Shown here piece by piece: positions 1-64,000 of a DNA stretch of 64,000 bases. Where the stretch lies: NCBI GenBank assembly GCA_023954155.1, contig JAMLIO010000004.1, positions 188,436 to 252,435 on the forward strand, written 5' to 3'. Each line of letters opens with the position of its first letter. Positions within the stretch are counted from its first letter, which is position 1. The DNA comes from Pseudobdellovibrionaceae bacterium (GTDB taxonomy: Bacteria; Bdellovibrionota; Bdellovibrionia; Bdellovibrionales; UBA1609). The translations under genes were made by a program, and so were the position numbers. The notes under the pieces were generated by a model, which was not told where the DNA came from, did no database searches, and worked only from the letters and a program-made list of their open reading frames with translations.

Positions 1-131
1 CGTTCTCTTTCCAGAGGAGGTGAATAACGAATAGTTCCAAAGTAAATGCGACGCACCAATAGGGATTGAAGTTTGCTTTGAAAGGACAAACTTAGCATAG
101 TCCTTTTTAAGTTTATGGGGGGCTAAAATGC
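1..131 (-). other. Open reading frame fragment of unknown identity beside an IS
   Basis: The minus strand is open in one frame from the left IS end to the window edge, with no start or stop inside. It contains the peptide GASHLLWNYSLFTSSGKRT. I do not recognise it. It could be a piece of a gene cut by the IS or leaving the window, or a chance open frame of about 43 codons. It does not look like the missing 5' part of the mnmA fragment on the other side of the IS. Confidence 0.2.
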
Positions 132-160
132 TGACCTGCCCCCGAAGCATGAACCAAATA

Positions 161-1024
161 CTAAGAGACTATCTGCATAGCAAGATCTTCTCTTTTTACC
201 GTAAAAGTTTCAGGAGCTGGGGGCTTATATCCAAGACTACTGTGTGGCCTTACGGTGTTATATTCTACTCGCCATCTTTCAATTAACACTTGAGCTTCTT
301 TTAACGTGTAAAATAATTCTCTACTTAAAAACTCATCCCTTAATCTTCCATTAAATGATTCATTATAACCATTTTTCCACGGACTTCCTGGATGGATATA
401 AAGTGTTTCCACATTGATTATACTTAACCAATTTCTTACAAACTTTGATGTAAATTCAGCTCCGTTATCAGACCTTATATATTCAGGTATTCCTTTGTGG
501 ATAAACAACTTTGATATTGTCATCACAACATCCTTGGAGTTAAGCCGCCTTCTAACCCTTATTGCTAAGCACTCCCTTGTAAATTCATCAAGCACAGTCA
601 GCATCCTGATTTTTCTGCCATCATTAGTTTGATCTTCAACAAAATCATAGCTCCAAACATGGTTCCTGTACTCAGGTCTTTTTCTTATGCATGATCCATC
701 GCTAAGCCATAGCCTTGCTCTTTTAGGCTGTTTAACAGGAACCTTAAGACCTTCTTCTCGCCATATCCTATAAACTTTTTTATGATTCACATTAAACCCT
801 TCAAGTCTTAATAATGCCCATACTCTTCTGTAGCCGTACCTTCCATATTTCTTAGCTAGATCAATAACTCTTAATCTAATAAGCTGATCCTCATTGCTTT
901 CTATAAACTCTAATCTTTGTGTAGATCTTGGCTGATTGATTACCCTGCAAGCTCTTCGCTCTGATACTTTAAACTTTTCTATAAAGCGATCTACTGCCTT
1001 ACGCCGCCTTGCAGGGCTTAGAAG
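161..1024 (-). CDS. IS3-family transposase OrfB (DDE integrase domain), made by -1 frameshift
   Basis: This is the catalytic half of the transposase, which cuts and joins the IS ends. The DDE residues sit in [19 protein letters not shown] and [15 protein letters not shown] (rve fold). A GTG start exists at 790, but the same frame stays open and conserved upstream to the orfA stop (SERRACRV and [11 protein letters not shown] motifs are readable). Translation therefore most likely enters from orfA by a -1 shift at GGGAAAC (1024-1030), giving an OrfAB fusion. The frame is intact, so the element may still be active. Confidence 0.88.
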
Positions 1025-1299
1025 TTTCCCGAAGCTATGCCCTTTAACATCGCATTATCTAGGGCCATATCTGCAACTAACTTCTTAAGCCTTGCATTTT
1101 CGCGCTCAAGATCTTTTAGCTTCTTGGCTTGATCTATTTCAAGGCCACCGTATTCTTTGCGCCATCTGTAGTAACTTTGCGGTGATATTTCTAACTGCTT
1201 GCAGACTAGCTCTAGCGCTGTGCCTTTTGCTAACATCACTTCTGCTTGACGAAGTTTTGATACGATTTCTTCTGCCTTAACCCTTTTTCCTCGTGGCAT
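1018..1299 (-). CDS. IS3-family transposase OrfA (helix-turn-helix protein)
   Basis: This 93-residue protein has an N-terminal helix-turn-helix (about residues 8-50, with [11 protein letters not shown]) followed by a leucine-rich coiled coil ([16 protein letters not shown]). That is the standard DNA-end-binding OrfA of IS3-family elements. It ends GNF-stop. The last codons contain the in-frame slippery heptamer G GGA AAC, which would move ribosomes into the orfB frame. OrfA alone normally binds the terminal repeats and represses transposition; the OrfAB fusion is the transposase. Confidence 0.9.
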
Positions 1300-1366
1300 C
1301 TTCTTTCTCCCATTTTTAAGCCCTAGTTTATCATACTTTTTGGCTCAACTTTTGGGGAGCAGGTCA

Positions 1367-1512
1367 GATCGCTTAGATATTCCATTTTATGTTTTAAATT
1401 GTGAGAGTGAGTTTCAATCTAAAGTGATTGATCCTTTTGTAGAGTCTTACCTTCAGGGCGAGACCCCAATTCCATGTGTGAATTGCAACACCTATTTGAA
1501 GTTTGATCAGGA
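1367..1512 (+). pseudogene. mnmA: Internal fragment of mnmA (tRNA 2-thiouridylase)
   Basis: Directly to the right of the IS, one frame encodes [12 protein letters not shown], then DPFVESYL and [11 protein letters not shown]. This matches the middle of MnmA/TrmU, which makes 2-thiouridine at tRNA position 34. The Cys of PCVNCN is one of the family's catalytic cysteines. Neither the N-terminal PP-loop ATPase part (SGGVDSS) nor the C-terminal half is present. After KFDQ the frame leaves the family sequence and stops at 1541-1543. This is a remnant of about 48 codons; a functional copy would have to lie elsewhere. Calling it a decayed duplicate is an inference. Confidence 0.75.
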
Positions 1513-1706
1513 CAAAAGGCGAGAAATTAAAAGAAAAACATGACGGCGTATTACTTACGTAAAATCTTTTAAGAAAAACATATAATTTGTGGAAAAAACT
1601 AAATATAAGTCCAATTGGAATTGCCGCTTTGTTGTTGATTTGTTTACTAACAACCGTCACAATTTAGAGACAAATAGGTAAATTTAATTATTTTTTAAGG
1701 GGGACT

Positions 1707-2585
1707 ATGAAATTTTTTACAACTTTAGCCTTTGCTTTAAGTACTATGACTGGTTTTTTTATTACTAGTGCACAAGCAAATGAAACTAAATCAGAATTTT
1801 TCTATCAAGCTGGAGCTGACGAATCTTTTATTCAAGGATCAATTAGACATCATGCCGTTGAACTTGAAAGCATAACAGGAGAAAGCGTTTCAATTAAAGA
1901 TCTTAATATTAAACTTGCATATGAAATTGGACTATCAGATAGCCTTGCAGCTTATGGTAATATTGGTTATGGCGATTTAGATTTTGCTGGGATTTTGACA
2001 GCAAAAGGACTTGATCCTTTCAACTTTGGCGTTAAGTATCAGATGCAAGCAGGCGTAGGACAGTTTTTTGCCAGAGCTAATTTAGGTGTAGGCTTACTAG
2101 GTAAGCTTGATTGCGACAATGAATGCAACAGAACTGATGGCAGTATTAATTTAGCATTGCGCGCAGGTTACTTGTGGACCCTTGAAAATGCATTTGTTGG
2201 ATTAGCCTTAGATTACGGCTTATTTTCAACTGATGGAAAGCTAAAAGGCTCTAATGATGATATTAACAAAAAAGGCAGCGCTATTATTAGTGCTTTTTAT
2301 GAACGCATAGTTGCAGATATGATTTTTGGTGGTCAGATTAGTTATAGTCACTCAGGAATTGGCGGAACTAACTCCGATACCCCTTTAGCAGGATTCTTTT
2401 ACGGTGATGACGTAAATGGTTCTACCGATTTCTTGGGGCTAACATTTTATACACGTGTGCCAATGGCTACGGGGTTTTCACTTCTTGGGTCAATCGCTTA
2501 TGAACGCATACTCGATACAGATGGTGTTGGTATAGACAGCGGTTATGTTTTTGGACTTAATATTGGTGGACGTTATAATTTTTAA
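1707..2585 (+). CDS. Secreted beta-barrel outer membrane protein, unknown role
   Basis: This 292-residue protein follows a clear ribosome binding site (AAGGGGGAC). It has a signal peptide with likely cleavage after SAQA (residue 24). The mature part alternates polar and aromatic residues in short glycine-separated strands (YGNIGYGDLDF, GVGLLGKL, GLNIGGRYNF) and ends in Phe, as outer membrane barrels do. I see no named family motif. It stands alone, with its own terminator just downstream and IS/mnmA debris upstream. It could be a small porin or an OmpW/OmpX-like protein. Confidence 0.8.
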   Translation: MKFFTTLAFALSTMTGFFITSAQANETKSEFFYQAGADESFIQGSIRHHAVELESITGESVSIKDLNIKLAYEIGLSDSLAAYGNIGYGDLDFAGILTAKGLDPFNFGVKYQMQAGVGQFFARANLGVGLLGKLDCDNECNRTDGSINLALRAGYLWTLENAFVGLALDYGLFSTDGKLKGSNDDINKKGSAIISAFYERIVADMIFGGQISYSHSGIGGTNSDTPLAGFFYGDDVNGSTDFLGLTFYTRVPMATGFSLLGSIAYERILDTDGVGIDSGYVFGLNIGGRYNF

Positions 2586-2627
2586 TCATTACAACAATTG
2601 ATCTATTAAATAAGTTTATAGATTTAA

Positions 2628-2657
2628 AAGGGTTAACTAAAGGTTAACTCTTTTTTT
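2628..2657 (+). terminator. Intrinsic terminator after the beta-barrel gene
   Basis: A 10-bp stem (AAGGGTTAAC / GTTAACTCTT, one G-U pair) with a 5-nt loop is followed by a run of T. It ends the 1707-2585 transcript and overlaps the 3' end of the opposing PepSY remnant. Confidence 0.8.
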
Positions 2658-2936
2658 ATTTTGAAGTGATCTTTTAAAAAGTGCAGGCTGAAAATACAAG
2701 ACGATTCCAGAAATGCTTAAAAATAAAAGCGACAGGGCCATTGGCAAAGCAATAATATATCTTCCCCAATTTCCAAACCAAAATGTTCCTTCGTGAAGAG
2801 ATATTAAAAGAGATGATCTAACAACACCAATACCCACAACCTCACCCGTTCCTCCATCAACTTGGATTTGGTAATAGGTCATATGCCTGAGGGCGTGTCT
2901 GAATGTATTATTGCTGCCATCCAGAATCTTGATGGC
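2637..2936 (-). pseudogene. C-terminal remnant of a PepSY-associated transmembrane protein
   Basis: The frame reads NTFRHALRHMTYYQIQVD, then VVRSSLLISLHEGTFWF and a hydrophobic helix ALPMALSLLFLSISGIVLYF. This is the conserved end of PepSY_TM proteins, inner-membrane proteins often found with siderophore uptake or reductases. A stop codon at 2937-2939 cuts the frame just upstream of the homologous part, so the first several hundred residues are missing. The ATG at 2882 is only an internal Met. No other PepSY sequence was found in 2937-3140; that stretch holds no gene I can support. Confidence 0.7.
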
Positions 2937-3140
2937 TTATTTGCAAGAGACATAGAAGTTTTAGAGATTTTTACAGCCAAAGAAAATCAGCTACTAGAAG
3001 AGCTTAACGTATTAAGAGCGTCGCAACATTTAATATGGACACACGTAGACTCTTTATGCAAAGGCAAGATCCAGCAAGCTCCTCTTTAGTCCTGCACAAA
3101 TATATTGTCTTAAAGATAGGTGGGCTTCTAAAATAGAGAG

Positions 3141-3428
3141 ATGACAAAGGACAAGGTGGTGGGACCACTGCACAGTATGCCTGTGGATTTACGAAAAGCG
3201 ATTGCGTCTGTAACAAAGGCGCAAGCGGCATGGAAAGAGATCACGCCCCTTGCCCGTAATGAATGGATATGTTGGGTGACTTCAGCTAAAAAAGCAGAAA
3301 CACGTCAGAAACGAATTCAAAGGGCATGTGAAGATCTAAGTAAAGGCAAGCGTCGTCCGTGCTGCTGGCCAGGCTGCTTCCATCGCCGTCCCAGTGCTAA
3401 GAAATGGTTTAAAACGCCGAACGAATAG
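3141..3428 (+). CDS. YdeI/OmdA-family small protein
   Basis: This 95-residue protein carries the YdeI/OmpD-associated signature: PVDLRKAIA, then AAWKEITPLARNEWICWV, then AKKAETRQKRIQRACEDLSKGKRRPCCWPGC. The domain is common as a stand-alone or C-terminal unit; some members protect against bacteriocins or antimicrobial peptides, but the mechanism is not known. Its 3' end overlaps the 3' end of the opposing lysR gene by 20 bp. The ribosome binding site is weak (TAGAGAG just before ATG). Confidence 0.8.
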   Translation: MTKDKVVGPLHSMPVDLRKAIASVTKAQAAWKEITPLARNEWICWVTSAKKAETRQKRIQRACEDLSKGKRRPCCWPGCFHRRPSAKKWFKTPNE

Positions 3429-4242
3429 CCTCAAGCAACAGCCGTTCGGCTTTGGCTTTACCAAATTCAGGACGATGAATGAGTGCAATCTCATCTTTAT
3501 AAGTAGGAAGAGAAGTCAGTGGTTTTAATCTTTCTTTTGAAAGTTTAACCGCACGTGCAGGAATAATTCCTTGTCCCAGTCCTTGAGCTGTCAGACGACA
3601 GATCAGTTCCAGCCCATCTGTTTCTATTGTTTTCTGAGGTCGACCTTTCCATTTCTTGATAATGGCTTGGGATTGAAACAAGTGCGGATTGTAAATCAAA
3701 GTGTCTTCATCAGATTTGCGATTTTCACTGCACCACACAGCAACGGTGTCTATGCTTAGTTTAGAAATCACAAGGTCTGGAACCTGTACAGGATTGATCA
3801 CCACTCCTAAATCAATGCGACCACGTTGGACCTCGGTTTGAATATTACGAGACAAATCGTGTTTAAGTTCGACCTTAAAATCGGGAGCTGTGGTCTTTAG
3901 CTTTGATAAAGCCAGTGGAAGCGTATAAGAGGCCACCGTAATGTGACAACCTAAGGACATAGACTGTTGACCAAAGACGGTCTGTGAACCCTCTTCGGCT
4001 TCTAGGTCTTTGACGGTGTAAAGCAGGTCATTCACTTTCGAAAAGAAAAGCCGTCCTCGAGGTGTGAGCTGAATGCCTGAGCGTGAACGATAGAATACGG
4101 CTGAACCTAAATCGCTTTCTAGACGCTGGATGGACTCAGAAAGTGCGGGTTGGCTGATGCCTAATTTTCGTGAGGCTTCGCCCATTGTCGAACAACTGGC
4201 TGTGGCGGCAAAATTTTCTAAGTCTTTCATTCTATATTTCAT
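3409..4242 (-). CDS. LysR-family transcriptional regulator
   Basis: This 277-residue protein has an N-terminal winged helix-turn-helix: FAATASCSTMGEASRKLGIS, then QPALSESIQRLESDLGSAVFYRS and LTPRGRLFF (about residues 8-68). The substrate-binding-like effector domain follows (residues 90-277). The effector is not predictable. LysR regulators often control a divergent neighbour, here the small exported protein at 4361. The 118-bp gap between them holds no operator I could identify. The start could also be the Met five codons in. Confidence 0.9.
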   Translation of the reverse strand: MKYRMKDLENFAATASCSTMGEASRKLGISQPALSESIQRLESDLGSAVFYRSRSGIQLTPRGRLFFSKVNDLLYTVKDLEAEEGSQTVFGQQSMSLGCHITVASYTLPLALSKLKTTAPDFKVELKHDLSRNIQTEVQRGRIDLGVVINPVQVPDLVISKLSIDTVAVWCSENRKSDEDTLIYNPHLFQSQAIIKKWKGRPQKTIETDGLELICRLTAQGLGQGIIPARAVKLSKERLKPLTSLPTYKDEIALIHRPEFGKAKAERLLLEAIRSAF

Positions 4243-4360
4243 AGGTATTTACCTTATTAAATAATAAGTTAATTTGGATTATACGAATAAACTTTATTCT
4301 TATATAAATCAAGATACAAAAGACGTTTAATAAAAACGTTCTTAAACTGATGGAGGGGAT

Positions 4361-4696
4361 ATGAAAAATAAAATACTTTTGGTGCTTATGGCCTTATCTT
4401 TGACGTCTGTGGCTCATGCCGAGATGTCATGTGAACCCACAGGGGTGTCAAATTGGAAAACCGCCAGCGTGGATCACTTGCAAAATGCGGCGACTTGGGT
4501 TTGGCATGTGAGAGCTCAAGGGATATTTGTGGTGGCTGATTTGATCTGTGATTTTAGGGAGTGTGTGGGATTTGTAAATGGGATCAAAGCTGAAGGGGCT
4601 TTGGAGCAGGATGGTCGTGGGAATGTGGTGTCTGTCACAATTTATGGCGATAGAGCCCTACACACTGTTAAATTCCATTGCACCCCCCAAGAATAG
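4361..4696 (+). CDS. Small exported protein with four cysteines, unknown
   Basis: This 111-residue protein has a good ribosome binding site (TGGAGGGG) and a signal peptide ending VAHA at residue 20. The mature part has four Cys (MSCE, LICDFREC, FHCT), which suggests two disulfides and a periplasmic or secreted protein. I do not recognise the family. It lies 27 bp upstream of another small exported protein and the pair shares a terminator, so they are probably co-transcribed. Confidence 0.75.
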   Translation: MKNKILLVLMALSLTSVAHAEMSCEPTGVSNWKTASVDHLQNAATWVWHVRAQGIFVVADLICDFRECVGFVNGIKAEGALEQDGRGNVVSVTIYGDRALHTVKFHCTPQE

Positions 4697-4723
4697 TTGG
4701 TATAGCCTCCCAAAGGGGGTTCT

Positions 4724-5167
4724 ATGAAAGCATTAGGAACAAGCGTTTTAAGCGCAATCGTTGTTTTGTGGTCTTCATCTGTATTTGCAAATACTTATGT
4801 GAGATGTGGTCAATCTGTCGACTGGGATAACTGGGAAGTTGAAGGATACGAATTAGAGCTTTCAACTGAAGGTGCTGATGACTACAGTGGTCCAGTAGGG
4901 ACAAACTGGAATATGAAATTAGGAAGCCTAGATGCCGAGTGGCTTAATCCTAATCCCAACATCACGGCTAAAAATTATAAAGTAGATGGTGACACCATCG
5001 TAGAAATTCAGATCGTGATGGGCAAATCAATGAGCGGTCCTGTAGGGACACGATACGTTCTGACTGGACTGTATGACGATAGCCCTCGCCTTGAAAAGTT
5101 CACTATGGGTGGATTTGCAGGTTCAGTAAAAACAGGAACATTCGAGTGCTTTACGGGGCACGACTAA
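4724..5167 (+). CDS. Small exported protein, unknown
   Basis: This 147-residue protein begins MKALGTSVLSAIVVLW and has a signal peptide cleaved about residue 22 (VFA/NTY). Only two Cys remain, near the two ends (YVRCGQ and FECFTG), so a single terminal disulfide is likely. The body is acidic and rich in Gly, Asp and Trp with probable beta structure. A tandem PVGT occurs twice (SGPVGTNW, SGPVGTRY), hinting at an internal duplication. There is no family match I can name. It is the second gene of a two-gene unit with 4361-4696. Confidence 0.75.
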   Translation: MKALGTSVLSAIVVLWSSSVFANTYVRCGQSVDWDNWEVEGYELELSTEGADDYSGPVGTNWNMKLGSLDAEWLNPNPNITAKNYKVDGDTIVEIQIVMGKSMSGPVGTRYVLTGLYDDSPRLEKFTMGGFAGSVKTGTFECFTGHD

Positions 5168-5195
5168 AATTTTTTTTATTAAACACAAAACAAAA

Positions 5196-5222
5196 AAGGC
5201 TCCTTTTCAGGAGTCTTTTTTA
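5196..5222 (+). terminator. Intrinsic terminator after the two small exported proteins
   Basis: The 8-bp stem AAGGCTCC / GGAGTCTT (one G-U), with loop TTTTCA, is followed by a T tract. Confidence 0.85.
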
Positions 5223-5283
5223 TACCCAGATTATGGGGTAAGATTTATTTACACTTGTAATAAGCGCAAAATCTAACCTGCAT

Positions 5284-5763
5284 TTAGTCTACGGTATATG
5301 AAGAGTTGGAGTCTTCATACGATCGTGGTCGGAAAGGCTCTTCATTGATGCTTTTAAGTAAAGATTCAATTTCTTCATTATAATTATCATCAAAGTCTTC
5401 GTCTTTAGGTCTTTCGCCATACTCTTCATTGTAAACTCGAGAGATATTTTTGATATCGATACAGTTTTTGCCTTGTTTATTGATGTACTTGTACATTTGC
5501 CTTTTTAACTCAATGTCTTCTTGTTTATGAGCAAGTTCTTTGATTTTTTTCATGAGAAGAATTTGGCCTTTACAATCTAAAAACTTTAAATTGTGCGAAA
5601 CTTGTAAATCATCATCTTTTAATAACTCTAAAATTTGATCTTGCACGCTTTGACCTTTGTAGCCCATGTTGATCAGCCAGTCGTGGTAACTTTGGTTGTC
5701 AAAATTTTGCGCCAAACTTATATTTGATAAGGCAAATATAAAAGTAAAAAGTACGTATTTCAT
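5284..5763 (-). CDS. Exported acidic, helical hypothetical protein
   Basis: The start is taken at MKYVLFTF (5763) because GGGGGA lies 6 nt upstream; the longer frame to 5787 lacks such a site. The protein has 159 residues and a signal peptide ending ISLA (residue 18). The mature part is charged and largely helical, with only two Cys (LDCKG, KNCID). Its C-terminal third is strongly acidic (DEDFDDNYNEEIE). No family is recognised. It lies alone between convergent and divergent neighbours. Confidence 0.7.
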   Translation of the reverse strand: MKYVLFTFIFALSNISLAQNFDNQSYHDWLINMGYKGQSVQDQILELLKDDDLQVSHNLKFLDCKGQILLMKKIKELAHKQEDIELKRQMYKYINKQGKNCIDIKNISRVYNEEYGERPKDEDFDDNYNEEIESLLKSINEEPFRPRSYEDSNSSYTVD

Positions 5764-5893
5764 GATTCCCCCAATAAAAACTTTCATCTATAAAATGCAG
5801 ATAAGATGCCAGCTTTAAAGATATATATTGGATTTGAAAAAAAAATAGATAGACTTATAGAACAGATGTTCATGATTTAAACAGGGCAGTTTC

Positions 5894-5943
5894 CCTGAAA
5901 ATTTTCAGGATAGCTGTTTTAGGCCAGCTGTATTTTGTATAAT
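5894..5943 (+). promoter_or_regulatory. Perfect 16-bp palindrome next to a consensus -10 box
   Basis: CCTGAAAATTTTCAGG (5894-5909) is a perfect palindrome. TATAAT follows at 5938-5943, with a weak -35 around 5915-5920. The half-site word TTTTCAG recurs just downstream (near 5944 and 5969). The arrangement resembles a regulator site beside the promoter of the membrane-protein gene starting at 6032. Confidence 0.5.
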
Positions 5944-6031
5944 TTTTCAGAGATTTTATACTTGTATGACTTTTCAGAGCTGTTTTATTTTGAGACAAAG
6001 GTCTTTGGGTGTTTTCCTCAAAAGGAGTGGT

Positions 6032-6376
6032 ATGTATAAGCCGATTTTGCTTCTGTTAATCTCAAATATATTTATGACTATTGCTTGGTATGGTCATCTT
6101 AAAAACTTTAACCATAAACCCTTATGGTTTGTGATCATCATTAGTTGGGGAATTGCATTTTTTGAATACTGTTTTCAGGTTCCAGGGAATCGTTTGGGCT
6201 TTCAGCATTTCACTTTACCTCAACTTAAAGTGATCCAAGAGGTCTTAACCATGGCGGTCTTTGCGGGGTTTTGTCTTTTGTATATGAAAGTTCCCTTAAC
6301 TAAAAACTTTTTAATGGCCTCAGTGTGTCTAGTTTTAGCAGCCTTTTTTATCTTTCGAGATATGCCTAAAGCTTAA
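6032..6376 (+). CDS. DUF486 / DMT-superfamily small membrane protein
   Basis: The start is at MYKPILLLL because AAAGGAG precedes it; the frame upstream of it is not needed. The protein has 114 residues with four predicted membrane helices (about 2-20, 27-47, 63-82 and 90-108). Motifs NHKPLWFVIIISWGIAFFEY, VPGNRLG and QLKVIQE identify the DUF486 family, which is related to small multidrug-resistance-like transporters. Its substrate is unknown. A promoter and palindrome lie just upstream. It appears monocistronic. Confidence 0.85.
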   Translation: MYKPILLLLISNIFMTIAWYGHLKNFNHKPLWFVIIISWGIAFFEYCFQVPGNRLGFQHFTLPQLKVIQEVLTMAVFAGFCLLYMKVPLTKNFLMASVCLVLAAFFIFRDMPKA

Positions 6377-6507
6377 AGTATGTGGGAGCCTAATTGGCAA
6401 TAACTGTCTGGGTGTTTAGGATTTCGGCAGTATAGGTATGTGGGTTAAAAGCTAGAGGCAAACCAAAGGGACCTATTTTTGCAACTTCTGAAGAATAAGG
6501 AGTTGTT

Positions 6508-7425
6508 ATGTATAAGCTTGTGTCAAAAGCCTTGAAAGATGAAGCCCCGTCTTTATTTTTGAAAAAAATGAATTTTATATTTACGGCTCTCTGTTGTTTT
6601 TTTCTAAACATAAACAGTCATGCACAAGCTCAAAGTACCCCTCTTACTATTTCTAAAACCATCTATGGTGCTGGTGAAATTCTGATCCCCTGCCAGTTAG
6701 AGGGAATGGATCAATCGTGTAAGTTAGATATGGGGGCTCCATTTTCTGTATTTTCAGTCGAAGAAACTAAAGACTTAAATGTGATCAATCAAATTGATTA
6801 TGTCGGTGTAAGTGGAATCTCTGCAAAATGTAATGTTGTGACATCAACTAACCCAGTGAGCTTTGGACCTGTATCTGTGAAGGATTCCTTGTTTTTAAAT
6901 TGTCCTCAGCGGGTGAGCAGAAACCATCTTCTAGGTTTAAACCATTTAATGACCCGTCCTTTTAAAATAGATTTCCAAGAACAGACCTTTTCAATTTTTG
7001 AAGGGACTGAGGTTCTAAACCATGAGTACCAAGTGGATAGCAGTGGACATGTATTTGTTAAGATTAAATTGATCAAAGCAAACCAGGAGGTCGAAGTGAG
7101 GGCCATGTTGGATACGGGTGCAGGACTCACCATTGTTAGCGGTCATCTAGTCGAAAGCCTTCCTCAATTCTTTACGTCTTTGGGTACAAGTCACAACGAT
7201 GTGAAAGACACGAATTCCAATGTTATTCAAAATAAAATGGTTTTTATCAGTACTATAGAGATCGATCAAAAAAGAATAGCTATACCCTATTCGATGGTTA
7301 TGGATTTTACGGACCTTAAAAAATCCATTGGTTTTGATGTAGATATGATCATTGGGCTTAATGTTTTAAGAGAGCTTAAGACTTTATCTATTAACCCCTC
7401 TAATGCAACTTGGTCAGTTCAATAA
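6508..7425 (+). CDS. Exported two-lobed retropepsin-like aspartic protease
   Basis: This 305-residue protein has AAGGAG upstream and an N-terminal export signal with a long n-region ending near SHAQA (residue 41). Two aspartyl-protease half-sites are visible: KLDMGAPFSVFS (Asp74) and MLDTGAGLTIVS (Asp202). Each is followed by a hydrophobic-GLNxL motif (LLGLNHL about residue 141, IIGLNVL about residue 281). Retropepsin-like bacterial proteases usually supply one lobe and dimerise; here both are in one chain, as in pepsins. The first lobe has DMG instead of DTG, so its activity is uncertain. Probably periplasmic or secreted. Confidence 0.75.
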   Translation: MYKLVSKALKDEAPSLFLKKMNFIFTALCCFFLNINSHAQAQSTPLTISKTIYGAGEILIPCQLEGMDQSCKLDMGAPFSVFSVEETKDLNVINQIDYVGVSGISAKCNVVTSTNPVSFGPVSVKDSLFLNCPQRVSRNHLLGLNHLMTRPFKIDFQEQTFSIFEGTEVLNHEYQVDSSGHVFVKIKLIKANQEVEVRAMLDTGAGLTIVSGHLVESLPQFFTSLGTSHNDVKDTNSNVIQNKMVFISTIEIDQKRIAIPYSMVMDFTDLKKSIGFDVDMIIGLNVLRELKTLSINPSNATWSVQ

Positions 7426-7482
7426 ACATGTCTTACCTTGCCACTTGTTATAAAGTCCTTATATCTTACTAAAGACCAGTCT

Positions 7483-7511
7483 CGAAATGAGACGGTCATT
7501 GTCTCATTTCG
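7483..7511. promoter_or_regulatory. 11-bp inverted repeat between protease and next exported gene
   Basis: CGAAATGAGAC, a 7-nt spacer and GTCTCATTTCG form perfect arms. No T tract follows, so it is either an operator or a non-canonical terminator. Confidence 0.45.
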
Positions 7512-7572
7512 CAACTATTGAGATTTAAAAAAACTTTTCGCTTTATGGTCTTGTGCCCCAAGATTAAATTCT

Positions 7573-7588
7573 TATATTCTAGAATATA
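7573..7588. promoter_or_regulatory. Perfect 16-bp palindrome just before the ribosome binding site
   Basis: TATATTCTAGAATATA is immediately followed by the GGGGAGAG ribosome binding site of the 7604 gene. It could be a repressor site or an mRNA hairpin next to the start. Confidence 0.45.
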
Positions 7589-7603
7589 GAGGGGAGAGAA
7601 GTT

Positions 7604-8329
7604 ATGTTATTTAAAGTCCTTTTTCTGTTTAGTTTTTCTTTTGCGGCCCTAACTCCATCTGATGAAATAAGTGTTGGTGATGGCGTAAATACAAATATTA
7701 GTGGTGGTATTGTTCAGCGTGCATGCGTGGAAAACGACTCCTTTATTGCACTTAATAGAGACACGACCATTGATGGAAAAAGTTATAAATACGGAACTGA
7801 AATTTATTTTGATGATCAAGGGAATGCCTTTATATATCAAGGTGATTCTGATGATGTGGTTCCTGTAAACTGGAAACCAAATCAAGTGAACTGTAAGCAG
7901 ATCACAGTGTTGCCTTATGATCGTGAAACAGGCGAGATCGGAGAGTACAATATCCCTATTGACTTTGAGCTTGCTGGGAAAAGGACCAAACCTAAAAAAA
8001 GAGGTGGAACCACTTACTGCTACCGTGGTGTTAAAGCTGTGGTGAATGGCAATAAATCTTATGCTAATGGAAGATTGAGATTAAGTGGTGTTGCTGCGTA
8101 TATGGCTAACAGTCAGTTGGCTAAATCAGGTTTAAAGAAATATTCAAGTTATCAATCTGCACCTAAGGGTTCGATTTGTGTTTTTAATAAAGGTGGTAAA
8201 GTCACCAGTTCTGGTGGTCACAAATATGGACACATCGGTATTAAAGGTCGTCGTGGTGTGATTGACCCCATGGTGGGTTTTAATTTGAAAAGACCATTCT
8301 TAGGCTGTTACGGACCTGGAAGTAAATGA
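7604..8329 (+). CDS. Exported protein with a possible CHAP/NlpC-like C-terminal domain
   Basis: This 241-residue protein has a strong ribosome binding site and a short signal peptide (MLFKVLFLFSFSFA). The C-terminal half (residues 130-241) has CYRGVKAVV, then APKGSICVF and YGHIGIKGRRGVIDP. A Cys at a helix start followed by GHIGI with a His resembles the Cys-His layout of papain-like amidases (CHAP, NlpC/P60) that cut peptidoglycan. The spacing is not exact, so this is a tentative fold call. The N-terminal half is unrecognised. The next exported protease gene begins about 20 bp downstream, so the two are likely co-expressed. Confidence 0.6.
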   Translation: MLFKVLFLFSFSFAALTPSDEISVGDGVNTNISGGIVQRACVENDSFIALNRDTTIDGKSYKYGTEIYFDDQGNAFIYQGDSDDVVPVNWKPNQVNCKQITVLPYDRETGEIGEYNIPIDFELAGKRTKPKKRGGTTYCYRGVKAVVNGNKSYANGRLRLSGVAAYMANSQLAKSGLKKYSSYQSAPKGSICVFNKGGKVTSSGGHKYGHIGIKGRRGVIDPMVGFNLKRPFLGCYGPGSK

Positions 8330-8348
8330 TTTGCTTGGCAATGATCAT

Positions 8349-9689
8349 ATGCGCTTAGCCTTTTACATTACAATCATTCTTGGATTTAGTATGTCTGTGG
8401 CCGCTCAAGACGAGCTGGCTCCAGGCTTAGGTGATGATGTCAAACCTACTACGTTTTATGATAAGCATGGGAATGTCTTACCAGATGACCCTAATCATCC
8501 TGATGTACACTGGCCTATAGTGGGCAAAGAGGGAAATGCAGCTTGGCGTGGGGTAGGGCGGTTGGACAATGGCGATGGTGGGTGTACCACTACAGTATTT
8601 CAAATTCCTCAGTGCAATGACCCCACTAAAAATGCTCAAGCGATCACAAACGGACATTGTGTAAAAACTAATGCGATGAGTGTCACCTTTGATATGTTTC
8701 ATAATATGGACCCCAAGTCGAGAGTAAAGGCCACGGTGTCTAAGCCATTGTACTCTACGCGCAACCGCTCAGACATTGCCATTTTAGAATTAAATACGTC
8801 CTATCAAGCGTTAAGCGACAAGGGGATTGAAGCTAAACGAATTTCTAAAACTCCTTTGCAAAAAGATAAAAAGTACGACTTGGTAAGTATCCCTTCTCAA
8901 GGGATAAACCCTGTACTTCGCAGTGGAGAGTGCAATATGGGGCCCAGTGTACCTTTAATGACGGGCGCATTTGTATGGGGGAACGCTGTAGAGTTTTCTG
9001 GCTGTTCAGCCACAGGCGGGGCTTCGGGCTCAGGTTTATTCAGAAACGATGAGTTGGTAGGGATTTTAAACTCAGGAAATGTTTTGGCAGACAGTCAGCG
9101 CCCAGAGCCTTGTGAAATGGGCACCTGTGTTTACAATGAGACAGGACAGGCCGAGCACAAAATGAAGAACTTTGGTTTTGATGTTTCGGGTTTACATAAG
9201 TGTTATAAGAACTGTACTTTGGATACAAAGTTAGAAGGGTGCCCGCTTCCTGATCCCGACACAGAATTTCAAATTCGAGCTGATCATCCCGATTCAAATG
9301 GAAACTGGACAAGTTCATTGGATCGAAAATTTATCATAAATTCTCCGTACAGAAATTATAAAGTAAAAGTATGTTCTCCAGGAACATCTTGTAATTGTAA
9401 CGATCCTTCAGGATACGGCCCACCCAAAGAAAAAACCTTACCTCAAACTTCCACGCGCTATTTTACTCCCTCATCTTATTTGCCAAACGTACCCACAGAT
9501 GCAAAAAGAGGCGAAAAATCTAAGCTTTATCTTTTTTGTTTTCGCGGCGTAAAGCCCGACGGCAACTTGGATGATACCAAAAACATAACAAGTTACCCCA
9601 TACATCATTATCTTGCTGATAGACAGGGTGGCATTCCCATAAGACCTGGCGGCAACATCCCAGGCCTTCCCTCACGCAAAAACAAATAA
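8349..9689 (+). CDS. Exported trypsin-like serine protease
   Basis: The start is chosen at MRLAFYITII because it gives a proper signal peptide ending VAAQ (residue 20); a TTG at 8331 is the alternative. The protein has 446 residues. The catalytic triad is readable: TNGHC (His103), RSDIAILEL (Asp142) and GGASGSGLF (Ser226), which is the chymotrypsin/S1 order. Ten or more Cys imply disulfides outside the cytoplasm. The C-terminal 180 residues are Pro/Gly-rich and unrecognised. The second IS has inserted 22 bp after its stop without damaging it. It is a plausible type II secretion substrate, by inference. Confidence 0.85.
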   Translation: MRLAFYITIILGFSMSVAAQDELAPGLGDDVKPTTFYDKHGNVLPDDPNHPDVHWPIVGKEGNAAWRGVGRLDNGDGGCTTTVFQIPQCNDPTKNAQAITNGHCVKTNAMSVTFDMFHNMDPKSRVKATVSKPLYSTRNRSDIAILELNTSYQALSDKGIEAKRISKTPLQKDKKYDLVSIPSQGINPVLRSGECNMGPSVPLMTGAFVWGNAVEFSGCSATGGASGSGLFRNDELVGILNSGNVLADSQRPEPCEMGTCVYNETGQAEHKMKNFGFDVSGLHKCYKNCTLDTKLEGCPLPDPDTEFQIRADHPDSNGNWTSSLDRKFIINSPYRNYKVKVCSPGTSCNCNDPSGYGPPKEKTLPQTSTRYFTPSSYLPNVPTDAKRGEKSKLYLFCFRGVKPDGNLDDTKNITSYPIHHYLADRQGGIPIRPGGNIPGLPSRKNK

Positions 9690-9810
9690 GCAGTGTGAGG
9701 TCTACGCCTTGTGACCTGCCCCCGAAGTATGAACCAAATACTAAGAGACTATCTCATAGCTATGATCTATCCCCATCGACAAAGCCAGTATCTTTCTGAG
9801 TGACAACGCA

Positions 9811-10656
9811 TTAACAAGCGGTCTGTTTATTCATTCTTCTCCTAGCAAATTCTCTTGGTGTCAAGTTGCCTATTGATGAATGAGGTCTCCAATTGTTATA
9901 TTCTATACGCCATCTTTCCGCCTTTCTTTGGAAGTCCTCAAGGCTTGAAAAGAGATTTGCATTTAAAAACTCATCCCTAAGTCTACCGTTAAACGATTCT
10001 ATGTGCCCATTTTCTGTAGGCTTTCCAGGTCTAATAAAATGTAACTTTACTTCATTTATATAAGCCCACTGATCAAGTTTTTTTGATGTAAATTCACTCC
10101 CATTGTCTACACATATAACCTCTGGAATTCCTCTGAAAATTTTTAAACGCTCTAGTGTTTCTATAACCTGTTCTGATTTAAGGCCATACCCAGAATCAAT
10201 TGCTAGGCTTTCTCGACTCAACTTATCAACTATGGTTAACATCCGTATCTTACGGCCATCAATCAACTGGTCATGCACAAAATCCATTGTCCAAACTTGA
10301 TTAAGATTGGTCGGGGTAGGAGGTGTAACTCTTAGCTCAGTTGTAAATTTTCTGCGACGAACTTTCTTGGTGCGTACCCATAACTGCTCTTCCTTATAAA
10401 TCCTATGAACCCTTTTGTGATTAACCTTCCAGCCTTCACGCCTAAGTAAGACATGTATGCGTGGACAGCCATAACGTGGCCTTGATTGCGCTATGCTGAT
10501 GATCTTTTCCCGAACTGCACGATCATCTCTAGGGTGGTTCTTATAGTCATATGTTGACCGAGCCAGACGCAATAACCTGCAAACTCTACGATGGCTCACG
10601 CGAAAATTCTTGACCAACCACTGACCAAGATCGCGTCTCTTAGCAGGTTTTAGAGC
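9811..10656 (-). CDS. IS3-family transposase OrfB, made by -1 frameshift
   Basis: The DDE integrase residues lie in [19 protein letters not shown] and [15 protein letters not shown], and WRPHSSIG closes the domain. An internal TTG at 10617 could start translation, but the frame extends in a conserved way ([14 protein letters not shown]) up to the orfA slippery site A AAA AAG at 10656-10662. The likely product is therefore the OrfAB fusion. No stop or frameshift disrupts it. Confidence 0.9.
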
Positions 10657-10916
10657 TTTTTTTGAACCACCTCTTGGAGCATTTGTTTATCCAGCATGAG
10701 GTCTGCTACTAGGTTCTTTAAACGACGAATCTCGTCTTCTTGCTGTTTTAGCTTGCGTAGCTCACTTATCCCTAACCCTGCATACTTCTTCTTCCATGTA
10801 TAAAAAGTTTGCTCGGTTATTCCTAGGCTACGACAAACTTCCTTGGCTCGTTCGCCAGACTCGGCTCTGCGAAGGGCGTGCACGATCTGTTCTTCTGTGT
10901 ATCTTGTTTTTTTCAT
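10650..10916 (-). CDS. IS3-family transposase OrfA
   Basis: This 88-residue protein has a helix-turn-helix ([17 protein letters not shown], then [19 protein letters not shown]) and a coiled coil ([21 protein letters not shown]). It ends KKL-stop with the slippery run A AAA AAG directly before the stop, the classic IS3 signal for -1 frameshifting into orfB. It binds the IS ends. Confidence 0.9.
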
Positions 10917-11161
10917 TTATCCTCCTTAGGGCTTTAAGGACCACTTGTCACGACGCTTCTAAAGATACCCATGGCCTTCTTTTTGGGGAGGAGGTCAGCT
11001 AGTGCTGCTCGAAGATATATCGCAAATTCTATTTAAGTTTTAAACTTCTAAGAGCTTACAAACTCAAAACGTAAAGGGGAGTGTCTCATTTTTGGAATGG
11101 GTCGGGTGGTGCCTTTTTTGCAAGTGATAGTGGAACACAAAGACTCATATTGGGGGTATGT

Positions 11162-11926
11162 ATGAGACATTTGGCGTTTAACCTAATGTATTTGATCTTA
11201 GGACAGATTTTAGTTGTTAATGCTTGGGCACTTGATCCGAATGCGTGTAAGAATCCGACTAAGGATGGCTATACTGTGCAAAATGTGAACAGCAAAGATC
11301 CTATCAGTTTGATGTCTCATTCTGATGCAGTTAAACTTTTTAATGAGCTTAAGAATCCAAAATATAAAATTCCATATTTGAATGCCAATAACAATTGTGA
11401 TGCTCGAGGGCACCAGATTTCTCAAATTTTAAAAAGCAAATATAATATTTCTACCATTAAAATTTTTGTTGAAGCTGTAAATGAAGTCCATTACGGCGCG
11501 GGAGCCCCATCTTTTATGCGTGATGATTTTGTAGATGATGGTTCACGTGTTGTATTAGACGCCAAAGATATTTTAGGAAACTATCACACATGGAGCTACC
11601 ACACCGCTCCTGCCGTATGTGTAAGAAAAAATGGCAAAGATGAACTGTACGTCTTTGATCTCTCTTTATTCTCTGAACCTGTTCCCTATAACACATGGAA
11701 AAATAAAATGACTGACGGATTGTCACCATCAGCCTACGAAGTTTCAAGCACAAACATGTACTCTATGATGAGACAAGGCCCCGATCAACCTGCAAAAACT
11801 CAATTTGAAAATTGGGAAACCTCAATGATGAAAGATGCTCTAAGTAAGGACTGGAGCGGTCACCAAAGACTTCTAAGACAACACCCCACAGCCTCAAGTC
11901 CCACCCATCAAACCACCATCAACTAA
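11162..11926 (+). CDS. Exported protein-glutaminase-like (deamidase) enzyme
   Basis: The start is at MRHLAFNLMY (11162), with GGGGG 5 nt upstream; the longer frame to 11081 adds an unconvincing leader. The protein has 254 residues and a signal peptide ending NAWA (residue 23). The Cys-His-Asp triad of bacterial protein glutaminase is readable: NNCDARGHQI (Cys79), WSYHTAPAVCV (His147) and LYVFDLSLF (Asp166), with a nearby Trp (YNTW). This family deamidates glutamine side chains in proteins after secretion. Target proteins are unknown. The stop codon is the first triplet of a giant inverted repeat. Confidence 0.75.
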   Translation: MRHLAFNLMYLILGQILVVNAWALDPNACKNPTKDGYTVQNVNSKDPISLMSHSDAVKLFNELKNPKYKIPYLNANNNCDARGHQISQILKSKYNISTIKIFVEAVNEVHYGAGAPSFMRDDFVDDGSRVVLDAKDILGNYHTWSYHTAPAVCVRKNGKDELYVFDLSLFSEPVPYNTWKNKMTDGLSPSAYEVSSTNMYSMMRQGPDQPAKTQFENWETSMMKDALSKDWSGHQRLLRQHPTASSPTHQTTIN

Positions 11927-12179
11927 ACTCAGACTCTTTGCACTTTCGGAAAGGGTTTTGGAATTTAAAATATAATTCTAGATATACTTTCAAATGGCCC
12001 CAGACGATTGCGGGTGCAAAGCGTCTTCGGCACGCGTTACCCTCTGGGCCCTTTCGGCCCCACAGGCCAACGCGTGTCGGATACGCATTGCTCGCCTCGG
12101 AGGGACCATTTGAAAGTATATCTAGAATTATATTTTAAATTCCAAAACCCTTTCCGAAAGTGCAAAGAGTCTGAGTTTA
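11924..12179. repeat. Giant hairpin element E1 (74-bp perfect arms)
   Basis: The left arm 11924-11997 and right arm 12106-12179 are perfect reverse complements over 74 bp. The left arm begins with the TAA stop of the upstream gene. The 108-nt centre holds GTGCAAAGCGTCTTCGG (inside 12011-12031) and GTCGGATACGCATTGCTC (12076-12093), both also present in element E2 near 25400, plus a small inner hairpin (CACGCGTT / AACGCGTG). Short ORFs across it are by-products of the repeat. As RNA it would form a very long duplex. Confidence 0.95.
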
Positions 12180-12350
12180 TAAATATGAATTAGTTTACTG
12201 GTCTTTGGTCTTAAAAGATATTGCTTAACAGAGAGTTGATTTGACCCCAGTGATGAATGCTCTGATCCTTTAATTAGAAACTCTTATATGTCGGAAATAA
12301 GGTTCGACGTTTCTACAAGCCACCATAAAAGGCTGACTAAGAGGGGTTAG
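12180..12350. other. Intergenic region before the HNH nuclease gene
   Basis: No gene is seen. Together with E1 it forms the 424-bp gap between the glutaminase-like gene and the HNH gene. It should carry the promoter of the HNH gene, but no clear -35/-10 pair stands out. Confidence 0.5.
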
Positions 12351-12857
12351 ATGATTTGTGTTCAAAAGTTTTGTCGTGTCGCTAGTAGTGTATTCTTTAG
12401 TTTATTCCTTATTCTCCCACAAATTTCACAAGCTTTTCCTTTGATTCCTGATCGGGATATGACTCCTGGGCATATTTGTGAAGTCAGTGATCCTGATTTT
12501 AAAGAGTACCGTTATTACGAGCAAATTCCTTATTGTTATAGAAATGTAAGTAGCTCTCGAAAAAAACAGATTTATGCTAAATATCGAATCCCTAAATCTT
12601 GCCAACATAGATATACCATTGATCATCTGATCCCCTTATCTATCGGGGGAAGCAATACAGATGAAAATTTATGGCCTGAACATGTGTTAGTGAAGGCCAC
12701 CAGAGCCAATCTTGAAAATCAAATTTATTGGTCGTTACGACGAGGTGAGATCACACAAGAAGAAGCAGTTGAGACTGTTTTGCTTGAAAAGAACAATGTA
12801 GTTCAGGTGCTCCAGTCTCACAATTTTAAAAGCGGCTGCGATATCCCCACGCTATAA
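12351..12857 (+). CDS. Exported HNH-family nuclease
   Basis: This 168-residue protein follows GAGGGG. It has a signal peptide ending ISQA (residue 28). The HNH motif is TIDHLIPLSIGG, then SNTDENLWPEH (His92, Asn106, His111), the metal-binding nuclease fold. Five Cys in the mature part suggest disulfides. As an exported nuclease it probably degrades DNA or RNA outside the cytoplasm, for nutrition or, in a predator, prey nucleic acid; that role is inferred. Its substrate preference cannot be read from the sequence. Confidence 0.85.
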   Translation: MICVQKFCRVASSVFFSLFLILPQISQAFPLIPDRDMTPGHICEVSDPDFKEYRYYEQIPYCYRNVSSSRKKQIYAKYRIPKSCQHRYTIDHLIPLSIGGSNTDENLWPEHVLVKATRANLENQIYWSLRRGEITQEEAVETVLLEKNNVVQVLQSHNFKSGCDIPTL

Positions 12858-12869
12858 ATAATCCGCCAA

Positions 12870-12905
12870 AGCTTTTGGGCAAGGCTTTTGCAAATTCCAA
12901 AAGCT
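12870..12905. terminator. Stem-loop between convergent genes
   Basis: The 9-bp perfect arms AGCTTTTGG / CCAAAAGCT enclose an 18-nt loop, between the HNH gene and the opposing methyltransferase. There is no good T tract, so function as a bidirectional terminator is tentative. Confidence 0.4.
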
Positions 12906-12912
12906 GATATTG

Positions 12913-13866
12913 CTATAATGGGGATGTGACTTTTAATTTGCAGTAGAAGATGGGCCCGTATCCTTTGATGTGAGGTAGGATCATTTGTCCATAAGTTGTG
13001 GGGCAGGAGCCTAGTTCGTCAAAAGAGGGTGCGGGTATAAGTTCTACGTGGTCTTTTTTCTTTTTTAAAAACTTAGCGATCACATCGTCATTTTCGATGG
13101 GATTGATGCTGCATGTGGAATACACAATATGGGCGTCAGCTTGTGCACATAAAAGGGCGGCACATAGGAGTGTGTACTGTTTCTGTGCCAGACGTTTACT
13201 GGTCTTTAAGTTCCATCCCTCTGTATTGTTCTGATGGATATGATGTCTTTCAGAAGAGCAAGGGACATCCACTAAGATTTTAGAAAAGCTTTGGGGAAAA
13301 TAAAACCCAAACTTGGTTCCGTCTTTATTAAGCACTTTGTAAGTGGCGAGGTGGTCTTTGGGTGTGTACTGCTTTAGAACTTTTCTTAAGCGATGCGACC
13401 GACTTTCTGAAGAGTCATTGCATATCATTGAGCCTTCTTGGCCTAGCTGACTCAAAATGCCCAAAGACTTCCCGCCAGGAGCCGCACAAAGATCTAAAAC
13501 TTGATCTGAAGGTTCTATGTTTAAAGCCATTACAGGAGCCAGAGATGCGGGATCAAGGATGTAGTTTTGAATGTGACCATCAGCGTGGCGTAAGCTGGCT
13601 TGTTGATGATCTGTAAACGCGTAATGATCTAAATTTTTTAAAATCTGCAACAGCGATAAAAAGGACGGGTTGATCGAAGCCGTGTGTGAATCTTTGGGAG
13701 CTGATGCAGCTGTGGTTGCTGTCTGTGAGATCGTAAATGATTCAGAAGGGGACTGGGTTTCAAATGCCGAAAAGCAAATTTGCCTTTCCTCGGCTTGCAG
13801 GCTTTGATAAAGCTCATTCCACTTATCGGAGTATAATTCTGAAAAATATCGTTCAAATTCGTTCAT
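12913..13866 (-). CDS. NSUN/RsmB-type RNA cytosine-5 methyltransferase
   Basis: This 317-residue S-adenosylmethionine-dependent RNA m5C methyltransferase shows LDLCAAPGGKS (SAM binding, about 125-134), LVDVPCSSERH (Cys203) and IVYSTCSINPIEND (Cys252). The two Cys are the catalytic pair of the NOL1/NOP2/sun family. The PCSSERH context resembles eukaryotic NSUN3/NSUN4 more than E. coli RsmB, and no NusB-like RNA-binding domain is present. Residues 1-75 are unrecognised. The start overlaps the stop of the DUF167 gene (ATGA), so the two are translationally coupled. Target RNA unknown. Confidence 0.85.
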   Translation of the reverse strand: MNEFERYFSELYSDKWNELYQSLQAEERQICFSAFETQSPSESFTISQTATTAASAPKDSHTASINPSFLSLLQILKNLDHYAFTDHQQASLRHADGHIQNYILDPASLAPVMALNIEPSDQVLDLCAAPGGKSLGILSQLGQEGSMICNDSSESRSHRLRKVLKQYTPKDHLATYKVLNKDGTKFGFYFPQSFSKILVDVPCSSERHHIHQNNTEGWNLKTSKRLAQKQYTLLCAALLCAQADAHIVYSTCSINPIENDDVIAKFLKKKKDHVELIPAPSFDELGSCPTTYGQMILPHIKGYGPIFYCKLKVTSPL

Positions 13867-14180
13867 GCTGTAAAGAAGGGTTTAAGTTTATCTAGGGCTT
13901 CGGTTTTACTTAAATGCAGTTTTAACTTTTTTAGACGGCCACTTTGTCCTTTCAGAAGTTCTACTTGTGATTTGCTTAACTCAAAGAACTGGGCCAAAAA
14001 AGCAATCACCTCTTTATTGGCTTGTCCCTCCACAGGAAGGGCTTTAATTCGTAATTTAAGATGCTCGCCATAACGCCCTGACCACTCTGATTTGCTCGCA
14101 CCTGGTTGAACGTAAAGACTTAAGGTCACAGCAGTTGAACCTTCTTCTTTTAAAAAAGTATCAATGTTTGTGGTGGTCAT
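13863..14180 (-). CDS. DUF167 / YggU-family protein
   Basis: This 105-residue protein has the family signature LSLYVQPGASKSEWSG, then LKLRIKALPVEGQANKEVIAFLA and LLKGQSGRLKKLKL. DUF167 proteins are small conserved alpha/beta proteins of unknown function, found from bacteria to eukaryotes. The gene overlaps the Ppx/GppA gene before it (20 bp) and the methyltransferase gene after it (4 bp), so all three form one tight operon. Confidence 0.9.
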   Translation of the reverse strand: MTTTNIDTFLKEEGSTAVTLSLYVQPGASKSEWSGRYGEHLKLRIKALPVEGQANKEVIAFLAQFFELSKSQVELLKGQSGRLKKLKLHLSKTEALDKLKPFFTA

Positions 14181-15303
14181 TTTGATGTGTGGAAGAGAGT
14201 GACATTAAAAGAATCCCAGAAGTCAAATCGGTTGAGATCACTTCGACTTGGGGAACATGTAGAGCCTTCATAAACCCTAAGACCAATGCCAAATTAGTGA
14301 CATCAGTTTCGGGATAAGCACTAGCCAGTTGATCATCATTAAAATGTGCTCTGCTTAGTAAAGTCTTTTTGAGATCATCTTGAGAAAAACTAAAAGCAGA
14401 AGATTCTATATCTTTCTGATCTGACTTTACTCCTTTTGCAGTTTGAGAAGATGAGCGGTGTGCAACGTGGGGCGTATCTTTTGTTGCTAACACTTGAGTT
14501 TTGATGGACTTACTGTGTACACCACCAATTCCAACCACCAATTTTTTATTTAATTCCTCTTTAATTTTTGCAGGGACCTGTTTGTGAGCGAAGTTTTCGG
14601 CGATAAGCGTTGCTTCTGTGGCTAACTTTTTCCCTAGTGGATTTGGCGATTTTGCTGTTGCCACAGCTTTTTGTTTTTTCAAGATTTGATCTTTAAAGCT
14701 TACCGAAGCCATTTGACCCATATAAAAGAGGTAGTGGCCGCTCGGATCATAGGAGATCATTTGCATGCTTCCGCCACCGATATCCCAAACCACCACTTCG
14801 TGAACGGACTTTTCGCTAGAAGCGATAGCGGCCCAAAATCCTAGTTGAGCTTCTTCTTGTTGATCTATAATTCGAATAGGAATAGATGTCGTTTCTGACA
14901 GAGTTTTTATAAATTGCGTTCCATTGGTGGCTTGTCGGAACACTTCAGTAGCCACGGCCTCATAATGTAAGACTTTAAATCTTTTATTTGTAATCTTCCA
15001 TTGATTGAGTGTTTGGATGCTTTCGTTAAGCATAGCTTCTGGCAGGGCCCCTTTGTGAGTCTTTAAAGCTTCTTTGAATTTGAGACTAGTTGCCTCTTGA
15101 TGAAGAATCTTTTCGATTTTATGGATGCAGGTGTTCACTGTGGCCACAAGAATCTTACTAGACCCTGAACCAATATCAATGGTGGCTCGATTTTCCAAAC
15201 AGCTGTCTTGAGCATTGGAATGCAGAAGGCTGCAGCCCCCGAGAAGAATAAAAGTGGTGAGCAAGCAAAATCTTGGGCTTAAGCAAGTAATAAGGTGTCT
15301 CAT
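14161..15303 (-). CDS. Ppx/GppA-family phosphatase, predicted lipoprotein
   Basis: This 380-residue protein has ATIDIGSGSSKILVA near the start and VVWDIGGGSMQMISY in the middle, the two phosphate-binding loops of the exopolyphosphatase/guanosine pentaphosphatase (actin-like) fold. Unusually, it begins with a lipoprotein signal (LLGGC, Cys24), placing the enzyme at a membrane outside the cytoplasm. Cytoplasmic Ppx/GppA act on polyphosphate or pppGpp, so the substrate here is open. It has a Thr/Ser-rich insertion around residues 270-300. First gene of the operon with DUF167 and the methyltransferase. Confidence 0.8.
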   Translation of the reverse strand: MRHLITCLSPRFCLLTTFILLGGCSLLHSNAQDSCLENRATIDIGSGSSKILVATVNTCIHKIEKILHQEATSLKFKEALKTHKGALPEAMLNESIQTLNQWKITNKRFKVLHYEAVATEVFRQATNGTQFIKTLSETTSIPIRIIDQQEEAQLGFWAAIASSEKSVHEVVVWDIGGGSMQMISYDPSGHYLFYMGQMASVSFKDQILKKQKAVATAKSPNPLGKKLATEATLIAENFAHKQVPAKIKEELNKKLVVGIGGVHSKSIKTQVLATKDTPHVAHRSSSQTAKGVKSDQKDIESSAFSFSQDDLKKTLLSRAHFNDDQLASAYPETDVTNLALVLGFMKALHVPQVEVISTDLTSGILLMSLSSTHQNDHHKH

Positions 15304-15403
15304 TTTCTACCTTCATCGTGATTAAAATTGTATCAGTTGGACCTAGGTGTTTTTTAATGAGAAAAAATTGTGAAGTCACCCATTTTATTGTATTATATGT
15401 GCT

Positions 15404-15760
15404 GTGAAGGGTTTAAGATTGCGAATGTTTGTGGCTTTAGGATTTCTGTGGGCATGTTTTTTTGCCAACGTCACCATTTGCGCGTCTTGGCTTGAGCTTC
15501 AGAAGTCAGTTGTAGCGGACTTAGCTCAAGGCCAGAACAACCTTGCTTCTATCTTAATAGATGAAGCTTCCCCTGAACCTATCACCGAAGAAGAAACTAA
15601 TAATACAAGTGTGTCATCTAATGTGGAAGAAGAAGATCAACATTGTGATTCTGCATTTGATTTTATGCACTTAAAACAAATGTCTAAAACGCGGTATTTG
15701 ACCGCCCAAATTTCCCCTTCATATTCCGAGATTATTTTACCACCTCCAGAACGTTCATAA
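15404..15760 (+). CDS. Small exported hypothetical protein
   Basis: The GTG at 15404 gives 118 residues; the ATG at 15425 is an alternative start. A hydrophobic signal (MFVALGFLWACFFANVTICA) leads into a Glu/Thr-rich acidic stretch (EEETNNTSVSSNVEEE). No family is recognised. Its last codons and stop lie inside the left arm of a 15-bp inverted repeat. It is followed by the carbonic anhydrase gene. Confidence 0.5.
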   Translation: MKGLRLRMFVALGFLWACFFANVTICASWLELQKSVVADLAQGQNNLASILIDEASPEPITEEETNNTSVSSNVEEEDQHCDSAFDFMHLKQMSKTRYLTAQISPSYSEIILPPPERS

Positions 15761-15788
15761 TAAATAAAGCAAATTATTTATTATGAAC
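15753..15788. terminator. AT-rich 15-bp perfect inverted repeat overlapping a stop codon
   Basis: GTTCATAATAAATAA, loop AGCAAA and TTATTTATTATGAAC form perfect arms. It starts five bases before the upstream stop codon and ends 25 bp before the carbonic anhydrase start. There is no T tract; it may be a terminator, an attenuator or an operator. Confidence 0.5.
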
Positions 15789-15813
15789 TTAATTCTGTTA
15801 TGGAGGTTGAAGT

Positions 15814-16431
15814 ATGGAAATACTGTATCCCAAGTTATTAGTGTATCGAAAAGAAAAGTTTCACGAAGTTAAAGATGTTTATGAAAGCCTTGCTACATCA
15901 CAAAGTCCAAGCACGTTGTTTGTGACATGCTCTGATTCTAGATTAAGCCCGCAAGAGTTCACTCTATCTGGGCCAGGAGAGTTATTTGTCATTCGTTCGG
16001 CAGGAAATTTGATTGCTCCCTATGATCCTAAACATATACCCAACGAGGCCCTGACTCTTGAGTATGGTATTGTAGCGTTAAATATTAAAGAGATTATTGT
16101 ATGTGGTCATTTAAGCTGTGGGGCGATGGCAGGTATTATGGATGTGGAAAATTTAAATCACATGCCGTTGGTCAAAAAATCACTTTCAAATTTTAAAGAG
16201 ACCCATAAGCATGAACTTAAACATATCAAGTGTGCCGATGAGCTTTCTCGCTGGAATGTGAGTAAGCAATTGGAAAACATCTACAGCTATCCCTTTGTGC
16301 GAGAAAGAGTACAAACTGGTGAATTGCATATGTGGGGTTGGGTGTTTGATTTTGTCACACATGAGGTGGTGTACAAGAAAAACTTTCGTGAAATTTTAGA
16401 ATTAGAAAGTCCAATGGATTCTGTCTCTTAA
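15814..16431 (+). CDS. Beta-class carbonic anhydrase
   Basis: This 205-residue enzyme interconverts CO2 and bicarbonate. The zinc ligands and catalytic dyad are present: TCSDSR (Cys39, Asp41, Arg43) and CGHLSCG (His99, Cys102). GELFVIRSAGN and ALEYG-type motifs (LTLEYGIVALN) match the beta class. It starts after TGGAGG. The next gene is a SulP transporter 80 bp downstream, a pairing seen where bicarbonate is imported and equilibrated. There is no signal peptide, so it is cytoplasmic. Confidence 0.95.
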   Translation: MEILYPKLLVYRKEKFHEVKDVYESLATSQSPSTLFVTCSDSRLSPQEFTLSGPGELFVIRSAGNLIAPYDPKHIPNEALTLEYGIVALNIKEIIVCGHLSCGAMAGIMDVENLNHMPLVKKSLSNFKETHKHELKHIKCADELSRWNVSKQLENIYSYPFVRERVQTGELHMWGWVFDFVTHEVVYKKNFREILELESPMDSVS

Positions 16432-16511
16432 CAAAGAAAATATTTAGTATTTTCTTTTAGTGTTGTATTTGCATTTTATTTTACACTCACAAAATCTATT
16501 GAGGAGTTTTT

Positions 16512-18032
16512 ATGTCGTTTCAGAGAGTGTTTTTAAAAGAAGTTACGGCTTCTGTAGTTGTGTTTTTGGTGGCCTTACCTTTGTGTCTAGGTATTGCAAT
16601 TGCTTCAGGTGTGCCACCCCTTTTAGGGATTGTGTCTGGAGTGATTGGGGGCTTGATTATTGCCCCCTTTGCGGGAGTTTCTTTACAAGTGAGCGGACCA
16701 GCTGCAGGACTTGCGGTGATGGTCTTTCAGTTTGTAGAGAAGTTTGGATTGGGAAGCTTAGTTTGGTTAGGTCTTATCATAGGTTCCTTACAGTTTCTTG
16801 CTGGGGTTGTGCGTTTAGGAGATTTTTTCAGGGCCAGCTCACCTGCGTTGATTAAAGGGATGTTAGGTGGAATTGGTCTTTTGATTTTAATCAGTCAAAT
16901 GCTTGTAGGTCTTGAAGTGGAGCCGACAGGAAGTGGGTTTAAAAATCTAGCGATGATCCCACAAGCTCTTGCGCAAGGAGTGATACAAAAGCCCCATGCT
17001 TTTGGACTGCTGTTTGTGATTGTGGGTTTGATTTATACTTGGGCTTATCTGCCAAAAAGTATTTCGTCTAAACTCCCAGGATCTCTGGTGGGAGTGGTTG
17101 TGGCGACGTTTATGGCGGCATGGCTGTTTACTGACGTGAAATTTATTGAGATTCCACCCAATGTTTGGGAAGGGCTTAACGTGATCAGTGTGGACAAGTT
17201 AGGTCTATTCTCTTCAGGGCTTTTGGTGTCTGCTTTAGGGATTGCTCTTGTGGCCAGTGCGGAGACTTTGCTTTCGGCGGTGGCTACGGATCGTATGGCA
17301 AAAAAAGTAGGTTCCGATTATAATAAAGAGCTTCGTGCACAAGGACTTGGTAATTTTGTTGCAGGACTTTTGGGAGCCTTACCCATTACTGGAGTGATTG
17401 TGAGAAGTTCAGCCAATATTGAAGCTGGAGGAAAAACACGTTACTCAGCCGTCATGCACAGTCTTTGGTTACTGCTGTTCGTATTTGGGTTACCTTCACT
17501 TCTTAATTATATTCCTATTGCAGGACTTGCGGCGATTCTTGTGGTCACAGGGATGAAGCTACTGGATGTGACCGCAATCCCTAAACTTTGGAAGCAAGAT
17601 CGCACTGAATTTGCGGTGTATCTGGTCACCATTGTTGGAGTCTTTGCCATAGATATTTTAGCGGGAGTGGTTTTAGGGTTTTTAACTTCAATCTTTCTTT
17701 TGGCTATTAAAACTTCAAGACTTTATATTGATGTTAAGCAGACAGAACAAAGAACTGAACTTAAAGTTCGAGGTGTGGCCAGTTTCATCTGTATTCCTAA
17801 AATTTCCAAAGCTTTGGCAAGCATAGAAAGTGACGTGTGCTGCGTTGATCTGTCGGGGTTGTCGTTTATGGATGCGGCTGTGAAAGACCAAATTCATACA
17901 TGGTGCGAAATTGCTCGCTCTGCGGGGAAAGAGGTCACACTGACCATGACAGTGGCGGATGCTGAAGCTGATGAAAGCCACTCGACGGGTTTAATTTTAA
18001 ATATGAAGCAGTTAGAAGAACTGGCTCCTTGA
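16512..18032 (+). CDS. SulP-family anion transporter with STAS domain
   Basis: This 506-residue membrane protein starts after TGAGGAG. The SulP core is clear: LPLCLGIAIASGVPPLLGIVSGVIG split by ordinary helices, then VSGPAAGLAVMV, about 10-14 membrane segments to residue 400. A short C-terminal STAS domain follows (VDLSGLSFMDAAVKDQI). SulP members carry sulfate, bicarbonate or other anions. Its position next to a beta-carbonic anhydrase suggests bicarbonate; this is inference from context. Confidence 0.88.
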   Translation: MSFQRVFLKEVTASVVVFLVALPLCLGIAIASGVPPLLGIVSGVIGGLIIAPFAGVSLQVSGPAAGLAVMVFQFVEKFGLGSLVWLGLIIGSLQFLAGVVRLGDFFRASSPALIKGMLGGIGLLILISQMLVGLEVEPTGSGFKNLAMIPQALAQGVIQKPHAFGLLFVIVGLIYTWAYLPKSISSKLPGSLVGVVVATFMAAWLFTDVKFIEIPPNVWEGLNVISVDKLGLFSSGLLVSALGIALVASAETLLSAVATDRMAKKVGSDYNKELRAQGLGNFVAGLLGALPITGVIVRSSANIEAGGKTRYSAVMHSLWLLLFVFGLPSLLNYIPIAGLAAILVVTGMKLLDVTAIPKLWKQDRTEFAVYLVTIVGVFAIDILAGVVLGFLTSIFLLAIKTSRLYIDVKQTEQRTELKVRGVASFICIPKISKALASIESDVCCVDLSGLSFMDAAVKDQIHTWCEIARSAGKEVTLTMTVADAEADESHSTGLILNMKQLEELAP

Positions 18033-18050
18033 TTTTTTTCGTATTGGGGA

Positions 18051-18611
18051 TTGTCGAGTCAGGGCAAAGACGATAGCTTTGCCCTTATGAAATTTATGGT
18101 TCTCAATGCTTTACAAATGCAGACCTCGGCTCCGTATCAAGAGTGGATACTGAGGCTGCAAGCCTTAGCTGAAATGACTGAAGTTCCATCATGGCTACGT
18201 CTTCAACCCCAGACTTCAAATGTCACAGGAGAAGGGCCGCAAGGTCGCCCTCAACCCCAGTCCTCCACCACAAACCCTTCACCTTATCTTGAAGTAGGAT
18301 TTATGGTCTCAGATCAGGGTGAGATTCAGTCTTGTGTTTGGTTTAGGACCTTTGAAGAGATTTGTGAGATTGATTATATCTTCACCCTTCCCCAAGCTCG
18401 CGGTCAGGGGTGGGCTAAAGAACTGCTGTTCAACCTCTGTCAACGGGCTCTAAAGGAGTCGCTGTTTAAAGAAGTTTGGCTGGAAGTAGAAGAACGCAAC
18501 ACCGCAGCAATAAGGCTTTATGAATCCCTAGGTTTTATAAACGAGCATAAGCGTAAGGACTATTATGGACAGGGACGCCATGGTTTTAATTATAGGCTAA
18601 AGCTATTGTAA
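18051..18611 (+). CDS. GNAT-family N-acetyltransferase
   Basis: This protein has 186 residues from a TTG start; an ATG at 18087 is the alternative. The C-terminal half has the acetyl-CoA-binding motif A (LPQARGQGWAKELLFNLCQRA) and the motif B end (AAIRLYESLGF), typical of RimI-like acetyltransferases. The N-terminal 85 residues include a Pro/Gln/Thr-rich linker (about 60-80). The substrate is unknown. It begins 19 bp after the transporter gene and may be co-transcribed with it. Confidence 0.85.
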   Translation: MSSQGKDDSFALMKFMVLNALQMQTSAPYQEWILRLQALAEMTEVPSWLRLQPQTSNVTGEGPQGRPQPQSSTTNPSPYLEVGFMVSDQGEIQSCVWFRTFEEICEIDYIFTLPQARGQGWAKELLFNLCQRALKESLFKEVWLEVEERNTAAIRLYESLGFINEHKRKDYYGQGRHGFNYRLKLL

Positions 18612-18811
18612 AAATGTCACTTGTGAATGCTGGACTTCTTCAAATGGGGGGCCAGTGATGATGTTTGAGGAGGGGAGGAACCCTTGCCATAGCCCGTGGG
18701 TTTTGCTATAGATAGAGATACTCTATAAGGTGTTTTACGGAGAGGGTCCCTGAAAGGACCCTCTTTTTTTTAGCACCACTTTTTAGAGACGAAGAAAATG
18801 AGGTAGCACGA
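18612..18811 (+). promoter_or_regulatory. Leader region before rimP, with an intrinsic terminator
   Basis: 200 bp without a gene. It ends in a strong terminator (18741-18771) 40 bp before rimP. It either ends the upstream transcript or forms an attenuator or short leader RNA for the rimP-nusA operon. I could not match it to a known RNA family. Confidence 0.4.
18741..18771 (+). terminator. Intrinsic terminator upstream of rimP
   Basis: The perfect 9-bp stem AGAGGGTCC / GGACCCTCT, with loop CTGAAA, is followed by eight T. It is the strongest intrinsic terminator in the window. Confidence 0.9.
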
Positions 18812-19351
18812 GTGTCTACACTGTTAGAAACATTAGAAAACATGGCCAATGAAATTGTAGAGCGTGAAGGCTTTCGTCTTTACGATATTGAATTCCAGCA
18901 AACGGCACGCAAGTTGGTGGTGACCATTGATAAGGACGGTGGAACTGTGTCCATTGATGACTGTGTGAATGTCTCAAGGGGCTTAAATCTTTTGCTGGAT
19001 GTGGAAGATGTGATTCCTGGTGAAGCTTACGATTTGGAAGTTTCAAGCCCAGGTCTAGAGCGTGCACTGAAAAAACTTTGGCATTTTGAAGGAGCTATCG
19101 GAGAGAAAGCCAAAGTCAGCATCAAAGCCGACGCTGACACGGCTGCCTTTGGAAATTTAAGAGCCTTTAAAGCCGAGGTCGCTGGTGTGTCCCCTGAGGG
19201 ACAGATCGAGTTTACAAATATTGAAAACTCAAAACTGGAAAGTATTACAGTGCCATTTGACAGCATTCATAAAGCTCAACTGGTTTTTGAATATGGTAGA
19301 GATATTAAAAAAGTTAAAGATGCTAAAAAAGCAAAGAAAGCAAAAAATTAA
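18812..19351 (+). CDS. rimP: Ribosome maturation factor RimP
   Basis: This 179-residue protein has a GTG start with GAGG upstream. RimP helps 30S subunit assembly. Family motifs: EREGFRLYDIEFQ near the start, DGGTVSIDDCVNVSRGL, then YDLEVSSPGLERAL. The C-terminus ends in a Lys/Ala run (KKVKDAKKAKKAKN). It is the first gene of the nusA-infB cluster and lies 16 bp before nusA. Confidence 0.95.
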   Translation: MSTLLETLENMANEIVEREGFRLYDIEFQQTARKLVVTIDKDGGTVSIDDCVNVSRGLNLLLDVEDVIPGEAYDLEVSSPGLERALKKLWHFEGAIGEKAKVSIKADADTAAFGNLRAFKAEVAGVSPEGQIEFTNIENSKLESITVPFDSIHKAQLVFEYGRDIKKVKDAKKAKKAKN

Positions 19352-19367
19352 AAAGAAGAGGTAAATT

Positions 19368-20843
19368 ATGTCTACAGGTGTTTTTTCTGATATGAGCCGT
19401 CTGATTGAGGCTTTGGGAAAAGAAAAAGGGATTGATAAAAACATCGTAATCAATGCTGTGACTCAAGGTATGCTTGCTGCTGCGATTAAGAAATATGGAA
19501 CTTACCGCGAAATTGAAGCTCAATATAATGAAGAGAGTGGTGAAGTTGAACTTTTTGAATTTAAAGAAGTTGTTGATGACAAAGATTTTATTGATGAAGA
19601 AGTTGAAATTAAACTCAGTGAAGCAGAAGACTTAGACCCTGGTGTACAAGTAGGTGACTCTGTCGGAATTCGTATGGAGGCTACAGATCTAGGTCGTATT
19701 GCGGCTCAGTTGGCCAGACAGATCATCACTCAACAAGTGCGTGACGCTGAAAGAGAGATTATCTTTGGTGAGTTTGAACAGCGTAAGGGTGAAATCGCTT
19801 CTGGGATTGCAAGACGAGTCGAGCGTGGGGCCATTGTTGTTGATTTGGGTCGTACAGAGGCCTATATTCCACCTCGTGAACAGATTCCAGGTGAAATCTA
19901 CAGACCAGGAGACCGCGTTCAGGGGTATATCACTGAAGTGCGCCAGACCACTCGTGGTCCACAGATCATCATGTCTAGAGCCGATGGACGTTATATGATG
20001 AAGTTATTTGAAGCCGAAGTTCCAGAAGTAGAAGATGGTATCATTCAATTGATCAGTGCCGCGCGTGAGCCAGGCCAAAGAGCCAAAATGGCTGTTAAAA
20101 GTAACGATCCTTCGATTGATCCAGTAGGCGCTTGTGTGGGTGTTAAAGGAAGTCGTGTGCAAAACGTGGTGCAAGAGTTGCGCGGAGAAAAGATTGACAT
20201 CGTTCCTTACGATGAAGATCCAGTAACTTTTGTGTGCAATGCTTTGCAGCCTGCGGAAATTTCCAAAGTGTTTATGGATGAAGACAACCGCGAGATGGAA
20301 GTTGTGGTTCCAGATAATCAATTAAGCTTAGCCATTGGTAAAAAAGGTCAGAACGTAAGACTTGCAGCCAAACTTACAGGTTGGAAGTTAGACATCTTAG
20401 GTGAATCTGACTCTGCCGCAAGAACAGCGCAAAGTATTTTTAACCTTATGCACTTACCTAATATGACAGAGACTATGGCTCATAGCATTTTCCAATCAGG
20501 ATTTGGTTCAGTGCAAGCCATTGCCGACTCTGAAGTGGAGATGCTGCAGGTCATTCCAGGTTATGAAGATGAAGATAAGGCTGATGATTTAAGAATTTCA
20601 GCTATTGAAGTTTTAGAAAAATTTGAAAAAGAAGGAAAAACTATTCCTCAAGCCCCCACGACTGCAGAGCGATCAGAGTCTAAGGCCAGTGTAGATGCAA
20701 AATCTGCGGCTGAGGAACGACTTAAAGAAGAGCTAGCGCAGCTTAAAGGCAGTGAAGATGCTGCGGCGCTGGCTTTAGAGGAAGAGGCTAAAGCGGCTTC
20801 TTTAGAAGAAAGCAGTGTTGATGAGGCTACTGAGGAAGAGTAA
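19368..20843 (+). CDS. nusA: Transcription termination/antitermination factor NusA
   Basis: This 491-residue protein has the NusA layout: an N-terminal RNA-polymerase-binding domain, an S1 domain (about 135-200; VERGAIVVDLGRTEAYIP), two KH domains (KGSRVQNVVQELRGEKIDIV and NQLSLAIGKKGQNVRLA), and an acidic C-terminal region with a helix-hairpin-helix-like segment. It modulates pausing and termination and works with Nus factors. The C-terminal tail is Glu/Ala-rich (LALEEEAKAASLEE). Confidence 0.97.
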   Translation: MSTGVFSDMSRLIEALGKEKGIDKNIVINAVTQGMLAAAIKKYGTYREIEAQYNEESGEVELFEFKEVVDDKDFIDEEVEIKLSEAEDLDPGVQVGDSVGIRMEATDLGRIAAQLARQIITQQVRDAEREIIFGEFEQRKGEIASGIARRVERGAIVVDLGRTEAYIPPREQIPGEIYRPGDRVQGYITEVRQTTRGPQIIMSRADGRYMMKLFEAEVPEVEDGIIQLISAAREPGQRAKMAVKSNDPSIDPVGACVGVKGSRVQNVVQELRGEKIDIVPYDEDPVTFVCNALQPAEISKVFMDEDNREMEVVVPDNQLSLAIGKKGQNVRLAAKLTGWKLDILGESDSAARTAQSIFNLMHLPNMTETMAHSIFQSGFGSVQAIADSEVEMLQVIPGYEDEDKADDLRISAIEVLEKFEKEGKTIPQAPTTAERSESKASVDAKSAAEERLKEELAQLKGSEDAAALALEEEAKAASLEESSVDEATEEE

Positions 20844-20864
20844 ATCCGTGAGGAGAACTCCTTG

Positions 20865-20930
20865 ATGTATTCAGGTAGCAAAAGACACGCAGGTAACATG
20901 AGAAACGTTGAAGAAAAAAGGAAGGTCTAG
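20865..20930 (+). CDS. 21-residue micro-ORF between nusA and infB
   Basis: A GAGGAGAA ribosome binding site 8 nt upstream precedes ATG for the basic peptide MYSGSKRHAGNMRNVEEKRK plus Val. Its TAG overlaps the infB GTG start by one base (TAGTG), a stop-start arrangement used for translational coupling. The position is where many genomes carry ylxR, but the peptide is far too short for YlxR and has no GRG motif. It may only serve to deliver ribosomes to infB. Not reported from any family I know. Confidence 0.5.
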   Translation: MYSGSKRHAGNMRNVEEKRKV

Positions 20931-23770
20931 TGAGTCAACCAAGAGTGTTTGAATTCGCAAAAGAAATTGGGATGGAAACCCTAGCTTTGATGGATAAAAT
21001 CAAAGAGTGGGATTTGCCTGTTAAAAACCATATGGCCTCATTAAGTGATGAACTGATTGAAGAGATCAAAACTCGATTGAATGAGGGTGAGGCTGCAAAG
21101 CCAGCGGCAAAGAAAACCACTAAGAAAAAAGCCAGTGGTGCTAAAAAAACATCAACAAAAAAAGCATCAGGTACCAAAAAGACAGCGACAAAAAAAGCTT
21201 CGGGTACTAAGAAGGCCACCACAAAGAAGAAGGCGACTAAAAAAGACAGCAGTGGTGATGCCATTAAAAAAGCGACGAAGGTGGTCACTAAGAAATCAGC
21301 GGCCGCAGCAGAAGCCACACAGGCTGAAGAAGAGCAACAGCAATCACGCCGTCTGGTGATTCGCAGATCAGGTCAAGAGGACGAAGCAACTGCCGCAGAC
21401 AGCAATATCAAAATCATGAAGGCCGAAGACCTTAATAGACCTGCGACGCAGACGATGAGTGCCCCTGAAACCACTTCGACTTCCGAGGCCGTTTCAGGTG
21501 ATACGGAGTCTTCACAAACTAGAGCATCTGCAGAAGATGTAGGTGCAGACAGTAGCCCAGAAGTGAAAAAACCTTCAAGAAAGACACTGATCACCAAGAA
21601 GAACATCATTGGCAGAATGGATCTTTCGCGTGTGAGAAATATGTCTGGTGGGACTTCTGGCGGTACTACGGATGCAGGTCAAAAACCTCGCTCCACCGCA
21701 ACGGGAAATCGCGCTAGAAATATCAGAACAGGATTTGTGGCTGCAGAACCTATGATTCCCATTGCAGATGATTTTGATCGCAATAAGAGAGAAGACTTTA
21801 ATAAAAAGAAAAAAGTGGGTGGAGCAGCAGGTCCAGCAACTGGTGCTAATGCAGAAGGAGCTGTATCTTTCCGTGGACTGGAAGAACCTACAGCCTTTAA
21901 ATCTTCTGACTTTAGAAAACGCGAAGCAGTTTTCCAACCTAAAAAGAAAAAAGTTTCTAACGAACCAGGAAAGAAGACTCAAATCACAACTCCAGCTGCA
22001 CATAAGCGTGTCGTGCGCATCTTTGGAACCACGACTGTGAGTCAACTGGCTCAAGAGATTGGAGTTAAGCTTCCGCAGCTCACTCGTGTGCTGATGGCTC
22101 AAGGTGTGATGGCCACTCCAAATACAGAACTGGATTTTGATACCGTGGCTTTAATTGTTCCTGAGTTCAATTGGGAAGCCCAAAATGTGCAAGAGACCTC
22201 AGAGAACTTTGTGGAGACAGTGGCCTTTGGTGGTGTGGATGCAGAGCCTGTGTCTCGTCCTCCTGTTGTGACAGTGATGGGTCACGTGGATCACGGTAAG
22301 ACCACTTTGTTAGATACGATTCGTAATGCCAACGTGGTGAAAGGTGAAGCGGGTGGAATCACTCAGCACATCGGTGCCTACAGGGTGATGTTAGATGGCG
22401 ATAAACCTATGACATTTATTGATACCCCAGGACACGAAGCCTTCACGTCGATGCGTGCTCGTGGTGCCAATGTGACAGACATTGCCATCATTGTGGTGGC
22501 TGCAGATGATGGAATGATGCCACAAACTCAAGAGGCGATCAGCCACGCTAAAGCAGCGGGTGTACCTATCATTGTGGCTGTCAACAAGATGGACAAAGAA
22601 GGCGCTAACCCTGACCGTATCAAGCAGCAGCTCACAGAGTTTGAATTGATCCCAGAAGAATGGGGCGGAACTACAATTTATAATTATATTTCTGCACTTA
22701 AGGGTGAAGGGATCAAAGAGATTCTTGAGAACATTCATTTAGTGGCTGAAGTCTTAGAACTTAAAGCCAACCCACAGCGTTCAGGTACAGGTATTGTGAT
22801 TGAAAGCAGTGTACAAAAAGGTCGTGGTACTGTGGCCACTTTATTGGTGCAAGACGGGACTGTAAAAACAGGCGATTACATTTGTGCAGGACGAGTGGCG
22901 GGTAAAGTTCGTCAAATGATGAACGACCAAGGAAAAGTGGTGAAAGAAGCAGGACCTGGTATTCCTGTAGAGATCACGGGACTTCCTGAGACTCCTTCAG
23001 CAGGGGATCGTTTTGATATTTGTAAAGATGAAACCGTGACACAAAAGTTAGCGGATTTAAGAGCAGAAGAACTGCGTCGACAAGAGGAAGTGCAAAATCA
23101 ACCTGCTAAGACTATGACTTTGGACTCTTTATTCACCAAAGTGAAATTGGGTGATGTAAAAGAATTACCTTTAGTAATCAAAACGGATGTGGCAGGAAGT
23201 ATTGAAGCCATTAAGGGTCTACTTAATAAAATCGAAAGTGAAGAGGTTAAGGTCAAGTACATCCATGCTGCCGTAGGGGGCATCAGTGAATCTGACGTTC
23301 TTCTTGCAGGCACTGCGGGTGGAATTGTGCTGGGATTTAATGTGCGCCCTGACTCTGCGGCTACGAATGTGGCTAAACAAAAGGGTGTAGAGATCAAGTG
23401 TTACCAAGTGATTTATGAAATGGTGGATGAAGTGAAAAAAGCCATGTCGGGTCTTCTTACTCCAGAAATCATTGAAAAAGAACAAGGTAAAGCTGAGGTT
23501 AGGGACATCTTCTCGATTCCCAAAGTGGGTGTCATTGCAGGATGTTTTGTTACCGAAGGTAAGATCAATCGTAACAGCCAGGTCCGCTTAGTGCGCCAAG
23601 GTAAGGTGATCTACACAGGTAAGCTTTCTAGCTTAAAACGTTTCAAAGATGATGCTAAAGAAGTCGCCAGTGGTTTTGAATGTGGTATCGGAATAGAAAA
23701 CTACAACGACATCAAAGTCGAAGACATCATTGAAGCCTTCACTCATGAAGAAGTGGCAAGAGAGATTTAA
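20930..23770 (+). CDS. infB: Translation initiation factor IF-2
   Basis: This 946-residue GTPase delivers fMet-tRNA to the 30S subunit. It has a GTG start. An IF2N domain ([20 protein letters not shown]) is followed by a Lys/Ala/Thr-rich low-complexity stretch (residues about 60-123, repeated KKASGTKK units), a further disordered linker, a second IF2N domain and the G domain (GHVDHGKT about residue 450, [12 protein letters not shown]). Domains II-IV close the protein. The stop overlaps the rbfA start by one base. The histone-H1-like linker is longer and more regular than usual. Confidence 0.97.
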
Positions 23771-24132
23771 TGAGCACTAACAGCAAATCTGTACGTGTAC
23801 AGAAAGTAGAAAAAGAACTCCGCGAAATCATCAGTGGGGTTCTGCCTGAATGGCTGTATTTTGATAGTGGAACTTTGGTTTCTGTCATTCGCGTTGAAGT
23901 CTCTAGTGACTTAAGAACTGCAAAAGTGTTTGTCAGTGTATTTCCTGATGAGGCCGCCGAAGAAGTGATGGAAGAACTTGAGGTGGTGCGCGTAGATGTG
24001 CAAAATCAAGTCTCTAAAAAGATTCGCATGAAGTATTTACCCAAATTGAAATGGATCAACGATCATACTGTAGATCAGTTAGTCAAAGTCAGTCAGATTT
24101 TAAAAGAAAGTAAACCTTCAACAGAGGAATGA
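23770..24132 (+). CDS. rbfA: Ribosome-binding factor A
   Basis: This 120-residue KH-like protein binds the 30S subunit and matures the 16S rRNA 5' end. It starts VRVQKVEKELREIISG and carries SSDLRTAKVFVSVFP, the RbfA signature. It overlaps the infB stop (TAATG) and precedes truB by 3 bp. Confidence 0.93.
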   Translation: MSTNSKSVRVQKVEKELREIISGVLPEWLYFDSGTLVSVIRVEVSSDLRTAKVFVSVFPDEAAEEVMEELEVVRVDVQNQVSKKIRMKYLPKLKWINDHTVDQLVKVSQILKESKPSTEE

Positions 24133-24135
24133 TGG

Positions 24136-25269
24136 ATGTCCGCAGCTCTGCGTGGAGTTTTATTGATCGATAAGCCGAAAGGTTTTACCAGCCATGATGT
24201 TGTGGCGCGTGTTCGTCGACTCTTTAAAACTAAAGAAGTAGGGCATGCAGGGACCTTAGATCCCATGGCTGAAGGTTTACTGGTGATCTTGCTCGGCGAG
24301 GCGACCAAGCTTTCACCCTATATCACCGCTGATGATAAGAGTTATGTGGCCCAAATGGATTTTGGATATTCCACAGACACTTTGGACACCGAAGGGGAAG
24401 TGACGTTTCGCTCAGAAAGTATGGACCTTAATCAAACGGCCATCACTGAAGCCGCTCAAAAACTAGTGGGTGACCTAAGGCTTCCTGTCCCCATTTACTC
24501 TGCCGTGAAATTGCATGGCCGTAAACTTTACGAATACGCTCGTTCAGGACAAGAGGTCGACATTCCTATAAGAACCATGAGGTTTTACAGCTCAGAAGTG
24601 GTAGAGGTTTCCCCTAAGTCTTTAAAGGTGAAACTGGCTTGCGAAAAAGGAGCCTACATTCGAGCTTGGGTCGGTCAACTGGGTGAGGATTTAGGCGTAG
24701 GAGCCACAATGACAGCTCTTGTGCGACAAAGCTCAGGCCCTTTTGATCTAAGCCAAAGCATCAGCCTCGAAGCCCTCACCAAGCTGGCTGAAGAGAAGGG
24801 CGTCTCACTGATCCATCGCAAAGAATCACAACCTCCACAGCCCACCCAGATCCCAGCCGCCCCCTTAAGCTCACGCATACAAACTCTGATGACGCCCCCT
24901 TCTCAGACACAAGAGACAAGAAAAGCCGCGCCTCTGGCATCACAACCGAGGGAATCAGTAACAGATCAAGCTTTAGAGGCTTTTTTAGATGAAGTTCAAA
25001 AATCTTCGTATTTTATCCCCATCGAGCAGTGCCTCTCAGGCCGCTTTTATCGTTTGGACAGCTTTGAAGAGCGCCTGATGAAAAACGGCCAAATCGCCCA
25101 CTCCTTAGAAAAAAGGCTTGTACCTCAGGTGCATGAAGTCTTACGCACTCAAAAAGACCAACTTATCCGTATCTTCACCCACAAAACAGGCGAAGGCGAC
25201 AAACTTAAAGCGCTCATCACCATCCGCCACGACCAGCCCCGCCCCAAACTCTTAAGAGTCTTTAATTAG
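24136..25269 (+). CDS. truB: tRNA pseudouridine-55 synthase TruB with a Pro-rich insertion
   Basis: This 377-residue enzyme makes pseudouridine 55 in tRNA. LLIDKPKGFTSHDVVARVR, HAGTLDPMAEGLL (catalytic Asp) and SYVAQMDFGYSTDTLDTEG mark the catalytic domain; ACEKGAYIRAW follows. Residues about 232-290 form an insertion rich in Pro, Gln, Ser and Thr (QPPQPTQIPAAPL), making the protein longer than the usual about 300 residues. The C-terminal domain (SSYFIPIEQCL) then resumes. The stop codon's last base starts element E2, which separates truB from rpsO. Confidence 0.93.
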   Translation: MSAALRGVLLIDKPKGFTSHDVVARVRRLFKTKEVGHAGTLDPMAEGLLVILLGEATKLSPYITADDKSYVAQMDFGYSTDTLDTEGEVTFRSESMDLNQTAITEAAQKLVGDLRLPVPIYSAVKLHGRKLYEYARSGQEVDIPIRTMRFYSSEVVEVSPKSLKVKLACEKGAYIRAWVGQLGEDLGVGATMTALVRQSSGPFDLSQSISLEALTKLAEEKGVSLIHRKESQPPQPTQIPAAPLSSRIQTLMTPPSQTQETRKAAPLASQPRESVTDQALEAFLDEVQKSSYFIPIEQCLSGRFYRLDSFEERLMKNGQIAHSLEKRLVPQVHEVLRTQKDQLIRIFTHKTGEGDKLKALITIRHDQPRPKLLRVFN

Positions 25270-25529
25270 GCCCCAGCCTTAGAGATTTTCTAGTTTAAAT
25301 TCCTATATACCTTCGAAAGGGACCTCCGAAGTGAGCAATGCGTATCCGACTTGCGGCATAAGTTTTGAATTGAAATTTAGCTTGGGTGAAGGCCCAAAGG
25401 GGTTTCACCCAAGCTAAATTTCAATTCAAAACTTATGACGAAAGCCGAAGACGCTTTGCACCCGTCTCGGTTGCGGCCCTTTCGAAGGTATATAGGAATT
25501 TAAACTAGAAAATCTCTAAGGCTGGGGCC
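25269..25529. repeat. Giant double-hairpin element E2 (53-bp outer, 34-bp inner arms)
   Basis: The outer arms 25269-25321 and 25477-25529 are perfect over 53 bp. An inner perfect hairpin has arms 25357-25390 and 25404-25437 with a 13-nt loop. Between outer and inner arms lie the reverse complements of the two core blocks of E1: 25333-25350 and 25444-25464. The left outer arm begins at the last base of the truB stop. The outer arms differ from those of E1 apart from an inner-end motif (GTATAT next to TTCGAA or TTTGAA). Confidence 0.95.
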
Positions 25530-25664
25530 CCACACAGGGAAAATCCTTGAGATTTGGGCAAAAAGGGCATAGAAGGGGGTATGACTTTGAGGTTCGAATT
25601 GCCTACGGCTTTGAGGTCAGTTGTATTAACGGATAGGTATAGCCAAAAACTATAAGGAGTACCC
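25530..25664 (+). promoter_or_regulatory. rpsO leader
   Basis: 135 bp between E2 and rpsO. It must hold the rpsO promoter if E2 terminates truB transcripts. A weak candidate is TTGAGG at 25612 with TAGGTA near 25634. S15 commonly represses its own mRNA through leader structure, but no known S15 leader fold was recognised by eye. Confidence 0.35.
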
Positions 25665-25943
25665 ATGGCTAAGAGTTTATTGTCGTTAGAAGAAAAAAAG
25701 CAGATCGTAAATCATTTCAAAACATCAGAATTAGATACTGGAAGTACAGAAGTGCAAGTGGCTCTTTTGACATTTAGAATTTTAAGACTGACTGAGCACT
25801 TTAAAAATAACAAGCACGATTACCACTCAAGACAAGGTCTTACAAAAGCGGTCAATCGTCGTCGTAAATTGTTAGATTATTTAAAAGGCCAGAACGAAGA
25901 CAAATACCTTAAATTGATTGAAGAGCTTAATATCAGAAAATAA
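25665..25943 (+). CDS. rpsO: 30S ribosomal protein S15
   Basis: This 92-residue protein follows [35 protein letters not shown] and [12 protein letters not shown] are the S15 signature that contacts 16S rRNA helices. Length is normal. It is followed by its own terminator and then pnp, the usual rpsO-pnp order. Confidence 0.97.
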
Positions 25944-25956
25944 AGATCAGAACAGA

Positions 25957-25984
25957 AAGCCTCGAGTCATCGGGGCTTTTTTGC
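25957..25984 (+). terminator. Intrinsic terminator between rpsO and pnp
   Basis: The 8-bp stem AAGCCTCG / CGGGGCTT (one G-U), with loop AGTCAT, is followed by a T tract. It separates S15 from PNPase expression, as in other bacteria. Confidence 0.85.
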
Positions 25985-26082
25985 GAAGATTCTAGACAGA
26001 TCGAAATCTACCCTGCAACATAAGAGATAAGAAAAAATAATGAAAATATGAAAGGGTAGAGAATCCCTAGGAGAGAATAATA

Positions 26083-28191
26083 ATGTTTAATATTACAACA
26101 AAGACTTTTAAGTCTGGAAATGCAGAGATCACAATTGAAACGGGCAAATGGGCTCGCCAAGCCGATGGTTCTGTGGTGGTGTCCTCAGGGGACAACAGAG
26201 TGCTTGTGACTGTGGTTTCATCTAAAAAAGAAAGCAATATGGGATTTTTCCCACTGACAGTAGAGTACACTGAAAAGATGTACGCCGCAGGTCGAATTCC
26301 TGGAGGCTACTTTAAACGTGAAGGACGTCCTACAACTTTAGTGACTTTGACTTCAAGACTTTTGGATCGTCCTATTCGTCCTTGTTTTCCTGAAGGTTAC
26401 CAAAACGAAACTCAAGTTGTGGCTACAGTTATGAGTTCAGATGGAAAATTCCCACTTGAAACTTTAGCCAGCTTTGGAGCTTCAGCGGCTCTTCATATCA
26501 GTGACATCCCTTTTAATGGACCAACCGCTGCGATTAAAATTGGACGTAAAAACGGCCAGTGGTTAATCAACCCTTCTGATGCCGAGCTTGAAGGTTCCGA
26601 ATTGGATTTTGTTGTGGCAGGAACACGCCAAGGTATTTTGATGGTTGAAGGGGAGTCCCAGTTTATTTCTGAGGCGGCAGCCTTAGAAGCTTTAACCACA
26701 GCCCATGCCGCGATGAAGCCCTTCTTTGATGTGCAAGATGAATTAAAAAAAGAAATTGGAAAAGAAAAGCGCACTTTTACACCGTACAAAGTGGAAGAGT
26801 CTAAAGCTAAAGAATACATCAACTTCTTACAACAAAGAACTTTAGATGGTCTTAAGTTGCGCGATAAAAAAGAAAGATATGGCACTTTAGGGGCACTGAA
26901 AGAGGAAGCCATTGCGAAATTCACTGAAGGTGTCACAGATAAAGATCAAATCGCCCAAATCACTAAGGACGTGAGCATCATCGCTGAAGAGATGAAGTAC
27001 AATGGGGCTCGCCAAATGGTGATTGGTGAAAAAGTTCGTATTGATGGTCGCACGACAACACAGATTCGTCCCATCGTATGTGAGCACGGGATTTTACCTC
27101 GTGCCCATGGTTCTGGATTCTTTACTCGCGGTGAAACTCAAGTGGTCGGTGCAGTGACTTTAGGAACTAAAGACGACGAGCTATCAATGGAAACTCTAGC
27201 TGGGGAAAGACGCAGTAAATTTATGCTTCATTATAATTTCCCTCCTTACAGCGTTGGTGAGACAGGCCGTATGGGTGGACAGTCTCGTCGTGAAATTGGT
27301 CACGGATTTTTAGCGGAGCGTGCTTTAAAAGCGATCCTTCCTGATTATTCTGACTTTCCATATACAGTCCGTATCGTCAGTGAAGTGCTAGAAAGTAACG
27401 GCTCAAGTTCAATGGGAACTGTGTGCTCAGGTTTACTTGCGCTTTTAGATGCGGGTGTACCCGTGAAGGGCAATGTGGCAGGGATTGCTATGGGTCTTAT
27501 TAAAGAGGGCAACGACATTGCCGTTCTGTCTGACATCTTAGGTGATGAAGATCACTTAGGAGACATGGACTTTAAAGTGGCAGGAACTCGTGAAGGCATT
27601 ACAGCTTTACAGATGGACATCAAAATTGATTCTATTCCTTTCTCTGTGATGGAGCAGGCTTTAGCCCAAGCTAAAGAAGGTCGTAATCACATTTTAAATG
27701 AAATGGAAAAATCTATCTCTACACCTCGTGGAGAGATTTCTGAGTATGCTCCAAGAATCCAAAGCATCCAGATCAAGCCAGACAAGGTCAGAGAAGTGAT
27801 TGGACCTGGAGGCAAAATGATCAAAGCTATCATCGAAGCTACAGGTGTGAAGATCGACATTGAAGACTCTGGTAAGATCAACATTGCTTCTACTGATCCT
27901 GAAATGGCCAAGAAAGCCATTCAGATGGTCAATGACATCTGTGCTGAGGCTGAAGTCGGCAAGGTTTATAACGGTAAAGTCGTTAAGATTTTAGACTTCG
28001 GAGCCTTAGTGGAAGTTCTTCCTAACACAAGTGGTTTACTGCACATTTCTGAAATTGCCCATGAAAGAGTAAGAAACGTCACGGATGTGTTAAATGAAGG
28101 GGACAATGTCGAAGTGAAAGTCTTAGATATTGATCGCTCTGGTCGTATTAAACTTAGCCGTAAGGTGCTTTTAGAAAAAGCTCCTCACTAA
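26083..28191 (+). CDS. pnp: Polynucleotide phosphorylase (PNPase)
   Basis: This 702-residue 3'-5' exoribonuclease degrades RNA phosphorolytically. The domain order is two RNase-PH-like domains ([15 protein letters not shown] early; [14 protein letters not shown] and [16 protein letters not shown] later), a KH domain ([16 protein letters not shown]) and an S1 domain ([19 protein letters not shown]). The start follows AGGAGAG. Long hairpins such as E1-E3 are the kind of structured 3' end that protects RNA against PNPase; that link is speculative. Confidence 0.97.
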
Positions 28192-28207
28192 AGAAAAAAT
28201 GAACTGA

Positions 28208-28241
28208 ACCAGCCTCAATAGCTTAATGCGCGGGGGCTGGT
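28208..28241. terminator. Candidate bidirectional terminator between pnp and the symporter
   Basis: The 7-bp arms ACCAGCC / GGCTGGT enclose a 20-nt loop between two convergent genes, with a short T-rich stretch on the plus-strand side. Confidence 0.45.
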
Positions 28242-28248
28242 AGATGTT

Positions 28249-29676
28249 TTAAATGCTTTCTGCGGCAGAGGCTTCAGTGGGCTGTGGGTCTTGGTTACGG
28301 ATTTTAAAAGACGACCACTTTTTCTTTAAGTAATACGTCGCAAAGTAAATTGGAAATCCAATGAGTGTGGCAAAAAGAGCATAAGGGAAATCTCCACCCA
28401 CAATGAACTCCAAGCACCAAATGGCGGTAGAGAGCACAATAGTCACAAGACAGGCCAGTTCATCGTGGAAACGAGTAAAAAGCCCCATCACTACAGGAAC
28501 AAAGAAGGCTACAAGCCCAATGGCGTAACTGTTTTCTAAAAGAGAATATACATTTTCACCAGCAAGAGCCGTTAGAAGACTGATCAGAGCAATGAACACC
28601 ACGCTCAGTCTTGAGATTTGTAGTTTGGATCGGTTGGGAAACTTTTGAACTAAAAAGTTGTGGGACAGTAGACTGGCTGGGGCCAGTAAAGCTGCGGTGA
28701 TAGTGGAAACTACGGCAGAAAAAATAGTGATAGATAAAATGGTCCCAGAGACAGGGTCTAAGAATTTTTTAATCAGCATAGGAATGATAGGGCCATCCAC
28801 CTGTCCCATGGTCAGTTTTGCTGTAAGCCCTAAAAAGACAGGAATACAGCCGATGATCAAGTATGTGACACCTGCAATGATACATCCTTTTTGAGCGGTG
28901 CTGGGTTTGTTTGCAGAGAATATTCTTTGCGCAAGGTCTTGGCCAGTGAGGTTACCAATGGCGGCAATACTAAAAAGTGAGACCCATCCGAATAAAGATT
29001 TGGCTTTATCCGTAGGTATAAATACTTTTTGTTCCTCTGGCACGAAACTGAGTAACTCTAAAGGACCATACTCGCTTAAAGATAAGACCTTAAATAGAAG
29101 ATACACTAGGCCCAGAATGATAAGAACAAGTTGGAAGCTGTCTGTAAGACTCACAGACCAGAGCCCTCCCATCAGTGTGAGCAGCATAGTTACAAAGCAG
29201 ACCAGAAAGATCAGCAGCGAAATCGAAGCACTGGGGAAGAAGATATGCAGGATATTGGCTAAGACCATATACTGCACGGCCACCCAGCCTACATAGATAG
29301 GAATATTGATGAACACAGAAAGACTCTCGGCCGTCTTGCCAAATTTCTGTCTAAAAAAATCAGAATAGGTGGTGATCTTAAGGTCCCATAGGGGTTTAGC
29401 GAAAAAGATCCCAGCTAGAATAAGACAAAATCCTGCTCCTACGGGTTCTAAGGCGGTTACGCGTAGGCCCGCTTCCGCCACCTCGTCTGTGGCGGCAATC
29501 AATGTGCCTGCTCCAAACCATGTGGCAAAAAGGCACAAGGTGGTGACCCACAGGTTGAAGCTGCGTCCACCAATCAGGAAGTCTTCTTCGTTATGAACTT
29601 TTCTTTGGCTAAAGATAGCAATGCCCATAAGCACAGCTAAATATAGAACAAGAGCCACAATAAAGAACGTGTTCAT
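28249..29676 (-). CDS. Sodium:solute symporter family protein
   Basis: This 475-residue inner-membrane protein has about 13 hydrophobic helices. FLIGGRSFNLWVTTLCLFATW near the N-terminus, ITTYSDFFRQKFG, and AAIGNLTGQDLAQRIFSA in the middle are characteristic of the SSS family (sodium-coupled uptake). The substrate (sugar, amino acid, organic acid) cannot be told from the sequence. It appears monocistronic, convergent with pnp. Confidence 0.9.
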   Translation of the reverse strand: MNTFFIVALVLYLAVLMGIAIFSQRKVHNEEDFLIGGRSFNLWVTTLCLFATWFGAGTLIAATDEVAEAGLRVTALEPVGAGFCLILAGIFFAKPLWDLKITTYSDFFRQKFGKTAESLSVFINIPIYVGWVAVQYMVLANILHIFFPSASISLLIFLVCFVTMLLTLMGGLWSVSLTDSFQLVLIILGLVYLLFKVLSLSEYGPLELLSFVPEEQKVFIPTDKAKSLFGWVSLFSIAAIGNLTGQDLAQRIFSANKPSTAQKGCIIAGVTYLIIGCIPVFLGLTAKLTMGQVDGPIIPMLIKKFLDPVSGTILSITIFSAVVSTITAALLAPASLLSHNFLVQKFPNRSKLQISRLSVVFIALISLLTALAGENVYSLLENSYAIGLVAFFVPVVMGLFTRFHDELACLVTIVLSTAIWCLEFIVGGDFPYALFATLIGFPIYFATYYLKKKWSSFKIRNQDPQPTEASAAESI

Positions 29677-29755
29677 TTCGACATTCTTAATGATCTCATC
29701 ACTCAGTAACCCCCATTGAGAGCAGTTAGCCGAATCGACTGAAATTCATTAAGAG

Positions 29756-32428
<2,673 letters not shown>

Positions 32429-33592
32429 GTGTTGGTATATGTACGTAGATTTTTTTGGTTTTGTTCATGTATAAGTCTCTTGTGGACCACAGGAAGCTTA
32501 GCGGCGCAAGAGTCCGCTTCGTCTCCAACAACCCATAATTTAACTTTAACCAGTGAACTTCTTAAAAAAACTGAAGCTGAAATCGCCTCATCTTTTCGGG
32601 CTTACAGTTTTGACGAGCGACAAGATAAATCTCAACTCGTTCAGCTGTACCTAGAACCTAAACTTCAATTACATCTTAGTGACGATTTTAAGTTTCGTGC
32701 ACGTGGCTCTTTGAGTTTAAGCACGGCACGCGTGCAAGCGCGTTTTGATGATCCCTCTTTTAATACCATGAACTTAAATGAACTCGTGATCTCCTATGAG
32801 CCTTCACCGTGGTTCAATTTAGAGTTAGGAGCCTTGGATCAAGGTCAGCTTAATTCGATCATGCTGGTGGATGAAGATCGCGCCTTCCCTGGAGCGATGC
32901 TAAAAAGTGGTTGGCAAGGTGAAAACACAGAGGTGCTTTTTCGCGCTCAATACAGCATTCCTAATTCTGTAAGTCTAGAGATGGACCGCACAGGAGAGGA
33001 GTCTCTGCCTACTTTTGCCACGCAAGGTGTAGATGTCAGTTGGAAACCTTTAGATTGGGCCAAGCTCAGCGCCACGGTTCATCATTTCACATATAGAAAT
33101 CTTCCTTCGGTTGTGGCCTTTCAAAGTGGACGTTTAGGCAACGAGGTGATTGGTGACACCACATCAGAGTCTTATTTTGCTTATGCTTTTGATGGCTTTG
33201 CCCAGAACCTGCAATTGGATTTAGATTTGCACGATAAAATTAAGAATCGCTTGCAGATCCAAGTGATTGATAACCTCGAAGCCCCAAGTGATCGTAGTCG
33301 ATCTCAATGGACGGGGCTGGCTTTTGATCTGTTCTTTAAGGACATGATCATCTCTCCTGAGTTGGCGTACTTTTATGCAGAGTCAGATTCCGTACCTGCA
33401 CTTTATAGTGCTGTGAAGTTGGGGCGTAATAATCGTGAAGGGATGTTTTACAGTTTAAAAGTTCATTTTCAAAAATTAGGACTCAGTGTGAAAGCCAGCT
33501 ACGTCAATGCCAATCTGATTGAGCCTGATCCTATTCAAAACAAATTGAATGCCTTTGAGTTTTTGGTGGAGTTGCCTAGTGTTAAGTTTTAA
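32429..33592 (+). CDS. Exported porin-like beta-barrel protein
   Basis: This 387-residue protein has a GTG start with ACGAGG upstream and a signal peptide ending SLAA (about residue 26). The mature part is a succession of amphipathic strands (FRARGSLSLSTARVQARF, NLELGALDQGQ, GMFYSLKVHFQ) and ends VKF, typical of an outer membrane barrel. Its length fits a 14- to 16-strand porin. No named family. It is translationally close to the large lipoprotein gene, so the two may work together at the outer membrane. Confidence 0.75.
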   Translation: MLVYVRRFFWFCSCISLLWTTGSLAAQESASSPTTHNLTLTSELLKKTEAEIASSFRAYSFDERQDKSQLVQLYLEPKLQLHLSDDFKFRARGSLSLSTARVQARFDDPSFNTMNLNELVISYEPSPWFNLELGALDQGQLNSIMLVDEDRAFPGAMLKSGWQGENTEVLFRAQYSIPNSVSLEMDRTGEESLPTFATQGVDVSWKPLDWAKLSATVHHFTYRNLPSVVAFQSGRLGNEVIGDTTSESYFAYAFDGFAQNLQLDLDLHDKIKNRLQIQVIDNLEAPSDRSRSQWTGLAFDLFFKDMIISPELAYFYAESDSVPALYSAVKLGRNNREGMFYSLKVHFQKLGLSVKASYVNANLIEPDPIQNKLNAFEFLVELPSVKF

Positions 33593-33656
33593 AGCGTTGT
33601 TCTTACACCGAGATCTTGGTTTGTCTTCTTACACAGTAAGTAAGCAAGGGTTGTCT

Positions 33657-36600
33657 TTGCAAAAATATTTTAATTGCAAGGGACTATTTCTAGTCCTTGT
33701 ATCCCTAGCTGTTTTACAAACTGGATGTCTTCGTGGAACGAAGCAGCCCTCTAGTCAAGTGGCAGGAGCTAAAGCTAGTGACTTTAGGCTTTTAGAAATA
33801 CAAGGTCGCTCAATTGAAAAGAAAAGTAGTGAAGTGTGGAGTTTTCCTACACAGAAGACCTATGAATTTCGTGCTTGTTTGATTGGCAGAACCACACAGT
33901 CGCCCCTGGCCAGTGGTCAAGAGTTCCGTATCATTAAACCCGATGGCACTTCCTACAGTGAAAAGACCGATGATTTGGGTTGTGTGAATTGGAAAGAGAC
34001 CCAACACTTTAACTTTATGGCAGACTCAGTTTACCTGAAAAAGACTCGTATCATTAAAGGTGTCGGAGTTTATAAAGGACAGGTAGAAGTCAGTTTAGGT
34101 GTGAACCCCTGGCTTGAGTATCGTGGTGATATTGGCTCTGAAGTGGTGGATTTAAACCGTAGTAATATTGCCCAGGAAAGTATCATTGATGAAAGTATTG
34201 ATGACGACCCCGAGAAGTCTGGACTTTTCAGTCGTGGTTATGAGTCGACTGAATTGCAAATTGATCCTGAACTGAATGTGCAGTGGATTCCTGTAAAAAA
34301 CATCAAAGACGGGAAAACTTTAAAGATGATCCTACGCACTCAGCTATTTGTTGAAGCGATGAATTTGCGTGGGGAGCCTGTGAAGTTTCCTCTTTCTACA
34401 GGTCGTTTTAAAGTTTATGCGCAACTGATCAGTAACTATATAGGTGAAGACTCTAAACAACATGCACTCTTAACACCAGGAATTTTACCTTCGGTGGTCA
34501 ATGTTGAGAGAAACGGCAGTTTGTCTTTGACTATGGATTTTAATTTAAAAAGACAGATCCATATGGGACAAGTGCAGTTGGCACTCAAAATTGAACCTGT
34601 ACATGCCCCTGTTAAGATCAGACCTTATCAAGGATTGCATAATGTGGGCGGATTTATGGAGCTTCTTGGTAAAACAAGCGCCACTCAAATCGCAGGACAC
34701 TTATCACAAACCCGTTTTGATTATGCTGAGTTTGTAAAGTCGGCGGCCAATTTTGAAGACTTAAAAAAGACAGGGATTGCCAAGGACCTGCCGCCTGTGG
34801 ACTACTCTTTGATGGATGCCAGATTTGTGCGTATTAAAAGTGGTGAAACCAGTACGCACAGAACAGTGGTGTATCGTGTTTCTACGATTGTCACAGACTC
34901 TATTACTGGTGCCCCCGTGGTGTACCAGAATTTTAAAATTAAGAAACACTTTAATGACTTCTCTGTTGAAGAGAGTGTGACCTCTGACAAGTACGGGATG
35001 CTGGTGTGGTCTGATGAGATTTCACATGCTTATTATAAACCTGAGCAGTACTTCTTTCCGCAATTTACAGTCACTGAAGTGGCGTCAACCAACACTCAGA
35101 AACTGACCTTGGGTCTCAACCCTTGGGATGAAGGATGGACTTTTGGTCGTGATACTCGTAACAGCGAGGCTGACTTTGAAGCCTTGGCCAAAGATGATGT
35201 GCGCAAACCTATGTTTGTGATCGACGCCTTTAGATATCAGACCATTCGTTTTAGATATGTAATTGATGAATATTTAACTTTAAACGTAAAAAAAGCGGTG
35301 GTGATGGCTTTAGACCCTTTGGTGCAAAGATTCACCATTAAAGACGGTCGAAAGTTTGAGCCCTTACGTGATGGTATTTATCTAGTTAAAGTGGCTTTGG
35401 TAAAGTTTTATATTGATCCTTTTCAAAATAACACTCGACTGTATGTGGATGATCAGGGTCGACATACTTTACATATGGATGGCATTAACGAAGATTCGCA
35501 AAAGGGCGAGTACACCACAGTCATTAAAAAACTTGTGCGTGTCCAAGCAGGTCGTATCACAACCCCTTTAGAGTTCTCTATGCGTGATATTCGTATGATG
35601 AGTATCAGATCAAGCATTATGGTGCAGATTGAGACCATTGATGAAAACCGTTTGATTCGTGACAACTTGGTCAATGATCATATGAGTCAGATTTTTGAAG
35701 ATTATCTAGAGTTTAATGCTGAGGGCATGAGCGAAGAAGATAAAAAAGCCTTCTTGGCTGAAAAGCGTGCGCAGTATGAAGAAGAGGTCAAAAAACTTCG
35801 AGATGAGATGGAATTGGAACTGGCTAAGTTACGTGAAAAGCGTGATGAAGAGTCTCGTTTATACGAAGAGCGTGCCAATTTATTAGAAAAACTCGTATCG
35901 CGTTTAGCCGACCATGCTCGTAATAATTCTGCGGAAGTTTATGAGCAAAATATGCGCTTATCGCGTGAAGAATTTGAAGCGAAGTTTAAAAAAGCTCGTG
36001 ATGAGATGGATCGTCTTGAAAAACGTATGAAAGAGTACTGGGAAAAATGGGATCAAAAGTGGGCAAACGCTCAACTTACAAATCAAGGCAGTGGTGTCTT
36101 AAGTCAGATTCCACTAGAGCATTTATCAACAAAACCTAGTTATGCTGATTATTTGGGTATGATGCAGATCTTTATGGATGATTATGGCCTGGGCAGTATG
36201 GTGGGCTATGATGATCTTAAGGGTTTACAGCTAAACAACTACACCACAACATCTGTAGCGCCATTGATTGACCTCAACTATTATCGCAATGATTCAGGTC
36301 TTGAACGCAGAACATTTATTGGTCCATGTACATTAGTGGAAAACGACAATATGTCAGAACTGCGTCCCACCGACACCATTGATGAGATCAAGTGTGATAC
36401 AGGATACTGTTCTCAAGATGTCACTCAAGGCGATGATGTTGTGAAGTTAGACCATGAAGACAACTCGGAGTTTGAAGGGTCTGCTTATCATGATTCCTTT
36501 AAGCCTTTTGCTGAACAGTTTAAGCACGTGGATTCCATTATTGATTTGCATATTAAAAATGAACTTCACTACCAAAAAGAAATGCGAGCCTTCTCGCAAC

Positions 36601-38096
36601 TGGCTAATTTTGTTGAGCGTTACAACTTAGACTATGTGTCTTTAAAGGACATTCCATTAAAAAAGTTTAAGCAAGGTTGTGAGTACGGTCAGGGTGAAAG
36701 CTGTTTTGAAGAGACCAAAGAAAACACTCTGATTTCTAAAACTCTTTTGGGAATGCTTAATGCTTCTCCCACCCAAGATCTTGTGCAACGTTACTTTTAC
36801 GTTAAACCTTTACATAAGTTAAACAAGGTGACAGAGCAGATATTACGAGAAAACACCTTACAACCCTTATGGGAAAAGGCTACAGGGCTTTTGGGAAGCT
36901 TCTTTGATGATAGCAACTTGTGGGAAACAGGCGTGCCTTATGCGTCTCGTGGTATTGGCAACCGTTACCTGCATACGGCCGCAGATTATATGCGCAATAA
37001 GGTGGAGGCCGATGAGGTGACCTTTGATCACAAAGACGTCAGTCGTTGGTTGGACACAGGTCTGCGCGAGATGAATCTGGTCGATGGCGTGAAATTGTGT
37101 CACACACTCACGCAAAATGCGATGAGACATTTAAGATCGAAAAACTTACTTGATGAAAGTGAGAGTTTTTGGAACCCGCCCAAGAAGACGTCTGAAGAGT
37201 ATTTATTGGAGTACTGTTTTTCCAAAATACATTTTGTGGAAGAGACAGATAAGGTTGTGTTTACTGGTGGTGTGGCCTTTGATAGACGCTATCGTGCGGT
37301 CAGAACGGGTCGTAATAAACATATTGCGGGTAAAAATATCAACTTAAACATAGGTATGGATTTTAGTATCGCTAATTATGGTGATATCAGTTCAGCCTAC
37401 ACTTTAGGTCTTAACGGTGCGGCACTTTTAGGTCCTATTTCTACAGGTGTAGGCGCTCTTACAGGCGGCATAGGAGCTGGAGCTGTGTCAGCTGTGGGCA
37501 ACTTCGTCATCGCCCAAGGTACGGTGACCAGTGCTGAGGGTGTGAGCATGACTACCAGTACAAGTGTCAATACGGCCGTACTTTTGGTGGTGCAAAAAGC
37601 AGAAATTGAAATCACTCTTAAAGAGCATGAAAAGTGTGCCATTGCGCAATTTACTCCTGAGTTTATTGACGGCATCAATATGTCCATGCTCAGAGTGCGT
37701 GACGGTGTCGAAAGACGTGGTGTGGATTACAGAAGTAGTCTGGCTCGTGGTCTATTTATATGCGGGGGTGAGGTGTTTGATGATGCTAAACCCGTAATGG
37801 AAGACTACTACTACGTCACTCAGCATTTTACCGCTGGAGACATGTTGGATGAGAACAATTTGCTTAACCATGTATGGTTATTATCACTGCGTGGTCAGCG
37901 TGAGTTTGATAACTTTGTTCGCATAATCAAAGCCAAAGAAGTGAACTCTAAAGGTGAGGTCATTGCGGATCACGAAAAGTATAACTATTCGCTCTCGCAT
38001 TTGGAAAAAGTGTATCAAAAGATGCTGCCGACCTTTCCTGGGCTTTATGCTGTACCTGAGCGCGCGCCACAGATTACACGTACCCTTCGCCAATGA
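33657..38096 (+). CDS. 1479-residue lipoprotein with a central coiled coil, unknown
   Basis: The start is placed at the TTG at 33657 because AAGGG lies 6 nt upstream and it yields a lipoprotein signal (LAVLQTGC, Cys24). Longer frames from 33549 overlap the porin gene. Residues about 30-650 look like beta-rich repeats with several similar openings. Residues about 690-810 form a highly charged coiled coil (EEEVKKLRDEMELELAKLRE). The C-terminal part has an Ala/Gly-rich, hydrophobic segment (about 1250-1300, GVGALTGGIGAGAVSAVG). I recognise no family. Likely surface- or periplasm-anchored. Confidence 0.75.
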   Translation: MQKYFNCKGLFLVLVSLAVLQTGCLRGTKQPSSQVAGAKASDFRLLEIQGRSIEKKSSEVWSFPTQKTYEFRACLIGRTTQSPLASGQEFRIIKPDGTSYSEKTDDLGCVNWKETQHFNFMADSVYLKKTRIIKGVGVYKGQVEVSLGVNPWLEYRGDIGSEVVDLNRSNIAQESIIDESIDDDPEKSGLFSRGYESTELQIDPELNVQWIPVKNIKDGKTLKMILRTQLFVEAMNLRGEPVKFPLSTGRFKVYAQLISNYIGEDSKQHALLTPGILPSVVNVERNGSLSLTMDFNLKRQIHMGQVQLALKIEPVHAPVKIRPYQGLHNVGGFMELLGKTSATQIAGHLSQTRFDYAEFVKSAANFEDLKKTGIAKDLPPVDYSLMDARFVRIKSGETSTHRTVVYRVSTIVTDSITGAPVVYQNFKIKKHFNDFSVEESVTSDKYGMLVWSDEISHAYYKPEQYFFPQFTVTEVASTNTQKLTLGLNPWDEGWTFGRDTRNSEADFEALAKDDVRKPMFVIDAFRYQTIRFRYVIDEYLTLNVKKAVVMALDPLVQRFTIKDGRKFEPLRDGIYLVKVALVKFYIDPFQNNTRLYVDDQGRHTLHMDGINEDSQKGEYTTVIKKLVRVQAGRITTPLEFSMRDIRMMSIRSSIMVQIETIDENRLIRDNLVNDHMSQIFEDYLEFNAEGMSEEDKKAFLAEKRAQYEEEVKKLRDEMELELAKLREKRDEESRLYEERANLLEKLVSRLADHARNNSAEVYEQNMRLSREEFEAKFKKARDEMDRLEKRMKEYWEKWDQKWANAQLTNQGSGVLSQIPLEHLSTKPSYADYLGMMQIFMDDYGLGSMVGYDDLKGLQLNNYTTTSVAPLIDLNYYRNDSGLERRTFIGPCTLVENDNMSELRPTDTIDEIKCDTGYCSQDVTQGDDVVKLDHEDNSEFEGSAYHDSFKPFAEQFKHVDSIIDLHIKNELHYQKEMRAFSQLANFVERYNLDYVSLKDIPLKKFKQGCEYGQGESCFEETKENTLISKTLLGMLNASPTQDLVQRYFYVKPLHKLNKVTEQILRENTLQPLWEKATGLLGSFFDDSNLWETGVPYASRGIGNRYLHTAADYMRNKVEADEVTFDHKDVSRWLDTGLREMNLVDGVKLCHTLTQNAMRHLRSKNLLDESESFWNPPKKTSEEYLLEYCFSKIHFVEETDKVVFTGGVAFDRRYRAVRTGRNKHIAGKNINLNIGMDFSIANYGDISSAYTLGLNGAALLGPISTGVGALTGGIGAGAVSAVGNFVIAQGTVTSAEGVSMTTSTSVNTAVLLVVQKAEIEITLKEHEKCAIAQFTPEFIDGINMSMLRVRDGVERRGVDYRSSLARGLFICGGEVFDDAKPVMEDYYYVTQHFTAGDMLDENNLLNHVWLLSLRGQREFDNFVRIIKAKEVNSKGEVIADHEKYNYSLSHLEKVYQKMLPTFPGLYAVPERAPQITRTLRQ

Positions 38097-38161
38097 TTAA
38101 ATTTATCTTATAGCACTGCCTTAAGTCTTTCTTTGGGGTGGTGCTGTGGTAGATTATTTCT

Positions 38162-39451
38162 ATGATTTTTCAAAAAAGCACTCTTCAGCATGGAATTCGT
38201 GTGGTCACAGAACAGCACAACTGGGCCAATACAGTTTATATTGGTCTTTATGTGGAAAGTGGCACCAAGCATGAGCTTGAGGGACAAATGGGCATGGCCC
38301 ATCTTGTAGAGCACATGGTGTTTAAAGGCACCGAGGGCAGTTCAGCTTTAGATTTGGTTTTAAATATTGAAAAAGTAGGGGGGGAGATCAATGCTCACAC
38401 CTCTAGGGAGTACACCTGTTACACTGTTCAAACTCTCCGACAGGGATTTGATTTGAGTGTGAAAACGCTTTTTGATTTGGTGTTTAAGGCCAGTTTTCCT
38501 GAAGAAGATTTTTTGCGTGAAATCGAAGTGGTCCAACAAGAGATCGACATGTCCAAGGACAACTTAGAGGACTGTATTTTTGATCAGTACATTGAACGTG
38601 CTTTTACAGGACATGTTTTAAGTCGTAATATTTTAGGAACCAAAGAAAGTTTATCACAGATCAATCGTGATCAGCTTTTAAAGTATTACCAAGAGAGCTA
38701 TAAAAACTCAAAAATCATTCTTTCAGTAACGGGTGCGATCTCTCATGATGAGGTGCTACAAAGTTTGAAAGATCAGGGTTTAGATCAATATACAAAAGTT
38801 CAAGATGACTCAAGCTACCCTTGCCCGTTGGTTTTGCCTGAACTCACTCACCAAGGTCACTATGATTGGGAACATAAAAAATCAGAACAGACACACATGA
38901 TTGTTGGATTTCCCTCTACAGCCTTTATTAACGATCTTAGGTTTGAAGCGTATATCTTGAGCGCAGCCCTAGGTGGAGGGATGACCTCTAAGCTGTATCA
39001 GAGCATTCGTGAGGATCAGGGTTGGGCTTATAGCGTTTACAGTTATTTGCAATCCTTTAAAGAGGGGGGATCGCTGGCCATTTATTTAGGGACCTCAGCG
39101 GATAAAGTGTTACCTATTGCTCGCATCATCAACGATGAGATTAAAAACATTAAACAAAATGGACTCACAGCGGAAGAGTTAGAGCTTTATAAAACTCAAG
39201 TGGCCTCATCTATTCTTATGGGTGCCGATGATCTGGAAAGTCGTATGAATTCGATTGGAATCAATGAGATGGTTTTTGAGACGTACCGTCCTGTGGACAA
39301 AGTTCTACAAGATATCGAAAAGGTCTCTTTAGAGTCGGTGCAAGCCTTTGTGCGTACCCATTGGGAAGCGTCAAAAAGTTCAATTTTAGTTATGGGCGAA
39401 GGAAGCAAAGCAGAACAAGAGGCTTTGAAGAAATTTAGGTTTGATTTTTAA
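38162..39451 (+). CDS. M16-family zinc metallopeptidase
   Basis: This 429-residue processing-peptidase-like protein has the inverted zinc site HLVEH (His47, Glu50, His51), with the third ligand Glu127 exactly 76 residues on, as in the family. GGEINAHTSREYTCY follows the motif. The C-terminal half is the usual inactive second domain (ALGGGMTSKLYQSIREDQGWAYSVYSY). There is no signal peptide, so it is cytoplasmic or exported by an unseen route. There is no obvious ribosome binding site. The dut gene and a tandem repeat follow. Confidence 0.93.
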   Translation: MIFQKSTLQHGIRVVTEQHNWANTVYIGLYVESGTKHELEGQMGMAHLVEHMVFKGTEGSSALDLVLNIEKVGGEINAHTSREYTCYTVQTLRQGFDLSVKTLFDLVFKASFPEEDFLREIEVVQQEIDMSKDNLEDCIFDQYIERAFTGHVLSRNILGTKESLSQINRDQLLKYYQESYKNSKIILSVTGAISHDEVLQSLKDQGLDQYTKVQDDSSYPCPLVLPELTHQGHYDWEHKKSEQTHMIVGFPSTAFINDLRFEAYILSAALGGGMTSKLYQSIREDQGWAYSVYSYLQSFKEGGSLAIYLGTSADKVLPIARIINDEIKNIKQNGLTAEELELYKTQVASSILMGADDLESRMNSIGINEMVFETYRPVDKVLQDIEKVSLESVQAFVRTHWEASKSSILVMGEGSKAEQEALKKFRFDF

Positions 39452-39468
39452 AATCACTGCACTAATGT

Positions 39469-39563
39469 GGTTCTAGGTTCTAGGTTCTAGGTTCTAGGTT
39501 CTAGGTTCTAGGTTCTAGGTTCTAGGTTCTAGGTTCTAGGTTCTAGGTTCTAGGTTCTAGGTT
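39469..39563 (+). repeat. Heptamer tandem repeat (GGTTCTA) x 13.5
   Basis: Thirteen perfect copies of GGTTCTA plus GGTT run without interruption over 95 bp, between the M16 gene and dut. They end 60 bp before the dut start, inside its probable promoter or 5' leader. Perfect short tandem repeats change length by slippage, so this is a likely variable-number locus. Confidence 0.97.
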
Positions 39564-39622
39564 TATTGAGGCCGCATAGAGATGTGTGCCGTCGTCCCGA
39601 AGAAGTCCGTGGAGGGAGAATC

Positions 39623-40318
39623 ATGATTGATGTAGATAAAATTTCAGAAGGAATCAAAACGGTAGCAAAAACCGCAGAGTCTGTTTTCGTGGATGTGGTT
39701 GCAAATGTGAAAAATAAATCTGAAGGCGAAGAAGAAAGCGGTAAAGGTTTTGATGTATCCTCTTTGGTGGATAAGGTAGGAAGTATGGCTAAAGATATTG
39801 ATCTTAAACAGATCACAAGTTTTATAGAAACGATGGTTTCAGATTTTATTCGTCAGCAGCAGGATTTTCAAAAGACCATACCTGTAAAGATAAAAACTTG
39901 GCCTCACTTTAAAGGGGAATTGCCCAAATATGAATCTGCTGGAGCCAGTGGATTGGATGTGCGTGCGCAACTGAGTGAACCCATGATGATTGAACCCAAT
40001 CAAAGAGTTTTGATTCCTACAGGTCTATCCATGGAAATTCCTGTGGAGTACGAAATTCAAGCCCGTCCAAGAAGTGGTCTGGCTCTGAAAAAAGGTTTAA
40101 CTTTGGTGAACACTCCAGGAACTATTGATGCCGATTATCGTGGTGAAATCAAAATGATCATGATCAATCTTGGGGCGGAACCTGTGGTGATTGAAGACCA
40201 AGAACGTATTGCTCAGCTTGTGATCTGTCCTGTAATCAAGGCCGAATTTGAATGGGTGGAAGAGCTCTCGGATACCGCTCGTGGTGAGGGTGGTTTTGGG
40301 AGTACAGGAACCAAGTAA
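39623..40318 (+). CDS. dut: dUTP diphosphatase (dUTPase) with N-terminal extension
   Basis: The start at MIDVDKISEG is chosen because GGAGGG precedes it. The protein has 231 residues. The five trimeric-dUTPase motifs are in order: ASGLDVRA, RPRSGLALKKG, NTPGTIDADYRGEI, ERIAQLV and RGEGGFGSTG. The enzyme removes dUTP and makes dUMP. The first about 80 residues (Lys/Glu/Val-rich, helical) are not part of the core of about 150 residues and have no recognised function. A heptamer repeat lies just upstream. Confidence 0.94.
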   Translation: MIDVDKISEGIKTVAKTAESVFVDVVANVKNKSEGEEESGKGFDVSSLVDKVGSMAKDIDLKQITSFIETMVSDFIRQQQDFQKTIPVKIKTWPHFKGELPKYESAGASGLDVRAQLSEPMMIEPNQRVLIPTGLSMEIPVEYEIQARPRSGLALKKGLTLVNTPGTIDADYRGEIKMIMINLGAEPVVIEDQERIAQLVICPVIKAEFEWVEELSDTARGEGGFGSTGTK

Positions 40319-40359
40319 AGGGATTGACCCCCAACGTCTAGGACCGTCATAATAGAGAT

Positions 40360-41379
40360 ATGGCAGGCGTTATGGTTATATTTGGCTTCAAAAGAAAAAC
40401 GCTTTTACTGACAGTGTGGCTTGGCCTTTTTGTGGTGCTTATGCCTAAGACACCACTCTACGCGAGTGTGGTCAAATTGGTTGTTGTGAAGCCTGTAGCC
40501 GTGGTTTATGAACGTCCCGATTTTGACTCTCCAGTCATCTATCAGTTGCCTGCAAAAAAACAAGTGTATGGCACACGGAAGACCATTGTGGGCGAGGCGG
40601 GTTTAGGTTTATTTCATAAGATTCGTCTGCGTAAAGGGGTGTATGGGTATATCCTAGACACTGAGGTCAGAAGCTTAGGTGGCACCAGTCAGAATTCCTC
40701 AGCAAAAGATGCAAAAAAAAAAGACTTAGCACCCATTAAAAAAAGTCGAAAATCCAAAGCAGCGGCTAAATCTAAAGATGGAGGCTCCACTAAAACATCC
40801 AAGTCTAAAGAGAAGACAAAACCTAAAGAAGACTCTTCAGGTTTTCAAATCTCTCAACCTCAGAAGACAGGACCTAAAAACTTAGGTCCCTTTTTTTTTC
40901 GTAAATATGTGGGCTTAAATTTAGGAATGGTGAAGTACTCAGAAAAGATTGTGGAAGGAACAAAGTCCTCGCAAGAGTGGATGGCGGGGATTAAGCTCAC
41001 AGGCACGGACTGGATCTTTAAAAACTTTTTGCTGGATATCAACGTGAATGTGCATGTGGGAGCACCTCAGTTTTTTGAAGACTTCTCTACAGATGCGTCA
41101 GGCTTTTTGGTGCAGGCCGATCTGACGATGCCTTTTATGTTAAAGCCTCTGAACAATGGTGCGATTTATGGAGGGCTTGGCCCCCTTGTTTCTGCATCAT
41201 CCTACAAATTCAACTATTTAGGTGAGCAGCGGGATTCGCAAAATGTCCGTCTGGGGGCAGTAGTGATGCTGGGCGTAGGGTATGAACTGGGAGGCTTTGC
41301 CTTTCGACTAGAGCCTAAATACTACTGGGAAAAGTCCCGTTATTTTGGGGTTCTTGCAGGAATCCAGAAAAGACTTTAA
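40360..41379 (+). CDS. Exported SH3b-like protein with a C-terminal beta-barrel
   Basis: This 339-residue protein has an N-terminal signal (LLLTVWLGLFVVLMPKTPLYA). The next about 65 residues resemble a bacterial SH3 domain (KPVAVVYERPDFDSPVIYQLP, IRLRKGVYGYIL), which in other proteins binds cell-wall peptides. A Lys/Ser-rich linker follows (about 110-175). The last 165 residues are beta-rich (YGGLGPLVSASSYKFNY, GVGYELGGFAFRLEPKYYW), like a small outer membrane barrel. This layout resembles the protein at 48454-49353. Just upstream of mutL. Confidence 0.65.
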   Translation: MAGVMVIFGFKRKTLLLTVWLGLFVVLMPKTPLYASVVKLVVVKPVAVVYERPDFDSPVIYQLPAKKQVYGTRKTIVGEAGLGLFHKIRLRKGVYGYILDTEVRSLGGTSQNSSAKDAKKKDLAPIKKSRKSKAAAKSKDGGSTKTSKSKEKTKPKEDSSGFQISQPQKTGPKNLGPFFFRKYVGLNLGMVKYSEKIVEGTKSSQEWMAGIKLTGTDWIFKNFLLDINVNVHVGAPQFFEDFSTDASGFLVQADLTMPFMLKPLNNGAIYGGLGPLVSASSYKFNYLGEQRDSQNVRLGAVVMLGVGYELGGFAFRLEPKYYWEKSRYFGVLAGIQKRL

Positions 41380-41388
41380 ATTAAGTCC

Positions 41389-43239
41389 ATGATTTCTCGA
41401 ATCCAGCCTCTTACTGACGATGTGATTGACCAGATTGCCGCAGGTGAAGTGTTAGAGCGTCCTGCTCACATGGTCAAAGAGTTGATTGAAAACAGTCTAG
41501 ACGCTGGGGCCACGTCCCTTGAGGTCCATGTTAAAAACGGAGGACGGGATGTTAAGATCAAAGATAATGGGCGAGGCATTCTTGCTGAAGATTTAGAAAT
41601 TGCTCTTTTAAGGCACACTACAAGTAAGCTTTCTAAAATGAAAGATCTTTGGACTCTGAATACTTTTGGGTTTCGAGGTGAAGCCCTGGCCAGTATTGCG
41701 TCTGTCAGTCATCTGACACTTAGGTCTCGCGCCAACGGACATAGTGCTTACGAAATCCAAAGCCATTTTGGTAAGATACAGAAAAAAACTGAATCACAAC
41801 ATGAAGTAGGAACTACTTTAGAAATCCAAGGGTTATTGGACAATGTGCCCGCGCGAAAGAAGTTTTTAAAGACGGATGCTTATGAAGTGTCTGAAATTCG
41901 CAAAGTAATTTATGCCTACGGATTAAGCTCGCCAAAGACAGAAATTAAGTTTTTCTATAATGACAAATTGGAATTCATTTGGCCTAGTGGGTCCCCTTTA
42001 TTGTCTCGATTCAAAGACATTTTAAAGACCCAAGACCTTTATGAGTCTGTGGCAGATTATGGAGGGGTTCGAGTGAGGGCGTATTTTGCCCCACCTCATG
42101 AGACGGCCAAATCCACACGGAAGATCTGGCTGTTTGTGCAAAACAGATGGGTGCAGGAGCCTAGCCTTTTGGCGGCTGTGCGTGATGGGTTTCAAAATGC
42201 CTTGCTCCCTGGTGAATCTCCTATCGGAGCCGTGTTTGTGGATGTCCCGCCTGAAGAGATTGATGTGAATGTGCATCCCACAAAGAGCCGAGTGAAGTTT
42301 CAAGACCCTTCAAGCATTTATAGAGCTGTCAGAAACACACTTTTAGATTTAGTGGAGCGCAGTCCGTGGCGACAAGACTTTTTGATGCCCCAAACTGAAG
42401 AGCAAGACGAGTTGCAATCCCCCCAGCATGAGTACCAAAAACCTGCCACAGAGACTTCATATAAACAAGAAGAGTTTGGACTCGCGGCTTATCGTTCTAC
42501 CCCTTACGCGCAGAAGAGACAAAATTCTGATGGTGGTGGTGCTATAGATGAAAGGGGTGCTCCTCTGGGTTGGCCTTCTTCTGTGACGATGACTAGTGCT
42601 GCTCCCAAGAGGACACATTTAGATGCTGTAGGGGAGAGTGATACTCCCAAGTGGACGCATTTAAAAGTGGTGGGGCAGGTGGCAAAGACCTATATTGTGA
42701 CCCAAAACCAAACAGAAATGGTGCTGATCGATCAGCATGCGGCTCACGAAAGATTTTTATTTGAAAAACTATGGACGGCCTTTAAAGAAGGGCGAGCCTT
42801 AGAAACTCAAAATCATCTTATCCCTTTAAGTTATGCTCTAGAAAGTGAAGCCTTTATGGAGCTGTTGCTTGCAGAAAAAAGCAATATAGAAAAATTCGGG
42901 ATTGCCTTTGAGCAAAGTGGTCCCACACAGATAGAGATTGTGGCCACCCCATTGATGTTCAAAGACAGTTCTATTGTTAAAACTTTGGATGTGATGATGG
43001 AACAGATGGCAAAACACGGAACCAGTTTTATTTTTGAAGATGTGCTAGCAGATATGTTTGCCACCATGGCCTGTCATTCGGCAATACGTGCGGGTCAAAT
43101 TTTATCAGTACCTGAAATGGAAGCTCTGCTGGATGCTATGGATGAGTTTCCTACAACTAGTTATTGTCCCCATGGACGACCTGTGTTTGTGAGATATCCA
43201 TTTACAAAGTTAGAGACTGATTTTTTTAGAAGGGTGTGA
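41389..43239 (+). CDS. mutL: DNA mismatch repair protein MutL (endonuclease type)
   Basis: This 616-residue protein has the GHKL ATPase motifs near the N-terminus: AAGEVLERPAHMVKELIENS, DAGAT, DNGRGI and GFRGEAL. The C-terminal half has DQHAAHERFLFE, which fits the metal-dependent nicking motif DQHA(X)2E(X)4E, and ACHSAIRAG and CPHGRP, the other endonuclease motifs. This MutL therefore probably nicks DNA itself, as in MutH-less bacteria. A linker of low complexity spans about 335-425. miaA follows directly. Confidence 0.95.
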   Translation: MISRIQPLTDDVIDQIAAGEVLERPAHMVKELIENSLDAGATSLEVHVKNGGRDVKIKDNGRGILAEDLEIALLRHTTSKLSKMKDLWTLNTFGFRGEALASIASVSHLTLRSRANGHSAYEIQSHFGKIQKKTESQHEVGTTLEIQGLLDNVPARKKFLKTDAYEVSEIRKVIYAYGLSSPKTEIKFFYNDKLEFIWPSGSPLLSRFKDILKTQDLYESVADYGGVRVRAYFAPPHETAKSTRKIWLFVQNRWVQEPSLLAAVRDGFQNALLPGESPIGAVFVDVPPEEIDVNVHPTKSRVKFQDPSSIYRAVRNTLLDLVERSPWRQDFLMPQTEEQDELQSPQHEYQKPATETSYKQEEFGLAAYRSTPYAQKRQNSDGGGAIDERGAPLGWPSSVTMTSAAPKRTHLDAVGESDTPKWTHLKVVGQVAKTYIVTQNQTEMVLIDQHAAHERFLFEKLWTAFKEGRALETQNHLIPLSYALESEAFMELLLAEKSNIEKFGIAFEQSGPTQIEIVATPLMFKDSSIVKTLDVMMEQMAKHGTSFIFEDVLADMFATMACHSAIRAGQILSVPEMEALLDAMDEFPTTSYCPHGRPVFVRYPFTKLETDFFRRV

Positions 43240-43242
43240 GTT

Positions 43243-44223
43243 TTGAATTGGGAACGATTTTTTGTAGTAGGTCCAACAGCTTCAGGAAAATCTGGCCTAG
43301 CACTTGCTTTGGCGCAAAAATTTTCAGGATTGATTATCAATTCAGACAGCTTACAGTTTTTTAAAGATTTAAAAATTGGTACGGCTTATCCTTCAGAGGC
43401 TGACTTTGAAAAAGTCCCCCATCATCTTTTTGGAATCTGTGATCTTGAAGAAGAGTTCACTGCGGGTGAGTTTGTAAGACGTTATCATAAATTTGAAGAC
43501 CAGTTGCTTGTGAGTGACGCTTCAACTTCGTCGGTTTTACCTCGCGTACGTCCGCTTTTGATCGTAGGTGGAAGTGGATTTTACATTCGAGCTTTAGAGA
43601 CGGGTATGTTTCCTGTGGCGCAAGACTCGATGACCGCAGATTTGCCTCGTGAACACGAGGGTTGGCCCAAAGAAAAGAAGCTAGAGTTTTTAAAAGAGCA
43701 TGACCCAGAGTACTTGGCCAAAATCGGAGTCAATGATCTTTATCGCATTGATCGTGCCATTCAGTTGTTTCTGGCTGAAGGCAAAACCATGACAGAGTTT
43801 CATGAGCACATGCAAGAGCAAAAAAAGAATCACCTCGAAGCTGAAACTGAGGCCTTTGCGTTTAAGTTAGGGGTGTATGTGGAAAGAGATGAATTGTTAG
43901 AAAGAGTCAAAGAACGCACACACAAGATGCTCACCTTAGGGCTGATTGATGAAGTGAAGGCCTTGGATGAAAAGGTGAAAAACAAGCAGTGGAAGCCTTT
44001 GCAAAGTGTGGGTTATAAAGAGACTTTGGATTTCATTCAAGGCGAAGGTGTAAAGACCCAGGACGAGCTGTATGAACTGATTGTGAAAAACACCATGAAT
44101 CTTGCTAAAAGACAGATGACTTGGTTTCGTTCTGATCCTGATGTGGTGTGGTTTCATTCACAAAAAGACGAACTCAAAGCCATGTTGTGGATGGAAGAGC
44201 AGCTTGAACAATACCTGGATTAA
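43243..44223 (+). CDS. miaA: tRNA dimethylallyltransferase MiaA
   Basis: This 326-residue enzyme adds dimethylallyl to A37 of tRNAs reading U-starting codons. The P-loop is GPTASGKSGL; NSDSLQFFKDLKIGTAYPS and LLIVGGSGFYIRAL match the family. The TTG start lies 3 bp after the mutL stop. The position after mutL is common in bacteria. Confidence 0.95.
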   Translation: MNWERFFVVGPTASGKSGLALALAQKFSGLIINSDSLQFFKDLKIGTAYPSEADFEKVPHHLFGICDLEEEFTAGEFVRRYHKFEDQLLVSDASTSSVLPRVRPLLIVGGSGFYIRALETGMFPVAQDSMTADLPREHEGWPKEKKLEFLKEHDPEYLAKIGVNDLYRIDRAIQLFLAEGKTMTEFHEHMQEQKKNHLEAETEAFAFKLGVYVERDELLERVKERTHKMLTLGLIDEVKALDEKVKNKQWKPLQSVGYKETLDFIQGEGVKTQDELYELIVKNTMNLAKRQMTWFRSDPDVVWFHSQKDELKAMLWMEEQLEQYLD

Positions 44224-44255
44224 AGGTACAAAACTTAAAACAGGTTAAGTGCAAT

Positions 44256-45131
44256 ATGAAAAGTATGACAGGATTTGCGACAGACTTTGTAGAACACAAA
44301 ACGTCGGGCAAAAAAATAGAACTTAAAATCAAAAGTGTAAACAATCGTTTCTTTGAGTTTCGTCTGCACACGGTGCCTGAGTTTTTAGAATACGAAATTG
44401 AGGTGCGTAAACTGGTACAGTCCCAAATTCATAGAGGATCAGTGGATGTGTTTATGTACTACAAAAAAGACACCTCCTCAGATCGCGGAGAGAACACATT
44501 TATTGATGCCAACATAGCCGAATCTTTTTTGAAGCAATCCCAAAAGTTAGCTAAAAAATTAAAACTCAAATCAGATATAGAGCTTGCGGATGTTTTAAAG
44601 CTTTCAGGTGCTGTGCAGGTGCAGCGACAAGAGATCAAGTGGGATAAAAAAAATATTCTCAAAGCCCTGCAAACTCTACTTACAAGCTTTGAACAGGAGC
44701 GTGAGCGTGAGGGCCTGGCCCTAAAGCAGGAAGTGCTTGGGCTATTAACAGAACTTGAAGCCATCCGTGGTCGCATTGAAGCTTTAGCCCAAGATCTGCC
44801 CGACGAGGTGCAAAAGCGTTTACAAGATAAAATTAAAAACTTCAAAGAAGATGTAGACCCCATGCGACTGCAACAAGAGATTTTGTTTTATATTGATAAG
44901 TCAGACATCAAAGAAGAGCTGGTGCGTTTAAAAGAGCACATCCGTGCGTGCAAAGACCTAGTCCAAGCGAAGAGTCCAGAAGGCAAGAAATTAGATTTTT
45001 ATGCTCAAGAACTTTTTAGAGAGATGAATACCGTGGGATCAAAGTCGAGTTCTGTAAAAATAACGGGAGAGGTTTTGCAAGGTAAGGCTATAATAGAAAA
45101 AATACGTCAACAGGTGCAGAATATAGAATGA
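44256..45131 (+). CDS. yicC: YicC-family protein (endoribonuclease-related)
   Basis: This 291-residue protein begins MKSMTGFATDF, then IELKIKSVNNRFFEFRLHT, a defining YicC pattern. The C-terminal part shows DPMRLQQEILFYIDKSDIKEELVRLKEHI and [28 protein letters not shown]. Family members have been linked to RNA decay. The stop overlaps the gmk start (ATGA), the usual yicC-gmk-rpoZ order. Confidence 0.93.
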   Translation: MKSMTGFATDFVEHKTSGKKIELKIKSVNNRFFEFRLHTVPEFLEYEIEVRKLVQSQIHRGSVDVFMYYKKDTSSDRGENTFIDANIAESFLKQSQKLAKKLKLKSDIELADVLKLSGAVQVQRQEIKWDKKNILKALQTLLTSFEQEREREGLALKQEVLGLLTELEAIRGRIEALAQDLPDEVQKRLQDKIKNFKEDVDPMRLQQEILFYIDKSDIKEELVRLKEHIRACKDLVQAKSPEGKKLDFYAQELFREMNTVGSKSSSVKITGEVLQGKAIIEKIRQQVQNIE

Positions 45132-45688
45132 CAGATAAGATCGTGGTGGTAGCAGCTCCTAGTGGAGCAGGAAAAAATACTTTTATTGATAAAGCACTTG
45201 AGATTTTTCCAAATCTTAAGGACGTCATCACTTACACCACCCGCGAAATGCGCACAGGCGAACGCGAAGGATGTCCCTACCATTTTGTCACTGAAGCTAA
45301 GTTTAAAGAACTGATTGCCCAAGAGTTTTTTGTAGAGTGGGCCCCCGTGCATGTTTACTACTATGGCACCCCTTGGGACCAAATTCGTGACAATTGGAAG
45401 AAGGGCAATGGGGTGATCATGGACCTTGATGTCCAGGGGGCAGAGACCTTTAGGAACAAATTTCCTCAATGCTTGAGCCTATTTATCGAGCCTCCTAGCA
45501 TTGACGTGCTCAAAGAGAGGATCATCAAACGAGAGGGCAAACTGCCTACGGACATTGATGTGCGCATGCAAAGTGCAGAAAAAGAAATGGCTAGAGCCCA
45601 TGAGTTCACCCACCGTATCGTCAATGATGACTTTGAGGTGGCTTTTGAGCAGTTTAAAACCATCTTAGACTCCTACTTAAACGGTTGA
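45128..45688 (+). CDS. gmk: Guanylate kinase
   Basis: This 186-residue enzyme phosphorylates GMP to GDP. The P-loop is [10 protein letters not shown]; the usual GAGKST/KTT has Asn here in place of the first Ser/Thr, a mild deviation. [13 protein letters not shown] and YYGTPWDQI bind GMP. Placed in the yicC-gmk-rpoZ-rel operon and linked to ppGpp metabolism. Confidence 0.94.
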
Positions 45689-45734
45689 AATCTTTAATAA
45701 ACAATGCTACTTAATAGTGCTTTGGAGGTCCTTA

Positions 45735-45983
45735 ATGGCTCGTGTAACGGTAGAAGATTGTTTAGAAAAAGTAGAAAATCGATTCGCTCTAGTGCTTTTA
45801 GTGTCTAAAAGAGCCAAGCAGCTGCTTAAAGGTGCTAAGCCCTCCATCAGAAAGGTCAACAACAAGCAAGTGGTCACGGCCCTTAGAGAAGTGGCTACGG
45901 GTGCTGTGGGTTTTGATAAAAAGCAATGGGTAGAGACCACTCCTGCGCTTGAGATTGAAAACGATCTTTCAAAAAGAGCTTAA
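45735..45983 (+). CDS. rpoZ: RNA polymerase omega subunit
   Basis: This 82-residue protein starts at [13 protein letters not shown] after GGAGG; the longer frame from 45717 is not needed. [18 protein letters not shown] is the conserved omega core that folds around the beta-prime tail. Placed between gmk and rel, its usual neighbours. Confidence 0.93.
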
Positions 45984-46073
45984 AGTCTAGATTCAGTTTA
46001 AGTCCTTAACTCTTTGATTATACTTGAGGATTTTGAAATATTACCGATAGGTAGTTTAATCATGAAGGATTAA

Positions 46074-48287
46074 ATGCAGCCTGAGAACTTAAAGGACAGA
46101 AACTATTCTCCAGAAAATATCGACGAGCTGTGCGAGCTTGTTCGCTACATTCATCCCAAAGCAAATATTGAATGGTTACGTCGAGTCTATGAGTACTCAG
46201 AAAAGGCTCACGCGGGTCAAATCCGACGCAGTGGAGAACCCTATATCTCCCATCCCTTGGGGGTAGCAGGCATTTTGACCCATTTGCGCATGGACATGGA
46301 CACCATTGCCACGGGTCTTTTGCACGACACCGTCGAGGACACTGAAGCCACTCTAGAGGACATTCGACAAAATTTTGGGGACTCGGTGGCTTATCTTGTG
46401 GATGGGGTCACAAAGATCTCTCAGATGAAGTTTAGAAACACCCATGAAAAGCAGGGCGAGAACATTCGCAAAATGATTGTGTCTATGGGTAAAGACGTGC
46501 GTGTGGTTTTAGTAAAACTGGCGGACCGTCTGCACAACATGCGCACCCTGCACCACATGTCTTTTGAAAAGCAAGAGCGCATCGCTAAAGAAACATTAGA
46601 TATTTATGCTCCTCTTGCCAGCCGTCTGGGGATCAACTGGCTTAAGGTGGAACTTGAGGATTTAAGCTTTAGGTTCTCTCAACCCGAATCTTATTATGCT
46701 TTGGTGCAAAAGGTTCAGCAGAAAAAAAATGAACGCGAAAAGTACATCGAGGATGTAAAGCGTGAAATTTCAAAGGAACTGGTTAAAAGATTAAAAACTA
46801 AATTTCGTGTTACGGGTCGCCCCAAGCACTTGTACTCGATTCATAAAAAGATGGTCTCAAGCAATATCGAATACGAACAGGTGTTTGATGTTCTGGCCTT
46901 TAGAGTGATTGTGCAGACCATTTCTGAATGTTATGAAGCTTTGGGGCACATTCACGCCATTTGGCGTCCTATCCCTGGGCGGTTTAAAGACTTTATTGCC
47001 ATGCCCAAGGCCAACAACTATCAGAGTCTGCACACTACTGTGATTGGCCCTGATCGCAATCGTTTAGAAATTCAAATTCGCACAGAAGAGATGCACCTGA
47101 TCGCTGAGCAAGGGATTGCCGCCCACTGGAAGTACAAGGAAGGGGATTCTGTTGGGGGAGGCAGTGGCTCGACGGGGAACTCTATTGAAAAGTTCAATTG
47201 GTTGCGTGATCTTGTGGCCTTACACCAACAGACAGACGACTCCAATGAATTTTTAGAAAACATCAAGTCAGATCTTTTTGAAAGTGAAATTTATGTGTTT
47301 ACCCCTAATGGGGATGTTAAAGAGTTTCCCGAAGGGGCCACACCTATAGACTTTGCTTTTTCTGTGCACACAGAGGTGGGCATTCGTTGCGTGGGTGCAA
47401 AGGTCAATGGCAAAGGTGTGCCTTTAAAATACAAATTGCAAAACGGGGACTTTGTTGAAATTTTGACTTCAAAAGTGCAGCAACCCTCTAAAGACTGGCT
47501 CAAGATGTGTGTCACCTCCAGAGCCAAAACCAAAATTCGTGCTTATATTAAAACCGAAGAGCGCAAAAAAGCTTTAGAGGTGGGAGCGGCCCTTTTAGAT
47601 AAAACTTTAAAACGGGCAGGACTCAACCTCACAAAATTGGCAAAAGAGCCCGAGTTTGACAAATTTATGAAAGACAGGGGTTGTAGCACTTTAGACGAAT
47701 TTAAAGTGCAAGTGGGTTATGGAAAAATTCTTCCCAAAGCTGTGGTGGAAGCTTTTGCTCCCACCACTGTAGAACCCGAGGCTGAAGAGACTTTCATTCA
47801 AAAGGCGTTTAAATCTGCGATTCAAAAACGTAAAAAGACCTCTTCACTGGTCACCGTGGATGGGATGGATGAATTCTTAGTGCATTATGCAAAATGCTGT
47901 AACCCCATTCCTGGAGACAGTATTATTGGTTTTATCACTCTAGGACGTGGGATCACCATTCACCGTGCGGATTGCCCCAGAGCTTTCGAAATGGATCAAG
48001 CCCGTCGTGTAGACGTGGCGTGGAACAAAGGCCCTGATCAAATCCAAAGAACAGTGCGAGTAAGAGTGATCAGCTTAGACAAACGAGGTCTACTGATACG
48101 TATGACCGAAGCCTTTAACGCCAGAGGTGTCGACATCCACAACGCCCAAATCCGCACCACCAGAGACAACAAAGCAATATGTTTATTCGACGTCACCGTC
48201 AAAGACACCTCTCACCTCGCAGAAGTTATGAACGACCTACAAAAAATCCCAGACGTCATAGGTGTAACCAGAATCGCCTCCACTTAA
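46074..48287 (+). CDS. rel: Bifunctional (p)ppGpp synthetase/hydrolase (RelA/SpoT family)
   Basis: This 737-residue enzyme is the stringent-response controller. The hydrolase domain is intact (HAGQIRRSGEPYISHP, LLHDTVEDTEAT with the HD, KLADRLHNMRTL). The synthetase domain has HSIHKKM, RFKDFIAMPK and NNYQSLHTTVIGP. TGS, a Cys-containing region (YAKCCNPIPGDSIIGF) and an ACT domain (IRTTRDNKAICLFDVTV) complete it. Element E3 starts 15 bp after its stop. Confidence 0.95.
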   Translation: MQPENLKDRNYSPENIDELCELVRYIHPKANIEWLRRVYEYSEKAHAGQIRRSGEPYISHPLGVAGILTHLRMDMDTIATGLLHDTVEDTEATLEDIRQNFGDSVAYLVDGVTKISQMKFRNTHEKQGENIRKMIVSMGKDVRVVLVKLADRLHNMRTLHHMSFEKQERIAKETLDIYAPLASRLGINWLKVELEDLSFRFSQPESYYALVQKVQQKKNEREKYIEDVKREISKELVKRLKTKFRVTGRPKHLYSIHKKMVSSNIEYEQVFDVLAFRVIVQTISECYEALGHIHAIWRPIPGRFKDFIAMPKANNYQSLHTTVIGPDRNRLEIQIRTEEMHLIAEQGIAAHWKYKEGDSVGGGSGSTGNSIEKFNWLRDLVALHQQTDDSNEFLENIKSDLFESEIYVFTPNGDVKEFPEGATPIDFAFSVHTEVGIRCVGAKVNGKGVPLKYKLQNGDFVEILTSKVQQPSKDWLKMCVTSRAKTKIRAYIKTEERKKALEVGAALLDKTLKRAGLNLTKLAKEPEFDKFMKDRGCSTLDEFKVQVGYGKILPKAVVEAFAPTTVEPEAEETFIQKAFKSAIQKRKKTSSLVTVDGMDEFLVHYAKCCNPIPGDSIIGFITLGRGITIHRADCPRAFEMDQARRVDVAWNKGPDQIQRTVRVRVISLDKRGLLIRMTEAFNARGVDIHNAQIRTTRDNKAICLFDVTVKDTSHLAEVMNDLQKIPDVIGVTRIAST

Positions 48288-48302
48288 CTTTACTACAGAA
48301 GA

Positions 48303-48459
48303 CTCTAGTCCTTTTAGTTGGGGTTTTGTTTTTAAGTATATAATCAAAATGCGAGTTCGGCTTGGCGTGCTTTTGCGAATGCAAAGGCATGCCAAACGTC
48401 ACTGTCTGAGCATTTTGAATATATACTTAAAAACAAAACCCCAACTAAAAGGACTAGAG
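48303..48459. repeat. Giant hairpin element E3 (50-bp arms, one mismatch)
   Basis: Arms 48303-48352 and 48410-48459 are reverse complements over 50 bp with one mismatch. The right arm ends inside the last sense codon (CTC before TAG) of the minus-strand gene at 48454. The 57-nt centre folds into an imperfect hairpin (GGCTTGGCGTGC / GGCATGCCAAAC, loop near 48375). The E1/E2 core blocks are absent. The inner arm motif (CATTTTGAATATATA) resembles that of E1 and E2. Confidence 0.93.
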
Positions 48460-49353
48460 CTTCATCCCGAGGCCTGCGCGGATAGAGATCATGCTCGTCT
48501 TCACATCGTCACTAGGTGGAATGAGGTTGTACTCGGCTAAGACGGGAATAAAAAACTTATCGTTAATGAACCAGTCAAGGCCACCGCCCACTTGAAAGAC
48601 CATGGTGCTAGAGATGTCGCTCTTGACTACGGCGTTGGTGTTGCCTGTGTTAAGAGGGAATAAAAGACCTGCGCCTACACCACCCCAAAATCTCATGTTG
48701 GAGTCAGGGTTAAAAATATAGCGCCCCCAAATGTCGGCAGCTAAATAGTTGATGGACATCACACAATTGACCACTCCAATACATGTTCTATTGCCTTCTT
48801 TGGCCTCAAAAGGTTGTGTTCCCACATATCCTCTAAGGAAGATGTGATTGGTGAGACTGTAATCTCCCATGGCCTTGATACTAATACCACTTCCACTTAA
48901 AGAGGCTTTTTCGCCAGTGTTAAAGCTCACATTGGCAGAACTTTGTACCATTCCCAGTACTCCACCCACAGCCAACTCTTTGTTACGTCGGATGGCTTTC
49001 TTTTTGCCACCACCCTCATCGTAAGAGTACTGCTCGTAAGCGGCTTTTTTGGCTACGTTTGATTTTTTCTTTGAAGGACGAAGAGCAAGCTCTGCGCCTT
49101 TAATGGCTTTTCCTTTGAGCAGCATCCCGATAGCTTTGTTGCCTTGCACTTTTGTGATTCTAATCACACCAGTTCGTTTCCCATTGTAGGTGGTGTAATA
49201 TAGTTTTCCGCGCTGAACGTTCCCTTTAACTAAAACTTTATTATTTTTAACAGCTGCAACAGAGGCTGCAAAGCTGGGTACGCTAAATAAAAACAGGCTT
49301 ACAAAAATAAATAAAATCGTTAGATTTTGCGTGCGGGCAAAGGTGGACCTCAT
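48454..49353 (-). CDS. Exported beta-barrel protein, unknown
   Basis: This 299-residue protein has a signal peptide (LTILFIFVSLFLFSVPSFAA). A basic stretch of about 110 residues (KLYYTTYNGKRTGVIRITKVQGN) has small beta repeats, then a Lys/Arg linker. The C-terminal 165 residues alternate barrel-like strands (IFLRGYVGTQPFEA, FWGGVGAGLLFPL, FQVGGGLDWFINDKFFIPVLAEY). The overall layout resembles the 40360 protein. The ssb gene lies just upstream on the same strand. Element E3 lies at its 3' end. Confidence 0.7.
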   Translation of the reverse strand: MRSTFARTQNLTILFIFVSLFLFSVPSFAASVAAVKNNKVLVKGNVQRGKLYYTTYNGKRTGVIRITKVQGNKAIGMLLKGKAIKGAELALRPSKKKSNVAKKAAYEQYSYDEGGGKKKAIRRNKELAVGGVLGMVQSSANVSFNTGEKASLSGSGISIKAMGDYSLTNHIFLRGYVGTQPFEAKEGNRTCIGVVNCVMSINYLAADIWGRYIFNPDSNMRFWGGVGAGLLFPLNTGNTNAVVKSDISSTMVFQVGGGLDWFINDKFFIPVLAEYNLIPPSDDVKTSMISIRAGLGMKL

Positions 49354-49416
49354 GTTGCTCTCCTAAATGGTAAACATCCACCTTTAATTGAATCAAAAAA
49401 GATCTATAAGATCAAT

Positions 49417-49875
49417 TTAGAACGGAATTTCTTCGCTACTATCGAAGCTTGGCTCTGGACCAAAGTCATCAAAAGGGTTGGAGTTGGAACTGCCACCACC
49501 ATAAGTGCTACCAGATGAAGCTCCCATAGAGTCCGAAGCTGAGTTTTGTGCCCCTAAGAATTGGATGTTAGTGGCTACGATTTCCGTGGTGTATCTCTTT
49601 TGACCTTGATTGTCTTCCCAAGAACGAGTTTGTAAACGACCTTCTACAAACACCTGACGACCTTTGGAAAGGTACTTCCCACAAATTTCAGCAAGCTTGC
49701 CCCAAACCACGATACGGTGCCACTCTGTACGTTCTTGTTTTTGACCATCACGATCCACCCAGTTTTCACTTGTTGCGACACTCATACGAGTCACGGCACT
49801 TCCTGTGGATACGGTTTTTGTTTCAGGATCAGTTCCAAGACGACCAATAATAATAACTTTATTCACTCCAGACAT
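49417..49875 (-). CDS. ssb: Single-stranded DNA-binding protein
   Basis: This 152-residue protein has the OB fold: [63 protein letters not shown] flexible Gly/Ser linker leads to the acidic tip ending EEIPF, the partner-binding tail. It binds ssDNA in replication and repair. Between gspN and the barrel gene on the same strand. Confidence 0.97.
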
Positions 49876-50014
49876 AGTTCCCCCTTTGCAATGAAGAGTA
49901 GTATATAGTTGTCCTATGGGTTTTTCTGAAAAGCAAAAGCTTAATGCTTAACGCCCAAAATCACCGCAAGGCAATGACAGAAGTCTGCATAAAAAGTGAC
50001 AAAAAATAGGCAGT

Positions 50015-51022
50015 TTAAAATTGATTTAAAGGCTGAAAGGACGGAACTCCTCTCGGATAGCCCGAGAGCGAGAAGATGTAACGCGCTCCTCCATCTAGAG
50101 TCGCACTTCGCCCACCTTTATTATTCAGTAAAACCGTTCCGATCATGGTGCCTAATTTCGATTCGGCATCTTTATTAAAATTCAGATCAAAATTGAAATC
50201 ATAGGGGCCAGGGACAAAAGTGATAGAGGCCCCCATCTTACGTGTCGTTAAGTCCATTTGCCCTTTGACCTTGCCATAGATGACATCATTGGGTTGTCCT
50301 AGTGCGCCTTCGGTGAGATTCATTTTGCCGTTTTGCAATTGCCCTACAAGGGCTAGGCGTTTGAACTGACCTTCGGGGAGCATTAAGTCCATCCCTTGCA
50401 TAGAAATCACACTGGGGAGCTCTACATTGGTGCCACTAAAGTTAAAACTTCCACGAGGATGATCTAAAGCCATCAGGTCCAAACGTAAGTCACTTTTGCC
50501 AGAAATCTTGCCTGAGAGTTTGGCAGGAGCTTGCATCCAGTTTAGAACTTCACCCACATCTATTTTATCCAAAGCCAGTTCAATGCGAGCCACCTTAGAG
50601 TCTTTGTTATTGGAGTGCCCTTGACCTTGGTGAGTGAGAGTGGCGGTGATGTTCCCACCCCAGATGTTTTCCGCACGAAAAGACCCTCCTGGTTTAAGAC
50701 TTAAAAGACTAAGGATAGAGGGAGTGATGTACACTCGTTGCACAAAAAGTGGTGTGGTCAAATTAGGGGTAGCGATGTACACGTTTTTTGCTGAAATTCC
50801 AAAAGGGTAAAGACTAAGTCCGATATCTTCAAAAGACATTTGGACTTGGTTGCGAGTGGCCTTGCTGATTTGGTTAGAGATGATCTCTGAGATTTCACGA
50901 TAAGGGAACATGACCACAATAAAGATCAACGTAAAGAAGAAGACCAAGAATATTTTAAATTTATGAAATTTAAATACGTTAATAATAGGCTGAAGGATGT
51001 AGGTTCTTAAATCTTCCATCAA
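50015..51022 (-). CDS. gspN: Type II secretion protein GspN
   Basis: This 335-residue inner-membrane protein has one N-terminal helix (FKIFLVFFFTLIFIVVMFPY) and a beta-rich periplasmic region. LSLYPFGISAKNVYIATP, GGSFRAENIWGG and KSDLRLDLMALDHPRGSFNFSG fit GspN, an accessory component present in many type II systems. Its start overlaps the gspM stop by 4 bp. Last of the gspL-M-N group. Confidence 0.8.
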   Translation of the reverse strand: MMEDLRTYILQPIINVFKFHKFKIFLVFFFTLIFIVVMFPYREISEIISNQISKATRNQVQMSFEDIGLSLYPFGISAKNVYIATPNLTTPLFVQRVYITPSILSLLSLKPGGSFRAENIWGGNITATLTHQGQGHSNNKDSKVARIELALDKIDVGEVLNWMQAPAKLSGKISGKSDLRLDLMALDHPRGSFNFSGTNVELPSVISMQGMDLMLPEGQFKRLALVGQLQNGKMNLTEGALGQPNDVIYGKVKGQMDLTTRKMGASITFVPGPYDFNFDLNFNKDAESKLGTMIGTVLLNNKGGRSATLDGGARYIFSLSGYPRGVPSFQPLNQF

Positions 51023-51684
51023 TTACGCCCTCGCCCACGACTTGAACGTCCTGCTGGGGGAGTCTCAACAGGGGCTGTCTCTGGAACTGCAAAGTTGGTG
51101 ATATAAAGTTTAACATTATGGTAGTGAGGGTCTTCGGAATCGGCCTGCGTGCGAACACCTGTGACGATCAGTGAGTCATTCATGTTTTCAAGTACGCGCA
51201 TGCTATGGGCCAGTTGTCTGACATTAAGTTTGTTTAAATTGACCTCAAAGGTTTCCACATGGGCTTGGGCTGGAAACAAATTTTGCACGGGTTGGGCGGG
51301 TTGGATTTTAATCTGTTCACGAGTCACAGGGACCGACATCAGTCGTCCTTCCGCTTCACTGGTAAATCTGGAAAAGTTAAACATCTCAGGAGAAAAAGAC
51401 AATGAGGCCTTTTGCTTCTCAATGGTTTTGATTCTGCGGATGATGTCTTTGCGCTCAGAATAATGGTTCATATTGTAGGTGGACTCTTTGAGGCGTTGCA
51501 AAGGAATGTTAACGGCAACAAATAAAACTACAAGTACAGCTCCCACTTTTAATAAGGTCTGCTGACGAGTGGGTAGGGTGTAGTAAAACTCTCGGAATCT
51601 ATTGTAAAGCTCACTCTCCGTCACACGAGACTTCAGTGTGTTTACAGATTCCTTAAGTTGGTCAGATATGTTTTCAAATGCCAT
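51019..51684 (-). CDS. gspM: Type II secretion protein GspM
   Basis: This 221-residue inner-membrane protein has one transmembrane helix (residues about 43-62, LLKVGAVLVVLFVAVNIP), a coiled coil and a small alpha/beta C-terminal domain. It anchors GspL in the inner-membrane platform. The C-terminal end is Pro/Arg/Gly-rich (RSSRGRGRN). The motif YYTLPTRQQTLLKVG is typical of the start of GspM. Identification rests mostly on position between gspL and gspN. Confidence 0.8.
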   Translation of the reverse strand: MAFENISDQLKESVNTLKSRVTESELYNRFREFYYTLPTRQQTLLKVGAVLVVLFVAVNIPLQRLKESTYNMNHYSERKDIIRRIKTIEKQKASLSFSPEMFNFSRFTSEAEGRLMSVPVTREQIKIQPAQPVQNLFPAQAHVETFEVNLNKLNVRQLAHSMRVLENMNDSLIVTGVRTQADSEDPHYHNVKLYITNFAVPETAPVETPPAGRSSRGRGRN

Positions 51685-51708
51685 CGTGTACTCTCGTTGC
51701 TCCTGTTT

Positions 51709-53412
51709 TTATCTTGGCAGAGGATTTATAACAATTTCGTACTCAAAAGGGGTGCGCCCTTGGCTGTCTTGACCCGAGACTGCGCGTTTAGCAATTTTAT
51801 TTTGTGAGGATAAAGACTTCAGAGTCTCTTCAAGAGACAGAAGTTGGGCCGTGCTTTCTGCGTAACCTGAAATAAAAAGTTTTTTATCACCAATGTTCAA
51901 GGATTCAATGTCAATTTTAAGCCGACCGCGAGGAGGGGCCTTAGCGTGCAGTTCCCGAAGAAAGTAAGACGCCTGCTGGTACTTTTCCATATTTTGCAGT
52001 TTAGCTAGAAGATCCTGGCGTTGTTTGGAGTCACGAATGTAGCGATTGAGGTTGCTCACATTGGACTGAGCCTTAGGTAAACCTGTCACTTCACTTCCTA
52101 CGTCTTTCATTTTCTTTAGGGCCAGCTCAGAAAGTTCATAACTCCATTTTGAACGCATGATTCCCCAAGCCAGCATCAGGATAAAAACCACAGCTAAGAG
52201 GCGAAGGGTGTAAGACCATTTTTCAAAAAAGATTTTTAAGTTTTCATTGGAGATAGAAAATTCTTGCTTACGTAAGTCCAAAGCAGGGTTGCGAGGTTTG
52301 CGTAAGCCCTCGAGGGCCATTCCTAATGAGGTCATGTGGGCGATCGGAGAATTTTCGGCTTTAAAATTCAGTTCTGGGAACTGATGAACACTGGTGATGA
52401 CATTGGTGGCAATTTGAAGATGCTGAGTAAGATAAGGTCCTACGTTACGCAGACGAGAAGTTCCACCTAGTAATCCCACTGCGCGCACCTGCACACTGTA
52501 TTTGCTTTTGATTTCCAGTAAGGAGATTTGCAGTTCCTTTAACAAAGGAATCATAGCCCCCTTAAGAACATTGGATAAACGTCCCAGTTCAGGTGAAGGG
52601 CTTTGATCTTTAAGGATCAACACACCAGACTTGTGGAGCATCTGTACTGCTTCTAAGTAATGGATCTTATATTCATTGCAAAGGGCTGTGATCAGATCGT
52701 GCCCCCCCCAACTGATCTCGCGACATTCAATCAATTCACCTTCTCGGCGCACGATAAGGGTGGTGGAAAGATGTCCCAAAGTTAAAATGGCTTCCCCTGC
52801 GGTGAACTCTTTAGGTGTTAAAGGCTCAGAGCTTTGTTGGGACTGAGGTTGTTCATCTTCAAAGTCAAGATCTTCAAATTCAACAGGTGTAGGATCTTTA
52901 AGGGGTGGTGCAAAGACATTGTCAAAAATATTATTCGTAGCAATCCCTTGCACCGTTAGGACGCTGGGATCAATGCCACCATCACTTAGAGTTTGCAAAA
53001 GTTTTTTAATATTTTCCCTACGACTGGCTACCGCTAAAACTTCATGCCCATTGGGATGGGTCTTTAAAATACGAATATCATGCAAAGACTCATCAGGGTC
53101 TAAGGGCGAAACATCAGCTAAAGCAAAAGGGATGCTCTCTAAAATTTTAAAACGAGGAGCAGGGGGTTGAATGATTTTATGAATGCTTACCTGTCGTGAG
53201 GGTAAGCCACAGACATAATTCACTTCTGGGTCCACTGAATAATGAGCGGAAACTTTTCTTAGAATTTCAATGACCTCAATGGCAGTGTCTTTAGTGGGAT
53301 CGACACTGAGGGGGTACTCCTGCATACTCAGAATAGAGATATGCTGGTTCGAGTTTTTGATCTCGACCACCTTAATGCTGTATGAACCAATGTCTATTCC
53401 AACTACTTTCAA
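51709..53412 (-). CDS. gspL: Type II secretion protein GspL with a PilM-like actin fold
   Basis: This 567-residue protein has an N-terminal actin-like domain: GIDIGSYSIKVVEI (phosphate 1), then GLLGGTSRLRNVGPYLTQHL. A transmembrane helix near residue 415 (LRLLAVVFILMLAWGIM) and a periplasmic ferredoxin-like C-terminal region follow (KLFISGYAESTAQLLSLEE). The cytoplasmic part is the PilM/GspL type that holds the GspE ATPase. It is longer than E. coli GspL. First of the gspL-M-N cluster, whose upstream neighbour is an opposite-strand DCC gene. Confidence 0.85.
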   Translation of the reverse strand: MKVVGIDIGSYSIKVVEIKNSNQHISILSMQEYPLSVDPTKDTAIEVIEILRKVSAHYSVDPEVNYVCGLPSRQVSIHKIIQPPAPRFKILESIPFALADVSPLDPDESLHDIRILKTHPNGHEVLAVASRRENIKKLLQTLSDGGIDPSVLTVQGIATNNIFDNVFAPPLKDPTPVEFEDLDFEDEQPQSQQSSEPLTPKEFTAGEAILTLGHLSTTLIVRREGELIECREISWGGHDLITALCNEYKIHYLEAVQMLHKSGVLILKDQSPSPELGRLSNVLKGAMIPLLKELQISLLEIKSKYSVQVRAVGLLGGTSRLRNVGPYLTQHLQIATNVITSVHQFPELNFKAENSPIAHMTSLGMALEGLRKPRNPALDLRKQEFSISNENLKIFFEKWSYTLRLLAVVFILMLAWGIMRSKWSYELSELALKKMKDVGSEVTGLPKAQSNVSNLNRYIRDSKQRQDLLAKLQNMEKYQQASYFLRELHAKAPPRGRLKIDIESLNIGDKKLFISGYAESTAQLLSLEETLKSLSSQNKIAKRAVSGQDSQGRTPFEYEIVINPLPR

Positions 53413-53543
53413 ATATTTAACCCTCTGTCCTTTAGTATAAGCAGAATTATTCAGAGATTCATTATTGATTTTTAAATAATGCGTTATTGCCTAGACCTAG
53501 ACCATGGGTTGGCTATCGGGAGCCCTCTAGGCATAATGACACT

Positions 53544-53969
53544 ATGAATTTTGGAGACAAGGGCCGCGCTATAAACAACTCTGTGCTCATTTTTTATGAT
53601 AGGGATTGTGGTTTTTGTAATGCGTGGGTGAGTTTTTTTTTAAAGCGTAACAAAGGACTATTTTATTTTGCCCCTTTACAAGGCGAAACGGCACGTAGGA
53701 CTCTGGGGGAACAGAGTCCTTTGCTCCGTAGTTTAAACACTTTGGTGGTGAAAACCCAAACAGATCAAATTTTAATCAGATCCACTGCGGCTCTGTATCT
53801 CTTTTCCTTATGTGACCCGCTACTGTCTTGGGCGGCTTACTTCCGTTTTGTCCCTCGGTTTTTGCGTGATGGGGTTTATAGATTCATCTCTTGCACTCGT
53901 CATCTTTGGGGGAAAAAGAACTTCTGTGTGCTGCCCACGCTAGAGCAGCAAGTCTACTTCTTAAATTAG
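53544..53969 (+). CDS. DCC-family thiol-disulfide oxidoreductase-like protein
   Basis: Start taken at MNFGDKGRA; a longer frame from 53487 exists. The protein has about 141 residues. LIFYDRDCGFCNAWVSFFLKRN with the YDxDCxxC motif, then LFYFAPLQGETARR, is the DUF393/DCC family, thioredoxin-like proteins of unknown substrate. It lies on the opposite strand between gspL and gspK and so breaks the gsp operon. TATAAT-like GCATAATGAC just upstream could make it near-leaderless. Confidence 0.8.
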   Translation: MNFGDKGRAINNSVLIFYDRDCGFCNAWVSFFLKRNKGLFYFAPLQGETARRTLGEQSPLLRSLNTLVVKTQTDQILIRSTAALYLFSLCDPLLSWAAYFRFVPRFLRDGVYRFISCTRHLWGKKNFCVLPTLEQQVYFLN

Positions 53970-54070
53970 GCAGGGAAGGGTCTCAATCAGTGTTTTGACC
54001 GTGACAGAGAGAGAGGGGCCGCACCCCTAAACAGTAAGGTAGTCGCCAGCAAACTCTATGCGTATTAAGC

Positions 54071-55318
54071 TCAGTACACCTTCATAAATACGACAGTGGG
54101 TGGTCCTTTGGGAATATTCCGAGGAGTCTTTTGAGTTGCCGCCCCTCCAGTGGTGGGATTGCTGCCTGGAGTTTGGGGGTCGTTACCCGTTCCACTTTGT
54201 GGGGCTCCTCCTTGTTCTTTCTCTTCTTTTTCTTTAAGTTGTGCTACGGTGTCGTTAAGCAGAGCATTTTGATCAAAGACATAGGCTTCGATGGTTTTGC
54301 TGATGCGTCCTGAGTTGCCCGTGCTTTCAATTTTAAAGTTCGCGACTGCCGAATACACAATAGGAATCTTATTGGGATTAAAACTAGCGTAAGTGCCTAA
54401 ATAACTTTCTACAAATCCTTTAAATAAAGACTCGTTAAAGGGTCCGTGTTCAGGATCCTGTCGGCGTTTGATCAGCTCCTTAACAATTTCAGGAGTCATA
54501 TTGGGGTCTAAGGACAATAAGACCTCTTCTTCAGCTTGGTTAATATTCACACCAGGGTTACCCATGATGGTGACATTGGCTTCAAGCACCTGATAGATGT
54601 CCTCTTTCATTCCTTGTACGAGCATCATTTCTTCTTTGGTTTTAAAGAATAAATTAGGAGGCAAGTTCTTTTCGCCTAGTGAGGAATAGTAAGACGACTC
54701 ATCTCCTCCGCGTAAAGATTCGTTGCCTGCATCCATCCAGTCTGTCAGATGATCAATCATCTCTTCGATCTCGTTGATGACGTATTGGCTAGAGAACTCT
54801 TCGTCTTCGTTGATCTTGCGTCTGAAGACTTCTAAAAGTTGAGTCTTAGTAGCTTGTGCTAAGGCCTCAGAGGGTGAGGCGAGGTTATTGATGTTAATTT
54901 TAGCCCCCATATCTTCAATCATAGGAGCATACTGCACTTTCTTTAAAAAGGTTTCAGCTAAAGCGTCGTTGAGCTGGCTTTGTGCCACCATACCTGCTTC
55001 ATCAGGAAGTACAGGTGGCCATACAAAGGGAAACTGCCAGAGAATATCTACTTTTTGTGCATAGCCAGCTGCTGCATCTCCGAGTTGGTCCATTTGATTG
55101 CGCACCTGTTGGTAGGCCTTAACTCTTAAGAGGCTCACGTCTAAGCCAGCCTTGGCCGCATAATAGGCTTTCAGTTCATGCACATCTTGCGAGGACACAA
55201 TAGAAACATAAAGTGTTTCTTTTGAGATTTCAAACAGCACAAAACTCATCAAGGCCACAAAAAACACGGCCATCATGATCGCAACACCTTTTTGGTTTTC
55301 CTTATTTTGTGAAATCAT
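54071..55318 (-). CDS. gspK: Type II secretion minor pseudopilin GspK
   Basis: This 415-residue protein has a short leader and a Gly before VAIMMAVFFVALMSFVLFE, the GspK-type prepilin helix without Glu at position 5. The large periplasmic domain has helix-rich inserts (MIDHLTDWMDAGNESLRG, VNINQAEEEVLLSL). The tail (about 355-415) is Gly/Gln/Thr-rich and looks disordered. GspK caps the pseudopilus with I and J. Start overlaps the gspJ stop (ATGA). Confidence 0.88.
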   Translation of the reverse strand: MISQNKENQKGVAIMMAVFFVALMSFVLFEISKETLYVSIVSSQDVHELKAYYAAKAGLDVSLLRVKAYQQVRNQMDQLGDAAAGYAQKVDILWQFPFVWPPVLPDEAGMVAQSQLNDALAETFLKKVQYAPMIEDMGAKININNLASPSEALAQATKTQLLEVFRRKINEDEEFSSQYVINEIEEMIDHLTDWMDAGNESLRGGDESSYYSSLGEKNLPPNLFFKTKEEMMLVQGMKEDIYQVLEANVTIMGNPGVNINQAEEEVLLSLDPNMTPEIVKELIKRRQDPEHGPFNESLFKGFVESYLGTYASFNPNKIPIVYSAVANFKIESTGNSGRISKTIEAYVFDQNALLNDTVAQLKEKEEKEQGGAPQSGTGNDPQTPGSNPTTGGAATQKTPRNIPKGPPTVVFMKVY

Positions 55319-56454
55319 CTTCCGCCTCCTCCTGTACCACTGCCAGGAAAAAGTCTTCGGGGGGTAAAATTACCTCCGCCTTGGTTGTTTCTTTGCAGGC
55401 CTTGCCCAAAAGGGGAGGTGCCGTTTTGAGGAACAATCCCTGGTCCTCCTCCGAGTGGGCTTGTGTTGCCTCCCGCGGCCCCAGGGGCTAAAGGAGATTC
55501 AAGAGGATTGCCTTGCGAGTTCATCTGAATGATGGTTTTTACATTCACATTATTAGTAAAGTAAATTGGGATATAACTGATGATATCAAAGGTCTTTTTA
55601 TTTTGACCTGTTTTATCCAGAGCGCGTTCTATTTCCAGTTCAAGTTGTACGGCTAAAGGTAAAGAGTCACGGGTGACATCGTCTCCGTTTTGGTCTGACA
55701 TCCATCGTTCAATCCACTCAATATTTTCACCACGCACCCTAAGATATTTAAGTTCAAATCTGGTGACGTCTTCAAGCAAAACGCTGGCATCGCCCCCCAC
55801 ATTGACCTCGCCGTCCAAAAAGTAGGAGAGACGTCGCCATAAACAATTTGTACTTTCGTTGCGATTGGCCCTGCGACGACAGGTGTCGGTGTAATATCCC
55901 ACCTCAACAAGGTCACTGGCTTTGACGTTTTTGCGAATTTTAACACCACTTACGGAGGTAAAATCAATTTTATTTTTTTCGCCTAAAAATTGGGTGACGA
56001 TCAGTTCTTCGCGTGGTTCGTAAGTTGGGGGAGGAAGAGGGTTTTGGGGCCCAGTACCAGCACCTTGATCATTGGGGTCAGGATCGCTTCCATCATTGGG
56101 ATTAGTCTGTTGTGTTTGCCCCTGATTCACTTGGCTTTTCTGCCATTCACGAATGCGTTCTCTTTGGGCTTCGTTGTAAACTGCAATGTAAATATCTCTG
56201 GTGTTAAAGGCACGACTAATATCGGATTTGATGATGCGGGCTGCGGCTTTAAGTTCTCTGGACTGCTCCACTTCAATGCGAATCTTTTGACTGCGTTGTG
56301 TAGTCGTCTTCATCATTTCGCTGGTGAAGTAACCTAAAAAAGCTAAAATCGTCAGCGCAATCATCAACTCGATCAGAGTAAAACCTTGTAGCGCGCGGAG
56401 GGAAGCGTAGGGCTTTGCAGAGGAAGTAAAAAATATAACATTAGGCCCCTTCAA
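55315..56454 (-). CDS. gspJ: Type II secretion minor pseudopilin GspJ
   Basis: This 379-residue protein has the prepilin cleavage/methylation site QG/FTLIELMIALTILAF. A beta-rich domain (WRRLSYFLDGEVNVGG, EDVTRFELKYLRVRGENIEWIERW) follows. Unusual: a low-complexity Asn/Pro/Asp/Gln loop (about 110-140) and a Gly/Pro/Asn tail (about 310-379), making it clearly longer than usual for GspJ (about 200). gspI and gspK overlap it by 4 bp each. Confidence 0.88.
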   Translation of the reverse strand: MKGPNVIFFTSSAKPYASLRALQGFTLIELMIALTILAFLGYFTSEMMKTTTQRSQKIRIEVEQSRELKAAARIIKSDISRAFNTRDIYIAVYNEAQRERIREWQKSQVNQGQTQQTNPNDGSDPDPNDQGAGTGPQNPLPPPTYEPREELIVTQFLGEKNKIDFTSVSGVKIRKNVKASDLVEVGYYTDTCRRRANRNESTNCLWRRLSYFLDGEVNVGGDASVLLEDVTRFELKYLRVRGENIEWIERWMSDQNGDDVTRDSLPLAVQLELEIERALDKTGQNKKTFDIISYIPIYFTNNVNVKTIIQMNSQGNPLESPLAPGAAGGNTSPLGGGPGIVPQNGTSPFGQGLQRNNQGGGNFTPRRLFPGSGTGGGGR

Positions 56455-57056
56455 AACCCACCTCCGCTGCTTTCGCCTTGATTTCCTCCACCTAATGCCC
56501 CACCCAGTCCTTGTTGAAGACCATTGCCCCCGCCTGTACCAGGAAGTCCCATAGTGAGGTTGCGATCATAATCCACGAAGTAAGTGGCAATATCAAAATT
56601 TAGGGGTTCCATATTGCCCTTTTGATAGATCACAGTCACTTTGACTTCTTTGATCGAGGCCACAAGGTAATCTCGGAATTGTGACATCACGGCCACAAGC
56701 ATTTGGTCTTCACCGTCTGTGTTGACAATAGAGGTGAGGTCAGGAAGTTCAATGTTTTTAGCTTCCCACTCCCAACGATAATCTTCATACCGCGAGCCTT
56801 CAAAAGTTCCGCTTTGCAACTGTTCAATAGGTAAGGAAGGAACATCTTGTCCATAACGGGCTTCCACTTCGAGCATTTTAAGTTGTAAAAGTTGAACCAC
56901 TTCTTCTTTAATTTTAGACTTTTGATAACGGCGCACGTTACCTGACCAACTGCTGGCAATCAAAGCAGATAAAGTGGCCAGAATGGCCACGGCAATTAAA
57001 ACTTCTACTAATGTGAAACCAGATGAAATTGGTTTTTTTTGAGAAGTACAGGTCAC
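56451..57056 (-). CDS. gspI: Type II secretion minor pseudopilin GspI
   Basis: This 201-residue protein has the prepilin site SG/FTLVEVLIAVAILATLSALIAS, then WEWEAKNIELPDL and IKEVKVTVIYQKG, which fit GspI. The C-terminal about 30 residues are Gly-rich and probably disordered (GLPGTGGGNGLQQGLGG), an extension beyond the usual about 120-130. GspI seeds the minor pseudopilin tip complex. Shares one base with the gspH stop and overlaps gspJ by 4 bp. Confidence 0.88.
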   Translation of the reverse strand: MTCTSQKKPISSGFTLVEVLIAVAILATLSALIASSWSGNVRRYQKSKIKEEVVQLLQLKMLEVEARYGQDVPSLPIEQLQSGTFEGSRYEDYRWEWEAKNIELPDLTSIVNTDGEDQMLVAVMSQFRDYLVASIKEVKVTVIYQKGNMEPLNFDIATYFVDYDRNLTMGLPGTGGGNGLQQGLGGALGGGNQGESSGGGF

Positions 57057-57739
57057 TACTTTTGATCCTCCAGCTCTTCAATATCAATATGCCCGTCAAA
57101 GATATTGATGGCTCCAGTCAGTGGGACTGTGGCCAGAGTCCATTTAAGGGCCTCATCATCAGTTTGAACCTGAATGACGGCGAACTCAACTAAGCCTTCA
57201 GGGAAAAAATGAATGGCGATCTCACCCTCGGTGAAATCCTCTTTAATCCCTTGCAGTTGAACTTTTTTGACTACGAGGTTTCCAGGAAAATCTTTGCCAT
57301 TAGGGGGAGTGAACTTCGTATCCACCTTAAAGGGGTTGGTCTTTTGATATTCTTCTTCTTGATCTTCACGCATATCCTTGCGGTTTTGAATGAATTTGAG
57401 CCGTTCATCGGGATCATCTAAAAGCACTTTTTGTGGGGCTGTGTCCACCCAATAAAAAGTCCTTTGTGTACGAGGTTCGATATCAAACACCAAACGATAA
57501 GTGGCATTTTTTAGAAGAGCCTGATTTTGAATCTCACGCGCCATAAGTGAAAATCTGCGCACTTCCGCACGAATCTCACGGTCGCTTTTAGAAAACATGG
57601 TAGGAACTAAAATGGCGGCAATGCCGCCCACAATCAACAGAACAATTAAGAGTTCCATTAAAGTGAAGCCCACAGCGGAAAAGACTTTACTGTTCTTAAA
57701 CAAAGAGTAAAGCGGGTAAGCTGTGGACTTCTTAAACAT
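57056..57739 (-). CDS. gspH: Type II secretion minor pseudopilin GspH
   Basis: This 227-residue protein has the prepilin site AVG/FTLMELLIVLLIVGGIAAI; the N-terminal leader is longer than usual (about 23 residues). EIQNQALLKNATYRLVFDIE and EGEIAIHFFPEGLVEFAVI are the GspH/FimT core strands. A charged helical insert (about 90-120, DEQEEEYQKTN-like) is present. It belongs to the pseudopilus shaft, between G and I. Confidence 0.88.
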   Translation of the reverse strand: MFKKSTAYPLYSLFKNSKVFSAVGFTLMELLIVLLIVGGIAAILVPTMFSKSDREIRAEVRRFSLMAREIQNQALLKNATYRLVFDIEPRTQRTFYWVDTAPQKVLLDDPDERLKFIQNRKDMREDQEEEYQKTNPFKVDTKFTPPNGKDFPGNLVVKKVQLQGIKEDFTEGEIAIHFFPEGLVEFAVIQVQTDDEALKWTLATVPLTGAINIFDGHIDIEELEDQK

Positions 57740-57755
57740 GGAGGTCCTTTAACTG

Positions 57756-58184
57756 TTAGATTTCATCAAAAGAGATGTCTTCGTCATAACCCGATCCACC
57801 CTCTTGACCATCTTTGCCAAAAGATTTCAAAACAAAACCGCCACCTTCAAGCTCGTAAATAAAATCTCTATTCCAAGCGTCTTTAAGATCTTTGCCGCCT
57901 CTCATGTAAGGTGTAGGGCCCCAGTTGTCGCACACATCTTCGCTAGGTTTTTGTATAAGTTGATCTAAAGAGGTAGGGTATTGGTTGCAATCTCCATAAA
58001 AAGATTCAAGAGCAGTAGATACTTTACCCATAGAGATTTTTGTCATACGCACATTGGCTTTGTCTCTTTGACCTGTCACGTTGGGTAATAATAAGGCCAT
58101 AAGACCGCCTAAGATCACCAGAACGATCATGATTTCGACTAAAGTAAAACCTTGTTGAGATAGTGTGGGTTTGTTTTTTTGCAC
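57756..58184 (-). CDS. gspG: Type II secretion major pseudopilin GspG
   Basis: The start is the GTG at 58184, with GGAGG upstream; the longer frame to 58310 overlaps gspF and lacks a signal. The protein has 142 residues. The leader QKNKPTLSQQG is cleaved before FTLVEIMIVLVILGGLMALL. DSLDQLIQKP-type (TSLDQLIQKPSEDVCDNWG) and GGKDLKDAWNRDFIYEL, SGYDEDISF are the GspG calcium/disulfide-loop region. It forms the pseudopilus. It lies 56 bp after gspF. Confidence 0.93.
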   Translation of the reverse strand: MQKNKPTLSQQGFTLVEIMIVLVILGGLMALLLPNVTGQRDKANVRMTKISMGKVSTALESFYGDCNQYPTSLDQLIQKPSEDVCDNWGPTPYMRGGKDLKDAWNRDFIYELEGGGFVLKSFGKDGQEGGSGYDEDISFDEI

Positions 58185-58239
58185 AGTAAATCCTCCGAGT
58201 GTGTATATTATGATAAACTTCATTTTTGTCTTATGTATA

Positions 58240-59457
58240 TTAGCCTGCAAAGTTTTGCATTTCAAACATTGGAACAATGATTGAGAAAACCACGATAGCA
58301 ATAACGCCACCCATCATGATGAGCATCACAGGTTCTAATAAAGAGGTGAGCCCTTCAATCTCGTTTTTGACTTGAAAGTCATAGGCGTCACTGACTTGGT
58401 TGAGCATATTTTCCAGCTCGCCAGTTTTTTCACCCACGTTGATCATGTGGATCACAATAGGGGGGAATTGTCCTGATTTTTTTAAAGGACCCGCAATGGA
58501 TTCCCCTTCGCGAATGTTTTCGCGGGCTTTGTCCACGGCTTTGGCCAGAACTTCATTGTTCACCACGTTTCTCACTATGGCTAGGGAATTTAGCATAGGC
58601 ACACCCCCAGCCAGTAGGGTAGAGAGGGTTCGAGTGAAGCGACTCACAGCAATGATACGGGCTAATTTTCCAATGACAGGTAAGTTTAAGACAATGGCGT
58701 CCCAAGATTCTTCGCCTTTTGGAGTGCGTTTCCACGAGATGAAGATGGCGACAGTAATACCAATAAGAATCAGCATTCCCAACCAGTTAGCGACAACAAA
58801 ATCACTTAAATTAAAAACCACTTGTGAGATCCATGGCAGTTCCAGTCCTTCTTCGGCATCAAACACTTCACGCATTTTAGGCACAAGGAACACAAAAAGA
58901 CCGATCATCACTAGAATGGTAAAGCTGATCATAATGCTGGGGTAAATCATAGCAGACTTAACTTTGCTGCTTAACTCATGCTGTGCTTCTAAAAATTCGG
59001 CCAGACGAATGAGAATCACATCCAAAGTTCCTGACATTTCCCCCGCTTCACACATAGAGACATAAATCTTATTAAAAATCTTGGGATACTTTAAAAGTCC
59101 TTTATAGAAACTTCCCCCTTCGTTCACAAAATTGCGGATATCTGCAAAAGCCAATTTTAATTTTTGGTTTTCAGACTGTTCTGCAACGGCTCCTAAGGCT
59201 TCGACTAGGGGAATGGAAGCTTTAAGCAGTGTAGCCAACTGACGTGTAGTTTGCGATAGGTCTTGAATGTTCACTTTGGCATTAGAGCCAGTAGCCGTGC
59301 TGCCTTTGCTTTTCTTTTTGGTTTTGTCTTTAATTTCGCTGGCAAAAATCCCGTCTTTTTTGAGTTTTAAACGAGCCGCACGAATATTCTCAGCGTCAGT
59401 TTGGCCTTTGACCGTGCGTCCCTGTTTGTTGATTCCTTTGTATTCAAAAATCGGCAT
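58240..59457 (-). CDS. gspF: Type II secretion inner membrane protein GspF
   Basis: This 405-residue protein has two tandem T2SSF domains: FYKGLLKYPKIFNKIYVSMCEAGEMSGTLD-type motifs are split here between about 115-150 and 315-350 (GPLKKSGQFPPIVIHMINVGEKTGELE). There are three transmembrane helices (about 170-190, 220-240, 375-395). It is the platform protein that works with GspE. VKGQTDAENIRAARLKLKKDG at the start is typical. Confidence 0.94.
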   Translation of the reverse strand: MPIFEYKGINKQGRTVKGQTDAENIRAARLKLKKDGIFASEIKDKTKKKSKGSTATGSNAKVNIQDLSQTTRQLATLLKASIPLVEALGAVAEQSENQKLKLAFADIRNFVNEGGSFYKGLLKYPKIFNKIYVSMCEAGEMSGTLDVILIRLAEFLEAQHELSSKVKSAMIYPSIMISFTILVMIGLFVFLVPKMREVFDAEEGLELPWISQVVFNLSDFVVANWLGMLILIGITVAIFISWKRTPKGEESWDAIVLNLPVIGKLARIIAVSRFTRTLSTLLAGGVPMLNSLAIVRNVVNNEVLAKAVDKARENIREGESIAGPLKKSGQFPPIVIHMINVGEKTGELENMLNQVSDAYDFQVKNEIEGLTSLLEPVMLIMMGGVIAIVVFSIIVPMFEMQNFAG

Positions 59458-59471
59458 TTAAAGACGGCTCC

Positions 59472-61160
59472 TTAGGTGTCTACTTGTGTATTAGCGAGAA
59501 CCTCTTCGATGGAAGTCACACCTTCCATAGCTTTATTGATCCCATGCTCTCTAAAGGTGATCATTCCGTTTTTAATAGCCTGTTTGCGAATGGTTCCCCC
59601 ATCTTCACGAGTCATGATCAAGGAACGAATCTCATCATTTACAAGCAAAAATTCTTGAATCAAGGTACGACCTAAATAACCTTTTTGATTGCATTGCGAG
59701 CACCCTACGGGACGACAGAACTTGGCCCCTATCACATCAGAACGATTAAGTTCTAAAGAGGTCAGCTCAGCATCTGTAGGTTCATAATGCTCTTTGCAAT
59801 TAGGGCAAAGAACACGCACCAGACGCTGGGCAATCACACCTAAAAGAGAAGTGGCAATCAGAAAGGGTTCACACCCCATATCAATCAAACGGGGAAACAC
59901 CCCAGAAGAGTCGTTGGTGTGAATGGTCGAGAGCACTAAGTGACCCGTAAGAGAAGCGTTGATGGAAATTTCTGCGGTTTCAAGGTCACGAATCTCCCCC
60001 ACCATCACGATGTTAGGGTCTTGACGTAAGATGGCTCTCAGTCCTTGAGCAAAGGTCAGTCCAATGCGGTGATTGACTTGAATCTGACCTACGCCATGAA
60101 TTCTTTGTTCCACAGGGTCTTCGACTGTGACAATGTTTTTATCCACGGTGTTGATCTTTTGTAAGCAGGAGTAAAGGGTGGTGGACTTCCCCGAACCCGT
60201 AGGACCTGTGACCAGCATAATGCCGTAGGTCTTTTGCAGCACCTTATCAATCTGCACCAGCGACTCTTTAGAAAATCCTAATTGATTTAAATCTAAAATC
60301 ACATTGGACCTGTCTTGCAAACGCATCACGATGCGCTCTCCGAAAGCGGTGGGCACGGTACTTAAACGCACATCAATGTCTTTTCCCGCAAGTTTTAATG
60401 GAATCCGACCATCTTGAGGAAGACGCTTTTCTGCAATGTTAAGGTTGGCCATCACTTTAATTCTAGAGGTGATGGCATTTTGCAATTTTTTGGGTGGCTT
60501 AAAAATATCAAAGAGCACACCATCAATACGAAACCGCACTACCATGTCTTTTTCGTAGGGTTCGATGTGAATATCTGAAGCCTTTTCTTTGACGGCACGG
60601 AACAGTAAAGAGTTGACCAGTTTGATCACAGGCGCGTCGTCTTCGTCAGCATCTAAAAGATCAATCACAGGATCATCAAGATCATACTCTTCTTGAGCAA
60701 TATCCTCTAAACCTTTGAAGTTAGCCGTACTTTTTTCATAAACTTTGTTGATCGCCTCTTTGATCACAGGGCTTGTGGTCACAATAGATTTTACGGGACG
60801 ACCAAAGATCACTTTAAGATCATCTAGAACGCGATAGTTTAAAGGATTGGACACCAAAACTTTAATATGTGTCTTCTCGTCTTTAAAAGGTAAAACTTCA
60901 TGGGTTTTGGCGAAGTTAATAGGAATATCGCGTACAAGATCAGCAGAAATGTCGTTGTACGGAATGTCCTCCATATATTCAAAATTTAATAGACCACAAA
61001 GTTGTTTGACTATTTCGTCGGCAGTTTTAAGTGATTTGCCTTCGAGTTCATTAAAGAGAGTTTGCCCATTAGCAAGACGAGTCCTAAATAAGGAGTCTAG
61101 CTGTGTTTTATTTAAGCTAGTGCTTCGGAGCAAAATTTGATCAAGGGACATTTTGGCCAT
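59472..61160 (-). CDS. gspE: Type II secretion ATPase GspE
   Basis: This 562-residue hexameric ATPase powers secretion. The N1E domain, then the Walker A motif GPTGSGKSTT about residue 320, the Asp box DRSNVILDLNQLGF, the Walker B region ILRQDPNIVMVGEIRDLETAEI, and a zinc finger (VLCPNCKEHY and CSQCNQKGYLGR, four Cys) are all intact. It drives pseudopilus assembly with GspF, L and M. First gene of the minus-strand gsp operon, divergent to gspC. Confidence 0.96.
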   Translation of the reverse strand: MAKMSLDQILLRSTSLNKTQLDSLFRTRLANGQTLFNELEGKSLKTADEIVKQLCGLLNFEYMEDIPYNDISADLVRDIPINFAKTHEVLPFKDEKTHIKVLVSNPLNYRVLDDLKVIFGRPVKSIVTTSPVIKEAINKVYEKSTANFKGLEDIAQEEYDLDDPVIDLLDADEDDAPVIKLVNSLLFRAVKEKASDIHIEPYEKDMVVRFRIDGVLFDIFKPPKKLQNAITSRIKVMANLNIAEKRLPQDGRIPLKLAGKDIDVRLSTVPTAFGERIVMRLQDRSNVILDLNQLGFSKESLVQIDKVLQKTYGIMLVTGPTGSGKSTTLYSCLQKINTVDKNIVTVEDPVEQRIHGVGQIQVNHRIGLTFAQGLRAILRQDPNIVMVGEIRDLETAEISINASLTGHLVLSTIHTNDSSGVFPRLIDMGCEPFLIATSLLGVIAQRLVRVLCPNCKEHYEPTDAELTSLELNRSDVIGAKFCRPVGCSQCNQKGYLGRTLIQEFLLVNDEIRSLIMTREDGGTIRKQAIKNGMITFREHGINKAMEGVTSIEEVLANTQVDT

Positions 61161-61366
61161 AGGGCTATTGTGTCTTAATTCTTCACAAAAGAAAAGCCCC
61201 TACATGTGTGACCAGAATGGGACCAAAAAAAAGTAACACGACCATGGTCTGGTGTAACTTAAAACTTTTTTTACTGGCAATAAGTTGGTAATCTATTTGG
61301 GAGTGTAATACTAAAGTTTGAGAGAAACTTTTGAGGCTTTAGACATTAACAACGAGGCGCGCATCT
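61161..61366. promoter_or_regulatory. Divergent control region between gspE and gspC
   Basis: 206 bp separate the two divergent gsp operons and must carry their promoters. GACCATGGTC (near 61241) is a 10-bp palindrome. Pairs such as TTGGTA with TAATAC (near 61306) are promoter-like but with short spacing. A central regulator is likely but unidentified. Confidence 0.4.
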
Positions 61367-62311
61367 TTGAGTAAAACAAAAAGACCTCCTTTTGAAGGAC
61401 TTTACATTTATATATTTCTTATTCTGCTCGCATTTGTTCTGGCAGATCTTGCTGTCATTCGTATGCAAATGTATTTGGAAGGTCAAAAGTCTCCTGCCAC
61501 AGGCGCTGGTGCCAGCATGAGAATGGCGGGGGGGCCTAGTCAAAGAACACCCACACCACCTGATAAGTACAGAATCATTCCTGATCGCAACCTTTTCAAT
61601 GCTGATGGCTTAATTCCTCCTCCTATTGGAGCGGGTGATGGAGGACTTGAGGTTGATAACGAGTCAGGTCCTGTGAAAACAGATTTACCAATTCAATTAC
61701 TAGGAACCATTGTGCATGCAAACCCCTACAGGTCTATTGCCAGTATGCTTTTGCAAGGAGAGAGTGAACCCGATGCCGTCAAAGTGGGCGATCCTTTAAA
61801 GGACTTAGCTGAAGTTTTAGGAATCTTTAGACGACGAGTGGTCTTTAGAAATTTAAAAAATCAACGCTTAGAATACATCGAGATCCCAGAAGATCAGATC
61901 ATTGCAGAACGCAGTAAAGCTCCGAAGATGCCTGTGATGAATGCAGGTGGACCTAAAATTGATCGCAAGGGCAATGAATTCACAGTGAATCGTATGGATG
62001 TGAAAAATCAGTTGGACGATTACATGAGTCTAGCACGTACAGCTCGAGCGGTTCCTCATATTGATCCGCGTACAGGCGAGATGACAGGCTTTAAGATCAC
62101 ACGTATGGCGCCAGGCAGTCTGTTTCAAACTTTGGGATTGCAACCTGGGGATGTGGTCACGGGAGTGAATGGCGAAAACATTTCGTCAGCCAATAAAGCT
62201 TTAGAAATTTTTGGAATGTTAAAGAACCAGGTTGATTCTGTGGATAAGGTTTCAATCAGTATTCAGAGAAACGGCAGTAACCAAGAATTGAGTTATAATG
62301 TTTCGGATTAG
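61367..62311 (+). CDS. gspC: Type II secretion protein GspC with C-terminal PDZ domain
   Basis: This 314-residue protein has a TTG start. One transmembrane helix (about 9-31, GLYIYIFLILLAFVLADLAV) is followed by a homology region (IQLLGTIVHANPYRSIASMLL, EVLGIFRRRVVFRN). The last about 95 residues are a PDZ domain (FKITRMAPGSLFQTLGLQ, then GDVVTGVNGENISS), as in classic GspC. GspC links the inner-membrane platform to the GspD secretin. gspD starts 10 bp downstream, in the same operon. Confidence 0.9.
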   Translation: MSKTKRPPFEGLYIYIFLILLAFVLADLAVIRMQMYLEGQKSPATGAGASMRMAGGPSQRTPTPPDKYRIIPDRNLFNADGLIPPPIGAGDGGLEVDNESGPVKTDLPIQLLGTIVHANPYRSIASMLLQGESEPDAVKVGDPLKDLAEVLGIFRRRVVFRNLKNQRLEYIEIPEDQIIAERSKAPKMPVMNAGGPKIDRKGNEFTVNRMDVKNQLDDYMSLARTARAVPHIDPRTGEMTGFKITRMAPGSLFQTLGLQPGDVVTGVNGENISSANKALEIFGMLKNQVDSVDKVSISIQRNGSNQELSYNVSD

Positions 62312-62320
62312 GAGGATCCA

Positions 62321-64000
62321 ATGTTAGCCAAAATGTGGATGTGCGCTCTCAGTGCCATTGTTCTGTTCGTGGGGACAAGTGTGTCTCACGCACAATTTAA
62401 CGATCCTAATCAATATCGACCAGATACGGAAGAGGCTGCTGTGCCCGTGTCACCAGGTGGTGTACCTCTGAGCCGCGCCCATCCTGAAGACATCACGGAT
62501 AAAAATTACCCTGATCTGATTGAAAACTTTGATTATCCTGATGTGGACATCAGAGACCTAGTGAAGGTGATGAGTGAACTTACAGGGAAAAACTTTATTG
62601 TTGACCCTACGGTGCGCAGTAAAAAGATCACCATCATTGCCCGTTCCCCGATCACTGTGGCTCAAGCCTATAAGGCCTTCTTGTCGGCTTTAGCGATTAA
62701 CCAGATCACAGTGGTTCCTAGCGGACCTTTTTTAAAAGTGGTCAATGCCAAAGAAGCTCTTAAGGACAGCATTGAGACCTATTCTGGGGCTTACTTTCCG
62801 AACTCGGATCAAATGATCACAAAGATCATCAAGCTTCGTTATATTCCCGCCTCAGAGTTAGATAAAAGTTTAAGATCTTTATACTCTAGAGACGGTGACA
62901 TTAAACCCTATGAACCCACCAATTCTTTAATCATTTCGGATTATGGTTCTAACGTGGATCGTATGGTGAAAATCATTGAACAGCTCGATGTTCCTGGGTT
63001 TGAAGAAAAGATGGAAGTGGTCCCGATCTTGTATGCTGTGGCCAAAGATATTGCTGACCTGATCAATGACATCATCAATAAGGGTGAGGGTAACAATAGA
63101 TTTGGTGCAGGCGGGGGAGTGCCTAGATTCCGTCGAGCAGGAAACCAAACCGACAGTGGAGTTTCAAGTTCTGTGAACCTGTCTTTTGTCACCTCTGATC
63201 CACGTACTAACTCAGTGATTGTTGTGGGGAACCAAGAGGGTATTGGAAAAGCGAAAGGTTTGATCAAGCAATTGGACTTCAGTATCAATGCTGATGCCCA
63301 AGGTGGAGTGTATGTGTATTACGTGAAGCACTCCAATGCTGAAGACATTGAAAAGACTTTAAGTGGTATTGCTGAGGAGTCTAAAAAAGTTGCAGAAAAA
63401 AACACTCCAGGTCGTAACGCTAATAACAATATGATGGTCTTACCAGAAACAGCTCTACCTACATCTTCTGCGGCGATCTTTAAGAATGATGTGGTAATTC
63501 GTGCAGATAAAAACACCAACAGTTTGATCATCACGGCTAGCAAGCAAGACTATGAGCGCATTTCAAGCATTCTGTCTAAGATTGATATTCCTAGAGATCA
63601 GGTGTTTGTGGAAACCATCATTATGGAAATTGACTTGAACAAAACCCGCGAAATTGGGGTGAGTGCGTTCAACTTGATTCCTGGTGAAAAGCAACCCGAT
63701 GGCTCACAAAGTATTGTGGCTCGCCAAGGATTCCAAGGAACGACGAATGCTTTAGCTGAGATTTTAGATCCTACGAATAACCCTTCAGGTGGGGGTGTGT
63801 TCACCTTTGGCGCTGGGACAGAATTTTTATATAAAGACCTTGCTACAAATAAACTTTTCTCTGTGACCTCTATTCTGGGTTTAGTTAAAATGATTCAGAC
63901 TTCAAGTATTGGACATGTTTTGTCTACGCCTAAGATTGTGGCTATGGATAACGAGAAGGCCGTGATTGAAGTGGGACAGGAGTTCACCATTAAGAGTGGG
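62321..64000 (+). CDS. gspD: Type II secretin GspD, partial (runs off the window)
   Basis: The start is the ATG at 62321 with GGAGG 6 nt upstream; 560 codons are visible. A signal peptide ends SVSHA/QFND. Then N0-N1 domains (NFDYPDVDIRDLVKVMSELT, KNFIVDPTVRSKKITIIARS, PYEPTNSLIISDYGSNVDRM) and further N domains with a Gly/Asn-rich insertion near residue 255 follow. The secretin barrel begins near the window end (RDQVFVETIIMEIDLNKTREIGVS). It forms the outer-membrane exit pore. Confidence 0.95.
   Translation, partial: MLAKMWMCALSAIVLFVGTSVSHAQFNDPNQYRPDTEEAAVPVSPGGVPLSRAHPEDITDKNYPDLIENFDYPDVDIRDLVKVMSELTGKNFIVDPTVRSKKITIIARSPITVAQAYKAFLSALAINQITVVPSGPFLKVVNAKEALKDSIETYSGAYFPNSDQMITKIIKLRYIPASELDKSLRSLYSRDGDIKPYEPTNSLIISDYGSNVDRMVKIIEQLDVPGFEEKMEVVPILYAVAKDIADLINDIINKGEGNNRFGAGGGVPRFRRAGNQTDSGVSSSVNLSFVTSDPRTNSVIVVGNQEGIGKAKGLIKQLDFSINADAQGGVYVYYVKHSNAEDIEKTLSGIAEESKKVAEKNTPGRNANNNMMVLPETALPTSSAAIFKNDVVIRADKNTNSLIITASKQDYERISSILSKIDIPRDQVFVETIIMEIDLNKTREIGVSAFNLIPGEKQPDGSQSIVARQGFQGTTNALAEILDPTNNPSGGGVFTFGAGTEFLYKDLATNKLFSVTSILGLVKMIQTSSIGHVLSTPKIVAMDNEKAVIEVGQEFTIKSG

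Follow-up and report, generated by a model that had tools for sequence, protein, structure and literature searches.

Near-perfect, locus-specific hairpin arms flank a dispersed palindromic repeat in a Pseudobdellovibrionaceae genome

We analyzed a 64,000-nt stretch of DNA from a Pseudobdellovibrionaceae bacterium (contig JAMLIO010000004.1, positions 188,436 to 252,435), hereafter called the window. Within it, a giant hairpin, E3, occupies the gap between a convergent gene pair, a RelA/SpoT homologue and a 299-aa ORF. The best-matching named relatives of the RelA protein come from Oligoflexia and Bdellovibrionaceae assemblies (60–63% identity). An inverted-repeat search placed the E3 arms at 48303–48352 and 48410–48459, each of 50 nt, 98% complementary and separated by a 57-nt spacer, with the sole mismatch at position 48343. 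Folded as RNA, the element reached –106.9 kcal/mol versus –37.5 ± 3.8 kcal/mol for 200 dinucleotide shuffles, none of which was as good (z = –18.4). Search and fold both confirm an earlier note on this DNA, which had described 50-bp arms with one mismatch. The conserved repeat spans ~48337–48425, with the inner ~16 bp of each arm belonging to the repeat and locus-specific sequence confined to 48303–48336 and 48426–48459. The features of the locus, and two further hairpins of the window, are as follows.

46074–48287, + strand: RelA/SpoT-type (p)ppGpp synthetase/hydrolase (Pfam RelA_SpoT, HD_4, TGS and ACT); 15 nt separate its stop from the left arm.
48303–48336, + strand: left outer arm, a locus-specific (host-like) inverted repeat that is not common to other copies.
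48337–48351, + strand: proximal stem, 5′ side; conserved repeat, covarying between copies (alignment A1 and pair counts).
48351–48366, + strand: conserved block 1, GCGAGTTCGGCTTGGC, including at 48352–48360 the family-wide loop strand CGAGTTCGG, found across genera.
48367–48390, + strand: apical stem-loop; sequence varies among copies, pairing is preserved.
48391–48411, + strand: conserved block 2, GCCAAACGTCACTGTCTGAGC, including at 48403–48411 the family-wide loop strand TGTCTGAGC.
48410–48425, + strand: proximal stem, 3′ side (alignment A1 and pair counts).
48426–48459, + strand: right outer arm, which copies the left in inverted form and in its terminal 6 bases has the final codon and stop of the minus-strand ORF.
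48454–49353, – strand: convergent 299-aa ORF without a Pfam family; its TAG stop lies inside the right arm.
11924–12179, + strand: E1, with a core class other than that of E3 and the same kind of giant arms; one arm contains the TAA of the upstream gene.
25269–25529, – strand: E2, of the E1 core class, with a nested inner hairpin; the final base of the upstream stop codon is also the first of its arm.

The product of the 299-aa ORF ends in ...GLGMKL, and the terminal CTC TAG (48454–48459) is provided by the hairpin arm. Outer-membrane barrels usually end in an aromatic residue; if this ORF encodes such a barrel, its last codon may have been overwritten by the arm. Rfam 15 gave no match at E3 at the gathering score. 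Permissive matches were to microRNA precursors, far below that score, and were set aside as an effect of long hairpins. An intrinsic terminator at E3 was rejected as well, there being no G+C-rich stem directly followed by a T tract. Elsewhere in the window, a purine riboswitch lies at 12262–12359, ~80 nt downstream of E1, and a tandem array of a 7-bp unit (GGTTCTA) at 39455–39584. Similar 7-bp repeats (GAATTTA) occur within some hairpin arms; at C2:58550 the arms differ by one unit. Related direct repeats ~9.6 kb apart (132–497 and 9712–10135) resemble the ends of two insertion-sequence copies.

E3 is one copy of a dispersed non-coding palindromic repeat family. A search of the whole genome (G000; 2.44 Mb, 15 contigs) with E3 returned ~40 places, and a 19-nt core block, with ≤3 mismatches allowed, defined a class of 42 sites with one ~80-nt core; the reversed control gave none. 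At 35 of these sites the block, AATGCGAGTTCGGCTTGGC, matches exactly. E3 copies are intergenic. With the sites placed side by side, the middle ~80 nt is nearly constant; outside it the sequence is site-specific yet, at almost every site, an inverted repeat that is near-perfect over 30 to 100 bp. Two exceptions stand out. At C2:58902, an E3 core has arms unpaired beyond TATATA, possibly exchanged with another copy by inversion. At C5:770 (G000:C5:757-841), the core is symmetrical, its left half occurring twice, inverted, between unpaired outer flanks; it looks like a recombination product of two elements. Some exceptional sites are at contig ends, and contigs G000:C2, C7, C8 and C10 start inside E3 cores. 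Assembly thus breaks at the hairpins, and the true copy number may exceed our count. The strict own-genome pattern had no match in plasmids, phages or genome contigs of 84,980 species, and the limited set of literature search results that we read held no description of an E3-type repeat.

A covarying stem flanked by two invariant blocks makes up the core: variation is absent from most columns, whereas those of the apical stem are free to vary but covary. In alignment A1, 98.2% of cells are paired and double changes occur in 16 of 34 pairs, with none of 500 shuffles as good. In the proximal-stem columns, double changes are many and single changes few. Apical-stem wobbles are exclusively G·T (36 versus 0 A·C), indicating that one particular strand folds, the one reading GCGAGTTCGG...TGTCTGAGC, as RNA or single-stranded DNA. 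The pattern suggests, with the same even confidence that we place in the overall explanation below, that the ~80-nt core functions when folded from a single strand, whether of RNA or of DNA, and that GCGAGTTCGG and TGTCTGAGC then form an asymmetric internal loop, closed by the proximal stem and capped by the freely varying stem. Cores in sense and in antisense to the facing gene are nearly equal in number (E3, 9:7; E1/E2 class, 7:6), a balance that speaks against a cis-acting RNA of the gene. Nor did we see a clear bias of core orientation to local GC skew (21:11).

At least three core classes exist in this genome: E3 (42 sites), E1/E2 (about two dozen places) and E4 (CCTCCAGCAAGCGGGACGCG ... 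TGCTGGCAGAGCCCATGGATGGGCGT; 18 copies, L231–L248, e.g. G000:C14:11603-11775 and G000:C4:92339-92566). Whole-genome searches with E1 and E2 do not return the E3 site, and the E3 covariance model misses three other E1/E2-class loci, in agreement with the earlier observation that the E3 centre lacks the E1/E2 blocks. This covariance model (R1), built from own-genome E3 copies, had no match at the E1/E2 or E4 loci tested. About six E4 copies have their arms and part of one flank in common, which suggests joint spread of core and arms in this subgroup; arms can travel with a core. In 385 kb of this genome, comprising stretches around elements, every hairpin with arms of ≥35 bp carries one of the three cores. 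This supports a single process with exchangeable cores. The earlier proposal of two subfamilies served by one mechanism was therefore probably right about the process, given that giant, mostly locus-specific arms are common to several cores, and wrong about the number of classes.

The same survey bears on whether giant hairpins were there first and a MITE-like repeat inserted into their loops. Such insertion would account for locus-specific palindromic flanks, and some insertion sequences do target palindromes. But the 385 kb held no hairpin with arms of ≥35 bp that lacks the three cores, and the only giant hairpin in 335 kb of other genomes also bears the core motif, making this scenario very unlikely.

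A motif at the inner ends of the arms had been suggested as common to E1, E2 and E3. The three strings quoted are all present in the sequence, but the motif did not hold up across classes. With E3 inner-arm matrices, E1 (9.2 bits) and E2 (8.1 bits) proved to be the two best of 19 E1/E2-class copies; most of the others score near shuffled sequence (class mean –0.8 versus shuffled mean –2.7), and E4 copies and E3 relatives from other genera have other inner ends. E1/E2-class inner ends do score slightly above outer-arm controls (P = 0.0015), a difference due mostly to TATA plus TTCGA. As a predictor of arm boundaries, a use also put forward for it, the motif has partial value: within the E3 class it marks the core/arm junction, where it corresponds to the proximal stem of the core, but it is silent on the outer end of the arm, which follows stop codons.

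Arms of the E3 class differ from locus to locus in this genome and are not part of the repeat. Aligned arm pairs (n = 1,440) include 33 mismatches, and within the inner 30 bp the rate is ~0.7%. Mismatches of the A·C type (14) are not rarer than G·T (7), and the arms thus show no RNA-type tolerance of wobbles. Arm extents are tied to stop codons: hairpin half-length falls within 15 nt of the distance to the facing stop in 36 of 56 cases, versus a mean of 18 and a maximum of 33 in 10,000 permutations. Between convergent genes, both ends of the hairpin are usually near both stops. Because the gene ends come from a simple coding-score caller, individual gene calls may be wrong, whereas stop codons are unambiguous.

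One explanation for such placement is that the hairpins are host-useful 3′ elements, either bidirectional terminators or protectors of mRNA 3′ ends, whose arms are kept by selection for pairing. Consistent with this, a facing gene 3′ end is found at 52 of 60 hairpins, many of them between convergent genes—although, with loci chosen around known elements, these counts are not a random genome sample—and the arms are T-rich when read toward the core. However, just 3 of 59 arms, read in the direction of the core, contain terminator-like signals, compared with 11 of 102 control gene ends. The indifference of arm mismatches to G·T and of core orientation to gene sense (9:7) also speaks against a 3′ element. 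Moreover, point selection could not make dozens of unrelated, near-perfect arms of 30–100 bp. On balance, we regard this explanation as quite improbable.

Several arms hold recognizable gene ends. In the E4-class element at C4:92339, the arm takes in the final codons of an OppC-type permease, whose alignment to solved OppC extends to residue 257 of 260. At C6:108669, the arm holds the end of an M23 peptidase, and further arms contain the ends of MsbA-, PaaE- and YdfG-like genes. Conserved gene ends in one arm mean that this arm is native host DNA and the other its inverted copy. As in template switching, a reverse-complement copy of adjacent native sequence is present, and from this we infer a copying event. 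In another case, C4:43760, a SerA-like protein reaches the end of its family near residue 398 and then continues for ~10 residues in codons supplied by the arm, as if an inverted copy had replaced the original stop.

Was each copy made once, or does copying continue? Hairpin-primed (e.g. target-primed) integration could duplicate one flank in reverse at insertion, leaving the arms to age without homogenization. Most cores differ little from consensus, and such cores with near-identical arms are what recent insertions should look like; that one arm is native host DNA also fits. Yet core divergence and arm mismatch are uncorrelated (rho = –0.08). Of the five most diverged cores (3–9 differences in 61 columns), four have no arm mismatch, one of these with a single gap; the fifth, C6:50016, has an imperfect arm. 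Together with the paired changes of the proximal stem, where single changes are few, these mismatch-free arms favor continuing arm-to-arm copying. To judge from these sequence comparisons, arm identity is not explained by age alone. Two other findings count against a single event: arm ends abut the stops of both convergent genes, as one random copy length would not give, and no target-site duplication is seen. We therefore consider a one-time copy unlikely, if the most serious of the rival accounts.

The explanation we prefer, with about an even chance of being correct, is a REP/MITE-like, single-strand-folding repeat whose hairpin triggers copying of the adjacent host DNA by fold-back. The repeat would settle in intergenic DNA, mostly downstream of genes, as REP- or MITE-type elements do. 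It would not carry the giant outer arms; instead, the host DNA on one flank, a 3′ untranslated region and at times the last codons of a gene, would be copied inverted onto the other flank. The likeliest route is fold-back synthesis, in which the nascent strand would snap back at the core hairpin, use the flank just copied as template, and then return to the true template. Repeated events of this kind would extend the arms and maintain their identity. Copying would halt where more of it would damage coding sequence, and under this proposal the arms would consequently end at stop codons.

The means by which the repeat might move were sought among known enzymes and marks. No Y1 (HUH) transposase (PF01797) was matched in G000, nor in G036 despite its 25 pattern matches. 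Lacking both this transposase and a GTAG/CGTC end tag, the repeat was rejected as a REP/RAYT element. G000 has one reverse-transcriptase gene (RVT_1; C2:213961-214521), with a diverged E3 copy (C2:211756) ~2 kb away. RVT_1 was not found in G036, G007, G017, G038 or G042, which are incomplete genomes, and a reverse-transcriptase-driven retroelement was rejected on the grounds that this gene does not co-occur with the repeat. Flanking direct repeats, which a target-site duplication would leave, were not in excess (P = 0.58 and 0.56). At one orthologous site within a genus, G038 has an element and G018 has none, but the intergenic DNA/UTR there is unalignable and the junctions are unreadable.

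Long hairpins in E. coli are attacked by the nuclease subunit SbcD. None of 47 genomes of the family gave an SbcD match above cut-off, whereas 13 of 14 control genomes did, although a diverged SbcD could be missed. SbcD is also missing in family genomes without pattern matches, so its absence is not sufficient and is at most permissive. The lineage may tolerate long hairpins through apparent loss of SbcCD, which could thereby contribute causally.

Homologues of the repeat occur in relatives. The loop strands CGAGTTCGG and TGTCTGAGC recur there in combination with quite dissimilar stems: 10 further genomes of the family have them, as does one from a different family in the order, with up to 25 per genome and often in multiple copies. 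Model R1 recovers most of these copies, and all 48 that were inspected have inverted flanks. A looser pattern gave 10 chance matches in viral contigs, all without arms. When 335 kb of relatives' and other Bdellovibrio-group contigs was scanned for giant hairpins, a single one was found, bearing the core motif. In G001, G013, G036 and G042, arms are about 25–29 bp and mostly common to the copies; in G025, G017, G007, G038 and G005, they are generally longer and locus-specific. This is as expected if arms grow, and the simplest history suggested by these comparisons would be a compact repeat whose arms were extended with host sequence in some lineages. In G038 (L286, 1321-1456), another abundant palindromic repeat family (CCGTAGTAAGCGCAGCTTACGGTAGGGCG), present in dozens of places in that genome, lies beside an E3-type element.

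The breadth of this distribution also helps to evaluate an artefact of assembly or amplification. Whole-genome amplification yields inverted (fold-back) chimeras, and several contigs begin inside these elements. But the same design appears in 12 assemblies, elements lie inside contigs of up to 590 kb, and every giant hairpin surveyed is centered on a conserved, covarying core. We find an artefact hardly credible.

Among known systems, REP/REPIN elements with RAYT (TnpA-REP) transposases, including GTAG- and CGTC-tagged palindromic repeats (PMC3733652, PMC2817692), share with E3 many intergenic palindromic copies, conserved unpaired sequence, a variable stem and folding of one strand. The E3 repeat is much larger than these, however, and its unpaired sequences are different and family-wide (PMC3733652, PMC2817692). 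Its outer arms, moreover, are host DNA, different at every locus, and G000 has no Y1 transposase. No GTAG or CGTC tag at the end of a 20–40 bp palindrome was seen at element ends in A1, and the CGTC inside block 2 is absent from the relatives' cores. MITEs and other miniature palindromic repeats are likewise short, non-coding, dispersed and hairpin-forming, and the arms in G036 and G042 resemble ordinary shared terminal repeats. MITE terminal repeats are normally common to all copies and accompanied by target-site duplications, whereas own-genome E3 arms are locus-specific and show no duplication.

Nematomorph mitochondria have coding palindromes that are likewise long, perfect, locus-specific inverted repeats; their arms undergo concerted evolution, and template switching has been suggested for them (PMC6649704). 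Those palindromes lie inside genes and have no conserved core, whereas E3-type hairpins are centered on one and stop at genes. Template-switch mutation, which can create and maintain hairpins by making a reverse-complement copy in one event, with coupled double changes (PMC8794818), supplies the proposed copying mechanism. The events described are short and scattered; here, nearly every repeat copy bears host DNA copied over 30–100 bp.

So far, the palindromic repeats described from bacteria have had arms of their own. In this family, host DNA forms the arms, which differ at each of dozens of sites and have stop codons as their limits. A bolder reading, tentative and on present evidence rather doubtful, is that the core is recognized by a putative factor that turns the surrounding host DNA into long perfect palindromes out to the neighboring stops; the three or more cores would then be interchangeable parts of one copying process, and the family a new class of genome-shaping repeat. 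The dozens of sites are natural replicates for the origin and upkeep of perfect palindromes, in a lineage seemingly without the main hairpin nuclease, and the family-wide structural motif CGAGTTCGG / TGTCTGAGC offers a handle for seeking a binding partner or a mobilizing enzyme.
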